Part shown: in pieces, positions 1 to 64,000 of the stretch
Position numbering within the stretch: position 1 is the stretch's first letter
Layout: each line of letters begins with the position of its first letter
NCBI RefSeq assembly: GCF_037392515.1
Contig: NC_090288.1
Location: forward strand, 11,724,969-11,788,968
Direction: 5' to 3'
Origin: Haliotis asinina
Lineage: Eukaryota; Mollusca; Gastropoda; Lepetellida; Haliotidae
Length of the DNA: 64,000 nt
Notes under the pieces: model-generated
What the model was told of the DNA's origin: nothing
Seen by the model: only the letters and a program-made list of their open reading frames with translations
Database searches by the model: none
Translations under genes and position numbers: made by a program

Positions 1-293
1 ACTGAGTCTGGTCCTCAACCTGAGAAAGAGTGTTTCAAAACAACAGAAGAAAAGGAACCAAACAGTTGTTCAAACAGCTTCATCATGTTCAAGTACACCA
101 TGGTATTTGAAGGTGTTGACAATGTAACGAAATATTCTTACCGGCTGCTGAATCAATTTGTCCCTACGCTATTGGAGCCATTATCAGTTGTCATATCTGC
201 AGGTAACACTTGGAGATATGACGAGTGTCACATCCTGTTGTTACATCATGTAGAACTCATCAAGCTGTCCATAACCGCAGCATCGGCGTTACG
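1..293 (+). CDS. Possible partial coding exon entering from the left edge
   Basis: The frame starting at base 1 stays open for 98 codons (TESGPQPEKECF... to ...SITAASALR) and then meets a good splice-donor match, ACG|GTAAGT, at 294, two bases before the in-frame stop would end. No domain is recognisable. A run this long arises by chance now and then in AT-moderate DNA, so the case rests on openness from the very edge plus the donor. If real, the intron would run into the satellite array. I infer this weakly; it could be noise or an old pseudogene. Confidence 0.25.
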
Positions 294-410
294 GTAAGTC
301 CTCTTTGTGTAGTATCTGCATTTGGATGGCAAGGAAGTCAGCGATAGCTTCACGTTAGCTTAAAATGCTTTGTCGACAAAGAAGTCGGTATGACCGTTGC
401 CTTAGCGTAG

Positions 411-3400
411 TCTTGAGATCATTTAAAGGCGAAGGAAACAGTTTTGTCACATCGTTGGCGCTGGATTGAGGTTATTTGATAGCGAAGTGAACAGTATGTT
501 CGTTTTGATAGCACTAGATAAACATCATTTGATGATGAAGTAAACACTGTGTTCGTTTCGATAGCACTAGATTAAGATCATTTGATTCTGAAGTAAACAG
601 TGTGATCGTATAGATAGCACTAGATTAAGATCAGTTGATTGCAAAGTAAACAGTATGATTAAGATCATTTGATTCTGAAGTAAACAGTCTGTTCGTTTCG
701 ATAGCACTGGATTAAGATCATTTGATGGCAAAGTAAAAGGTATGTTCATTTTGACAGCGGTAGATTAAGATCATTTGTTTGCGAAGTAAACAGTGTTTTC
801 GGTTCGATAGCACTAGATTAAGATCATTTGATTCTGAAGTAAACAGTATGTTCGTTTCGAAAGCACTAGATTAAGATCATTTCATTCTGAAGTAAACAGT
901 CTGTTCGTTTCGATAGCACTAGATTAAGATCATTCGATTCTGAAGTAAACGGCATGTTTGTTTCGATAGTACTAGATTAAGATCATTTGATTCTGAAGTA
1001 AACAGTGTGTTCGTTTCGATAGCACTAGATTAAGATCATTTGTTTGCGAAGGAAACAGTATGTTCGATTCGATAGCACTAGAATAAGATCATTTGATTCT
1101 GAAGTAAACAGTGTGTTTGTTTCGATGGCACTAGATTAAGATCATTTGATTCTGCAGTAAACAGTGTGTTCGTTTCGAAAGCACTAGATTAAGATCATTT
1201 GATTCTGAAGTAAACAGTATGTTCGTTTCGAAAGCACTAGATTAAGATCATTTCATGACGAAGTAAACAGTGTGTTCGTTTCGACAGCACTAGATTAAGA
1301 TCATTTGATGACGAAGTAAACAGTGTGTTAGTTTCGATAGTACTAGATTAAGATCATTTGATTCTGCAGTAAACAGTGTGTTCGTTTCGATAGCACTAGA
1401 TTAAGATCATTTGATTCTGAAGTAAACAGTATGTTCGTTCCGATAGCACTAGATTAAGATCATTTCATGACGAAGTAAACAGTGTGTTCGTTTCGAAAGC
1501 ACTAGATTAAGATCATTTGTTTGCGAAGTAAACAGTGTGTTCGTTTCGATAGCACTAGATTAAGATCATTTGTTTGCGAAGTAAACAGTGTTTTCGTTTC
1601 GATAGCACTGGATTAAGATCATTTGATTCTAAAGTAAACAGTATGTTCGTTTCGATAGCACTAGATTAAGATCATTTGATGACGAAGTAAACAGTGTGTT
1701 AGTTTCGATAGTACTAGATTAAGATCATTTGATTCTGAAGTAAACAGTATGTTCGTTTCGAAAGAACTAGATAAAGATCATTAGTTTGCGAAGTAAACAG
1801 TGTGTTCGTTTCGAAAGCACTAGATTAAGATCATTTGTTTGCGAAGTAAACAGTGTTTTCGTTTCGATAGCACTCGATTAAGATCATTTCATTCTGAAGT
1901 AAACAGTATGTTCGTTTCGAAAACACTAGATTAAGATCATTTGATGACGAAGTGAACAGTGTGTTCGTTTCGATAGCACTAGATTAAGATCATTTGAGTC
2001 TGAAGTAAACAGTATGTTCGTTTTGATAGCACTAGATTAAGATCATTTGATTCTGAAGTAAACAATATGTTCGTTTCGAAAGCACTAGATTAAGATCATT
2101 TCATTCTGAAGTAAACAGTATGTTCGTTTCAATAGCACTAGATTAAGATCATTTGATTCTGAAGTAAACGGCATCTTTGTTTCGATAGCACTAGAATAAG
2201 ATCATTTGATTCTGAAGTAAACAGTGTGTTCGTTTCGATAGCACTAGATTAAGATCATTTGTTTGCGAAGGAAACAGTCTGTTCGTTTCAACAGCACTAG
2301 ACTAAGATCACTTGATTCTGAAGTAAACAGTGTGTTCGTTTCGATAGCACTAGATTAAGATCATTTCATGACGAAGTAAACAGTGTGTTCGTTTCGATAG
2401 CACTAGATTAACACCATTTGATTCTGAAGTAAACGGCATCTTTGTTTCGATAGTACTAGAATAAGATCATTTGATTCTGAAGTAAACAGTGTGTTCGTTT
2501 CGATAGCACTAGATTAAGATCATTTGTTTGCGAAGGAAACAGTCTGTTCGTTTCAACAGCACTAGACTAAGATCATTTGATTCTGAAGTAAACAGTGTGT
2601 TCGTTTCGATAGCACTAGATTAAGATCATTTGTTTGCGAAGGAAACAGTATGTTCGTTTCAACAGCACTAGACTAAGATCATTTGATTCTGAAGTAAACA
2701 GTGTGTTCGTTTCGATAGCACTAGATTAAGATCATTTGTTTGCGAAGGAAACAGTATGTTCGTTTCGATAGCACTAGATGAAGATCATTTGATTCTGAAG
2801 TAAACAGTGTGTTCGTTTCGATAGCACTAGATTAAGATCATTTGATTCTGAAGTAAACAGTATGTTCGTTTCGAAAGCACTCGATTAAGATCATTTCATG
2901 ACGAAGTAAACAGTGTGTTCATTTCGATGGCACTGGATTAAGATCATTTGATTCTGAAGTAAACAGTATGTTCGTTTCGAAAGCACTAGATTAAGATCAT
3001 TTGTTTGAGAAGTAAACAGTGTGTTCGTTTCGATAGCACTAGATTAAGATCATTTCATGACGAAGTAAACAGTGTGTTCGTTTCGATAGCACTAGATTAA
3101 AATCATTTGATGACGAAGTAAACAGTGTGTTAGTTTCGATAGTACTAGATTAAGATCATTTGATTCTGAAGTAAACAGTGTGTTCGTTTCGATAGCACTA
3201 GATTAAGATCATTTGATTCTGAAGTAAACAGTATGTTCGTTTCGAAAGCACTAGATTAAGACCATTTGATTCTGAAGTAAACAGTGTGTTCGTTTCAATA
3301 GCACTACATTAAGATCATTTGTTTGCGAAGTAAACAGTATGTTCGTTTCGATAGCACTAGATTAAGATTATTTGATTCTGAAGTAAACAGTATGTTGGCT

Positions 3401-4700
3401 TCGAAAGCACTAGATTAAGACCATTTGATTCTGAAGTAAACAGTATGTTCGTTTCAATAGCACTACATTAAGATCATTTGTTTGCGAAGTAAACAGTATG
3501 TTCGTTTCGATAGTACTAGATTAAGATCATTTGATTCTGAAGTAAACGACATGTTCGTTTCGATAGCACTAGATTAAGATCATTTGATTCTGAAGTAAAC
3601 AGTGTGATCGTATAGATAGCACTAGATTAAGATCATTTGATTGCAAAGTAAACAGTATGTTCGTTTCGATAGCACTAGATTAAGATCATTTGATTCTGAA
3701 GTAAACAGTCTGTTCGTTTCGATAGCACTGGATTAAGATCATTTGATGGCAAAGTAAAAGGTATGTTCATTTTGACAGCGGTAGATTAAGATCATTTGTT
3801 TGCGAAGTAAACAGTGTTTTCGGTTCGATAGCACTAGATTAAGATCATTTGATTCTGAAGTAAACAGTATGTTCGTTTCGAAAGCACTAGATTAAGATCA
3901 TTTCATTCTGAAGTAAACAGTCTGTTCGTTTCGATAGCACTAGATTAAGATCATTCGATTCTGAAGTAAACGGCATGTTTGTTTCGATAGTACTAGATTA
4001 AGATCATTTGATTCTGAAGTAAACAGTGTGTTCGTTTCGATAGCACTAGATTAAGATCATTTGATTCCGAAGTAAACAGTATGTTCATTTTGATAGCAGT
4101 ACATTAAGATCATTTGTTTGCAAAGTAAACACCGTGTTCGTTTTGATAGCACTAGATAAGATCATTTGATGACGAAGTAAACAGTATGTTCGTTTCGAAA
4201 GCACTGGATTAACATCATTTGATTGCAAAGTAAACAGTATGTTAGTTTCGATTGCACTAGATTAAGATCATTTGTTTCTGAAGTAAACTGTATGTTCGTT
4301 TCGAAAGCACTGGATTAAGATCATTTGATTCTGAAGTAAACAGTATGTTCGTTTCGATGGCACTAGATTAAGATGATTTGAATCTTAAGTAAACAGTATG
4401 TTCGTTTCGATAGCACTAGATTAAGATCATTTGATGACGAAGTAAACAGTGTGTTCGTTTCGATAGCAGTAGATTAAGATCATTTGATTCTGAAGTGAAC
4501 AGTATGTTCGTGTTCATAGCACTAGATTAAGATCATTTGATTCCGAAATAAACAGTGTGTTCGTTTTGATAGCACTAGATTAAGATCATTTGTTTGCGAA
4601 GTAAACAGTGTGTTCGTTTTGATAGCACTCGATTAAGATTATTTGATTCTGAAGTAAACAGTATGTTCGTTTCGATAGCACTAGATTAAGATCATTTGTT
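411..4700. repeat. 53-bp satellite array, left block (about 80 units)
   Basis: Units repeat every 53 bases; for example AAGTAAACAG occurs at 1261 and again at 1314. The consensus core is GATTAAGATCATTTG followed by a variable ten bases, then AAGTAAACAG, a short variable step, and TTCGTTTCGATAGCACTA. The variable ten bases fall into a few discrete classes (ATTCTG, TTTGCG, ATGACG before AAG). The left edge, 411 to about 540, is degraded, as array edges usually are. The right edge is cut by the LINE at 4701, and the same phase resumes after it at 10172. No coding capacity is evident. Confidence 0.97.
602..1030. repeat. Block duplicated inside the satellite (copy at about 3604-4050)
   Basis: A run of rare unit variants (GTGATCGTATAG, GGCAAAGTAAAAGG, GACAGCGGTAG, GTTTTCGGTTCG, GGCATGTTTG) occurs in the same order here and at about 3604-4050. 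The rare GGCAAAGTAAAAGG lies at 727 and 3748, exactly 57 units of 53 bases apart. Before base 661 the offset is 19 bases less, because the first copy lost about 19 bases. This is direct evidence of a multi-unit duplication in the array. Confidence 0.85.
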
Positions 4701-6124
4701 CAATCATTTTATCCGGAGGGTTAGGAAGAGAGGCAAAGAAATGGTTTAGTTTTGGGAGGACAAGGGATTTCAAAACAGTTATTCTGCCCAGTGGGGTTAG
4801 GTTTCGAGCTGACCATATTGACATGAGGGATTCGTAATGTCTTAACTTATCTTTGTAGTTCAAATCAATCATTTCTTTAATATCCAGGTCAAATTTTATC
4901 CCTAATAGTTCAAAGTTTCCTTGTTCCCAGTTTAAATTCCACTTCTGACAAAGTTTAATTCTTGAACGTTTCTTTGAGCCAATCCAAATTATTCTAGTTT
5001 TGTCGATGTTGACCTTTAATCCTGAAAAACGGGCAAAGAAAGTTAAGGCTTGGAGCACTGCGTGTAGACAACGTTCTGTTCCATCTAAGGTGCAGGTTGT
5101 ATCGTCAGCAAACTGATTTAGCAGATATTCTACATTGCCTACATGGATTCCTTTTATTTCTGCTTTATTACGTATCATTGTTGCAAGAATTTCAACACAA
5201 AGTATAAAGAGATATGGTGATAATGGGTCACCTTGACGACAGCCCCTGTGTATTTCAAAGCTATCTGTCCCAAAACCGTTTACCAGGACACTCGATTTAA
5301 TATTTTTATAGAAAACCTTTATCCATTGTTTTATTGCTTCCCCAAAATTAAAAAAGGTTAAAGCTTTTTCAATAAACGACCAATCAACAGTGTCGAAGGC
5401 CTTTTCGAAATCTATCAATAATAAAAGTCCGGGAATTTGATATGTATCAGTATACTCAATTAAGTCATATATCTGTCTGGTGATATCCCCTATGTATCTA
5501 CCAGACATAAAGCCTTTTTGATCTTCGTTGATCAGTAAGTTCAACACAGGTTTTATTCGTTTAGAAATTGCCATGGAAACAACTTTATAAAATATTGATA
5601 ACAATGATATTGGACGCCAATTTTTCATAAATTGTCTTGGTTTATTTCCCTTAGGTATACATGTGATAAGTCCCTGTTTTTGTGATACTGATAATTCTCC
5701 ATTTTTATATCCATAATTCAAAGAACGAACCAAATATTTGCCTAAGTCACACCAAAAAAATTTAAGGAATTCTGCGGTGAAACCATCTGCACCAGGACTC
5801 TTGTTATTTTTAAGACATTTTAGGGAGGCAAGAATTTCATCGTTTGTAAGTATACCTTCCAATTTCGCCGCAGCATCACTACTTAACCTCGGAACAGAAT
5901 AGCCTTTAAGCAGATTATCTAAATTTATGTCAGAGACATCATGTTTGCTGTACAGTTTTTGGTAGAACAGTTTTACTTCATTCTCAATGTCAGTTTGGGA
6001 CTCAAGAATACGTCCGTTTGAGTCTTGTAATCTAGAAAAAGATTTATTAAGGAAATTTCTAGATTCCAGTCCCAAGAAAAAAGAGGATGGTTTTTCGCCT
6101 TGCTTACTCCAAGTCGCTTTCGAT
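4701..6124 (-). CDS. LINE reverse transcriptase domain (ORF2 middle part)
   Basis: About 470 codons of reverse transcriptase, from ILRSKATWSKQGEKPSS through SPGADGFTAEFLKFFW, KNWRPISLLSIFYK, GRYIGDITRQIYDLI, IDFEKAFDTVDW, RQGDPLSPYLFILCVE and the catalytic FADDT, to the thumb region LGIKFDLD and LPKLNHFFASLP. The motif set and wording fit the L1/Tx1 group. The domain copies the element's RNA at the nicked target. The reading frame runs on past the element for a few codons into satellite DNA, where it stops at 4681. The remainder of the protein lies in opposite orientation at 8941. Confidence 0.92.
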
Positions 6125-6125
6125 C

Positions 6126-6338
6126 TTAGAATTGAGCCTTGGTTTTAAATTGATATACTTCTTCAAGTTCCTGTTGAATAGCCTTTATTTCGGTGATTAT
6201 TTCCTTTTTAACGGTTTCACTATTAGATTCATCAAGTTGTATTTCTTTTTCATTTAAATTATCAGAAAAATATTTTTCTCTCTTAATTCTTTCCTTTTTT
6301 TGGAAGGATGAGTATTTAATGGTTTCTCCTCTGATCAT
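6126..6338 (-). pseudogene. LINE ORF2 linker fragment between endonuclease and RT
   Basis: A 70-codon frame, MIRGETIKYSSFQKKER... to ...YQFKTKAQF, rich in charged residues and probably coiled-coil. It matches the region between endonuclease and RT of L1-type ORF2 proteins, where an IRGETIKYSS-like block is usual. It is offset by one base from the endonuclease before it and from the RT after it. The frame after it reads ILRSKATWSKQGEKPSS, the expected continuation, so a second single-base shift separates them. Confidence 0.8.
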
Positions 6339-7219
6339 TAATAAGATAGTTTCGAAGAGAAGTTGGATTCTGTATCTACTTTATACTGAGCAACTGTTTC
6401 TGAAATAATATTTTTCACTTTCTTTACATAAATATGGTCTCTTAGTAGAGAGTTATTAAATTTCCAAAACCCTTTGCCGCGTTTTAGATCCGATAGTTTG
6501 AATGTCATTGATATCAACGAGTGGTCTGTTTTGAAGCCTGGTTCTATGTCTGATTGTATAATTGAGGTTAATATATTATGGGATACAAGAAAGTAATCTA
6601 AGCGCGCCTGTTTAAGTGGAGTGGGTTGTCGCCAAGTATATCGCCGGTCGTAGGGGTTCATTTCACGCCAGGCATCAACGAAATCTAAATCTTCTTTTAA
6701 TTGTACAATTTGGTCTCTGGCCTTAGAGTTATTCATATGCTTATAATTGAATGTGTCAATAGAGAATTCTTGTACAGCGTTCCAATCTCCACATAAAATC
6801 ACATGGTCACTTTGAAATCTTTCTATTTTTTGCTTAAGGGATATATAAAACTCTGCATCGTCATTGTTTGGACCATAGAGGTTAACAATAGCGAGTTTAT
6901 AGCTATCTAAATTCATTTCAATTATAATCATATTACCATTTTCGTCTGTAGTTATCCCTTGCAACTCAAAGTCTAGCCATTTAGAGCATAAGATTGCTGC
7001 GCCACGAGAATTACTCCTAAAGGAACTAAAAAAGCAGTTTTTATTTCCCCATTCATCCCGTATTTTAATTTCCATATTTTCCGTGAAGTGTACATCATGT
7101 AGGCAATAAATGGATGCTTTTTTACGTTTTAGAAATGTAAACAATTGTTTACGCTTAAGTTTATCATTTATACCCCTACAGTTTTGTGATATAATTTTTA
7201 GTTTATCCGCCATTGTCAA
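6338..7219 (-). CDS. LINE apurinic endonuclease domain (ORF2 N-terminus)
   Basis: A 293-codon frame holding an exonuclease-endonuclease-phosphatase type domain. It nicks target DNA to start target-primed reverse transcription. Visible motifs in order are [48 protein letters not shown] and KTDHSLISMTF. These match the metal-binding and catalytic blocks of L1-type endonucleases, with D where many relatives have E in the HDVHF block. The likely start is the ATG of MADKLKIISQNC, near 7213. The frame ends early at SSKLSY; the next frame continues ETILLMIRGETIKYS without a gap, so a one-base shift broke it. Just upstream lie the 5' monomers and no ORF1. Confidence 0.85.
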   Translation of the reverse strand: MTMADKLKIISQNCRGINDKLKRKQLFTFLKRKKASIYCLHDVHFTENMEIKIRDEWGNKNCFFSSFRSNSRGAAILCSKWLDFELQGITTDENGNMIIIEMNLDSYKLAIVNLYGPNNDDAEFYISLKQKIERFQSDHVILCGDWNAVQEFSIDTFNYKHMNNSKARDQIVQLKEDLDFVDAWREMNPYDRRYTWRQPTPLKQARLDYFLVSHNILTSIIQSDIEPGFKTDHSLISMTFKLSDLKRGKGFWKFNNSLLRDHIYVKKVKNIISETVAQYKVDTESNFSSKLSY

Positions 7220-7379
7220 TAATATTCACATTAGACGTAGTGGATTGTAGCAAGGTACTAGTGATTACATAGTGGTATCTACAAAGGCATGTCAAAGGTA
7301 TTGTTTCAGCACATCTTGCTATCAAAGGAGAGATTGTGATATTCAACATGGTAAAAATGGAAACAAGAATATATAAAAC

Positions 7380-8940
7380 AACGAAAATATCAAAGATCAA
7401 CCGGTCGGTTGTAACAGCCCGCAACCCACGGGTAGTACGAATAGTATCGGAAGGTGGAGCCCATCTGGTTTTTGAAAGGGAAAGTGGAGTCTAACATTTC
7501 ATAACTGGGAAGATAATTTGGTGAAACAGTGTTAAAAACAATTACTATTGGTTGTAGCAATCCGCATCCCGTAAACCACGAGTATTAAAGCAGAGTAGTA
7601 GTAGTGGAACATATCAAAGGTTTTGTTGAGCACCTTTGGTTTATCAAAATGAGGTAGTGATGATCAGCATGAACAATACAAAACAAGATTGATATTACCT
7701 GCATCGTTGTGCAAGCAGTGCCCCGTGAACCGAAAAGAAGGCCATAATTGTCGCATGTTACAGATAGACATAATTCGGTAGAAACAAATACATAAACAGA
7801 TTACTATTGTCTGGTTTTTGTATCAAGTCACAGCTCGTAAAACGCAGGTATTAAAGTATTTGTCCACTTACATGCATCGATACTCACTACGTGTGCTCCA
7901 ATATATGTTCCATACAATCATAAAATCAGACAGAGGAGATACTAAACATTCAGAGCCAAGAAAAGCACGTCTCCTCAAGTAATCGCGCCACGTGTCCCTA
8001 GCTAGAGAAAACACGCTGCTGCTCTGAGCCCGAAAAGCACATAAGATCGAACACGATGACCGTGCAACTAGTTATTGAAATGTAATACAATACACAAGCA
8101 TCTCGGTAAGAGCAATAGAAAGGCAAAATTAATATTGTCTGCTTGGTTGTGCAAGCAGTGCCTCGCGAACCAAAGAGGTCATAATGATCGGCATGTTATA
8201 GATTGAGACATAATTCGATGGTAAGATAAATACAAGAACAGATTACTTGTCTGGTTAGTTGTAGCACACAACTCGTAAAACACAGGTATTTTAGTACTTG
8301 TTCACTTACATGTATCGATACTCACTGCGTGTGTTCCAATATATGCTCCATACAATCGTAAAGTCAGACGGAGGAGACACAAGACATTCAGAGCCAAATG
8401 AAGCAAATAATCGCGCCACGTGTCCAAAGCTAGAGAAACACACTGTCGCTCAGAGCGCGAAAAGCACCTAAGATCGGACACGATGGTCGTGCAGCTGGTT
8501 ATAGAAAGTTCACATTTATTATACACAGGCATGGCGTTAAGAACAATAGAAACACAAAATTAATACTGTCTGCTTGGTTGTGCAAGCAGTGCCTCGTGAA
8601 CGGAAAAGGAGGTCATAATTTACGGCATGTTATAGATAGAGACATAATTCGGTAGAAACAAATACAAAAGCAGATTACTATTGTCTGGTTAGTTGTAGCA
8701 CGCCACAACTCGTAAAACAGGTATTTAAGTAATTGTTTACTTACATGTATCGATACTCACTACGTGTGCTCCAATATATGTTCCATACAATCATAAAATC
8801 AGACAGAGGAGACACTAAACATTCAGAGCCAAGTAATCGCCCCACGTGTCCCAAGATAGAGAGACATATTGCCGCTCAGCGCGTGTGAAAAGCACGTGAG
8901 GTCGAACACGATAACCGTGCAACTTATTATATAAATGTAA
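7380..8940 (-). promoter_or_regulatory. LINE 5' UTR made of tandem about 430-bp monomers
   Basis: Three clear monomers repeat head to tail. The landmark GCAAGCAGTG lies at 7711, 8151 and 8582 (steps of 440 and 431), and CACGTG lies at 7989, 8417 and 8843. Two more, degraded, show as GGTTGTAGCAATCCG near 7550 and GGTTGTAACAGCCCG near 7400. They sit directly upstream of the endonuclease frame on the minus strand. Tandem 5' monomers with promoter activity are known in mouse L1; a promoter role here is inferred from position and from the repeated CACGTG E-box. The outermost monomer is cut at the internal junction at 8940. No ORF1 is present in this stretch. Confidence 0.7.
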
Positions 8941-10175
8941 GGATTTGCAAGGTAAATGTTTCCGATTTATATGGGGGAACAAACTCGATAAGGTGAAACG
9001 TGATCAATTAATATGTACTGTAAAAGATGGGGGTCTTGATGCACCAAATATTAAAGAAATAATGCAAGCTCAAAAAATTTCCATAATAAGACGATTTTAT
9101 AATAACCACACCAAATGGTGTAATCTCTTTTATTGAAAATTTGCCTAAACTGGGATCTGCAACGATCTTCGAATATAATTGTCCAAATCTTAGAAACATT
9201 ATCAATCCACTTGTAAGAAACAACTTCTACTGTGATGGGATCTACTGGTGGGATCTACTATCCGCAGATGGGGCAACAAATTCACAAAACATTACCTCTC
9301 ATTTTATTTCGTACAATCAAAATATTTTTATCGATAAGAAAACTATATTTTACCGAAACTGGAATGCAAAAGGTGTAATATTTATAAACGATCTCCTGAA
9401 TGACTCTGGAAATTTCTTTTCTCGAGATATCTTTGAAAATAAATACAATGTAAAAACAAATTTTCTAGAATATTCAGGTGTAATAAACTCAATTAAAACA
9501 TTCCTCAAAAGAAGAAATATTAGCTTAGAAACAATTAGGAAAAAACAAAACCCTTTGCAACCATATATGTTAAACCTTTTGAATAGGCAAAAACAAGGCA
9601 GTCAATTATTTTACAGGGCCCTATTGGAATCAAAATCAATAAAAAATCAACATTGCGTAAAATGGAATAGAATTCTAGAGAAAAATATTGATACAAACTA
9701 TTGGCAACAATACAACCATATCCCCTTCCGTTGTTCTGAAGATACCTCTCTGCAATGGTTTCAATACAAACTCTTGCATCATATTTTACCAACAAAAAAT
9801 AGACTCTATAAGATGCAATATGTTGACAATAACCTGTGTAGCTATTGTTCGGCTTCTAAAGAGACAATAACACATTTATTTTACGACTGTAGCAAGGTTA
9901 GTCACATGTGGCGAAATCTTCAAAACTGGCTCAACAAAAACCTCGAGGCAAATTTAAAGTTCACTAAAAAACAAATTCTGCTTGGATTCGACCAGAAAAA
10001 TAATGACCCAATCAACATAATTCTTATTCTTTTCAAAAAGATTATCTTCGACTGTAAAACATCCAAACAGATGCCAACTTTTCGGTTTTTACAACTGGAA
10101 CTTAAAACATATTATGAACTAACAAAATATTCAGCTGCGATATGTTCAAAAATTGATCACTTTTATAAATTTTAA
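8941..10175 (+). CDS. LINE ORF2 C-terminal part with zinc knuckle (sense-oriented piece)
   Basis: The plus-strand continuation of the LINE protein. Codons from 8945 read LQGKCFRFIWGNKLDKVKRD and GGLDAPNIKEIMQAQKISII, the usual block following the RT thumb. A one-base shift near 9130 ends this frame after WCNLFY; the next frame resumes FIENLPKLGSATIF and runs 344 codons. The C-terminus has the C-x2-C, H-x4-C knuckle typical of this group (CSYCSASKETITHLFYDC, then a W). The stop codon TAA at 10173-10175 is not in the element: it is formed by the first bases of the satellite. There is no 3' UTR or A-rich tail. Confidence 0.9.
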
Positions 10176-11045
10176 GATCATTTGTTTGCAAAGTAAACAG
10201 TATGTTCATTTTGATAGCAGTAGATTAAGATCATTTGTTTGCAAAGTAAACACTGTGTTCGTTTTGATAGCACTGGATTAAGATCATTTGATTCTGAAGT
10301 AAACAGTATGTTCGTTTCGATGGCACTACATTAAGATCATTTGATTCTTAAGTAAACAGTGTGTTCGTTTCGATAGCACTAGATTAAGATCATTTGATTC
10401 CGAAGTAAACAGTGTGTTCGTTTTGATAGCACTAGATTAAGATCATTTGATTCTGAAGTAAACAGTATGTTCGTTTCGATAGCACTAGATTATGATCATT
10501 TGAGTCTGAAGTAAACAGTGTGTTCGTTTTGATAGCACTAGATTAAGATCATTTGATTCTGAAGTAAACAGTGTGTTCGTTTAGATAGCACTAGATTAAG
10601 ATCATTTGATTCCGAAGTAAACAGTATGTTCGTTTCGATGGCACTACATTAAGATCATTTGATTCCGAAGTAAACAGTATGTTCGTTTCGATGGCACTAC
10701 ATTAAGATCATTTGATTCTTAAGTAAACAGTATGTTCGTTTCGATAGCACTAGATTAAGATCATTTGATTCCGAAGTAAACAGTGTGTTCGTTTTGATAG
10801 CACTAGATTAAGATCATTTGATTCTGAAGTAAACAGTATGTTCGTTTCGATAGCACTAGATTATGATCATTTGAGTCTGAAGTAAACAGTGTGTTCGTTT
10901 TGATAGCACTAGATTAAGATCATTTGATTCTGAAGTAAACAGTGTGTTCGTTTAGATAGCACTAGATTAAGATCATTCGATTCTGAAGTAAACAGTATGT
11001 TCGTTTAGATAGCACTGGATTACGATCATTTGATAGCAAAGGAGT
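10172..11045. repeat. 53-bp satellite array, right block (about 16 units)
   Basis: The same 53-base unit resumes in the phase in which the left block stops, so this is one array split by the LINE. Within it, a seven-unit block is duplicated: GATTATGATCATTTGAGTCT occurs at about 10487 and again 371 bases (7 x 53) later. The array decays after about 11035 into unrelated sequence. Confidence 0.95.
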
Positions 11046-11587
11046 TGATATTATCGTTATGTCAGTATTTGCATTGTTTCGTATGATAAAGACACGTGGC
11101 TTGACATATTTACCCACACTGTATTACTTTTGCTTGAATAATGCGATAACTAACTCTCATAACATTGTTTCGGCCGAAATCCGTATACCGCTTTTGTTAA
11201 AGTTCATGTTGACTTTATAGTGAATATTGGTCTTACAACTGTGTTCTAAGGGCCATGTTGTCTGAATTTCGAAATAGACTTATATTGATTGTTAAGGTTA
11301 AGGTTGTTGCACAGGGCCGAAGTTGACAAGACTAAACTGATTAACCGGTTGATTCCATGATAAATCGATTGACTGACTGCGTGATTGGCTGATTTGCTGG
11401 CTGACTGGCTGACTGACTGACTGACTGACTGACTGATTAACTGAAAAACAAAACACAGAAACATGTCATCTGTTTTACAATTGATACGAGCTGGAAGTGT
11501 TTTAAAACTGAACACTTGTTACAGAGCGTAACCAATAATCTCTAAACACTATTATCTCTACTGATTATAACTGATTGATATTTTCAG
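11046..11587. other. Non-coding stretch between satellite and first chitin-binding gene
   Basis: It holds a GACT/GGCT microsatellite at about 11385-11440 and otherwise no recognisable gene. The promoter and a non-coding first exon of the gene at 11588 are expected here, but I could not identify a convincing TATA box or donor. Confidence 0.5.
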
Positions 11588-11656
11588 GCTACACTCGAAC
11601 ATAAAAGATCACGATGCTTCGTGTCTTCATTGTGATGGTGATTACCATGGTAATGT
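11588..11656 (+). CDS. Chitin-binding gene 1, exon with start codon and signal peptide
   Basis: An acceptor (TTTTCAG at 11581-11587) is followed by 26 untranslated bases, the ATG at 11614 and 14 codons of hydrophobic signal peptide, then ATGT|GTAAGT at 11656/11657. The acceptor implies a further, non-coding exon upstream. Coding begins at 11614. Confidence 0.7.
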
Positions 11657-14092
11657 GTAAGTTGGAAATTATCACTTCTTTCTTTAAAATGGGCGGTAGG
11701 GCAGCCAAGTGGTTAAAGCCTTCGCTCGTCACACAGAAGGCCCGGGTTCGATTCCCGAAACGGGTACAATGTGTGAAGCCCATTTCTGGCGTCCCCCGCC
11801 ATGATATTGCCGTGAGAAGTGGGTGAGCTTGGTTTATGTTCGAACATAAAGGACTGAAAGGGTGATTGACGATGTGATTGGGGAGTGAGGAGCTGAGGCA
11901 CTGGTGGGCCTTGATAATTTATGTTGAGAAGAGGGAAGATGGTGAGGGCTGCGCTGCTAAGCGTTTATTGTTTTATGGCGAGAGGGGAGCTGTGATGACG
12001 AGAGAGTGCAGTGATGAAGAGAGGGTGTAGTGATGGCGCGTGTGATGCGGTGATGGCAAGAGAGGTGCGGTGAGGGCGAGAGATGTACGGTGATGTCGAG
12101 CGTTGCAGTGAGTGCAAGTGGGGTGCGGTGATGGCGACAGGGGCGTAGTCAGTACAAGAGGGGTGTAGTGATGGCGAGAGGGGTGCAGTGAGTGAGAGAG
12201 GTTTCGATGATGGCGACTGGGATGTAGACTAGTGAGTGTAAGAGGGACTGAGTGATGGTGATGGGGCTGCGGTGATGGCGAGTGGGATGTGATGGCGAGA
12301 GGGGAGGTGTGATGGCAAGAGGGTGCAGTGACGGCGGGAGGGGTACGGTGACATCTAAGAGGGTGCGGAGATGGTGAGAGGGGTGCGGTGATTGTGACAG
12401 GAGTGCACTGATGACGGGAGGTGTACGATAAAGGGGAGAGAGTGGCTGTGATATCGAGGGGAGTGCAGTGATGTGTAGAGGGGTGCAGTCATTGTGACGG
12501 TTGCTCTGGTGACGAGAGGTGTACGATGAGGAGGAGAGGAGTGCGGTGATATCGAGAGGAGTGCAGTGATGTCTAGAGGGGTGCAGTGATGGTAAGAGGG
12601 GTGCAGTGATGGTGAGAGGGAAGCTGTGATGTGAGAAGGATGCTGTGAGGGTGAGTGAGGTGCAGTGAGAGCGGGAGGACTGCGGTGATGTCGAAAGGGG
12701 CGCAGTGATTGTGAGAGGGGTGCAGTGATGGCGGGAGGGGAGCGAGAAGGGTGTTGTGAGGTTGAGTGGGGTTCGGTGATGGCTAGAGGTATGAGGTGGT
12801 AAGAGGTCCAGGATGGAAAGACTTCAGTGTCTTCGCTCACAAACTCCCACTTTCCACTTACTCCAGCATCAGCTGTAATCACACCAACAAGCGACATGAA
12901 CCCCATTTGCAGCACGACGACGGAGACGCTGATACCCCACCCCACTGATTGCGCCCAGTACTACAACTGCAGCGCCCCCGCCAAGACATTCTACAGCTAC
13001 CTTAGAGAAAAGAACCTACAGGAATGTCCCTACCCACAACTGTACAACACTGACACTCGGAGATGTGAGCACTACAGCATGGTCAAGTGTGGCAACAAAT
13101 TTGAGCCCCTTGGTGTATGTAAGTAGCCTGTTCTCATTTATTCTTCTTGGTAGAAAGCAAGCGAATGAGCTAAGTCCATGCATCAGTTGAAAAAAGTGAC
13201 ACAGGCATGACAGAATAACACGCGCAACAGGCGACTAAGTGGATCGGGTGGTCAGGCTTGGTTGATCACTGGGTTATCTGGTCCAGACGTGAGTATTTAC
13301 AGCCCGTCACCTTATAACTGGAATATTGCGGCGTAAACTAAAATCACTCACTCACTCACTAAAGACGAACCCCTATTTTGGGAAGTGACGTATTCCTTGA
13401 CATAACCATATAGAATGTTTTGAGTGGGGCGTTGAACAACAAACAAAATAGCGAGTGGGTGAGTGAGTTCAGTTTAACGCCGCGCTCAAAATATTCCAGC
13501 TATATAGCAGCAGTCTGTTCATAACCGAGTCTGGACCAGACAATCCAGTGAACAACAGCATGAGCATTGATCTGCGCAAATGGGAACCGATGACATGTGT
13601 CAACCAAGTCAGCGAGCCTGACCACCCGATCGCGTTAGTCACCTCTTACTACAAGTATTGTCGTCTTTTGTGGCAAGCATGGGTTGCTGAAGATCTATTC
13701 TACCCCGGACCTTCACGGGTCACAAACGAAATAGAACACACAGGTTTTAAATAGTTAGTGCCAATGCTGACTGATTTACTGACTGTGTTTTTTTCAAGAT
13801 TCGGGCTACTAGACCCACACATAATACATTCTTGACGGAGCCTTACAGTCACAATACAGGAGAAAAACCTCCATGTACTTTAATATCAGCAACAATTACT
13901 TACATTCACCAAAAGGTATCTTATATAGCTCCATATTTAACTTAAGGTCTAGTAAATATTACAATAATTTAAGGGCATTGTTACGCTATAAAACACAAAG
14001 CATAACTTACCCATTGAAACAGCGTCTGGTGCAATATTGAAGAAAACGTGACAGAATACATGTACTTTGTAATGGCAACGCCATTGAGGGTG

Positions 14093-14128
<36 letters not shown>

Positions 14129-14344
14129 AATTGATTTATCTTCACCTTACAAATGCAAGAGTTAAGCATTTTAATGCCATATTTTTACATCAGACCAAAT
14201 TTTCATTACATGTATGCACTATTCAATAACGAGAAGAAAACTCTATTCTGTAATGTTATTACACGGGTTTTAAGAATCCTCGGTAAAAGTACTCCATCTA
14301 AATACTTCATATGTATGTGTGTGTGTGTGTTTGTGTGTGTTTGT

Positions 14345-14424
<80 letters not shown>

Positions 14425-14785
14425 CGCAGTCGTAGATCCAGGGTACTAGTGGGGAACGTGTACCCTGGGGATGATCGAGGATGTGTACAGTCCTACTCTC
14501 TCAAACCAAGTACAGACACGTGTTTGCATGTAGCTGCTATGTCTGTTTCTAGGCGAGTACAAGAACATATGTTACGGAGGAAGATACTGTTGGGCACCTT
14601 GTCACGTCTACAACCCTTCCTGTAGAAACCTCTCCGACGGTCTCAACGTCTACGAATATCGTATCAAATCCACCTACTTCGTTGTGTGCGTCAATCAGAG
14701 ACTGGTCTATAAGGGCCAGTGCCCCGATCTTGGAAAGGGGAGACAACGCTTTGACCCAACATTACGTGCCTGTCGTTATTTTTAA
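11614..14785 (+). CDS. Secreted chitin-binding (CBM14/peritrophin-A) protein, 175 aa, three coding exons
   Basis: Coding exons are 11614-11656, 12867-13118 and 14553-14785. Each ends or starts at a canonical GT/AG site, both introns are phase 1, and together they give 175 residues. Residues 1-16 form a signal peptide (MLRVFIVMVITMVM). A classical peritrophin-A domain has cysteines at 29, 43, 49, 68, 81 and 89. A second, more divergent chitin-binding-like module follows from C99 with cysteines at 105, 111, 115, 122, 144, 155 and 172. Such proteins bind chitin outside the cell, in gut lining, shell matrix or mucous coats; which applies here is not shown by the sequence. The product is closely organised like the minus-strand gene at 18976-21470 and probably shares its ancestor. 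AATAAA follows at 14821. Function beyond chitin binding is unknown. Confidence 0.85.
11691..11835 (+). mobile_element. tRNA-derived SINE
   Basis: The head GGGCAGCCAAGTGGTTAAAG carries an A-box-like element, and GGTTCGATTCCC is the B box. The tail CCCATTTCTGGCGTCCCCCG is shared by other copies in this window. The copy lies in intron 1 of chitin-binding gene 1 and is one of the better preserved. Confidence 0.85.
11940..12800. repeat. 20-bp G-rich minisatellite in intron 1
   Basis: Degenerate head-to-tail units of about 20 bases, GAGAGGGGTGCAGTGATGGC, run for over 800 bases. The reverse strand stays open for 196 codons here only because the unit contains no stop in that frame. Confidence 0.85.
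12867..13118 (+). CDS. Chitin-binding gene 1, exon for the CBM14 domain
   Basis: The exon starts after CTTACTCCAG and ends before GTAAGT at 13119; phase 1 on both sides. It encodes residues 16 to 98, including the complete six-cysteine peritrophin-A domain (spacing C-13-C-5-C-18-C-12-C-7-C). Confidence 0.85.
13210..13735. repeat. Inverted pair of the dispersed 280-bp repeat in intron 2
   Basis: About 13210-13365 is a minus-strand copy (GACTAAGTGGATCGGGTGGT to CACTCACTCACT). About 13450-13735 is a plus-strand copy (GTGAGTGAGTTCAGTTTAAC to ACCTTCACGGGT). Together they form head-to-head arms that could pair in the pre-mRNA of chitin-binding gene 1. Confidence 0.75.
14094..14140. repeat. (GATT)n microsatellite
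   Basis: About ten tandem GATT units, the last two degenerate, in intron 2 of chitin-binding gene 1. Confidence 0.9.
14313..14423. repeat. (GT)n microsatellite
   Basis: About 110 bases of GT with a few TTT interruptions at the left end, 130 bases upstream of the last exon of chitin-binding gene 1. Pure GT runs are prone to length change and Z-form DNA. Confidence 0.95.
14553..14785 (+). CDS. Chitin-binding gene 1, last exon
   Basis: It follows the acceptor GTTTCTAG at 14552 and joins in phase 1 to make C99. It encodes 76 further residues and a stop at 14783-14785. The second module matches the peritrophin pattern in its late half (PSC at 122, TYFVVC, GQCPD, then RFDPTLRAC). Confidence 0.85.
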
Positions 14786-14820
14786 GAGCTCGATGGTTTT
14801 ACATTACCCTCCTATAGGTC

Positions 14821-14826
14821 AATAAA
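14821..14826 (+). terminator. Polyadenylation signal AATAAA of chitin-binding gene 1
   Basis: AATAAA lies 36 bases after the stop codon, followed by a GT-rich stretch. A 3' UTR this short is plausible. Confidence 0.65.
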
Positions 14827-15017
14827 GAGTTTGTCAACGACACATGCTTATGTTTCCATGATCGGCATCCAAGTGCGCCTCTCTGCTAACTTAAACCACT
14901 GGACAGTTGAAGACACATTTTGATCATGAACATTTTGTGAAACGAAAAATCAGACCTAGACCCACTAGATAAACTTATACTTTGTTTGATATTCAAGTTT
15001 GGATGATGGCACTTCGG

Positions 15018-15285
15018 TAGTGAGTGGGTTGGGTTACTTTTTAAGCCGAACTCAGGAATATTCCAGCCCTATAGCGCCGGTCTGTAAATAATCTAGTCTG
15101 GACGAGACGATCCTGTGATTAACAACATGTGCATCGATCTGCGCAACTGGGAACCGATGACATATGTCAACCAATGCAGCTAGCCCGAGCACCCGATCCT
15201 CGTAGTCCCCTCTTACGACAAGCAGAGTTATGGCAAGTTTGGGTTGCTGAAGATTTATTCTACCCCGGATCTTCACGGCTCGACA
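15018..15285 (+). repeat. Dispersed 280-bp repeat, plus copy
   Basis: It runs from TAGTGAGTGGGTTGGGTTAC through CAGCCCTATAGCGCCGGTCT and GGGAACCGATGACATATGTC to ACCCCGGATCTTCACGG, nearly the full consensus of the family found throughout the window. Confidence 0.8.
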
Positions 15286-15387
15286 CTTCTATGAAACACT
15301 TTCAAAGTTCTGTCGTAATATGAATGTCATACTTCGTCAGACTTAACCTCAACACTTTTTGCTGAGTCATAATATTCCAAGTTGCAC

Positions 15388-15490
<103 letters not shown>

Positions 15491-16290
15491 CAGTGGTACC
15501 CTAGCATTGTCCCAAAGTCGCACTTTGGTTAATTTAATACCTGTGAGAACTAAAGAGGGACACTGTGACAATAGCCTTTAATCGAAGCCAACATTAGCCA
15601 ACGATCCTTGCTTGTTTTTTGTGGTGCTGTGGTATTGAAAAGCAAGAATCTGTTCCTTAAAAAAGCAAAGCAGTAATCTATATCCCACTCACTCAACGGT
15701 GGCATTCGATTTTAAATAAACGAGATCTGTCCATCGGACGTCGCCCTGGCTGAACACGGCGACAGACGGGACCCAGTGGCCACTTCAACCATATAAGGGC
15801 GTGACATCTCTGGGGTTTGGGTTGGGTTGTGGTTTAGGAGGTTTCTACTTTGGTGACGCCTTAACAGAACGGTGCTTACAGACGGTGGGAAATATTCAAA
15901 TAATAACGTTATGACAACGTAAATACGTAAGCATCAGTAAACTTCAGCTTGTGATGAGGGGAAAATGACGCATCAAAGCGGCATGGCACAACGTTGTGAT
16001 AACGTATTATTCCCAACGGGTTCACACTCACACTCACATCCACCCCCTCCCCGACGACATGCCTCACCCCTCCTTCCACAAAAACAGAAAATCAAGTCAA
16101 GACACTATACTTAAGAGATCGGCAAAATCTCAAATTCTTTATTACCTAGGTTCCGGGTTTACTTCTTGAATAATGATATAATAATTTTTAAGTGAAAATA
16201 TACTTCCTCAAATTTCAGATCTCAAGTGAAAACTTAATCCCTCAAAGTTCTAAAATGATAATTCAAACTCTCCAAGGTTCTAACGCTACC

Positions 16291-16442
16291 AGGGCGGTGA
16301 AGTAGCCTAGTGGTTAGAGCGTTCACTAGTCACGCCAAAGACCTGGGTTCGATTCCCAACGTGGATACTATGTGTAAAGTTAATTTTACAATATTTGAAA
16401 AATTGCTAAATGCAGCGTAAAACTAGACTCATTCATTCACGT
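16291..16442 (+). mobile_element. tRNA-derived SINE
   Basis: GGGCGGTGAAGTAGCCTAGT, then GGTTAGAG and the B box GGGTTCGATTCCC, then a degraded body ending in TAAAACTAGACTCATTCATT. Confidence 0.8.
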
Positions 16443-16950
16443 TAAGGCTTCCACCATTCAGACACCCAATCAACAACTTTGGTATTTCATTATCCAATAC
16501 ACAAGATTAGACATGTGTGTGACTCCAGAGCGCCAACCGACAACCAGAGAACCATTTCCTACACCACAACACTCGTCAAGTCTCAAACATTGTCAATGAC
16601 ATGAAACACAATGACATGTAACCATGACCTCTGACTTTGGCTAAACGAAATCGAGGCTTGGTATGCTTGGCTGTGGCTCACCAAAGGTACTGACGTAAAC
16701 AAACATGGCACAACGTCTAATTTCCTACCAATACTAGAATCATCGCGTTCAGAACGTTTAGTCGAACATTAGGGGTCTTATTTCAGGGTGTTTTTTTCAG
16801 ATTCATTTGTAGGCGCTAATCATAAAGATAGCGTTAAGATAACAATATGATTCCTTGTATGTATAGCAGATCAAGTAGCATTGTTCCATCTTCGGTTTGC
16901 CACGTTCAGATGAGGCGTATGTGTCTATGACGTATACTCGTTCTGGGTCT

Positions 16951-17162
16951 ACGGGACCTAGATTTTCGATAGATATAGTTGTACGTGCCATACATTAACA
17001 TTAACTTAAGAATATCTTTGCGATAGGAGAGCTTCGAAAACCTACGCCCTGGGTCTTGATTTTCGAAGCTCTCTTAGCACTAAGATAGTCATAAGTGCAA
17101 TACATCAACATTAACATACGATTATTTTAGCGCTAAGAAGGCTTCGAAAATCTAGGCCCAGG
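16951..17162. mobile_element. Two adjacent inverted-repeat MITEs
   Basis: Copy 1 (about 16951-17053) and copy 2 (about 17048-17162) share the CTGGG between them. In copy 2 the left end CCTGGGTCTTGATTTTCGAA is the reverse complement, with few changes, of the right end TTCGAAAATCTAGGCCCAGG. The centres (CATACATTAACATTAAC and CAATACATCAACATTAAC) are also alike. No coding capacity. Confidence 0.7.
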
Positions 17163-17649
17163 TTGTTACGCAAGAGACTACCCGAGGTGTGTCTGTAGTG
17201 ATTGAAACAGTTTCTACATTTCTTCAACGTATTTTGGCAGTCGACTCGGTCTTACCTGTTTTACAAGTTCTTCTGTGAAAGCTTCCGATCGACGCTAAAC
17301 TACTTCAGGGAAGAGTCGTGCCAGCACGGCAAGATAATCGTCAGGTTCTAGATCATTCGTAACCCACTCGTGTTATTCCGGGACGTTGAGGTTACGGAAA
17401 GGGGCGAGTTGTGGCGAATGGGGCTAGTTGGCAATCACATAAAACAAATATAATAACACACAAGGTTATACAATTACAGAAGTTATAAGACAAAAACTCT
17501 TTTGGCTCTTTTGATATTTTATTAGTTTCAAAGCTGTGTCCCTAAATAAGTTCATTTCAGCGACTAGATATAATATTGAGGATTTATTGAAACAACAGGA
17601 CTAGTGCTAAAAGCGACATGTTCAACGGCACCAAATACAGTTAAACTCG

Positions 17650-17780
17650 ATGGTAGCAGATTTTCAATTGAGCCAAACATTGTAGATTACACATTTTCAA
17701 CTAAACCAAACATAGTTAATCTCTCTTTCAACTGAACCAACAGTTTAGTTTCAACTGAACCAACAGTTAATCACGCAGTT
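17650..17780. repeat. Short degenerate tandem repeat (TTTCAACTGAACCAAACA type)
   Basis: Four to five units of roughly 30 bases resembling TTTCAACTGAACCAA plus GTTAATC. No function is visible. Confidence 0.5.
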
Positions 17781-17964
17781 TGTCACCGAATACACAACAT
17801 GTGTCTCCTTTCCTTTTTACTAAGGTTAACCTTAACTCCCATTCTTTAACACTGCACTACGGGACCTTAATGACTTACGATGTTTAGTGTTTAGTGTGAA
17901 ATGAGACCCTGAACTGGTCATAATGAACTACTTTGTTGCTATTCTTTGTTTGGCCCGACGCTAC

Positions 17965-18150
17965 CCATGAAGATCCCGGATTTATCTTCAACGACCTAAC
18001 AGGCGGCTAAAAGGTTCGGGAGGTGATGCTCGCTGGAATGATTGGCACATTCGATCGATGCTCATGCTGTTGACCACTGAATTGTCTGGTCCGGACTCGA
18101 TTATTTACAGACCGCTGTCATACAGGTGGAATACTGCTGCGTTACACAAC
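17965..18150 (-). repeat. Dispersed 280-bp repeat, minus copy
   Basis: It runs from GATCCCGGATTTATCTTCAA through TCGATGCTCATGCTGTTGAC to GTGGAATACTGCTGCGTTAC, the reverse complement of the family consensus with an internal loss. Confidence 0.7.
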
Positions 18151-18577
18151 ACACAAACAAACAAACTGTTTACAGGCAAGACAATTTCATGTCAATGTCT
18201 AAATGCTTGGTAATGCATATGCATGTTATGTCACGTGCGCTGTTACGTTAGACATCCATGCAGATGTGACACAAATACAAAGTAGTGTTGTCGCCGAAGT
18301 CGTTACCAGGAAGGTAAACGATGCACATTGCACTAACACCAACCACACCTGAATCTTGCGTTGATTAAAAATTAATAGGAAATTTTCTCTTCCCTATTTG
18401 CTCCCTAATTTGAAACTGGCCGACTGTATCTGTTTGTAACACACACTGCTTTGCCAAAGGGGAGCGATAAACCACTCCTCATTTCCATACTACGACACCG
18501 CCAGCTATCGTGCTTAACCTTCAGACGTTTTTACACGCGGCTTAACCACATGGGCTTACAGAGATTGTGTGTTTATG

Positions 18578-18583
18578 TTTATT
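18578..18583 (-). terminator. Candidate polyadenylation signal of chitin-binding gene 2
   Basis: AATAAA on the minus strand, about 390 bases after the stop codon. It is the nearest exact match I found. Confidence 0.3.
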
Positions 18584-18975
18584 ACCAATATATTCATACC
18601 GCCATGCTATGTTGGGGAAGTACATTTAGATTGGGATGGAGGAGCGCTCGTTTCAAACACGTAAATTACGTGTGTGATATTTTTCAAAATAACAATGGTG
18701 GAATGCCTGATTCCCTCCCTTGGCCTATCAATACGTATCCTAAATTTAGTGTTTTCAGGCAAAATATTCCCAAATTAACCGCAACAATATTTGGTATTAT
18801 TTACTATATTGCAAAATAAAGTGTGTTATTGTCAAGACTAAACAAACTACATGTCTGATCTAAGCATATCGTTAAATACTTCTGAGATTCAGTTCTTATC
18901 TTCGTATCGTTACATCACGTTTGTATATCTCAATACATTCACACCCGGATTTCAATTCCACTGCCACGATGTCTG

Positions 18976-19220
18976 TTAATGATAACACGTCGTTGAACCG
19001 AACGATATGCACCGTGAACAAAAAGGGGAGAAAAACATTCCATCTGGACATTTCAAAACATTCAAAGTTCTTCCCTTCTCACACTTCAGGTACCACGGGT
19101 AGTTGGTTCGTGTTGGCAGGGCGTGGTCCCCGTCCGGTTTACCAACACAAGATGGCCGGAGCTCCGAACAGGGCAGGCAGTGTGGATCTGTGCATGTGAT
19201 GTTGAGAGCTTGATAGTCGC
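18976..19220 (-). CDS. Chitin-binding gene 2, last exon
   Basis: The acceptor TCAACCAACAG precedes 19220. The exon joins in phase 1 to make C190 and encodes 80 further residues and a stop at 18976-18978. Its cysteine pattern parallels the last exon of the plus-strand gene. Confidence 0.85.
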
Positions 19221-21470
19221 CTGTTGGTTGAAAGAATATTAATTTTGAGCTCATTATATTATTATCTTAGTGCTTGCAACTCATTTCAGGTTATGTCACA
19301 ACTAGCTAACTTTGACCGATATACAGATCTGTAAACTTGTAGACTACAACGCTTTGGTTCCAGTTTCTCACCACGTTCTTCATGGGAATCACCATCAGGC
19401 GCGTAGCAAGGCGTTACAGACTATGCTTGTACGTGGTTATGTTAGCCTACAAAGATACCCACATGTTTGAAAGAACGTTGTAAGTACGAGGGCTGGTCAA
19501 AAAGTTCTAGGCCTACATAACTTCTAGACTGGTGGCACTAACTAATCTTATAAGTGTTGTTGGACAGTGTTCTTCATTTCTAGTTATTATACTCCAATAG
19601 ATCACCTAGTCCTTGAAGCATATTGGGGTCTACATGCGAGTACACTGTGAGAGATGTTGAGGACTGGAGTTCTGATTTTACATGACAATGCTTCGTCTTA
19701 CACCTTTCGATTGGCAAAGTCTGCAGTACATCAATGTGACTTCAAAGAACATCCTCATCCCCTATATTCGCTGACCTGGCCCCAAGCGACTTTCACCTAT
19801 TCCCAAAACTGAAGGAACGTCTCCGTGGAAACCGTTATGCCGGTAGTGACGAACTCAAATCTGCTGTACTCATATCTATACCCCAGTGTACTTCAAGGAG
19901 TAGTTGATGAGGAACACTGTTCAACAACACTTATAAGATTAGTTGGTATCACTGGTCATCTAGTGATCTAGGCCTAGAACTTTTTGACCAGCTCTTGTAT
20001 GATGGGACGTTTCATTCACTATCAAAATACATTCACTATCAAAATATTAATGCGTTCGTTCTTTATCTGTATATCCTCTTATTAATGTAAATATCCTTTT
20101 AGAAACGAAAAATATATTCATCTACCCGAACGACCTGCTAGAACTTGCCTCAAATACCCGAAGTTTCTTAGCTACATGTATTATGCTGTTGTACCCCAAA
20201 ATACGGTCACATTTCTGATGTCTTCCGCCAGGATATTGCAGGAGTATTGCTAAAAGCGGCGTAAAACCCCACTCACTCACTCACTCGAACAACCTCGAAC
20301 AAACCGCAACTAATCACCAGGAGTCCCACACGTCACTGTTATCAGTCTTCTCATGTTTTAGGGTATACAGTAGTTGAAATAGAATTAACTTACATGGGGC
20401 TTTTGGTATGGGTCTGCCATCGCAATACTTCTCAGCAGACCGGAAGTCCTCACAGTGACCGGATATGACGTTGAAAAGGTCCGGATATGTGCATTCCCGT
20501 GCCACAGTCTCAGCACCCTCGCTGCAGTCATAATACAAAGCGCAGCTCTGGGTGGAGGGGTAGCGCCCTTTCGCGGTCAGGCGACAAAACTCATTCCAGC
20601 GAACTGCCAAAGAAATTGTAGATTAAAGAAGGTTTGCATTCTCATAATAATTCCATAACTGGGACTGTAATGTTTTTAAATGGGACTTGTTCACCAGATG
20701 CTCGGACTTTCCACTGTGAAATGTTAAAAAAAACCTTAGGTCTGTGTATGCTTGAGAGCAAATTCATTTGAAATTTCACCTGTTAACGCGGTACTTTGTA
20801 CTGCCGTCATGTTTGATATGAGAAATATGAAATTATTTACACGTTTTTGGGTGCTTTTCAACTCCAGTGCAATACCTGCGAGCCATATAAGCTAATTAAG
20901 TTAATCAAATGCAAAAATAATGTAAAGCTGCTCCCAAGAAAAACATCTTGTATGGTTATATCAAGGAGCATATACTGTATTAAAGTACAGTTTCGTCTTA
21001 TAACCAACGTATATATTTGTATACACGTTATGTAAAAAGAATATACTGTTTTTAACACGGCAGCCATATCTATTCATATCTATATCTTTCATGGATAATG
21101 CATATGCCCTACCTTTCTCCTGTCGTTTACACTCGGCGCGGTCCATCACACAGATGGGTTCCTGCAAACCGGTGACAGTTCTGGCATCCAACGGGCACCT
21201 GCTCCAGTAAGCTGAATCTCCAACACACCGGACATACCCAGTACAGGCCCAGGGGAGGAGAAACATGACACCGTCCTTACCCCTACACAGGTAGTTCAGC
21301 TCGGGGAAGGGGAGGCCTGGTCCCCCGGGGTAAACGTGGGGTTGGCTGGCCGGCGGATCCACGTATTTCGTGAGGGGATACATGTACTTGACAGCGTCTG
21401 TGGTCATCAGCAGAACGCTGAGGGCAAGGAGATGGAAGGTGGTTAATCCTAGACTTTCGGTGGCGGTCAT
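18976..21470 (-). CDS. Secreted chitin-binding (CBM14/peritrophin-A) protein, 270 aa, three coding exons
   Basis: Coding exons are 21113-21470, 20394-20603 and 18976-19220, all with canonical splice sites and phase 1 introns, giving 270 residues. Residues 1-26 are a signal peptide (TTFHLLALSVLLMTTDA). A first chitin-binding-like module has cysteines at 62, 76, 82, 92, 107 and 114. The second is a clear peritrophin-A domain with cysteines at 126, 140, 146, 157, 170 and 180. The third module starts at C190 with CDYQALNITC and ends CPDGMFFSPFCSRC. Modules two and three match the whole mature part of the 175-residue protein at 11614-14785, including the intron that splits the codon of the first cysteine of the last exon. 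A proline-rich linker (residues 31-55) precedes module one. The protein is probably extracellular and binds chitin; its tissue is unknown. A deleted mariner sits in intron 2. Confidence 0.87.
19487..19997 (+). mobile_element. Deleted mariner element with long terminal inverted repeats
   Basis: It is bounded by TA at 19485-19486 and 19998-19999. The ends read GGCTGGTCAAAAAGTTCTAG and its inverse, and the similarity continues inward for about 110 bases (both contain AACTAATCTTATAAGTGTTG). The centre retains the end of a mariner transposase: ILHDNAS, then HPHPLYSLT, then a SDFHLFPKLKERLRG-like stretch spread over shifted frames. At 511 bases it has lost most of the gene. It lies in intron 2 of chitin-binding gene 2. 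Confidence 0.85.
20205..20287 (+). mobile_element. SINE tail fragment
   Basis: GATGTCTTCCGCCAGGATAT to GCGGCGTAAAACCCCACTCA matches the 3' half of the tRNA-derived SINE. The tRNA head is missing. It lies about 110 bases from the central exon of chitin-binding gene 2. Confidence 0.65.
20394..20603 (-). CDS. Chitin-binding gene 2, exon for the central CBM14 domain
   Basis: The acceptor TTTCTTTGGCAG precedes 20603 and the donor CCCCAT|GTAAGT follows 20394; phase 1 on both sides. It encodes VRWNEFCRLTAKG to PIPKAP with the full six-cysteine domain. Confidence 0.87.
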
Positions 21471-21501
21471 CTTGATCGGCTTCTCGCTTAAGATGGTGTT
21501 T
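21113..21501 (-). CDS. Chitin-binding gene 2, exon with start codon
   Basis: The acceptor TTGTCACTAG ends at about 21502, followed by about 31 untranslated bases and the ATG at 21470. Coding covers residues 1-119 and ends AAAG|GTAGGG at 21113. It carries the signal peptide and the first cysteine module. Confidence 0.8.
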
Positions 21502-21529
21502 CTAGTGACAAGAATAGAACATAAGAGTA

Positions 21530-21660
21530 CGTGAGTGAGTTAGGTTTTACGCCGCTTTTAGCAATATTAAAGCAGAGGGACACTGGAAAAGGGCTTCACA
21601 CAGTGTACCAGTGTGAGGAATCGATCCCAGATCATCGGCATAGGATTGACGCAAACCCGT
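21530..21660 (-). mobile_element. tRNA-derived SINE, minus copy
   Basis: GTGAGTTAGGTTTTACGCCG begins the tail, then GGGACACTGGAAAAGGGCTT, and GGAATCGATCCCAGATC is the inverted B box. It lies just upstream of the start-codon exon of chitin-binding gene 2, in its 5' intron. Confidence 0.75.
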
Positions 21661-21689
21661 GTCCATGTTCATGTATTCCTAGATTGAGT

Positions 21690-21835
21690 GAATGAGTGAG
21701 ACTGGCTTTGAACAGTGTTCCAGTTATATCAAGGCGTCTGGTTAAAGAGGGAGGAAAGCCTGAAATGAGTGAGTGAGTTTTAAGACAAGCATGGGTTGCA
21801 GAAGACCCTTTCTACCTGGGACCTTCACGGGTAGC
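21690..21835 (+). repeat. Dispersed 280-bp repeat, internally deleted
   Basis: The start (GAGTGAGACTGGCTTTGAAC) and end (GACAAGCATGGGTTGCAGAA to CCTTCACGGGTAG) of the family are present, with most of the middle missing. Confidence 0.6.
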
Positions 21836-23009
21836 CCGAAGTATTGCAAGTATCAGATAAATACTTTGATCAAGTCCAGGGGCAGTGGACATACTGAGAA
21901 TAATAAGAAGGTCAGCTGGAATTCAAACCCGTGATTAATGGTTTCTGGCGTGACCAGTGGAATGAATGAATATTGATTTACGCTGCATCAACAAATTTCG
22001 TTATTCAGGAATGCCATTCCTGAAGGAAATCCTCATTTCTCCTTACAGGACTACGCAATTCATCCAAACCCAACACTGTAACTCCTGAATACATCACCAT
22101 CGAATCACCATTTTGTTTTTGTTCCATTTTTCATTCAACTTGAGAAAATAATTTTAGTTTTGCCCGTCAGTTTACCTGGACACACGAATGACCACATTTT
22201 ACTGCTCAATTCGCCATTAGCGGGACCAGAGTGTGAAAGAATTTTATATGGCCTGCACAAATCATGGATCGAATGGGCTGTTACCCACCAAAAATACCAA
22301 CCGACAAGGCGTAACAGTCTACCTGAAGAGAAATCTTACTGTTTGCCTGCTATATATCGATGCATTATTTTTATGCATATTTATAGTATGCGTACAAACA
22401 AACATTTACGTATTTTCTGTATTCTGGACCACGAGGCCTTTATATGAAATAAACTCTCTCTGCGTGTATGTTCAGTTAATCGTGACACTACTAAGGGGGA
22501 GTAACTCTTTACATTCACCGATGGCCTTTTCGTTAATGACACATCAACACAAACTGAAACATGCCAGGGACGGTGGTGACAGTGTTTGCAATGCTTTAAT
22601 TTACCAGTTGGCCATCAGGGCCTGCGGCCGCCTGCAGGCTTTAAAATCTACAGGCCCTGAATGAAATCCGCAGGCTCATTTTCTTAAAGTCAAACCAATA
22701 AAATAAATTAGACTACCGTCTACACGGTTTCCCACAAAATCAATTACCGAAGATACGTTTTATTTGGTATTGACGTTTCTATAAGCAAAGCTATGAAATA
22801 CCAGGAAGTGAAACTGTAAGTAATCTTAACATGAGGGATGATGAATGATTCCCAAACGTTAATAAAGGGGAAAAAACAAGGGGAAAATTCCAGTTGTCAA
22901 AAATGTTTCTGACATACCGAAGGCCACAAGGGCCTGCAGATATTCCTAACTGCCTACCCGATGCAATAACAACCGGCGCTGGGCCTCCGGGCCGGTGATT
23001 ATTTCGAAC

Positions 23010-23170
23010 ACTGGGAGGTGGTAGCCAAGTGGCTAAAGCGTTCGTTCGTCACACTGAAGAGCCGGTTCGATTCCATACCAAGGTACAACGTGTTAAGCCC
23101 TTTCTGGTGTTCCCCGCCGCGATATTGGTGGAATATTGTTGAAAGCTACATAAAAATATACTCACTCAAA
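23010..23170 (+). mobile_element. tRNA-derived SINE
   Basis: GGGAGGTGGTAGCCAAGTGG, GGCTAAAGCG, the B-box remnant CCGGTTCGATTCC, then TTTCTGGTGTTCCCCGCCGC and a tail ending in ATACTCACTCA. It lies in the long 5' intron of chitin-binding gene 2. Confidence 0.82.
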
Positions 23171-23234
23171 TGTGCCACGTGGAAATCACAAACTCAACAC
23201 TTAATCAATGCTTAAAAAGTATAGCAATACTTAC

Positions 23235-23262
23235 ACGGAGCAGTGGAACACGCTGTCACGTT
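23235..23262 (-). other. Predicted short 5' untranslated exon of chitin-binding gene 2
   Basis: It lies between the TATA box at 23287-23293 and a strong donor, CCGT|GTAAGTAT. The 5' limit is estimated from TATA spacing. It would splice to the acceptor near 21502 over a 1.7-kb intron. This is inferred from signals only. Confidence 0.4.
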
Positions 23263-23286
23263 ACGTGTTGTGGTGTAGACTATTCC

Positions 23287-23293
23287 TTATATA
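23287..23293 (-). promoter_or_regulatory. TATA box of chitin-binding gene 2
   Basis: The minus strand reads CCAGGTATATAAGG here. About 25-30 bases downstream would be the start of a short untranslated exon that ends at 23235 with CCGT|GTAAGT. This fits the acceptor found just upstream of the start-codon exon. Confidence 0.5.
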
Positions 23294-23299
23294 CCTGGC

Positions 23300-24340
23300 C
23301 GTGATTCACTCACGAATGTTGTAATCACTGGACCGTGAGTAAACAGGCACTGACGTAGAACCAGCTCAGATTACTCAAACACAGAGATGACAGCTTACGT
23401 ATGCATGTTTTATGTATGTCATTCCATGTAAACATGTAAGGGCGTGTTTAGTATATGTTGCCGGTTATTCCTGAGTGTGTTTGTTACTGTCTCTTGTAAG
23501 TGACATGTTGTTTGTGTTGTCACTTGCCGTCGTTTTAAAACTATCACAGATGGGAAAATAAACTTAAAGAACCAATAAACTCAATTTTTGGTACTCTTTT
23601 ACCACTGCCTATGAAAGACGGCTGGTTAGTTGTCCCCCCAAAAAAAAACAACAACTTGTGGTTAATTAATACCAAGCGCTTAAAAGTTACTAAAAAGCCA
23701 TCTGCTTATCTCTCGCCTACAAACGAAACCACAGACAGGTTACGTAACTCTGTCGCCAGAGCCTGCAGTGACGTCATAGAAGGAACGATTTTCAGTTAGT
23801 TGTATAGAAAATGTGTAGGAAACTCGTCATTTTGCTGATTTCTCGACGTCACCAAAGACATGCCTAATTGTTGTGTTGCCGTCAGTTGCTCCTTGGGGTC
23901 GGTTGATGGTGTCACTAGGCACTGATTTCCACCGGACCCCGTAGTTTGTGCTTAAATTGTTTGTTTCTGTGTGCGATGTGAGCGTTGTGGAAGCCGGTGG
24001 TATAATCTAAATCGGATGGTTCGCCCCCTTATACGCTTCCAGGATAGAAAATGGAGTTCAAGTTTCATTGAGTTTATAAAATCAAGACTGCTCACTACAC
24101 GTTGCTGACGTTACCACTAATTATACCTGTTATAAATTCATTAACTGAGCATCAAGTGAATGATGATAAAAAATAGTGGATTGTCAGAACATATAGCTTT
24201 CATTTTTCACAACAGCTGCAAACGAAATCGTTTACCCCCTGAAATGTAGATGATTTCTGCATAGACCCTCATAGCTATACCTACTATTATTACGTCACGG
24301 AGACGCGTCGTACTGATTGGTTGAAATTTCTTAGCAACTT
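23300..24340. other. Stretch without recognised features
   Basis: It lies upstream of chitin-binding gene 2. Short open frames occur but have no recognisable motif, and no repeat I know is visible. Confidence 0.5.
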
Positions 24341-24474
24341 AGCAACTTCTTGAGTTTATTTTCATGATGTTTCGGGGCTTATAGAACAGATCTGTTCAGT
24401 TCAGCTCAACCTGATGAGGGGGCTAGGATAAGTCCCGAAACGTCGTGAAAATAAACTCAAGAAGTTGCGATCCA
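24341..24474 (+). ncRNA. Fold-back with hammerhead-ribozyme-like core, Penelope/retrozyme type
   Basis: CTGATGA at 24411-24417 and CGAAAC at 24436-24441 enclose a perfect six-pair stem II (GGGGCT with AGTCCC, one G-U) closed by AGGATA. This is the conserved hammerhead core. After it come CGTCGTGAAAATAAACTC and AAGAAGTTGCGATCC, a tail I associate with Penelope-like elements and their small non-autonomous retrozymes. The left arm, 24341-24384, is the inverted complement of the right part (24423-24472) and ends inside the second ribozyme core, so the unit is head to head. I cannot see a convincing stem I in this copy, so self-cleavage is doubtful. Confidence 0.6.
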
Positions 24475-24499
24475 TAAAAATTGTTCTGTATTTCTACGC

Positions 24500-25489
24500 C
24501 AACTTCTAAATGCCTTTGAAGAATCAAAAAAGGAATTGTTATGAATAACGTTGTATGCGTCATTACTGATTCATCAACTTCTGGAATGTCGATCAGACAA
24601 TTAAAGCAATATTTTAAGAAAATTTACACCTTTTGCGTCGGAGAGAATGTCCAAGATCCAATATAAAGTCACCAGGTTCATCCTTACACGGCGTATAACT
24701 AAACCAATATTAATCCAGTTCCAACCACCTTTTTAAAACTGGAATGTTGCTGAGAGCGGCGTTACACAACAAAAGCAAAGTTTTGTGTAAAAAATAACCA
24801 ACAATTCTAATGAGGTTTTCATCACGTCGTCACTAAAAGAAATGATTCACGTGTGAACTCGTATACAGCATCGAACGTGTTGCTCCCCTCTGTTCACTTC
24901 ACACTGACGCTCGCATTTCGCAAACTCATCTCATAGTATTCACTTGCGGCAGGTGACTCTCGTCGCCTCATTCCCAGCACGTCTTCCACCGGTGGGCGAG
25001 ATGCTGTCACCGTCAAACGAAAGACTCAATAAAACCGGGAACATCATGTCAAGTTGTCAACAGGTTCACATGTTGATACGTATTATTATTGTATACCTAA
25101 AGATGAAAACACACTGGAAATATAACTCATAGCTATGGTAACATTCACATTCAGCAGCCGTTTGTAACACAACACGAACAAACGGTGGTTCTTCACAGAG
25201 TGGTTAGGTATAAAGCCGGAGGCGATATACTCGTCCCTCAAGCAGCGAAGTCGCAGTTACAGCTGATTTAGCTTGAAAAACCATGCTACTGATCTCGGCT
25301 TCACGTTGGTGAATGACTTCATCCTAGTCAGACTGATAAGCTTCCCACATGATTCTGTGCGGTCGAAGGTTTAAGAAGGATGGGTGACACTACACACCCC
25401 TGGTAAACGCCACTGCTGATGTGGAAAGCTCCAGAGGACGCGCCGTGAGAACGAACAGTTCTGTGTCAAGCCATGTCCAAGTGGAATGT
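24500..25489. other. Stretch without recognised features
   Basis: I see no gene, tandem repeat or known dispersed repeat here beyond a short fragment near 24740 (AACTGGAATGTTGCTGAGAG), the tail of the dispersed 280-bp family. Confidence 0.45.
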
Positions 25490-25685
25490 ACCCGTGACGA
25501 TCCGGGTAAGAAGCGGCCTTCAGTAACACATGCTAACCGGGTCGGTTAGTCAAGCTCTGCGATTTGGCTGACACATGTCATGATATCCTAATTTCATGAT
25601 CTTGATCGCTGGTCCAGAAGCTATTATTTACAGGCCTTTGTCATATAGCTGGAGTATTGCTGAGTGCCACAATCACTCACTCAAT
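25490..25685 (-). repeat. Dispersed 280-bp repeat, minus copy
   Basis: CCGTGACGATCCGGGTAAGA to TGGAGTATTGCTGAGTGCCA, then ATCACTCACTCA, is the reverse complement of the family consensus. Confidence 0.7.
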
Positions 25686-25844
25686 AAAAAACAAATTCCC
25701 TTTTACAGTGATAAGGCGTCTTAACTTCCTTGTCCTTTTCATTCGTTTTCATTCGGTTGTTAACTTTCTCTTTATTCCCATCTTCTTAGCGTTGCTTTGC
25801 ATGCGCTTATCCCTCTTGTGTAGTTGGATGGTCATAATTTAGAT

Positions 25845-26030
25845 GTTAATCCAAACACCGGATTGTTTGGTCCTGGGTCCCGTTCCTCAAAGCGATCGTA
25901 ACGCTACGACAGTCGTAACTTCCATACTTTAACATAGAATGTCGTGGCGCTACGATCGTCTTGAAGAGAGAGACCCAGCCTCGAATATTTTACAGACCTC
26001 CGTCAAATAGCTAGAGTACTGCAGTGCATC
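25845..26030 (-). repeat. Dispersed repeat fragment interrupted by a MITE
   Basis: CACCGGATTGTTTGGTCC before the MITE and CCTCGAATATTTTACAGACC after it are neighbouring parts of the dispersed 280-bp family, so the MITE at 25873-25978 landed inside an existing copy. Confidence 0.65.
25873..25978. mobile_element. 106-bp MITE with near-palindromic arms
   Basis: The left arm CTGGGTCCCGTTCCTCAAAG, then CGATCGTAACGCTACGAC, is mirrored by GTCGTGGCGCTACGATCG and then TCTTGAAGAGAGAGACCCAG. The centre is ACTTCCATACTTTAACATAG. No coding capacity. Confidence 0.75.
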
Positions 26031-26039
26031 TTGTGTCCG

Positions 26040-26940
26040 TACTCCAACAGCTTAGATTGATGTTCATAATATCAAACACTGGATTGTCTGGTACAATGTT
26101 CTGATTAAAAAAAACGTAGGTAGGACCAAGGGTATTCGTATGCCTATGTTATACTAGAGAGGGTCGTAAGGTCTAGTGGATCGGTACGCCAACGCGATTA
26201 TTTGCAGATTATTTGTCGACGTATAACTTGTGTATTCATGACTGGGTTTTAAATAATAAAAAAAGCAAACTATTGCTTTGTATTCGTCATCTTCCACGCT
26301 TTCGGGTGTCTACGGCGCTCCGCAGAAAAAAAAGAATCGCCACGTTTATAGCTCAGTTAGTGCCGTGATATATCTAGTGCTTTTATTTTTTGCATTATTC
26401 ATATTCACTCTATGACGTTAACGTAACGTTTATGCTAATTTATATGATTTATGCCCTTTATGCCAAGCAGCAGGCAGGTTAACTAGAAGTAACACATTTT
26501 GATATGGGAGTCGAGGCGAGCAACAACTGCTCTCCTGGCTGTCTTTGTATCCACTATACCACTGATGAGATGGTCTACATCTTAAGCACAACCTGCAACT
26601 CAAAACAAATGTTTTCATCGTTGAGTTACTCTTTCGGAATCATAACGGCGACCGTGTTAGTCTCGTTGTTATCAAATAAACATAAACCGTCATGGTAAAG
26701 GAACAGATCATCTTGGTACATGGTAATAGATGTATACTGCCTGTTTCTGCAGGTGTGCCTCGCAACTTTGGGTAGAAGACGACCAGTGGCCGTAATGGCC
26801 TCCTAACATTAAACAAATTGAAGTTTATAATGTCCGAAATTATTTTTATAATTTATGGTACCGTTACAGCATTAAAAACTACAGAAACCAACCAGCCTTA
26901 TCAATTTCTTTCTCTCTCTCTCATAACAACTTGCATTTTC
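26040..26940. other. Stretch with only repeat remnants
   Basis: Decayed pieces of the dispersed family occur near 26070-26110 and 26170-26230. The rest shows no recognised feature. The short open frames at 26430-26700 on both strands have no motif. Confidence 0.4.
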
Positions 26941-26942
26941 GT

Positions 26943-27375
26943 CCCACAGTGGTTACTTGTCATATCTTCCTACGAACCTCTGTTCTAATACGGCCATATT
27001 TCGCGGTTCTCATAAAATCCCCTAGCGGCAAAAAATGGCAGCAGATTTACTTCCTTTTTTCTGTCCAATCAGAGCATGTGCTACATCGACTTAGATTCAC
27101 CTTGAAAAATGCAAGCAATGTGGAGAAACAAATATGACATGACTGAGTTCTGTCTAGAAGACACATTTGAGTATCGCGCTCGGGAAGAGGTTCTAGTTTT
27201 CACGATGCATCCGGAAGTTACCGAGATCTTGCGAACGATCACTTTTGAAACAAGGTCGCTGATTGTACTACTAAATCTGATTGCCTCCAATCACGAGTCT
27301 TGAATACTCGCACCACGAAAGGGTCGTACTAGAACAGAGGTTACGTAGGAAGATGTGACAAGTAACCACTGTGGG
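26943..27375. mobile_element. 433-bp element with about 50-bp terminal inverted repeats
   Basis: The left end CCCACAGTGGTTACTTGTCA, then TATCTTCCTACGAACCTCTG, is mirrored by CAGAGGTTACGTAGGAAGAT and TGACAAGTAACCACTGTGGG. The interior holds no recognised transposase. It looks like a non-autonomous DNA transposon. Target duplications are not clear. Confidence 0.75.
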
Positions 27376-27404
27376 AAAAGAATGAACAACTTGGGACCCG
27401 TGAA

Positions 27405-27662
27405 TGTCCAGGGTAGAACAGAGGCTTCCAGTAACCCATGCTTGTCATAAGAGGCAACCATGCTTGGTGTTAGAGCGACTTACGGGATCGGGTGGTCAGG
27501 CTCGCTGGCGTGGTTGACACACGTCATCGGTTCCCAGTTGCTCAGATCGATGCTGATGTTGATGTTCGGATTGTCTGGTCCGGACTCGATTATTTACAGA
27601 CCGCCGCCATATAGCTGGAATACTGCTGAGAGCTGGGTAAAACTTACTCACTCATTCACTCA
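27405..27662 (-). repeat. Dispersed 280-bp repeat, minus copy
   Basis: CCCGTGAATGTCCAGGGTAG through GTTGACACACGTCATCGGTT and GATTGTCTGGTCCGGACTCG to TGGAATACTGCTGAGAGCTG covers almost the full family consensus in reverse. Confidence 0.85.
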
Positions 27663-30427
27663 TAACAACTTGGAACAGACTGTTGAACCTGCACATGGCA
27701 AACATTCAAAAATAACACAAACACGCCGCATGTATCGTACAGGTCACTTGTCGGACGGCAAAGCAGTTTATTAAACAAAGAGCAGACGACAACATCTCAG
27801 TATACGTGAGTGAAACAGAGCCGCCATGATGAAGTTCTGTCAAATGAACAGAACACGGCAACATGGCCATTGGGCGCTCTGGGGAATATGATGCAAAAAA
27901 CTGGAAAAACTTAAACAATATCTCAGGATGGGAAAAACATGAAATGCATAACATTGTTCTCTTTGGTAATTTCTTTTTGAAAAAAAAAATTACACTGAAA
28001 TTAAATAGTTACTTTCATAGTCTACTCTGGCACTGATTGAAAGAAAAGAAAATGATACGAAAATACTACACAAATTCCTACTGCCTAGTTCAATACTTTC
28101 CTAAGCTGTGCTACATTTATTCCATATGTTTGGAAATTCGTACTTAAAATATCTTGCTTCTGAACTAAAAGCTACGATTACACCTGATTCGGCCTGACGT
28201 CCACGAGTGTTTCAATAACCAAAATAGTAAACCATGCATGAAAATTAAGGGTTGAATAACAAATGTAAGGGAATGTATAAAACTTATTTATAAAAAGGAA
28301 GAATAATTATCCAGGAACAAAAAAATCTCACCCAATGGGATATTGAATCATAAGGTAAAATTTCCTTCGTTCTGTATACCTGCCTCTAAGCATTCGTAAC
28401 TTTAAAACTACCTATATTGGACAAAAATAGTTAGGGGTATATATAAATTTTGAAATTATGAATAATGATCTATTTATTCACTGACACACTGATGAAACAT
28501 CGATAATAAAAATACCAATATTCCTAACTCATTTTGTAGAGTATACTTCTAAGTTGTACAGGAAAATTACAACATTATTATACATTTAACCTTTATTAGG
28601 GTAGAATCTCTTTCATACTGACCTGGTCATGGTTTTCAAAATGGTCACCTGTTAAGGATCACTTATTCTCTGAAAACAACTCTTGTTAACAATTTTACAC
28701 AACCAAAGACTTATTTCAGTTATACAATATATCTCTTATTCTTTCCAGTATAAGTTTGATTTATAGCATAGTGCCATGTTGAAAACACATGCTCAGAGAT
28801 CAGATATGAACCTGTAAAATCTGACTCTCTGAAATATATTTTTAAGAAGACCTCTTTCAGTTCAATTACCTCATAAAACATATTGAAGAATGTCTTCACA
28901 TTCAAAATCTTGACTTTCCAAAGAATGGAAAAAGTGTTTTTGGATAATTTGGAATCGGGTTTGCTAGAGAGACTAAAAAATGTACAGTGAATCAGTTCAA
29001 ACTTCATCAACTTAGAATAGGATCAGGCAAATTAACTTTCAATTCCAAGATAAACCATTGCTAATGGCAAAGCCTGATGTACCTTGCCACTTGTCTAGAA
29101 ATAGTAATAAAAATGGTGTTACACATTGGAGACGTTCATGCTTTATACCTTGGACCCATGATGGGAATCAAACCTATTCCTTTACGTGCTTTGAGTACAC
29201 TTTAACCACAAGCCTAACTCACTACATAAGCTGAAATAGTATCAAACTATGTGCTTGAAATCTTAATCATAGAAGCCTAAATTCAACATACCAAATTGGG
29301 CAAGGAAACAATTTTACTTTGCTTCTCATATTTATGATTGTAAACATTTTGCAGTCGACTGGCAGGATTCTATTATTTTAATGTATATATCCAAACTGAT
29401 AGATTTCATCGCCTGTTGTAGATATATTATGCACAAGGGGTAAAACAACCTGCCAGCGAATAACTTTATATGCAATGATATGATACACAATACCTGTTTG
29501 TCTCTGTGATACAAGACAACACACTTGTTGAATTACTTATTACTCATTTAATGTTTTACCCACACTGGCATTTTTATAGCCACGATTTTTAAATTTTAAC
29601 TAATTATAATTTCAAGTTTTCTACAAAACAGCTGCTATTAACATGTCTAAAGCTAGCTTTCACTTTGGAATCTGCTCTGAAAGAACTACTGGCAAGACAT
29701 TTCTGAGTGATTTATATAACTACAGATATTGTGATGTGTATTAGATCTTGATGTTTGTATCATGATACATATTGCACCATGACCTATGTATCAATTCACG
29801 CCTACTGATCAGGCACATTGTTCTTTAGTGAAAATAATGGCACTTGCGTCTACAGACTGATTATATTCATCCATTTGACGGACACCTATCAACTTCAGCC
29901 GTTGGAACTGACCACAATTTCCATGAAAAACCCTTTCAATTTCACAAACACAGCTACTGTTCAACATTTCTTAACATCCATTTAAAGACACATTTGTATG
30001 CTCTTTGACCATCTATTTGAATATCAGGTAACTCTCTACGCCACTTAACTTAAGGAACGATTGTACTATTCAGAGAATAACATACCAAAACAACAAACAA
30101 AATAAATATAATAATAGCAAAATAATTGCCAAATAGTTATACAATACATACAATATTGAAAATCTAATTTGAAAATAGTGTTTACACATCCCACTTCGAT
30201 ATATATTATCTGTTAATTGTGATTTCTTACCACTAAGGTCTAAAACCTGTTAAAATATTCAAATGTACAATGAAGTCAGAGAGGAGAGATATGACTCAGA
30301 GTCATAATGAGAGTCACATTTGGCTGATGCTAGGCATCCATTGTGTATATACTACGCTAAACAAATATTCACATGATAAAATCCACATTAAAAACTCAAC
30401 ACAGCTAAGAGGATGACATGGCTTGCA

Positions 30428-30475
30428 GTGTGTGAGTGAGTGAGTGAGTTTTATGCTGCTTTTAGCAATGAAGGT
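30428..30475 (-). mobile_element. SINE tail fragment
   Basis: GTGTGAGTGAGTGAGTGAGT plus TTTATGCTGCTTTTAGCAAT matches the inverted tail of the SINE only. Confidence 0.5.
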
Positions 30476-30889
30476 AGTGTCATCTTCATGAGGCTGGGAA
30501 ATATTTCAATACTGGTCCATATGAGATGGCTTTTGGAAGCTTTGTATCAGTACTAGAAAGAATTAGTGAAGCAATGTTTGTTTATTGTTTTACATATTCT
30601 TGTCAAACTCTTAAGAGCGGACCCATTGCAATGGGGTGGGGAATTAATCCTGGTCAACCTGACTATCCAAAATTTGGGTGCCATGAATATTTGTGGGAAG
30701 TAGTGAGGTGATGGGTGATGGGTGAAGGGTAAGGGATGTGGGCTGATTGGTGAGGGTTGGATAAAAGGTTATCAGAAGGTTGAAATGATGTGGTCTTGGA
30801 GTGTGGGGTGAAGGTTTGTGGGCACATGAGATGGAGGAGGATGGGAAGAAAATATCACAAAATGAATACATGTTCAAGCGAGGGGTCAT

Positions 30890-31030
30890 GAGTTTACTTT
30901 TCTGCTGCTTTCAGCAATAATACAGCAATAACACTGACACCAGGAACAGGCTTCACACATTGTACACATGTGGGGAAATCAACCCGGCCCTTCAGCAAGA
31001 CCAGCAAGCACTTTAACCACTATTCTAGCC
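30890..31030 (-). mobile_element. tRNA-derived SINE, minus copy
   Basis: GAGTTTACTTTTCTGCTGCT (tail), GGAACAGGCTTCACACATTG, then GGGGAAATCAACCCGGCCCT (decayed inverted B box) and CACTTTAACCACTATTCTAG. It is a decayed copy. Confidence 0.65.
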
Positions 31031-31100
31031 CTCCGCTCGGTTCAAATGTCTACCCCTCAGCTCGGTTCAAATGTCGACCCCTCAGCTCGGTTCAAATGAG
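31029..31100. repeat. 25-bp tandem repeat, three units
   Basis: GCTCGGTTCAAATG recurs with CTCGG at 31036, 31061 and 31086, so the period is 25. Confidence 0.85.
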
Positions 31101-31198
31101 AGCAGGATGAAGAAGTACTAGCATTCTTCAGGAGTGATAAAGGTCTTGAGGAGGGCAGGATGAAGGGCTAAGAAAGGATAAGGATAAATGCTTAAGTG

Positions 31199-31241
31199 GA
31201 GGAGGGTGGGGCGGGGCAGGGCGGTGCGGGGTGGGGCAGGC
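31199..31241 (+). other. G-rich stretch with G-quadruplex potential
   Basis: At least five runs of three or four G separated by one to three bases (GGGTGGGGCGGGG, then GGGG and GGGG). If the minus strand is transcribed here, the RNA would be C-rich, so the quadruplex would form in DNA only. Confidence 0.6.
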
Positions 31242-31604
31242 TGTGTGTCCATGGGAATTGTAATAAAAGTGAAGTGTTTGGGGGTTAAATTGCTACAGAA
31301 AGCATTGATGCAAGTTAAAGCAACGAGTTAAGTGCACCAAGGGATATATCATATTCATTAATAGAAGATAAGTGTCAACAGAAGGAAATGATATTTTACA
31401 GACTACTTTGTACCTAAATTCATACTAGGATTGCATGTTCCCTTGTTTCAAAATGTGAAGGGTTGCATTCAATCCTATTTACAAGCCTAGGTAGCAGCTC
31501 AACCAACCTCAAAACAGATGGGATGTAATCCAACGATAAGAACAAATTCAAGAATTGCAACACTTTTAGAAACACAATGTTACTGCATTAAATATTCTCT
31601 ATTA

Positions 31605-31778
31605 CAGTCAACTCTCGTTAATCCGACCTCTGTTAATCCGATGATTGGCTTGATCTGACACTTTTGTTGGTAACTAATTGAATAAACGTAACTTAGTCTC
31701 ATTTAGTTAGTTCGACATCCTTGATAATCCAACAGTTTGCTGTGCAACACACGAAGTCGGATTAATGAGTCTTGACTG
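31605..31778. mobile_element. 174-bp MITE with pogo/Tigger-like ends
   Basis: The left end CAGTCAACTCTCGTTAATCC and the right end GGATTAATGAGTCTTGACTG are inverted copies. CAGT at the tip and a TA before the left end fit the pogo/Tigger group. No coding capacity remains. Confidence 0.75.
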
Positions 31779-33006
31779 AACATAAATGTTAGTCATAGCT
31801 TCCCTTTTATCTGTTTCTACATAATTTACAACACAATGAGGACAACACAATGAAGCAAAATATACATTGCTGCTTATAGCAGAAACAGCCGTGGAGATAG
31901 CGATATATTTATATATGTACACAAACTTGTTTAGCACAAGTATTCAACACAATGACTCAAGGATATATAAGTCACAATACCTATGATACAATAATCAACA
32001 CATGAAATATACAAATGTATTCAATAATACAATGAAAAGAGAGACGAGGAAATGGAAAGATGTTAGAAAAGAATTTCCACTCTTAGTTTGTTAGTCGCCG
32101 TCCGCAAATCTAGCGAGAAGGAACAACATATTGAGACGATATGAAGAAGGTATATATGAATGAAAGACATGATAAAAACAAGAATTTCTGAATGTGACAA
32201 CCATCGACATGGCTACCAACATAGATCTGACATCTGCTGAGGATGCAGATGAAAATGTTTATGCCACATTTTTAACCAGCTTTACTTGATATGACAAACA
32301 TCAGTGAAAAAACATAAAGGGCAAGCCTTAATATTAGTGAATTATGAACTTTAACCCTTAGTCTGTTGAAAATATGTTCCTTTGTGACAGGAATTCGTGA
32401 CACATGGAAAGGGTTAATGACAGCACAAAACACGAACAATTCAGAATTCTTATTATGCTTGCTTTGAACACAATATCTGTGACAGGTAGACATGTTTAGC
32501 TTGAAAAAAAATACAAAAAACAATTCACATTTGGTAACCATGGTAACAAACAATGGTAAGTTCCGGAACTTAGATTTTGTCCTCCCGGAACCATTACTCA
32601 GTGAATGATTTACCATTCCATTTTTGCACAAATGACAGGCACATGTGATAAATGCACATTTCTCAAACTTCAAAACAGCCAGTACAATATTCTTCAGATT
32701 GCAACAACTTACAACATTGTTTTGGCTATGAACCTGAACTGATCAATGTATGTGGTGTAGATTATTTTTTTTACTGAACATTTTCAGTTTGTTTTTCACT
32801 GTATCTTGTGGTATATGTATGGGCAATGTTTAACATTGCTCTTAGTTAATGTAGATTTATGAATATAGATACCAGAGTAATAAACAGTTTATAACATGCT
32901 CAAATCTTTGATGGACTACAAATTTAATTTTGTTTGAGAGAATGTTCCCGCTGTAATGTTTTCTGCTTTGTCAGGTGTAAGCTGTCTATATTCCTTTATC
33001 AGAATA

Positions 33007-33126
33007 ATGCTACTTCTAGTACTTCATCAAGTGAATGCTAGTTTCGTTCCATTCATCAAGTGAAAGCTGCCTCTTGTCCCTTAATAAGGGGGATGCTACT
33101 TCTAGCCCTTTCACTAAGTGAATGTT
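33007..33126. repeat. 29-bp degenerate tandem repeat, four units
   Basis: Units run like AATGCTACTTCTAGTACTTC and then ATCAAGTG, each ending in CAAGTG, AAGGG or TAAGTG. Confidence 0.65.
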
Positions 33127-35844
33127 AGATGAATTTGGGATGAAATGTTGCACTAAGAAAATAAGTTCTTATACATAAAAGTTACATTTTATATGATACA
33201 TTTGGTGCAATATGACAGCCCTCAAAACACTTCTTACAATTAGCTTTACCTTTCCTTCAAATAAGAATCATGGTAACAAGCACAAATCCAAGATGGCTGC
33301 CAGTTTTATGACAACACCAAAGGCCTAATGACAACGGACTCTGATGTCAATCCTGAAGTGTGCTGTAAGGATGTCTTATTTGCCTGTTTGTTTCTTAAAT
33401 CCACACTATAATCTATGCATTAATAATTGTGACTGGAAAAAGACTGACATCCTTGAATTTGTGCAGACACAACTGTGCTTTTCTCATACCAAATTTAAAG
33501 TACAGACCAGCTTAGAAAATCTTTATCCTGAATAAATACCACATACTATCATGCTATGGTGCAAAGGCTGCAACCGTTGAAACAAGTAATGGTTGTTGTC
33601 TAAATATGATACTATATGATGAAGTGAGAGTCTGCTGCCTGGGTCATTCTGTCATAAACGTTTATGATATGGAAATACATAACTGCCTGTGCTTTACATG
33701 TCATGGTTAGAGCAAACAATCATTATATTGAAACAAACAAATTACAGACAAAATGTTTTTTGCTTTCAACATATCAACATGGAGGATGTACACAGTGTTC
33801 TCAGAAGGAAACTCATAGTCACCAGGAATCTGGAAAATGTCACTTGAAGTATCACTTCAATCCATGAAAATCATACTCAGAATTTTGTTGGAAATGTAAC
33901 CAAATATATATATTCAGTGTTAGAGTTAAGTGGAATATATGCATTCCTGTATATTTTAGATATTGGATCGAATCATAGGACTTATCCATAGAAAGGGACA
34001 TGATATTATGACTTCTGATTGGGTCAACTGATTGACCCAAGAAAATCAAATGTTTAAAGTTATTGTGCTGTTCAGCTGCCGGTAAGTTCAGAGAACCAGA
34101 TCTCATGTAAAACCTATCACACTATTTAAATATCACGAATGGACCAAAAGCTAATACATAAGCTTAGACTGGTCGTCTTCATGGCAGTTGTCATAAAAAA
34201 CTAGACATGATTTAATGTAACATGTATTCTAACGCTGGCTTTGAGATGAGGCAACCAAATGTTTAGGAGCATCTCTGCTGTTATGGACTGATTTACTTAC
34301 AGCAGGGAATTCTACTGTTGACTGTCATGACCTTAAGACTCGCAACTTAGTAACATTTTCATGTATTCAAGTTGGGGGCCAGAGGTTGACAGTTTGGGCC
34401 ACAACCATGGATACTGGACATACAATACATTATGATAGATTCAGTGCCATAACTTTTAAAATAAATACTCAGCCATGTTCCCATCCCAGTGTACCAGGAT
34501 TCACCCCTGACCTTAGTTTCTGAGCCACAAATGATCTTAGCAGTCATTTAAAAAACAAAAGTATACACACTGAGTATTTATGGTCTTACTCTCAGATATC
34601 TTAGCATAAGTCCTATAAATTTAATCTTCTAATCATGTCCGTTCAAAGGTGTTTGGCAACCTGACCCTTAGAATCTGAGTAAATTACAAATCCTTTGTGG
34701 GTATTTTGCTGGTTGAACTTTCAAAAGATCTTAACAGTTGGCCAACCACAAAATATTTTACTCTTAGTTCACATACCCTTCCAAACATATTAGCACAGAC
34801 ACCTAAAAAGGAACTATGACACTTGGAAGCATCTTAATTCTGAGACCCTGTAAATGATTTTTACCATGTGATTATTTTTAGAACCATGGTGCTGAGAAAA
34901 CTTGTGGAACAGAACCCAAGAATCAAACTGAACTGATAATGATTGTTTATCTTTTATGATCACATAGACCAAAAATCTGAATCAGATTCAGCTTGTTTGC
35001 AGATATCTTCCTTGTTGCGAAGGCTTGCCTTTCCAGACACCTAACCTAACCCTGGATCCATTCCCGAAGCCAGATTTCTGAAACTGATTTTCATTTGCCA
35101 GTTTCATTAGCTGTAATTAGGCCACACCATTCAGAATGAAAGTTACAAACCAATCTAAATGTTGGGATTGCAAACGAGTCAACTAGTCCCAATGATTTTG
35201 ATCATGCTTGCAGGAAAATGTATTACTGGAAACATGACTCACACACAGTAGAAATGTCTGTTTAAAACCAACAGTGGCTTTGTTTCTTGGTGACATGAGT
35301 TACCTCCCTTACTCTTTCTCACATCTTGACATTTGATTGGATGTTGAAATGCTGAAAATTCATGATGGGTTCTTTGGGACCATAAGAACCATGGGAGAGA
35401 TCAAGGGTTTAGAAATTTACTGCAATGCTAACCTGGCTACACAGAGGATAGTCTGGAGGTGTCTCTCATGTCAAACTGCACCACTTGACATCACAAGACT
35501 ACTACAGCATGGCTTATTTTAACTGGCAACGCAATATCAAGTATTCTACAACATGTCACAGCACCAGAGTATACAATAGATCATAGCCATGTTAAATAAT
35601 GAACAACATCTTCTCTCAGGCAGTTGTCAGTTGCAAGAAAGAATCCAGTAATTGTCTGTTTCATAGCACTTCACAATGGAGTTGTAAATCCTGTCATCAA
35701 AAGACAAGGATGCCTCCTTTTAAAAAAAAAAGAAAAACTTGATCATGCTCACATCACCATTTGGTGAAAACAAAATGTCAGCCGACTTGAAAACAAACAT
35801 CATCCTTCCTGACCAAAGCAACTCAGGTCAAGGTCATGTGTATG

Positions 35845-36278
35845 TCACGCACTTGACCCTGGGGTTATTGTCTGTGCTTGAAGGACCTGGGCGGCTGGGC
35901 CATTAATCACTGAAGCGTTGAAGTCTTGCAAGACGGTGCCTTGAGCAGGCAGTCCGTTGACAGAATGAATGCTGTATTCTGTAGCTTGTCCCTGGGCTGG
36001 GGACAGAAGCTGCCCGGTCATCTGAAGGTTGTATTCTGCGGTCTCCATTCGCAGAATATAGGGAATTATGCTGTCGATTTGGACGCTGCCGATCAGTCCG
36101 GAGAAGAACAGCTCCTCCATTGTGTTTGGACTGAATGTTTTGAGAGGGGGAAGACGCAGCAACAGTTTGGCTATTCGCTCTGAGGAAGAACCCATGGCCT
36201 GGACGTGCTGCACGAGCTCCTTGCTGGTCTTGTCCTGGAGCTTCTCAATCTGACGTTTGTTCCGGATGTTGGGGTTGT
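35845..36278 (-). CDS. NR2C2: NR2C exon 13 (end of ligand-binding domain, C-terminal tail, stop)
   Basis: It encodes [20 protein letters not shown] through [31 protein letters not shown] and [10 protein letters not shown], where vertebrate TR4 nearly ends. It then adds about 54 residues rich in Q, A, S and T ([20 protein letters not shown] to [11 protein letters not shown]). The stop is at 35845-35847. The acceptor is TTATCCTTCAG. Confidence 0.95.
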
Positions 36279-39200
36279 CTGAAGGATAAGACAGTTGAAG
36301 AATTGTTAAACATTTCAGTCAGGTTAGTTCAGCAATATCACAGCTGCCTGTAATTAATATACTTGATTCAGCAGTGTGTGTACTATGGTGTGTTTTGGTG
36401 TACTAAATCCAGTAGTGTACTAAGACACACACATTTACCCTTGTTGCAATGTTTGTTCTTATGTTTTTTGTTTAACATCACATGAACAATTATTACATCT
36501 ATATGATACCAAAAAATAATCAAGTCTGAACCAGATATTCCAGTGATTAACAGTATGCATTTGATGACATGTGGCAATCAAGTCAACATACCTAGCCAAC
36601 CAAACCTGTTAGTAACCTCTTATGACATGCACGGTTTGCATTTTGACTGGAAGTAACTGTTTTGCTCTAAGGACATGTTTAGAGAATAGAAGCCTGTTGA
36701 GGAGTGCTTATTACCTGAGAAAAACAGGACCAGTGTTTTGAGATAGGCGTACTCAGCTGAGGTCACCTGTAGCTGAGACATGGCAGTGATGTAATCCTGT
36801 AGGCGAATGATATGCTCGATCACGACTTTCACCTTGTCCTGGTCGGCTTTCTCTGGAAAACCAAGGTCAAGGTATCAACTTTATCATTATTCCCTGCAAT
36901 GGGGCTGATTAGAATGTGAGATATTCATTTCTGTTTTTCTAACAGCATGCAGCAATTCCAAATATGGCAGCAAGCAAGGAGGATAAGTCTGGAGCGAAAA
37001 CACCATCTAGTGTCATCTGTTTATGCAGTCTTGACATGTATCTCTTAGATAAGCATGAAAAGTTTCGTTCTTGTAACATCAGTAACTTTTAACATAATGT
37101 CCCATTGTAAATACTTTGCACTTAGTAAAGTAAAATGGATCAAGGACTATAACTCTTATCTGTGTATCATCTGCAATATGCATTCAGTTGAAAAGCATTG
37201 AGCACAGGTCTAAACTGAAAATGTACTTTAGACACTCATCATCATGCTCAAGACAGATCATGGTCAGAAACATTGATGTTTAAGGTTTCATTTCTCCAAC
37301 TTATAAGGTTCTTGATGAAATATTGTCCTGTCGAGAAGCAGACGGACAAACTCTGGCCTCGACTTCCCCACCTACTTCAACCAGTTTTTAAGAAACAGAG
37401 CAGACGGGCAGATCAGCTTTGAACATGCTTGAAAGCTTAGACAGGATGGTTACAGAATGCTTGGCATAGATATACAGCTTGTCATGCTTGACATGAGGTT
37501 ATACGGTATTAGTTGCTCATATGCAGAGAAGAAGGCAGTGTACATGGAGACAGAGAGTGTTAAAGTGTTAAAAGAAGGCCCCGAACCTGCATTTGCATTT
37601 GTACCTTGCTGCAGACTAGCCTGAAGATGGTTCAAGATGGCTGCTAGGATTGTTGACAAACACATGGTGTTGGAACACTGTGCAAGGCCCAGGCAGAACA
37701 GTTCGCTCCAGCACGACCTAACAATTGTTGTCTGAAGATCAGGGCTGAAACAAAGATGGATGCAAATTTAATCATTAGTCTGGCTGCTATTGTTATTTGG
37801 ATTCAACTGCAAGTGTTTTGACCAATACACCTCTCCTAGTCACTGTTGATGATGATGGCTCCACCTTGACTGCCTTCATGGACTACAAAATTACTATTCT
37901 GGCCGTCAACTGATAAGTTTATACTCAGTTTTCATTATCATCTTCTTGGGGAGTATACAAACTGACCTGTCTATGATGCCCTAGAAAGTGCCCAGTCACA
38001 TCTCATCCCACCGGGTACCCATTCAAAGGTGGGTAAATAATGGCCTTTCTCAAACACCGTCACTTGACTTAGTAGATACCATAGTGAGGCCATAACAATA
38101 TACTCTCTGGACATTTCAGTTTACTTGATCTTAAAACAAACACGCAAACAAGCAAAAAACTTACTTGAGAATCTGAAAGGCATTGATTGAGCGCGTCCAG
38201 TGCATGGAGAGAAACAGAAGGCGAGATGCACTCTCACATATGTAGTGGACATTCAGGTAAGCTGGCATGGGAGATGGGGTGGTGAGGTTGAACTGGAAGT
38301 TGGACTCCGAGAGAATAGGACCTGAAAACAAAAACATCATGTCCACATCTAGACAAACATAATTCCATATTTAGTTAGTGAGTTTAATTTTACACAGCAA
38401 TATTCCAGTTATATGTCAGCAGTCTGTAAATAAGTCTTTACCATACAGCCCAAAGATCAACAGCATGAGCACTGGTCTACACTAATGAGATGTGATGATG
38501 TGTCAACCAAGTGGGTCTTACCACCTGATCCCTATTAGTTGCATGGGTTCTAATTTGGATCATTACAAGTCCATTCTAAGTTTAGAAGTTGAGGAATTAT
38601 AGTGTTATGATAGTGATATTGAAATACAGATTTATATTTACAATGAAATAAAAATACAAAAGTGCAACACATATGGTTCACAGAAAACACTGCATGTGTA
38701 AAGTAAATGATCTTTATCTGTCCATTTTTCACCTAATGAGAAAAATACATAATTTTCACACAATATGTTTTAAACATATGCTTGAAACCTTATTTTTTAC
38801 GCATTAAATTTACCAGCTTGCCAATACATCCATATTTTGAAAAAATATCAAATGCTGCCATCTTAATCAGACTGCTCTTGAGTCCAACACAGTAATACTT
38901 TGCCCTCCTTCGACAAGCTCTCTTCCTCCATTTGAAGCCATTATGACAACATCTTGTGTTACATCTGGTCAGCATTTAGAAAACAATGATATCAGAAACA
39001 TAATTTTAGTTGAGATTTTGAACTAGATTTCTGTAAAAAATTCCTGCATTGGCTTCCCCCTTTCCCGAAATAACAACAATATGCCAAATGCATGTGAAAT
39101 TGTTGGGTACTTTGTCTTATCATCTGTGCAGATTCAGGCATGTTTGTTTCAAAATAGCAGCAGAATATCAGAAGGGAGGTGACTCAAAGGTTTCTGACCA

Positions 39201-42200
39201 TAACTTGATCAAAATAGCACAGGTGAAAAAAAACTACTTGCCAATATCTATATATCACTCGTAAGGAATTGTGGTGCAAATTTCCAGCATTTGCAAATGT
39301 GCACTTTACTCATTCTCAATGCTGACTGGTCAATTTAAGCAATGAAACATCAAAATATATCACAATGTCTGAACAACAGGTTGCCTTCAGAGCAGTTTCT
39401 GTGAAGGATTGCCATTTTTTCTTCATTTTCTCTCCTGACATGGTAATGTACAAAGATTAATCTACTCGAAACAATGAAATAGTTATTATGCCCTTTGTGA
39501 ACAAATGCTGTAAATTCAGTTCAAAAAGCTCATGACCGACACCATCCATTTACTTCTGATAGAGAGAGCCTGCTTCCTCTTAGGTCACTGGTTACTCTCT
39601 GTCTAATCATTTTCTTCACAGTTTAGCCAAAGATATGGGTTCATTTCCCCAAATGTGTGAAACGTATGAATTCCATTTCTGGTGTCCCCTGACATGCTGT
39701 TGTGGGATGGCTCATGATGTTCTCTTCTGCCATTGTTAGACTCACCTTCGATGTCGATAACGAAGCTGCTGTCTCCTGACTCCGTACTCATCCCCGATTC
39801 ATTGAGGCTGGTCTCGGACACCGACTGGTCTAGTGTGCTGCTCTGTAATACACAGACTCATGTCAAACTGACAGACATTAGGTCCGCAGTGATATTCTAA
39901 AGCGTCACTGACCACGGGGTATTTGTACAAAGTGACCTTAGCTCCTATGATCATAACCTGGTGTGGATCTTCTATGAAAAAGACACAAAACTTATCATGG
40001 CACTTATCATGGACCAGTTCAAAACCCGGTCTAAGCCTTCTGTGAACCAGTTCTAAACCTGATCAAGGTCTTCTATGAACAAGATGTGAACCTGATCAAG
40101 GTCTTCCATACCCCAGTTCTAAACCTGATCTAGGCTTTCTTTGAACCAGTCAAAGACACTATATCTACTGGATCAGGTGATGGTCTATCCTAGATCTCGA
40201 TCTAGGTGAAATCAAATCATCTCTAGGCCAAGCATAACCATGATCACAGCTCTTTCAACTACTGTCACAATATTTTATCATAGAAAAAAATCAGTTTTGT
40301 TCTAACATACAGTGTTTTAAATATCATGGGCGTAATTAGAATGCCCCATGTACACATTCACAAACAAAACACATCCAACAAAAACCTGAAGTTGGTGTCT
40401 ATCCTACAAAACTTACAACGACTGACACAACGCAGTGGGATATCACAGAGAATGTCATACTCCTACCTGACTTGATTGGGGCTGGACAGCCTTGGCCAGG
40501 GTATCAAATGCCTTGGCCACAGAGTCTGTGTTCGTGTCCACCTCCGAGTCCCCGTTTGACGGCGTGAGTGGGTCTCCTCCTTGGCTCTGATCCCCTTCAT
40601 TCTTCCCCATGTTGGCCAGGGTTGTCACGACACTGGCCAGCGTGCTCAGATCTGTAACAGAACATTGTCTATACAGACCATGTACTACTTGCCCTGGATT
40701 ATTAGTTTTGTTTGTTTGTTGTTTAATGCTGCACCAGAAATATTCCAGCAATATTGCAGTTATCAAATAATCGAATCGGGGTCTCAAAATCCAGTGATCA
40801 ATATCATGAGCATCGATCTACAGAGTTGGGATACAAAAACCCAGGATTAACTACAATCCAGACTAGATGCCATTGATAGGCAATTGGTACAGTTGAAAAA
40901 GACACGAACCTTATCATGGCACTCTATGTACCAGTTCAAAACCCAGTCTAAGTCTCCTATGAACCAGTTCTAACCCTGATCAGGGTCTTCTGTGAACAAG
41001 ATATGAACCTAGTTTGCATAAATTCATAGATATTTTAATGTTACACTATATTCGATAATTCAAAAATATAGATCAACCATCTTCATCGTTATTATCTTAT
41101 TTAGCATTAAAACTGACAGCATTACCTACTTAAAGGCAGGAGTCCAAACCTATACACAGATGGGGTGTGACCTCAATGCCTGGTCTCAACTGTCTTTTGA
41201 CACAAAGCAATATAATATACAAGTACATTCTATGAAATATCACACAAATGACTTACTGGTTCAGGTTGATAGTAAGTCATAGTATAAACAAGTAAGTTAT
41301 GAAGACTCACAGCAAAAAGTATGGCCAGAGAGTTTACAAAACATACATTTTGAAAATATATTTTTCATTTTCAAGTTAAGATTTGAATTTCCACTGTGTC
41401 AGTCAGGTGACCAGAGGAGCTACATTTTCATAGAAAAAAGCCTAGGAGTAGGGAAATGTTTCATTCAGGGTGTCATATTTCACTCAGGGTGGGAAAATGC
41501 CCCCCTCCCTCCACTCCTGACCACTGCTGTACAGGGCTGGCATTGTACACTCAGACGCTGGCATGTCTTTGATGAAGACGTTATATTCAGAAAGTAGAAA
41601 AAGCAAAGTAGAATTTGACCTTTCATGCATACTAATCAAATTAATTACTTTAGTCATCAAAATATGTTGTGAAAGGGTTGCTTGATATTTACTGTAAGGC
41701 ACATGTTTATTCTAGTAACAAATTCTACGGTTAACCTTTGACATTGCCAGGCACACATAGCTGTTACAGTCACTCTTGGGCAGATAACACCTACACTGCT
41801 GAGGAGTAGCCAATGGGAGACTAATTGGAAACCCATGGCTTTTTATGAGGTGTGGACCCTGGTCTCAAAGGCTTGATCTGCAGGCAAAGGGACATAACTC
41901 TTGGGAACTTAAAGGTCACATGCAGCGTAAAACATAACTTTGCAGACTTTGATACCTTTCGGTGTGGACTTACCAAAACAAACCCTCAAACATGCAAATT
42001 CAACTTAGTAAGTTAAAAAATAATAAGATGAAAAAATCCTTGCAAAATTCAAACAATTCACTACTTTCACTCCAGTGCTGGGGGAAAAAGGTTTCTATAG
42101 CAATACTGCACTGTGCGGAGCTTGAAACTGTATGACTGCCCAGGGTATGAGGTTGTGGGCAGAAGTCTAATCTTGGTTGTGTACACAAACAAGTAAATAA

Positions 42201-45200
42201 TCTGCTTGTTACATAAAAAAAACCAAACAAAAAAATGTTGATTGTGATAAGCAGCCTGTCACAGAGAAAACTTAATGTGTGGTTTACTGACACCTATATG
42301 TCTGCCTGTCTGCTAATGACAATATGCAATGCACAACTTCAGTCAGTGACCACATGCAATTTGAAATTGACACCTACAGAGCGTATATGCCGGCAAAGAG
42401 TCAGCTAAGAAAAGTAAGCATATCGGCAAATGAACCAGCCAATGAAAAGACTTTGTTACACTTGAGTGCACACCAACTGGCTCTGATTGGGATCGGTATC
42501 CTGGATGCTTTGTTTTGAGCCTAGCAAACCCAAGCACAATATATTGGACTTTTGATCTGCGATTCTACGCTTATAATTTTGTTTGTTTTTTCATAATAAG
42601 CAATGCATATTATGTGTCATGAATAAGTAACAGCTGTGTGTTAATAATGTTTGATTTTTTTTCTTGCAAATGACCTTTAATTCATTTAAATTATTACCAG
42701 TATTTCTTACATGTTTTAATTGTTATTGTCATCAGTGAGACAATATTTCCCTATTTGGGTATTTGTAGCTTCCTATTTATTTTTTATCACTTGATGAATC
42801 ATTGCTTAGTATGTACAATATATACATCCAGGTGAAGGTGACACTGATATTTCTGTGCAAGATATACAAGTAGTAATTCTGTTTCTAAATATCATGAAAT
42901 ATTTTGTTTTTTTTAAAATAACATTGTGTTTGTTTGCTGTTAAATGCATAACATCATAACTGCAGTCTGAGTGCATAGAGTCTGGACCAGAGAATGCAAT
43001 GATTGAGGTCATCTGTTCAATTGGAATGACCTCGACAAAACATCACTGTAAGTCAGCAAAACTCACCACCCAATCTCTATAGATGCTTTCAACAAGCTTA
43101 GGTTGCTGGGACCTCAGGCCAAATGAAAACAGAGTTGTGGTTCCGATTATATTACTATAAAATTTGGAGTAGGTACGTTGGACTCTTCTTACACATTATA
43201 TTTAGGAGCAAAGTATAAACTAATAACACATTTATCCTCTTTCACATTTAACACATTTAATTTTTCATTCAATTAAGCTTGCTGACATGTCATGTTTCTC
43301 TATCTGAATGACCAATGTCCGTCAGTGTTGGGAAAAAACAATGCTGTCTGAAAGCTTCTTTTATACACAAAGGTTAAAGAAAGATTGGGTTGGTGCCAGA
43401 ATTCAAGGGTCAATCAGGTAATCAGAACCATGTGCACAACATTATTTTAGGCCTATTTCTGAATCACAATACTGAGTTAAAAGTATGGTAAAAACTCCCA
43501 AAAGAAGTTAAAAATATGACAAAAATTCCCATTGCCAGTTAAAAGCATGTTAAAACCCCCTACGGCAAGATACAAGTATGACAAAATTGATTGACGTAGG
43601 AGATGTTCTTGTAGGAACTGCTAGCATCCCCAGGATAAGCTAAATCAAGGATAAAGCGATCAAGGATAAGCTAACAAACAAACAGTTCAAGACTAAATAC
43701 AACATGCGTTGTTTGTGGCAATTGTGCTTCAGGTATTGCGAACAGTCTGTAATAAACTTACAAACAAACTAAGTTTGTAGCAGAATGATGGATGAAACCT
43801 TATTCTTGTTACTGAAATTCTGCCATATATCCTCTAACTACACAATGTAATTCTATCTGGACAATACAATCTTCCACATTTCGCTTATTAACATAACATG
43901 TAAAATGAAAGAAGCTTGTTTCCAAACAAAACACTTGCTGTTTCAACAACATCAGTTCTTAATACATGTAACCATAGTAATGGTTGCTATGAGAATTCTA
44001 ACACTTGACGTTAGTGACAAACACGGACAAACAGATGTTTGTCCCGATAATTACTGAACCAGACAGATTCTGTTTTCACATCAGTTTACATGTCCAGTTA
44101 TAACATGTATAATGCCACCTGTTGCCTGGCAACAAGAACTGACCTGTGTTTGCAGTGGTGGAAGGCATCTGGGAGCTGAGAATGACCATGCCCTGGTCAG
44201 TCTGGATGACCCTCTCCTGCAGGTTGGCCAGTAGGCTTCCCCCAACAGCCTTGGCCGTGCCGTCCTCAGGGCTCTGGAGTTCATAGGAATCTTGTTGAGG
44301 GTTCGGTACAGGCTAAATCACATCAGTCATACTCTATGTCAATCATATATTACACATATAGTTAGGGCTGTCTGTCGATATTGATCAGAGAATCATCACT
44401 GATCATCAATAATCAGTGCCGAAATGTTAACCGATAATCATTACACATCGGAGAAAAACCTTTGAGCAAAAATGCCCAAACTGATATCAACATATTTCAG
44501 ATCACTGGTAAGCTGCACAGGACACTGTTCTGAACATAACGTAGTAGCAGCCCATGAATAAAAACCTAACTTTGTATATTGTGTGAGTAAATCAAACTTC
44601 ATTGTAAACCAAAAGTCACTGTGTTCTGTAATCTGATTGGTTGAAAAACATGATCAAATGGTATTAGATTCCCGGAAACTGCAAGACTATTCACTGCGTA
44701 TTTACACGTAAACAATTGTTTTGTTGTGTCATCAACAGTGGTGACGTCATTCAAATCATATTGTGACGTAAAGTTTGAATGACGTCACAAATGAGCAACT
44801 CCAGATGCTACCATGGGAACCAGCTGAAACGGCCAGCTGATGACACTTTACTGCTGTACCCATACTCGATGTAAACGAGTGCAGACAGTAAAACCCCTTT
44901 GGTTTACTTTTTTGTTTACAATGTCGATAAACATCATGTGTTGGCCAATTTCCGGGTGTTATTGAGTGTTTGAAGCACGGAAATATTTCATTTGGAACCT
45001 CCGGCTGACGCCGTTGGTTCCAAATGCATTCCCGTGCTTCAAATACTCAATAACACCCGGAAATTGGCCAACACATGATGTTTATCTCCTAATTCTCACA
45101 CAAAGGCTTTTGTATGATATCAATGACATTATTTTCATATTGACAATCATTAATAAACTTTTCAATGATGATTCTGATTATCGATCTGTTTAGCCACCCC

Positions 45201-48200
45201 ATATATATCACACTGCAGCTGTTGATCCTTGCTGCCAGTACCAAAAGAATTAATACACATAAATGAAAAAGGTAGTAACAGCATAGAAACCCTACCAAAA
45301 TATCAAAATAGTTAAGGGGTCGCAAGAAATAAGCCTTGACTGAATGTTTCAAATATTACAGAAAAGCAACTCTCCACGACTACTGTAATTATTTGTATCT
45401 ACGGTTTTTACTACCTTTTAAAATTTACCCTCATTTCAACTCATATTATGGTATAGGGCACATTGACAGTGTTTAACAATCTGATTCAAATAAGATTTTA
45501 TTTACTATGGTAGGATATCTTTGTGCATGGAGATCTGAAGATCCATTTTTCGGAGATTATGACTATCAATGACAAGGGAGTGAGTATGGTTTTTACTTCC
45601 TTTTTATCAATAATCCATCAATATCATTGTGAGGGACACTAGAAATGGACTTCACACACTGTACCCAGGTAGAGAATTGAACCTGGATCTTCAGCATGAT
45701 GAGCAAACCCTTTAACCACAAGGCCCCTCAACCATTTGCTCACAATGGCAAGGGTTTGATTCAGTACATGGTTACAATATGATAGACCATTTTTGGTGTC
45801 CCCGCCACTGTAATGCTGAAATATTGCTAAGAGTAGCATAAAACCTTGCAGACTCCCCCCCCAAAATATAAAAGAAGTATAAAGAGCCAAGATATAAACT
45901 CACTTTAGCTGCAAAGGTCGGGATTGCTGCTGAGGGACTATTGAAGTCCTTTCGGATGTAGATTCTCTGCGTGGATGTAGCAACAGTCGTCTGTATCTTA
46001 TCCTTCTGGTCCGGAGGCTTGCGTTCCTGCTGCACGGCTGTACACAAAGAGACAGCGGAGTCAGGATAGGCTCACAAACAACATGGCTTTCGTACACTAC
46101 AAACATATCTGCCCAAGGTCAATAACAGGAAGGGGACACCACTCTTGCTGTGCATCCTTAAGTACTGACCTCATTTCAGACAATCATCACTTAAAAGGGA
46201 ATGAAATATTACTCAATAAAATGTTAGTGAACGAACTTCTCAATAATGTGAAGAAACATGTTTAGTGCAAATTGCGGGCATTCGTGAACGGGCTTCAACA
46301 ATCGCCAAATATTGGTGCTCATTGGGGAACTGCAGCTCAATATATCTCAGCTAAAAAGGCAGTGTGTGAAATAGTCTCAAAATATTGCTGGCCACGCGGG
46401 CTAATTTACTTTGAAAGTTACATGCCACTTCTAACTTACACTAGCTTAAATATGTGACATTTTGTCTGTCAATATTGACTCACAAAAGCATCAACAAGGT
46501 AGAGAAAACTGCATCCTAGATCTAATATTATGAAGGGGTGATAACTCTTGATCTTCTGACCTTGATTTGTTATTGGTAATAATTTGATATTCTTCACTTT
46601 GACCGTCATTTGTATTTATACAAATGAAGAACTCTTTTTAAGTTGATGAAAAGGCACACTTAAATATATCACCTTCAAAATTTCAGTAGCTATTCCTGCA
46701 AGGACTATTTCTGAAAGGATTTGATCAAAAACTTGCTAGCCATTGGCTTGCAGGCATGTGGCCATTTCGCACACTGAATTCACATATATTGGAATTAGTT
46801 GGCCGTTTATGACTGTTTGAACCAAGAGAGACATTGCAAAATCATGTTGTGTTGATTGCAGTTGGGATTAATCCCTTGCCCTGTGTGTAAAGGACATTTC
46901 GTAGCTAAATCACACACCAGTGAAACAACACAAGACTTTGCGTTGCAGAACTGTCTTCAAGATTTTCAGGTCTGAAGGGCGTTCATACAGCACAGTATCT
47001 ACAAGTTTGAAGCTAATTATTAAAAAGCAGCAGGTGTGTGGAGTACATTTACACAAGGAATCTGTTGACATTTTCAATGCATGGGCCAAACAGAGTATCA
47101 ACAGATCTTCTGTCTTATCAAATGCAATTTTGAAAAATAGCTGGTGGCCAATATATTTTGTAGTGTACAGAAAGCCAGGAACATCAACTCTTACCCTCAA
47201 TATATGGAGAAGCCTGAGCTTGCAAATCTGCTGACTTATCGGCGAAAGCTACAACAGTAAGTAATATCTCAAATAACACTTCTAACAAAAACATGGAAAA
47301 CCTAGATGAGATCACACTTTCTCACTCACATTGCTTGTTACTTACACGAAAAGCATCTGGAAACTAGGGCTGCATACTGGGACATAAATTGTACTGCACA
47401 CTATCATGCCATATTTCTCTAAAAGTCAATATTGCATTTTTCTTGTTAATAGGAAATAATACTAACTACCAGTCTTCATTAATACTAACTATCAGTCTAC
47501 AGCGAAGCTACTATTTACCAAATTTATTCCTCACCAAAATTATGCATTAAGATTACAATATGAAACTAAAAAAGTTTGAATGAATTAATGCAATATTGCA
47601 TTAAATTGACGATTGTGCCCTAAACTTTATTTCAAGCAAACCCACATAGTTATGTCCCTTGACACACACTTTACAAATATTCTATGAGACAGCTTGTGAT
47701 TGAGGCCTGTTCGGCAAACACTGACAACACAGCCTGCGACAGTTTTCAGTGTGCTGAGCAATCGTTCAATTTCCATATATGGCAAGTGGTATCTGTTTGG
47801 AATCTGTTCGCTTCAAACTTTCAATTATCGATTTCAGGCAAGCCGGAAGGGATAACAAGTCTTTCATTGTATCAAAAGGGAGCTAAAATGAGTGCACATA
47901 TATATATTTATATATAGTCAAAACTGTTGTTGAAAAATTGTGACATTGTGCCTTTTAGATTCTGGTACTTATACTGCGATATGCATTGTGATATATTGAG
48001 ACTTTCCATGTCTGACAGTGAGTGAGATTGACTGTAAATGTTTTCAACATTGACTGTAAATGTTTTCAACATTGACTGTAAATGTTTTCAACATTGACTG
48101 TAAATGTTTTCAACATTGACTGTAAATGTTTTCAACATACCGAAGTTCAGTTGTGTGAGACTAAGGACCAGTTTGTAGGAACAGACTTTTTTCATAACAG

Positions 48201-51200
48201 ATTTGGAAAAACACCATAGTCTGTACTGGGGTCTGTAGGACAGTGTCCTTGAAAACAAACTGAATCGAAAGCCCTAAAATGATTATTTACTTCATTGTCA
48301 AAAAAACTTGAGTTTATACCAATGTTGCTTAGATGGTGCAACTATTACCAGTGTATGAAATAAGCCCCCTCTGACCGCCAGAGACAAGCTTGATTTCTGA
48401 TGGACGGTCAAAATTTACAGTTAGCCAGCCCAATGGTCTAGTAAGAAGTTTAGATAATGTGTTCCATGCATCTGAGTAAATCAAAGGTTAAAATCTATTC
48501 TTCAAATTGGGCGTTACATCCGGACACCATTTACATTGATGTAATTCGTGCTAATAGGCCAAAAAATAATGTTCCAAAAATATGCTTTATGTGTTTATGA
48601 CATAACTCTTATCCTTCACCTTGATAAATCCTATTTAAAATTGTGTTATCTGAAAAACACATGAAAAATCTCAGAAAAGTGTGATCTCATTGGAAATTGT
48701 CACAAAGCAACGACAATAAAAAGAATACATCTTGTCAGCAGTAACCATGACAACTGGAAAATTACTCTCTGAAAACTTAACAAACAATGATGTAACATGC
48801 ATTAACAATATTCTCATTAAATAATCTTTTCCTTTTCTTGAGACCTTTCCATGAGAACTGGAACTGCTGACAAAGTCTTTAAAGAACTCATACAAGTACT
48901 CATGCTCTAATACTGGAAACTCAAATTGAAACAGTTTCGTTAACAAAACAATATCCATCCTGTGTTACTAAACTTCAACACTTTATCATCAACGTGAAGA
49001 CATTTCCCATGATTTCAAAGCAAGATGCCATGGGAATTCAGATCGCAATAAGATGTCAACACCTTGATCACAACGTGTGAAAACATAACACTGGGCTTGT
49101 AATCAACATGGCCCAGATTGGAAAATGTACACGCCAGGTAACAGCAAGACAAGTGGTGACTGGTGGAAAAATATATATAAGATGGGAATTGTTTCATCTC
49201 AGACAAACAATGATAATGGCATTGGATTCAAATCCACACTTATAACTTAAAGACTGCCAGTACAGGCTCTGATAGGTTGTCTTCAATGATTAGATGGTGA
49301 TTCTTGTTTCCCATACCCACTCACTCAGTCACTCTTTGAGATTACGCTAGATGACATGAACATTGACCGATGCATGCCACAAAATGTATGCCACAAGATC
49401 CCTGCATCTTCATCTTGGAAGGCAATAGATGCACATACAAAATATTTCTCAAGGCAGATAAAAGACTAGCCGACACTCTCAATGTAATATTTACTCCTGT
49501 GCCAAACTTATGTAACTTCATCAAACTTATGTCTTCACTAAATCCACAAACAATCCAAGTGCTATCATTATACATGAAGGATGAAATGACATCTAAATTT
49601 TGAGTTACCAATATCCTCCCCCGATTTAAAAAATGCTTATTCTTCAACACAAAGACATTAATAAGCAAATTCAGTGCATTGAATGTATTTGCACTATCAG
49701 TGTGCTAAATAAATTTGATTGTATAGATGTGAAAGACTGCTAATTCCACAGAAATAATTGCCACACACTCAACCTGCCGCCATGTTACCAGCATCACTTA
49801 AGTAGTGGAAGTGTCTAGATAATTTGAAATACACAAAAACACCAGAGCAAAAACTTGGCGAATCTGATCTCACACCAATATGATTACGTCAAAGAGAAAA
49901 TGAGATTAGTTGAAAGCAGATAATAATTCACAATGAATAACTAAAATATATAAGAACTAACACTATAAAACTAAATTCTTTGGTTCTCACAGTACTGAAC
50001 ACCATAATTCCCAGTATCTAAACTGTAAGAAAGTAGACAAGTAAATTGACTGACCCAAAAAAATATACACTTGAAAATTAGGCTTGACCAAAAATTATTA
50101 AAGCTTCTAGACAGTCATGAAAACAATACTCACATCCAACAAATTTCAACAGTATTGAAATTTGATTTAATGTTAAGTTAATTTCCATCCCTCATCAAAC
50201 ATGCATGTATACTTTGTTGTCAGCTTCCAGTATATATATTTTTTATGAGGGTCTTTTAGTTTTCAAAAGCCTGAGAACCAAATAATTTTTGTTCTTCCTG
50301 AATTCTAAGAAAGTTCCACAGAAAACAAAGGGAGACAACTATGCTGGGCTTACACTCTGATCTCATTCCCACAGCCAGGCATTTTTGCAGTCGACAGTAC
50401 TGGCATCGGTTGCGATGGAGTTTTGTGACGGGGCAGTCTCGAGCCCCTCGACATGCATATCCTAGCTGCTTGCGGATGCTCCGTTTGAAGAAACCTTTGC
50501 ATCCCTCACAACTGATGGCACCATAATGACGACCTGTAGGTAGAAGCAACATTTAAACTTTGTTCCTTCCATATCTGACACACCAGCAAAACCAAATGTT
50601 TATCGTCACAACAAACAACAGATTTACAAATTTCATAAATAATGGTAATAGATTTGGATAATGTCTAATTTCCACAATAAAATGCTCAACTGCCCTGAAT
50701 CACAATTTTGTTATTATTATTACCCTGGATAATCCAAGATGCCTGTAGGCACAAGGTTGATAGTCACATGACTTATCCCATCAGGTACCCATTTTCTGCT
50801 GGGTGAACAGAGGCATTTTCAACATGTCAGTGAAAACAACGAAAAAGGGTTATGAAAGAGTGAGGGTCAACAACCTCTTAATACAGCTGTCACAAAACTG
50901 TTTTAATGCCAACTATTATACTTAATTTTCTGATCAATAGTCCTCATGGACACAAGTCGAACATTCTATTCAGTGAAAATGACAGAATTTATGAATGATC
51001 ATTAAGGTTACCAGAAAAATGACCAAAACATAGTCGAAAATGTTTGCAAAATGCAGCACAATAAACAATTAAAAAAAAGGAATACACTGTAAATACACAG
51101 CACATACTTCTGAAGCAAAGAAATTGTTTTCATGCATGATTCTAGAACCATTTAGATTTAATTAAGTTTATACTTCATATAACATGTTGTTAACTCATTA

Positions 51201-54200
51201 AGCCCAAGAGCCACTTCACTGCTCAACACCTGGAGCCCTGTGCTGATTGCCTGGCTGGCTGCGGCAGTGCTACTTAGGGCTATTCACGAATGATATCCCT
51301 GACAGGTTTCGGAGATTACAGGAAACTGTCTCGTCACACGAGCAAGTCCTGATTGCTTAATTGTTTAATTGCGTTGTAAAGGTATATGTTGAAAGAAAGC
51401 AGGAGTGAATACATGTCATATATGTAACGTTTTACGTAAATTTATTGCACTTTCGCTGGTAGACGTTTGGTGGCGTGTGCATGTGTATTTTCTTAACACG
51501 TTTGTATTCTTTGTATGCAAGACATACTTAAACAAATTGTCCCTCTCATATCATTGTGTGAGGTTAAACTATTAAAAACATCTATGTCAATGGCAGTAAA
51601 GAAGAATTTACGCACATGCCTAATAATCTTCTATGAAAGAAGCGTTTTCGCTGATACGTTGCTAGTGTATACTGAATATTTTAAGGTAAGTACTAATAGG
51701 CTAGTGTATGACGTACATGGAACAGATTCACAGTTTGTCACTTTGGTTCATCTAGATTTAACGCAGAAAATATACGTTATTGCACGAACATACATGCATA
51801 CATATTGTATAATGCTATTCCTTGGACATACATAAGACAAAGGGTCATGGGATGGGCATCATCAAAGTTCCCGAATAGGACGTTTTGTATCTCAACTGTT
51901 CAATATAGTCCCTGTTTTGTTATCTATGACCAATCGTATCATGAGATTCCTGTCACATGGGAAATGACAGGTGATGGGGCATGGGCTAAATTTCTGGAGA
52001 ACACGTTTGGTCACTAGACAGCTTGGATACACATTGACTATTGGTTAGATCGTTGACCAATCAATATGCTAGATTTCGGCTTTATCAACTCTAGCTATCA
52101 TGAAAAAGTTTGTGTATTGTGAACATACATAATCGTAAGGATGCCTGAAATGTACATGTAGGACTAACAAGCACTTTGACGAGTTCACTTTTCTTTGAAG
52201 CGCTCAAAGCGCTACAATCCGATTATTTTCACCCCGGATAACCCAATCCAAACATTGAGTAGAGATAGTATTTATTTGCATATACATTTTGTGCACACTA
52301 CTTGTACATCAAGCATAATGGCTTGCTGAACATTTCTATACAAATTTTTTAATCTGCACCTTGTTACGAATAAATATCATAATTCAAGTACATGTAATAT
52401 AGAATTCAAAAAAGTTACACAATACTGATTTATTGTGATGTATACACTTGTAGTTGAATCTCCCAAAATATTTATGAAGATGGGCATATTTATATTTGTT
52501 TTGGAAGCAAACAAGGTTCAGAAGATTGACAATCGGCGTGACTCCACAAAACAGGTTGTCCAATGATGTAACAGCGCATAAGTTTGTTTTACACTTGTCA
52601 CGGGACAAAACTTTACCTGGACATGCATTCGGCCAGAGGCTGTTATTTTGAGGTTGAAAGAGGTATTCATATATTTCATTTAGTGTTGTCTGATTGAATG
52701 ATTATACGTATCAATTCCATAACTGATATATTATCCTCCTTTTATTGACGATGGATCTGATACATGTGATCATTACACTGGATAATTACAGAGATCAAAT
52801 ACAAACGTTTATTACACAATGCTTATGTAAATTGCATTGAAAAATCACATTTCAAATCAGCATGAAACAGCTTGAACAAAATACCCTAGTTACCTTCGTA
52901 TGGTTTATGTGTACTATATATGTATATTATGAGTAGTTATCACTTCATATTCGACTATGTACTATTGTCAACTTTAAAAATCAATAGTCGCAAATGAATT
53001 AGGTCTAAATTAGTAACTTGGTTTATTTCAAATCTACGCGAACATGGGTGTAATACAGTATTGCTATTTATGTCTTCGATTCATTATATGAACTATTACA
53101 ACGAATGAATGAATGATTTAATTTAGAAGAAGGTTTTGTAACCTTGTCACCGTTAATCAATGTGCAAACATAGTATCTTAGTATTCACTCCCAATGACGA
53201 GTAACAAACAATTACCTCCTGTAACAACATCTCATAATCCCCTTTCTCGCAGACATGTGTTCATTTGCCTGTATAAGCCCCCGACATTGCAAGCAATTGT
53301 TATCAAAACACATTAATAGTTCTTCTGATTAACACAGAAAGTAACCTCTCTCGTAAGAAAAGCTAATCTTTGATCATTACTGCTAAATTGATTGAAATTA
53401 TAGGTACAGTACGAATTTAAAATGGAAAACGCATCTGTAACTCTCTCGCTGAATGAGAGGTGCCTTTCATAACCCCCAATACGTGGCTCTCGCTGAATAA
53501 GAGGTGCTTTTTATTACCCCCCAATACGCGGTTCTCGTTGTGAGAACCTAATTAATTTGCCGCACTATGCGTCTCTCGGCCTTAATGAGTTAAATGCCAT
53601 TCTCAGCCTTTTTCCAGCCATATGAAGATCAATCTGCTTCTGATGTGAATCACTGGATTGTCTGCTCCAGACTTGACTATTAACCAAACATAAACATGAG
53701 ATTGTGAGACTGTTCTAGCTATACACATTACCTGAAGCACGGTCGCCACAAACAACACAGGGCTCATATTTGGCCTCGAACTGTTGCTTTTGAGTAAGCT
53801 TGTCCCGGACCGCTTGTTGTTCTTCCCGCAGTCGTTCCAATCTCTGGGCGTGCTGCAGCTCCTGCCAAAACAAACCACATCAAACCATATTACTTACAAA
53901 ACAGTGGTGGTGGGGTAGCCTTGTGGTCAAAGCATTCGCTCATCACACTGAAGACCCATATTTAGATTCCCCAAATGGATACAATGTGTCCAGTCTATTT
54001 CTGGTATTTTGGTTGCTGGGATATTGCTGGAATATTGCTAAATGTGCGTAAAACTAAACCTCACTCTCTCACTTGCTTAAATAACATATCAAAGATCGAA
54101 CTTGAAGTCCAGTGAGAAGATTGAACTTGAAGTCCTGTGAGGATAGAACTGACCTCCAGCAATGTATCCTGGTCATAATAGGCAATGGAGATGGTGGTCA

Positions 54201-57200
54201 ATCATGAAAGCGTGTTTTTACACATGACAAAATAGTTTTTGATTTTCCACACACTTGTTGGGCTTATTGGGTGACTGCGGGCTACGTTTGTGTTCACATA
54301 AGGCATCGTGTAATTTCCATGTGGACTGTCAGAACCAAACTGATCTGGTGACTGCAGTGAAATTGTATGGAGATCTTATGGGGATTATACAGAGATCTTA
54401 TGGGGGCTGCACGTTGACCATGCAGCAGCCATAATGGCCATGCAGATATCCGATGATCCTTTCATGTAGTGCCAATGCCTTCTATGGGCTTTAGATTTTT
54501 TTAAAAAATTTGTCAAACTTCGTGATATGCCAGTAATATCAAGACTGTAGATGACAAACTGGGCTTCAAACACTGTACTCATGTGTACACACCAGCATCT
54601 TCAGTGTGTGTTGTTGGACAATAAAACTTCACCTTTCATTCAAAATAAATGTTCTGAGAAATATTTTGGTATGTAAACTTCTATTTTTCGTGAATTCCTT
54701 GATAACATGATACATATTACGTGGTCTGCAAATAATGTTTATATGAGTCTCTTTACAATCAGGTTATCATCAATGCGTGATATGGAAACAGACCATATCC
54801 AAGGTAGCTAGGATTATATTCATCACTCCTATGTAACTAATTTGGTCCCTAGTCATTGCCATGATATATCAACACTGAAAGCAAGGTCAAAGCATTTCAA
54901 ATTAAATATTTGGGTGTTTTTTTTCTCACTGAATATAATATAATCAACAATACATCAACAGCTGACTTGTTACTGTATTACCAAATATTTGTATTTGACT
55001 ATTGTAACCAGTGTATGAAACTCCTAAAAATCCCAGCAAGCCCAAGGGCTGATAACTGAAAATGTTGCTGGCCCTGTAAACATGTAGCCAGCACTGTCAT
55101 TAAAATATGAAACTGAGATAGGGTGTTAAAATAATGTAATTAATAAATTGATGTGTGATTGTTACATACTATCAGAAAAGATCAACACTGTTCATTGACT
55201 GAAAGCATTCTCCAGACCAATCACATTTAGTGTTAGATAAAATAGGTGGAAGTTTGAATGCTCATGAACTAAACAGACATTGTCTAGCTACCACATTGGT
55301 AAATTATTTTCAAAATATTTCCCCTAGTCAATGACATGTATACCCATGGAAAATGTACTGGCACACAGGGCTGGCTATAAAATTCAGTTGTAAGCCCGCC
55401 ATGTAACTAGCAAGCAGCGGGCCGCTGGGCAGATGCTATTTCATACACTGTTGTAACCCAGTATTCGTGATGTATCATTTTTATGTCATAGTTGACTCAC
55501 TGCAGGCCTGCTTAACATGTGTTTCACATGATTCTAGTGCTATAAGATGGAATAATGTAGACTGAGCTTAATGGACTGAACAGAAATTTACTAGACTTGG
55601 TCATCAGAGTAGGGGCTTAAGTCTCGGAAAAGGCAGAGTGATAGTCTTGTGGTTAACACATTCTCTTATTAATAATATGAATAATAATATGTGCATTTAT
55701 ATTGCGCCAAACTCCACTCACGACGTGAATGCTCATAGCACTAACAGTCAAAGCAGGCATATTATTACCTCGGATAACCCAAGCTGCCTGTTAGGCACTA
55801 GAAGGTTATAGTCACACGACTTATCCCACCAGGTACCCATTTTCTGCTGGGTGAACAGAGGCAATTTTGAACAAACTCACTTGCCTAAGGTGAGACCACA
55901 TGCGTCATGTGCTTAGTTGTGGGGCAGGACTGAAGTCCTAGAAACTCTCCAGTGTTAAGCATCTGGTCACCCATTCGAGCACTGTCTGTGCCAATCGTTG
56001 CTTAGCTTCACCTGATTGTGACCTGAGCTTTATCATGTTTATGCACAGGGCCACGTGCCACTACCATATTAGTACACCAAGGACCTGAGTTCAATTCTCT
56101 ATACATAAAGTTTTGTGTCCTCTGATATTGTTCAAATATTTCCCCAAATGGTATTCAACTCATTTACACACAGACCTACAACAAAGACAAATGAATGATA
56201 TTTTGGTAATGAATCATCAACACATCTACTAAAACGCACTGCAAACTGATTATAAATTGAATATTGTTTATTGATGAAAATAAAATATGATCTTAGCAGA
56301 TGATATTAATGTGAATTAAGTGACCCATCAAATGTTTGAAATTTCTGCCTATGTCCTTCTTACTATGGTAAAACTGGTAATTATTATTTACCTGTGGAAG
56401 ATACTGCAGTGTAATAGTTTTACTGCAACATTACACTTGGGTAATACCACTAGACGTATGACGTCATAAGGTTCACAGATATGACGGCACAATGCTAATG
56501 TCACTATAACAATGGTATTAGACCATGATTGACTCATGAAGAGCTGAGAGTCACTAAACCGAGAGCTCATAACTATAGTTTCTATCAATTTATTTTGGAG
56601 AGTAAAAAAGAGAATACTAAACTTGCTTTCGTGAAAAACCATTTAAATTAAACTTGTGAAAAATGTACTTCCACATCATTACATCATTTAATAAGAATGG
56701 TATAACACAGGTCGTTTAGTAATAGTATCCTCTATATATACATGATTCTGTGACAGAGCTTATAAATTTAGTACCAATACTCATAATATAGTACCATTAT
56801 TCATAAACTGGTACCAGTCTACAAACGTTAGTACCAGTATTCATAAATTAGTGCTAATATTCATAAATTGGTGCTAATATCAATAAAATGGTACCAACAT
56901 TCATACAGTGGTACCAGTATTCATAAGATGGTGCCAATGTGCATCAGTTGGTAGCAATACAGTACTCACATACTAAAAAATACCTCCACCTCAGCATTGC
57001 ACTGTGATGACATCACCACATCAAACTTTTAGATAAGTGAAAAACAATGATTGGTCACCTTGAGTTTAGCTGCCCAGTCGACTGTGGTCAAGGAGCCAGC
57101 AGGGACTTGCACGACCTGAGTAGGGAGTGACCCGTCCTTCAGCTTGGCTGCCAAGTCTGCTGGTGCCATAGTGGACACAACGACCTGCTGGGTGCCGTTA

Positions 57201-60200
57201 GCTTGTATGTTGGACCCTCCCTACAAGGAAATGTCATTTGGAAAGTCAGCAACAAAGAGAGACAATCGTTCATTAGTCAAGGACAGTCTTGACAATAGTA
57301 GTGTAAATCCTTCACTGCTTTTTGAACATCACATCCCTTGATTATATATTTCAAAAGTCCTTAACTCAAGCATGATTTAGCACACATTTCCAGTGTGCGT
57401 GCGTGCGTGCGTGAGCGAGCGAGCGAATGAGCGGAGCGTCGCATTCATCAATATTCCAGTTATATGGCAGCAGTCTGTAAGCAATCGTGTCTGGACCTGA
57501 CAATCCAGTGTTCAACAGCATAAGCAACTGGGATATGATGGTGTCAGACAAGTCAATGAACCTGACCACCTGATCCTATTACTTGACAAGCATGGGTTGC
57601 TGAGAACCAATTCTAACCCCTGATCTTCACAGGACTTAAAGTGATATGGACTGGTGAGACATAGGATTGCCAAATTCTAGGATTATCTGTTTGAATCTCT
57701 GTCCAGCTTCATAATGTTTCTCGGAAACTTGTCACCGGACTTGTGTTTATGGATTTGGTAAAAGTGGTAAATGTCAGGAAATGGTACTTCTTCAAACTTT
57801 CCTTCCTCATTAAGAGGTCGCATGATGAAATTGAATTACCTTTCAAGGCAATGTTACATCCAATTCACTCACACACACTGAAAACACTTCAACTATTTAT
57901 TTCCCTCCAATTTGGCCCAGCATTTAACAGCACATACACCCAAAAACACTTTTTCACCAAATATATTGTATAAAAGCTTTTCCACTGTCAAAACGTCAAA
58001 CAATTTTTAAATAATTCACACTACTCTGAAATAATGAAATGCATTGAAAACCCATCAACAACTTTAGCTCAGATATAAAGTTAAATGTTTCTAAATGTTT
58101 ATGTGCATCCACACATGACTCATATGTCAAAAGAGATTGTAAACCAAAAGTTACTGTGTTCTGTAATCTGATTGGTTGAAAAACATGATTAAATGGTATT
58201 AGATTCCCGGAAACTGAAAGACTATTCACCGCGTATTGACACGTAAACAATTGTTTTGTTGTGTCATCAACAGTGGTGACGTCATTCAAATCATCTTGTG
58301 ACGTAAAGTTAGAATGACGTCACAAATGAGCAACTCCAGATGCTACCATGGGAACCAGCTGAAACGGCCAGCTGATGACACTTCACTGCTGTATCTGTAT
58401 TCGATGTAAACGAGTGCAGACAGTAAAACCCTTTGGTTTACTTTTGTGTTTACAATGGAGATAAACATCATGTGTTGGCCAATTTCCGGGTGTTATTGAG
58501 TATTTGAAGCATGGGAATGTTCCAAATGCATTCCCGTGCTTCAAATACTCAATAACACCCGGAAATTGGCCAACACATGATGTTTATCTCCTAATTTGAA
58601 CCCATGCTCATGCTGTTGATCACTGAATGGTCAGGTCCTGACTTGATTATTTACAAAATGCTGTCATGTAGCTGGAATTTTGCTGAGCATGGCGTTTAAC
58701 AACAAACCAACCAATCTGCTTTGGTGTGTATGGTTATCTCATGCCCAAATACTATTCTTGCCATTGAGGACACATGAAGATCAGGGTTAGAATTGATCTT
58801 CAGAAACCTATGCTCACTGACCTGGTTGACAGATGTCATCATATCCCAATTGCCTAGACTGATGTATAGTCTGGTTCATAATTATTGAGAATTTTTCTTC
58901 TTACTTTGAGCTATCCTAACACCTCAACTGATTCACTGATACTTAAAACTAAGTAATGGTATAAGGGAGGTAACTCATCTTGGCCTACTGAGTATAGTAC
59001 AATTAGAGTTACCTCCCCTGAATTTGTAGCAGACGTCATTTTCCTCAGCACTGTCAACAATGTCTGCTGAAGATAAAAGAAGGTTGATTTTTGAGATGTG
59101 TAATCAAGGAATTGATGATGTAAATACATTGGCAGAGAGAACAGGAACTCCTCTTTCTACTGTGTATAGGATTAGGAAGAATTTTAAAGAGGGAAAGGAT
59201 TTTGGGCACCAGAAAGGAGCAGGGAGACCCAGAAAACTGGACTTCTCAGATCGCGTCCGCCTGGGAATTTTAGCGTCTAAAAAGCAAAGGGCAAGCATCT
59301 CCAACATCAGGTATGAAATGATAGAAAGGGGATCAACAGTTGTATCAAAATCTACAGTTAGAAGAAATTTGATTGATCTTGGATGGGAGAAAAAGACTGG
59401 AATTCCTTCTCCTCTCATGAAACAAGAACATAAAGACAGGCGTGTTGAGTGGTGTTTGGCACATGAAAACTTTGACTGGGAAAATGTGATTTTTACTGGT
59501 GAAAGCTCAATATGGGTATATCCCAATAATGTGAAAATATGGACAAAGTCTGCGTCAGCACCGTTGTATCGACGACCTAAATACAGCCCAAAGTTTCATG
59601 TATGGGGAGGGATATCCTTATTAGGAACGACCCCGCTGTGTGTGTTTGAGGGAAATCTGACAAGTCAACGCTACACTAACATATAAGATAATTTTCTCCT
59701 TCCAAGTGCACATGTGTTTTATGGAAATGACTGGATTTTGCAGCATGATAATGATCCTAAACACACCGCAAAACATGCCAAGCAGTGGTTTCAGGAGAAA
59801 AATGTGACTGCATTACCATTTCCTGCATATAGTCCTGACTTAAATCCCATTGAGAACATTTGGGGGATGATGAAGGAATGTGTGAATCAAAAGGAGTTGA
59901 CAAAAATTGAAGACATGAAGAGAGAAGTGGTCCGATACTGGGACAGCATAACTCACGAGACACTAACCTCTCTGATAGGAAGTATGCCTACCCGTCTTAG
60001 ACTGTGCCGTGAAGCGCAAGGAGACTTGATAAAATATTAAATTGTTACCTACACAACATGAAAAGGTCAGTTCACTTTCACAATACATTCAATTTTATCT
60101 GATTTGTTCTCGTTTACAAATATGAAATGCTTTAGCTATTCTCAATAATTTTGAACCATACTGTACATGCTGTTGATCAGTGGATTGTCTGGTCCTGACT

Positions 60201-62028
60201 TGATTATTGACTGACTGTCGCAATATAGCTGGAATATTGCTGAGTGTGGAATTACACAATTAACCAACCAATCTTGCCATTCTGCCAATATTAAAAAGTC
60301 TGAATGCATTTTCAGTTAATGTTTTCAAAGTGCCATGCAGAAATATTGAAGGGATGCTCAGGAATTATCACTAAGGTCTAAAGTCTGATAGTCTGTGAAG
60401 TCTGAGCGTAGTTCATCCTCAGTACGACCCTTTGTCTCAGTATTGGTTCTCAGAGGAAGAGGAAACAGAAAAAAACGGTTATGTTAATTAGTGACTTACA
60501 CATTTTTTTTCTGCAATTATCTCCGAAACACTACAAACAAGAACAGATGCCATCATTCCAAAGGGACAAAACTCCTTAATGCCTCGCATAGTTTATGAGT
60601 TTTCCTTAATTGGCAATTACTTCACGTTGTCAAGGTTGAGTCAAAGAGTCAGGGGAAATAAATAGAACTTGCCTTGACAGTTGGTAGCATAGCTACTGTC
60701 ATGCATTTGAAAATAACCAGGAGTAGCAAGACAAATTAGTAACGACATTATTTTGCCTCAAAGTGGAATTTCTTTGTCAGTCCTCTGTCCTTAAATTTAA
60801 GGTATAGTTATTTTGTCTTCATTCAAGGATGCCACTAGCTCATATTTCCCTTTACCGGTCAACTAATTGTGTAGTCTGTGAAAAACAGCTCTTACACGCT
60901 TACAAATTTAATGATTTTAATTACAAGAATTCGAAAAATATTTATTTGTGTTTGTAAATCCTCTAACACGTAATGCAGATTTGGGACATTGTACTAAATA
61001 TTGTTATGTTTTCAAGCTGTCAATGTTGATAAACACGTGTTCTTACTACAAAAGAGGTCTTTAATAGGACTGCATGTGAGTGAGTGAGTGAGTGAGTGAG
61101 TGAGTGAGTGAGGTTTAATTTTGCACCACACTCAGCAATATTCCAGCAATATTCAGCATTGATCAGCACAATTCGCAACCGATGACATGTGTCAACCAAG
61201 TAAGGAAGCATTACAAATGATTAGTGTTAGTCACCTATTATGGCAAGCACAGTCGACTTTTCCACCCTATTCTAAAGGCCTATTCTACCCTAGACCTTCA
61301 CAGGTCAGGACTGCATGGTATTATGCAATATGTGTTTCAAATGATACATATTGCAATGTTATTGACAAGAACGGGTTCCTGGAGACCGTTTCTAACCTGG
61401 ATCTTCACAGGTTGAATGAAAGAGTGAATGAAACTGAGATTAAGATTGTGTGAGTGGGCTAAATAAAATGTGCCATTCTCAGAAATAGAAAATGTGGGCC
61501 TGTAAATAATCAAACTTGGTCACGATGACCTAGTGACTGATAGTGTGACCAACAATCAGCACCATCAAGGCTACCTGATCATTCCACCCCCTACCCACAT
61601 CCGACCCCCACCCAGCCACCATCTAATTTGATTGCTAAGGTCACTTAAAATAAAAATCAGATAAACCCCTGGACATGTATGACCTTTGGTACTGATGCTG
61701 AAGGCTGAAGCAATAGCTTGATGCTTAGAACAGACATATACACACATACAAGATATTGCATCTCAGGGACTTTGGTGCAAACCATGCTCAATCCAGCAGT
61801 TTTCACCACATGCGGTCAGCAACTCACCGGAGGTCCAAGGGTAACTGGAATCGTGAGGTTGCCAGAGGCCAGGGCAATGGTGGGGAGTGTCATGGCTGTG
61901 GAGGATGAAGCAGCAGAGTTGACGATGTGGATGACATTCTCAGTGCCACTTTCCATCGCGATGAGGGCAGCTTCAGCTGCATTTTCTGAAGCAGAGCTGG
62001 TCCTGTGAACTTCCTCTAGGGAAGCCAT
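35845..62028 (-). CDS. NR2C2: Orphan nuclear receptor of the TR2/TR4 (NR2C) group, 708 aa, twelve coding exons
   Basis: Coding exons in transcript order: 61828-62028, 57059-57220, 53732-53861, 50354-50533, 45904-46037, 44144-44312, 40467-40651, 39746-39842, 38165-38321, 37605-37744, 36715-36852, 35845-36278. All junctions are GT/AG and the phases agree, giving 708 residues. The DNA-binding domain is at about 153-224: zinc finger cysteines 156, 159, 173, 176 and 192, 198, 208, 211, P box CEGCKG. The flanking RSESVQQERKP, the block [10 protein letters not shown], the block [17 protein letters not shown], and the ligand-binding domain (about 430-645: [61 protein letters not shown]) all match vertebrate TR4 closely. 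The protein acts in the nucleus and binds AGGTCA direct repeats as a dimer. It differs from vertebrate TR4 in an N-terminal coiled coil and a C-terminal tail of about 54 residues. Confidence 0.95.
36715..36852 (-). CDS. NR2C2: NR2C exon 12 (ligand-binding domain)
   Basis: It encodes [40 protein letters not shown] and LVLFFS. The acceptor is GGTTTTCCAG and the donor TCAG|GTAATA. Confidence 0.95.
37605..37744 (-). CDS. NR2C2: NR2C exon 11 (ligand-binding domain)
   Basis: It encodes [38 protein letters not shown] and NHLQASLQQ. The acceptor is TTGTTTCAG and the donor AAG|GTACAA. Confidence 0.95.
38165..38321 (-). CDS. NR2C2: NR2C exon 10 (start of ligand-binding domain)
   Basis: It encodes [40 protein letters not shown] and [12 protein letters not shown]. 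It matches helix 3 of TR4 ([13 protein letters not shown]) exactly. The donor is CAA|GTAAGT. Confidence 0.95.
39746..39842 (-). CDS. NR2C2: NR2C exon 9
   Basis: It encodes [19 protein letters not shown] to SFVIDIE, an acidic, serine-rich linker before the ligand-binding domain. The acceptor is GTATTACAG and the donor GAAG|GTGAGT, phase 1. Confidence 0.85.
39962..40152. repeat. Tandem about 37-bp repeat, related to 40893-41010
   Basis: AAACCTGATCAAGGTCTTCT, GAACCAGTTCTAAACCTGAT and TTATCATGGCACTTATCATG recur within it. The same phrases occur at 40893-41010, on the other side of NR2C exon 8. Confidence 0.7.
40467..40651 (-). CDS. NR2C2: NR2C exon 8
   Basis: It encodes [20 protein letters not shown] to [18 protein letters not shown], matching TR4 blocks DLSTLANVVTSLANLGK and [11 protein letters not shown]. 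The acceptor is TTCTGTTACAG and the donor CAG|GTAGGA, phase 0. Confidence 0.95.
40710..40850 (+). repeat. Dispersed 280-bp repeat remnant
   Basis: TTTAATGCTGCACCAGAAAT, ATTCCAGCAATATTGCAGTT and ATCATGAGCATCGATCTACA match the family. It lies about 60 bases upstream of the acceptor of NR2C exon 8 in transcript sense. Confidence 0.65.
40893..41010. repeat. Copy of the 39962-40152 segment
   Basis: GAAAAAGACACGAACCTTAT, ACCAGTTCAAAACCCAGTCT and CTGATCAGGGTCTTCTGTGA parallel the other segment in order, so this is a local duplication rather than chance. Confidence 0.7.
42930..43110 (+). repeat. Dispersed 280-bp repeat remnant
   Basis: TGTTTGTTTGCTGTTAAATG, GAGTCTGGACCAGAGAATGC and AGCTTAGGTTGCTGGGACCT are decayed blocks of the family. 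Confidence 0.5.
43473..43590. repeat. Degenerate about 33-bp tandem repeat, four units
   Basis: AGTTAAAAGTATGGTAAAAA, AGTTAAAAATATGACAAAAA, AGTTAAAAGCATGTTAAAAC and AGATACAAGTATGACAAAAT start successive units. Confidence 0.65.
44144..44312 (-). CDS. NR2C2: NR2C exon 7
   Basis: 56 codons plus one base, [18 protein letters not shown] to [11 protein letters not shown]. Hinge region, poorly conserved. The acceptor is GTGATTTAG and the donor ACAG|GTCAGT. Confidence 0.88.
44601..45090. mobile_element. Palindrome-ended dispersed element, copy 1
   Basis: It shares about 460 bases with 58135-58594, from ATTGTAAACCAAAAGT to GATGTTTATCTCCTAAT. Its right third is a long inverted repeat: ATAAACATCATGTGTTGGCC, then AATTTCCGGGTGTTATTGAG, mirrored by CTCAATAACACCCGGAAATT and GGCCAACACATGATGTTTAT, with more paired bases toward the apex. 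Upstream of that, GTGACGTCATTCAAA and TTTGAATGACGTCAC form a second inverted pair holding two TGACGTCA sites. No coding capacity. It lies in an NR2C intron. The class is uncertain: a fold-back DNA transposon or a MITE. Confidence 0.8.
45630..45855. mobile_element. Head-to-head pair of SINEs next to NR2C exon 6
   Basis: About 45630-45720 is a minus copy (GGGACACTAGAAATGGACTT; inverted B box GAATTGAACCTGGATC). About 45718-45855 is a plus copy (B-box remnant GGGTTTGATTCAG, TTTTTGGTGTCCCCGCCACT, tail AGAGTAGCATAAAACC). The pair ends about 50 bases from the donor of NR2C exon 6, on its intron side. Confidence 0.75.
45904..46037 (-). CDS. NR2C2: NR2C exon 6
   Basis: It encodes [14 protein letters not shown], then [20 protein letters not shown], matching the hinge of TR4 (SVQCERKP, EKIYIRKDLRSP). 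The acceptor is TTTGTGTACAG and the donor AAA|GTGAGT. Confidence 0.95.
46038..50353 (-). other. NR2C intron 5
   Basis: A 4.3-kb intron. Apart from a 22-bp tandem repeat at 48027-48136, I see no named element. The short open frames on both strands, such as 46920-47234 and 48671-48958, have no recognisable motif. Confidence 0.5.
48027..48136. repeat. 22-bp tandem repeat, five perfect units
   Basis: ATTGACTGTAAATGTTTTCA plus AC is repeated five times without change. This exactness suggests recent expansion. Confidence 0.95.
50354..50533 (-). CDS. NR2C2: NR2C exon 5 (main DNA-binding domain)
   Basis: It encodes [20 protein letters not shown] through CRGARDC and [12 protein letters not shown] to GMRSE. 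The acceptor is CTACCTACAG and the donor GAGT|GTAAGC; it ends in phase 1. Confidence 0.96.
50705..50830 (+). repeat. Third dispersed family, fragment
   Basis: ACCCTGGATAATCCAAGATG, ACTTATCCCATCAGGTACCC and ATTTTCTGCTGGGTGAACAG match 55760-55870 closely. Confidence 0.65.
51194..53589. mobile_element. 2.4-kb TTAA-flanked element with terminal inverted repeats
   Basis: TTAA stands at 51190-51193 and 53590-53593. Next to it, CTCATTAAGCCCAAGAG on the left is mirrored by CTCTCGGCCTTAATGAG on the right. Near the right end are two tandem subterminal units (CTCTCGCTGAATGAGAGG and CTCTCGCTGAATAAGAGG, each followed by ACCCCC-type runs). TTAA duplication is the hallmark of piggyBac transposons, but no DDD transposase is recognisable; the two open frames at 51515-52017 resemble nothing I know. 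It fills most of the NR2C intron between exons 4 and 5. Confidence 0.6.
53610..53695 (-). repeat. Dispersed 280-bp repeat remnant
   Basis: GAATCACTGGATTGTCTGCT and CCAGACTTGACTATTAACC match the inverted family. The remnant sits between the TTAA element and NR2C exon 4. Confidence 0.55.
53732..53861 (-). CDS. NR2C2: NR2C exon 4 (coiled coil and first half of zinc finger 1)
   Basis: It encodes [34 protein letters not shown] and CVVCGDRAS. It ends in phase 1 inside the first zinc finger, an intron position conserved in this receptor group. A SINE begins about 40 bases upstream of its acceptor. Confidence 0.93.
53903..54065 (+). mobile_element. tRNA-derived SINE beside NR2C exon 4
   Basis: GTGGTGGTGGGGTAGCCTTG, GGTCAAAGCATTCGCTC, a decayed B box ATTTAGATTCCCC, and a full tail to GTGCGTAAAACTAAACCTCA. 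It begins about 40 bases from the exon 4 acceptor, antisense to the NR2C transcript. Confidence 0.8.
55003..55457. mobile_element. Possible non-autonomous inverted-repeat element
   Basis: ATTGTAACCAGTGTATGAAA at the left and TTTCATACACTGTTGTAAC at the right are inverted copies. A related phrase, TTACCAGTGTATGAAATAAG, stands alone at about 48345, so the end belongs to a dispersed family. Confidence 0.5.
55740..56050 (+). repeat. Third dispersed family, long copy
   Basis: It contains ACCTCGGATAACCCAAGCTG, ACTTATCCCACCAGGTACCC, GAGACCACATGCGTCATGTG and TGTCTGTGCCAATCGTTGCT. It is the longest of three fragments in the window (also 50705-50830 and 37940-38080). Confidence 0.65.
56760..56970. repeat. 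Degenerate 20-24 bp tandem repeat
   Basis: GGTACCAGTATTCATAA and variants (AGTACCAATACTCATAA, GGTGCTAATATTCATAA) recur about nine times. Confidence 0.75.
57059..57220 (-). CDS. NR2C2: NR2C exon 3
   Basis: 54 codons, phase 0 at both ends, from TTCCTTGTAG to AAG|GTGACC. The translation has AAKLK twice ([11 protein letters not shown] and VDWAAKLK), 26 residues apart. The exon has no counterpart I recognise in vertebrate TR4 beyond general Q, V and T richness. Confidence 0.88.
57395..57640 (+). repeat. Dispersed 280-bp repeat with GCGT/GCGA start
   Basis: After a short GTGCGTGCGTGAGCGAGCG run come CATCAATATTCCAGTTATAT, GTGTCTGGACCTGACAATCC, TGACAAGCATGGGTTGCTGA and TGATCTTCACAGG. Confidence 0.75.
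58135..58594. mobile_element. Palindrome-ended dispersed element, copy 2
   Basis: The second copy of the element at 44601-45090, in the same orientation. It has a shorter palindrome apex (about 30 bases missing) and scattered base differences. It keeps both TGACGTCA sites (one arm now reads TTAGAATGACGTCAC). It lies in the intron between NR2C exons 2 and 3. Confidence 0.8.
58600..58705 (-). repeat. Dispersed 280-bp repeat remnant
   Basis: CCATGCTCATGCTGTTGATC, GGTCAGGTCCTGACTTGATT and TGGAATTTTGCTGAGCATGG match the inverted family; it abuts the palindrome-ended element. Confidence 0.65.
58869..60163 (+). mobile_element. Tc1-type DNA transposon, defective
   Basis: 1295 bases bounded by TA at 58867-58868 and 60164-60165. 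The ends GGTTCATAATTATTGAGAAT and ATTCTCAATAATTTTGAACC are inverted. The single gene inside encodes a DD34E transposase. A second inverted pair, GGGAGGTAACTC and GAGTTACCTCCC, lies just upstream of the gene. It sits in the NR2C intron between exons 2 and 3. Confidence 0.92.
59060..60040 (+). pseudogene. Tc1-type transposase with one stop and a lost catalytic residue
   Basis: A 326-codon frame. The N-terminal paired-type helix-turn-helix ([20 protein letters not shown]) and GAGRPRKL hook are followed by the DDE domain. The second catalytic D is D230 ([11 protein letters not shown]) and the E is E265 ([11 protein letters not shown]), 34 residues apart, as in Tc1. The first catalytic D is G147 ([10 protein letters not shown] where relatives have DES). 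Codon 209 is TAA ([14 protein letters not shown]). Otherwise it is intact, so the copy is inactive but fairly young. It cut and pasted itself at TA sites when active. Confidence 0.93.
61074..61412 (+). repeat. Dispersed 280-bp repeat with GTGA microsatellite start
   Basis: A (GTGA)n run at 61076-61111, then GCACCACACTCAGCAATATT, CGCAACCGATGACATGTGTC, TAGTCACCTATTATGGCAAG and two successive ends (CCTTCACAGG, then TTCACAGG). Confidence 0.8.
61495..61600 (+). repeat. Dispersed 280-bp repeat remnant
   Basis: TGTAAATAATCAAACTTGGT and CAACAATCAGCACCATCAAG are decayed blocks of the family. It lies about 230 bases downstream of the NR2C exon 2 donor. Confidence 0.45.
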
Positions 62029-62049
62029 GGCCCAGATCACCTATGGACA
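61828..62049 (-). CDS. NR2C2: NR2C exon 2 (start codon)
   Basis: The acceptor CTTTCCACAG precedes 62049, so an untranslated exon 1 lies upstream, perhaps within 62.1-64 kb or beyond. The ATG at 62026-62028 opens 67 codons, [12 protein letters not shown] to PVTLGPP, rich in A, S and T. The donor CCG|GTGAGT ends the exon in phase 0. An upstream in-frame GTG is not a better start. Confidence 0.88.
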
Positions 62050-64000
62050 CTGTGGAAAGAAAACACAATCTGAGTGAAGGGCATACAACTTACAAATGAT
62101 ATTAAACATTTATCAGGGATCAATTTAAGCATTTAGAGCTTGCACTGGTGCAACCTGAAAGTGAAAAATGCAGTCTTATCAGCATACCAGCTCTACCCAG
62201 TGCAAGTCAATATTTCCCTTTTCAAAGAACAGATTTCAGTTGGAAAACAGAATGGTGAGGAACTGGTGTAGGCCAATGACTGATGATGACACAGTGACTG
62301 AATGACAGTATTCATGGCTACTGCCCTCGTCGTAAAAGTTTTTAGACCAAGAATATATTTGTTATTACGATGTCCTAAATCAACAGCACCAACATACAAA
62401 CATTATATTCAATGATATGCTGAGCAGCAGGTGCAACCTGTTTTAATTTGGTGCAACAAGTTTACTTCTGATGGTTGCACTCCAACCATATTAATAAACT
62501 TTACATTTGGTCAAAAATGTCAATGCCTGGTTATGCCAGATTCAAACAAAGTATTTTTTGACCGAGGGCAAAGTAAACACTATTTACAGCACTTTTGTTT
62601 GTCGTTTAATCGACACAGTGAACAATATTTCAGCTATATCAAGGTGGACAAGGAACAATCAAATCAGGACCAGATTATCAAATACTGGCAAAACATCATT
62701 GGTCTATGCCATGTCCAGGCAACAATGCCCAATTCCACTGACCACCTCTTATGATAAACATGAGTTGCTTGAGACCAATTGTAACTTTATCTTCTCCACA
62801 CATTTCTGCATACAGTCAACTTTCACTACACTAATAAGGACACATGCATTTCCTCAAATAGTTTTCATATGAATGAGTTTTCTGGATATCTGAATACCTT
62901 GTTAAGTTACCTCCCTTAATCTAATTGCACAAAATTGATGTTATTTTCAGGTGAGATATGAGCACTAGACATAATGACATGTAGTTTTTAAACTCTACTA
63001 TCCATCAGAAATAACAACAGGATTAATAACATAAGATGCCATTATTCTTCCATTTCAAGGGTTTCAATTTCTGCAAAGCCAGTGAACTCACGTTACAAAC
63101 AGAACTGATAATTACACAACCCGACTTCCAGGAGGCCAGCCTCAGCCTCGTCTGAAGGCCATTCCACAATGAAACCAGACTCAGTGTGCCTTTACACTTT
63201 TCTATCAGCATCAACACAAATCAACGAGATGATTGTCTTCACTGACAATCAGTACAATTAATGATTATGAAAGCCATATGGATCTTACACGAAGGACAAA
63301 ATATCAAACTTTTAATATTTTCCAGCATTTAATATTTTCTCTTGCTGTTGTTCTCAGTGTCAAACACAGATACTCACATTATCAATGCACCTATATCACA
63401 AATTTCAATGAAGCCTCAAAACAATTGTATATATTGTGTATGTGTCCTTCCTTCTCCGTCCTCTCTCGGTGTGAAATTCCAAAAAGACGACACACACGCG
63501 CAGAATCTTGATTCGTGAATATAAGGGAAGTGTGGCGAAAATAATATTTTAAATGCGCTTTTTCATTTTGTATACCCACTGATTATTTTAATCCCTGATT
63601 CAGCAAACTGAAAATACCACTCCAGACATAGACGAAACTCTTGTTTACTGAAGTCATTAGCAATCATCACCCATTCAGGTGCACAGAAAATGTGACATCA
63701 GTTTGTTTTGTAGATTACATAGTCTGTGACAATGTCACTAGGTACGACAGTAAGTGCAGTAAGTGTAGACACTAGCAAAGCAGGTGACAAGATGTAATGT
63801 TGCTAATGGTATCTTTTTTACTTGACATTTTGTGAAAAAAATTTGGTTTTAGTGGTTTTGAGGTCTACATCAAAAGTACCGCTTTATGACGTCATACAAG
63901 ACTTAATTTACAAAATAGCATAATATCACAGAGATCAACAAATCAAGGCTTTCCACGAATCCAGGTTACAGTACGTAATTTTCTTAATTCCAAAGAACCT
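62050..64000 (-). other. Upstream of the NR2C start-codon exon
   Basis: The promoter and untranslated exon 1 of NR2C may lie here or beyond the window edge. Candidate donors on the minus strand exist near 63090 and 63375 (GTGAGT-type) but nothing singles one out. A decayed dispersed repeat is at about 62600-62790. No coding sequence is recognised. Confidence 0.4.

Follow-up and report, generated by a model that had tools for sequence, protein, structure and literature searches.

The 64-kb window analysed here (the whole stretch of DNA, at positions 11724969-11788968 of its contig) contains a LINE inserted in a 53-bp satellite array and divided into two opposed halves, amounting to about 5.47 kb in total, with 0 bases lost where the halves meet. 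The 5' piece, of 4.24 kb, is inverted, and the direct 3' piece adjoins it with no other DNA between them. This arrangement probably results from twin-primed reverse transcription of one LINE RNA, putatively of the L1 superfamily, at a staggered cut in the satellite array. The copy clearly exemplifies a known insertion accident, its less usual traits being its length, its host and the missing tail.

The inverted 5' cDNA occupies positions 4700..8940 on the minus strand (sense 8940 to 4700) and comprises inter-ORF repeats, an APE-type endonuclease frame (6338..7225, minus strand; Exo_endo_phos, PF03372) and the reverse transcriptase (RT) frame (4681..6144, minus strand; RVT_1, PF00078), the final codons of which fall in the target. 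The non-inverted 3' cDNA (8941..10173, plus strand) carries the C-terminal part of ORF2, with a zf-RVT frame (PF13966) at 9090-10175 on the plus strand. All three Pfam models scored above cut-off, and the endonuclease, the RT and the C-terminal zinc-binding domain are thus present. In phmmer searches the best structure matches of the RT are LINE-1 ORF2 chains (8c8j, 9k6g, 8uw3, 8sxt and 9hdo among them), with E values from 1e-60 to 6e-60, followed by R2 proteins at 1e-22, which points to a member of the L1 superfamily as judged from the coding sequence. Rfam and tRNA searches of the 64-kb window gave no matches. Also, a weak inverted-repeat pair is seen within the LINE (6269-6325 and 9633-9689, 57 bases, 70%).

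Relatives were searched in the element's own 1.14-Gb genome. The plus piece yielded at least 47 matches, and those of 95% identity or more comprise this locus and at least 21 others, a count that is a lower bound as 40 of the 48 candidates were scored. With the RT piece, for which 40 of 131 candidates were scored, every match at or above 94% belonged to this locus or to one of that set. Twenty relatives were fetched as the main set and the last one, L029, was compared separately; there are about 18 distinct insertions besides the one under study, since L024-L026 share flanks and L028 and L029 share their structure. Four relatives start at the same base, around 1.2 kb further upstream than our copy, and their lengths to the tail are 7000 bp (L013), 6933 bp (L010), 6532 bp (L017, with an internal deletion) and 8606 bp (L021, with an internal insert). 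The family order is a leader of about 0.2 kb, ORF1, a spacer of about 2 kb with nearly three 438-bp repeats, ORF2, a 3' UTR of about 0.1 kb and an A-rich tail. In our copy around 2.7 copies of the 438-bp repeat are found at 7671..8832 on the minus strand, and in the longest relatives this repeat lies between ORF1 and ORF2. The corresponding array of L013 was missed by Tandem Repeats Finder and is visible by copy-versus-copy comparison. The ORF1 region has an open frame of 254 amino acids in L017, and is interrupted or shortened in L010, L013 and L021; Pfam matches in this region of the relatives are weak and below cut-off, and the 254-residue frame that precedes the repeats is a candidate L1-type ORF1.

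The inversion junction lies at 8940..8941, where the inverted piece, truncated at its 5' end, meets the start of the plus piece with a 1-base microhomology (A, by eye). In the sense direction the left piece ends with ...ATGATTGA at 4700/4701, and the right piece begins with GGATTTG at 8941. The minus piece is about 98% identical to the collinear relatives, and the breakpoint is uninterrupted in all 16 relatives that span it, i.e. 15 of the first 20 fetched plus L029. The 15 read ...AAAATGATTGA GGATTTGCAAGG... through the breakpoint, and over the 38 bases across it 13 of them are identical, L018 having one substitution and L028 two; the remaining five of the 20 (L023-L027) start downstream. Also L031, a more distant relative whose identity is 77% on one side and 67% on the other, is collinear at this point. 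The gap is 0 ± 1 base, because base 4700 may belong to the target and base 8940 to either piece. The original prediction had described a minus-strand 5' piece and a plus-strand 3' piece of one LINE that had met with little or no deletion, and this is borne out: the opposed frames agree with the base-level comparison of the breakpoint, and the two breakpoints are separated in the family sequence by far less than the roughly 20 bases set beforehand as the limit. No other inverted copy occurs among the 20 relatives, in which all pieces above 100 bp lie on one strand per copy, nor is L029 inverted. An inversion inherited from the source element was rejected, as no other fetched copy shares it.

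The variants that our copy shares with its relatives were compared on both sides of the junction, excluding the poorly aligned L014 and L017. Five left-piece variants are common to all of L012, L018 and L021, one of the five being also present in L009 and L022; a sixth is found in these three and in L013 and L016, and a seventh in L018 only. In the right piece, three variants are common to all of L009, L012, L018 and L021, one of them also occurring in L022, and a fourth is shared with L009 only. Such markers indicate that both pieces belong to the same subfamily. Private substitutions amount to 16/2870 on the left and 16/1230 on the right (Fisher p = 0.019), and 9 of the 16 on the right fall in two tight clusters (window positions ~9237-9244 and 9302-9310). 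When the clusters are dropped, a choice made post hoc with the data already seen, the right piece has 7/1230 = 0.57%, compared with 0.56% on the left. With about 0.6% private divergence, the copy is young.

Both outer ends of the element are truncated. The inverted piece ends at the start of the repeat array (around position 1206 of L013), 1.2 kb short of the full-length start, and therefore has neither ORF1 nor leader. At 7590..7605 (near 7598, minus strand) the copy alignments reveal an internal deletion of about 170 bp, which is absent from four aligned relatives; at this site eight relatives (L010, L011, L013, L015-L018 and L021) have 156-184 bp extra. Splicing was rejected as its origin, the edges having no usual splice sites by eye. 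The plus piece stops at ...TATAAATTTT, some 10 codons short of where ORF2 usually stops and 137 bp ahead of the family A-tail, the motif across this point being intact in 18 of 20 relatives and missing in L022 and L028. It has neither 3' UTR nor A-tail, and priming of the direct piece at the 3' end or in the A-tail is thus not what is observed; instead it continues directly into satellite TTAAGATC, the TT at 10172-10173 being common to both (a 2-base microhomology, by eye). The TAA supplied by the target at 10173-10175 was set aside as a notable feature: it results incidentally from the 3' truncation, and the frame of L017 runs about ten codons further. Given the 5' and 3' truncations, the copy cannot count as nearly full length or as a canonical tail-primed event. 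Indeed, the expectation of a nearly full-length copy fails against L013 and L010, of about 7.0 kb, as some 1.2 kb including ORF1, the internal ~170 bp, the last codons, the 3' UTR and the A-tail are all missing. The loss at the 3' side had gone unnoticed in the original prediction. Likewise, the repeats that had been read as 5' monomers reached by the inverted part are located between ORF1 and ORF2 and not at the 5' end.

The target is a 53-bp satellite array that extends on the left over 413..4700, with 81 anchors and 77 of 80 spacings of exactly 53 (Tandem Repeats Finder places it at 657-4698), and on the right over 10172..11034, with 17 anchors and 16/16 spacings of 53. TTTGTTTGCAAAG is a variant of the satellite unit at the insertion site. 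The 15 bases TTAAGATCATTTGTT are found on the plus strand on both sides, at 4686..4700, where base 4700 is also the LINE family base, and at 10172..10186, where the initial TT is shared with the LINE. The flanks join in the 53-bp register, and by register a 15-bp duplication looks the same as a 38-bp target deletion. The flanking repeats that were said to restore a satellite unit are indeed present and the register is kept, but they constitute weak evidence of a duplication, because any phase offset in a 53-bp array yields a direct repeat. Base 4699 alone is informative: TTTG is followed by T in 17 of the 80 complete units on the left and in 2 of the 17 on the right, one of these two being the junction unit itself. 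In the 18 relatives examined for duplications (L022 and L028 being left out), 10-15 base duplications no more than 11 bases away from the 5' end were found in 11, representing 9 distinct insertions and counted without a shuffle control, and the other seven have 5-10 base matches that are short or misplaced. A duplication of 13-15 bases in our copy therefore fits the family. L1 relatives of the Tx1 kind can be site-specific; insertion targeted to satellite was discarded for this family, as no 53-bp satellite is apparent by eye in the flanks inspected for the 20 other copies. A bottom-strand cut at GATCTT/AATC would be similar to TTTT/A(A), the site that PMC12016303 gives for the L1 endonuclease.

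The strongest competing explanation is endonuclease-independent capture, in which a double-strand break in the satellite would have been patched by an RT that copied pieces of LINE RNA starting from each end, the 15-bp repeat being in reality a 38-bp loss from the array. We regard this as unlikely. It is kept in consideration on account of the absent tail and of an ambiguous flanking repeat, +15 and -38 giving the same register. The absent A-tail, the 3' truncation and the short microhomologies are in line with it, and insertions that are tail-less or 3' truncated form the 'non-canonical' class of a 1,019-genome study (PMC12350158). It is opposed by the size of the repeat, whose 13-15 bases equal the usual duplication of the family (10-15 bases at 11/18 loci), and by the minority T at 4699, which matches the right flank. 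Very improbable is a collinear truncated copy whose 5' part was inverted later by DNA rearrangement. A simple inversion could leave zero internal loss, but one of the breaks would be needed within about 1 base of the LINE/satellite border; there is no satellite base inside and no LINE base left outside, and none of the three inverted-repeat pairs detected (at least 20 bases, positions 1-14000) lies at either break. An assembly error is hardly credible: tandem arrays are typically poorly assembled, yet the inverted segment is delimited exactly by the element/target border and one internal point, not by repeat edges, and the contig is 66.3 Mb long. Least credible of all is dual priming in which each strand uses a different RNA, as proposed for human L1 (PMC2837659), which would likewise yield two opposed cDNAs and would suit the higher private rate of the right piece when clusters are kept, but would require that, by coincidence, one independent RNA ended at the very base where the other started, and meets the same subfamily markers on both pieces.

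Twin priming, as put forward in the original prediction, stands as the best mechanism, with coinciding breakpoints; its canonical form does not, as the A-tail and 3' UTR are missing, and the flanking repeats lend it little weight. According to this reading, the bottom-strand primer would start at an internal position of the RNA, ...AAAUUUU, some 137 bases short of where the tail normally lies, and be extended by 1.2 kb to ...|GGAUUUG. The top-strand overhang would then prime exactly beside that stop, at ...AUUGA|, and its cDNA would be extended 4.2 kb towards the 5' end, halting at the start of the inter-ORF repeats, after which the two cDNAs would be linked in a head-to-head manner through a microhomology of 0-1 base. 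The sequence itself shows the two pieces, the zero gap, the truncated ends and the common subfamily; the order of priming, the endonuclease cut and the use of one RNA are inferred. The junction microhomologies of only 1-2 bases, seen by eye, speak for twin priming; the missing 3' UTR and tail speak against its canonical form, and the excess of private changes on the right when clusters are retained speaks against a single RNA.

In PMC12016303, inversions are present in 18.4% (germline) to 21.9% (somatic) of human L1 insertions, and the ends of 132 of 287 inversions (46%) lie within 20 bp of each other. Near-zero gaps being so common in human L1, the zero gap observed here is ordinary: the near-zero loss that had been singled out is real but not rare. 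Our copy resembles twin-primed human L1 in this respect (same source) and also in its inverted 5' and direct 3' pieces, the 13-15 base flanking repeat, the short microhomologies and the single subfamily, and differs in lacking A-tail and 3' UTR and in its host, whose 1.14-Gb genome looks molluscan by its repeats. It is also larger, with 5.47 kb in total and 4.24 kb inverted, than human germline L1 inversions, for which the same source gives medians of 1363 bp and 751 bp. With non-canonical or endonuclease-independent L1 insertions, as described in PMC12350158 and PMC2912911, it shares the apparent internal 3' priming, the lack of a tail and the 1-2 base microhomology, whereas its flanking repeat of normal length and full 5' inversion set it apart. 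In cell assays (PMC4245944) inversions were obtained from L1 in human cells and in one Nimb-2_DR insert in DT40 cells; as in our case, inversion is there not limited to L1 in human cells, but Nimb-2_DR is a non-L1 LINE recovered as an assay insert, and ours is a resident genomic copy of a putative L1-superfamily element. Among the papers searched, none names both twin priming and mollusc, and PMC5389967 names twin priming in its reference list only. This base-resolved and young LINE inversion in an apparently molluscan genome, with 16 uninterrupted relatives as a yardstick, would broaden the scope of a process investigated chiefly in mammals.

Within the twin-priming scheme, the sub-model that we tentatively favour starts from a LINE RNA broken at UUGA^GG and UUUU^GG and reverse-transcribed end to end, a possible rather than an established course of events. 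Each end of the target DNA would take one fragment and copy it from its very 3' end, and it is the absence of a tail together with the zero gap that leads us to prefer a broken RNA. These two traits together can separate intact-RNA from broken-RNA priming, a single locus proving neither; if the broken-RNA reading were true and general, zero-gap inversions would be enriched among tail-less insertions. As a minor observation, of little meaning with two cases only, both presumed RNA breaks precede GG.

The spacer of about 2 kb that separates ORF1 from ORF2 in the longest copies of this LINE contains nearly three tandem repeats of 438 bp each, a position at which we would not expect such an array. 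The repeats extend over about 3142–4404 and 4057–5348 (sense numbering) of the long relatives L013 and L017, respectively, and over 7671–8832 of the window; our guess is that they might act as an internal promoter for ORF2. At about 7598, in the inverted piece of the window copy, an internal deletion of ∼170 bp is found at CCACTACTA/CTCTGCTTTAATAC, accompanied by an extra CTA, and this deletion is absent from all four relatives aligned.

The plus piece is also locally altered, as the stretch 9222–9265 is scrambled and the CTCCTGAATGC of the relatives shown, carried by L021 with one change and by L019 with a gap, is replaced in the window copy by what looks like a copy of the nearby GGGATCTACTGG. 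The scramble has the appearance of template slippage or gene conversion, and a further small cluster of changes is observed at about 9302–9310. At the left junction between satellite and LINE (4691–4710), ATCATTT occurs on either side, once within the target and once again a few bases inside the element; the pair could have aided overhang–RNA pairing, or could be due to chance.

Elsewhere in the window, a frame at 59030–59686 matches a Tc-type transposase and a helix-turn-helix, and another on the minus strand (20961–21539) weakly matches chitin-binding peritrophin-A, all matches being below the Pfam cut-offs.

Among the related copies, L024, L025 and L026 correspond to one 5'-truncated copy with shared flanks at three places, located on the small contigs C25 and C32 and, in contig C13, less than 90 kb from its start, which may reflect either a segmental duplication or an unplaced haplotype.
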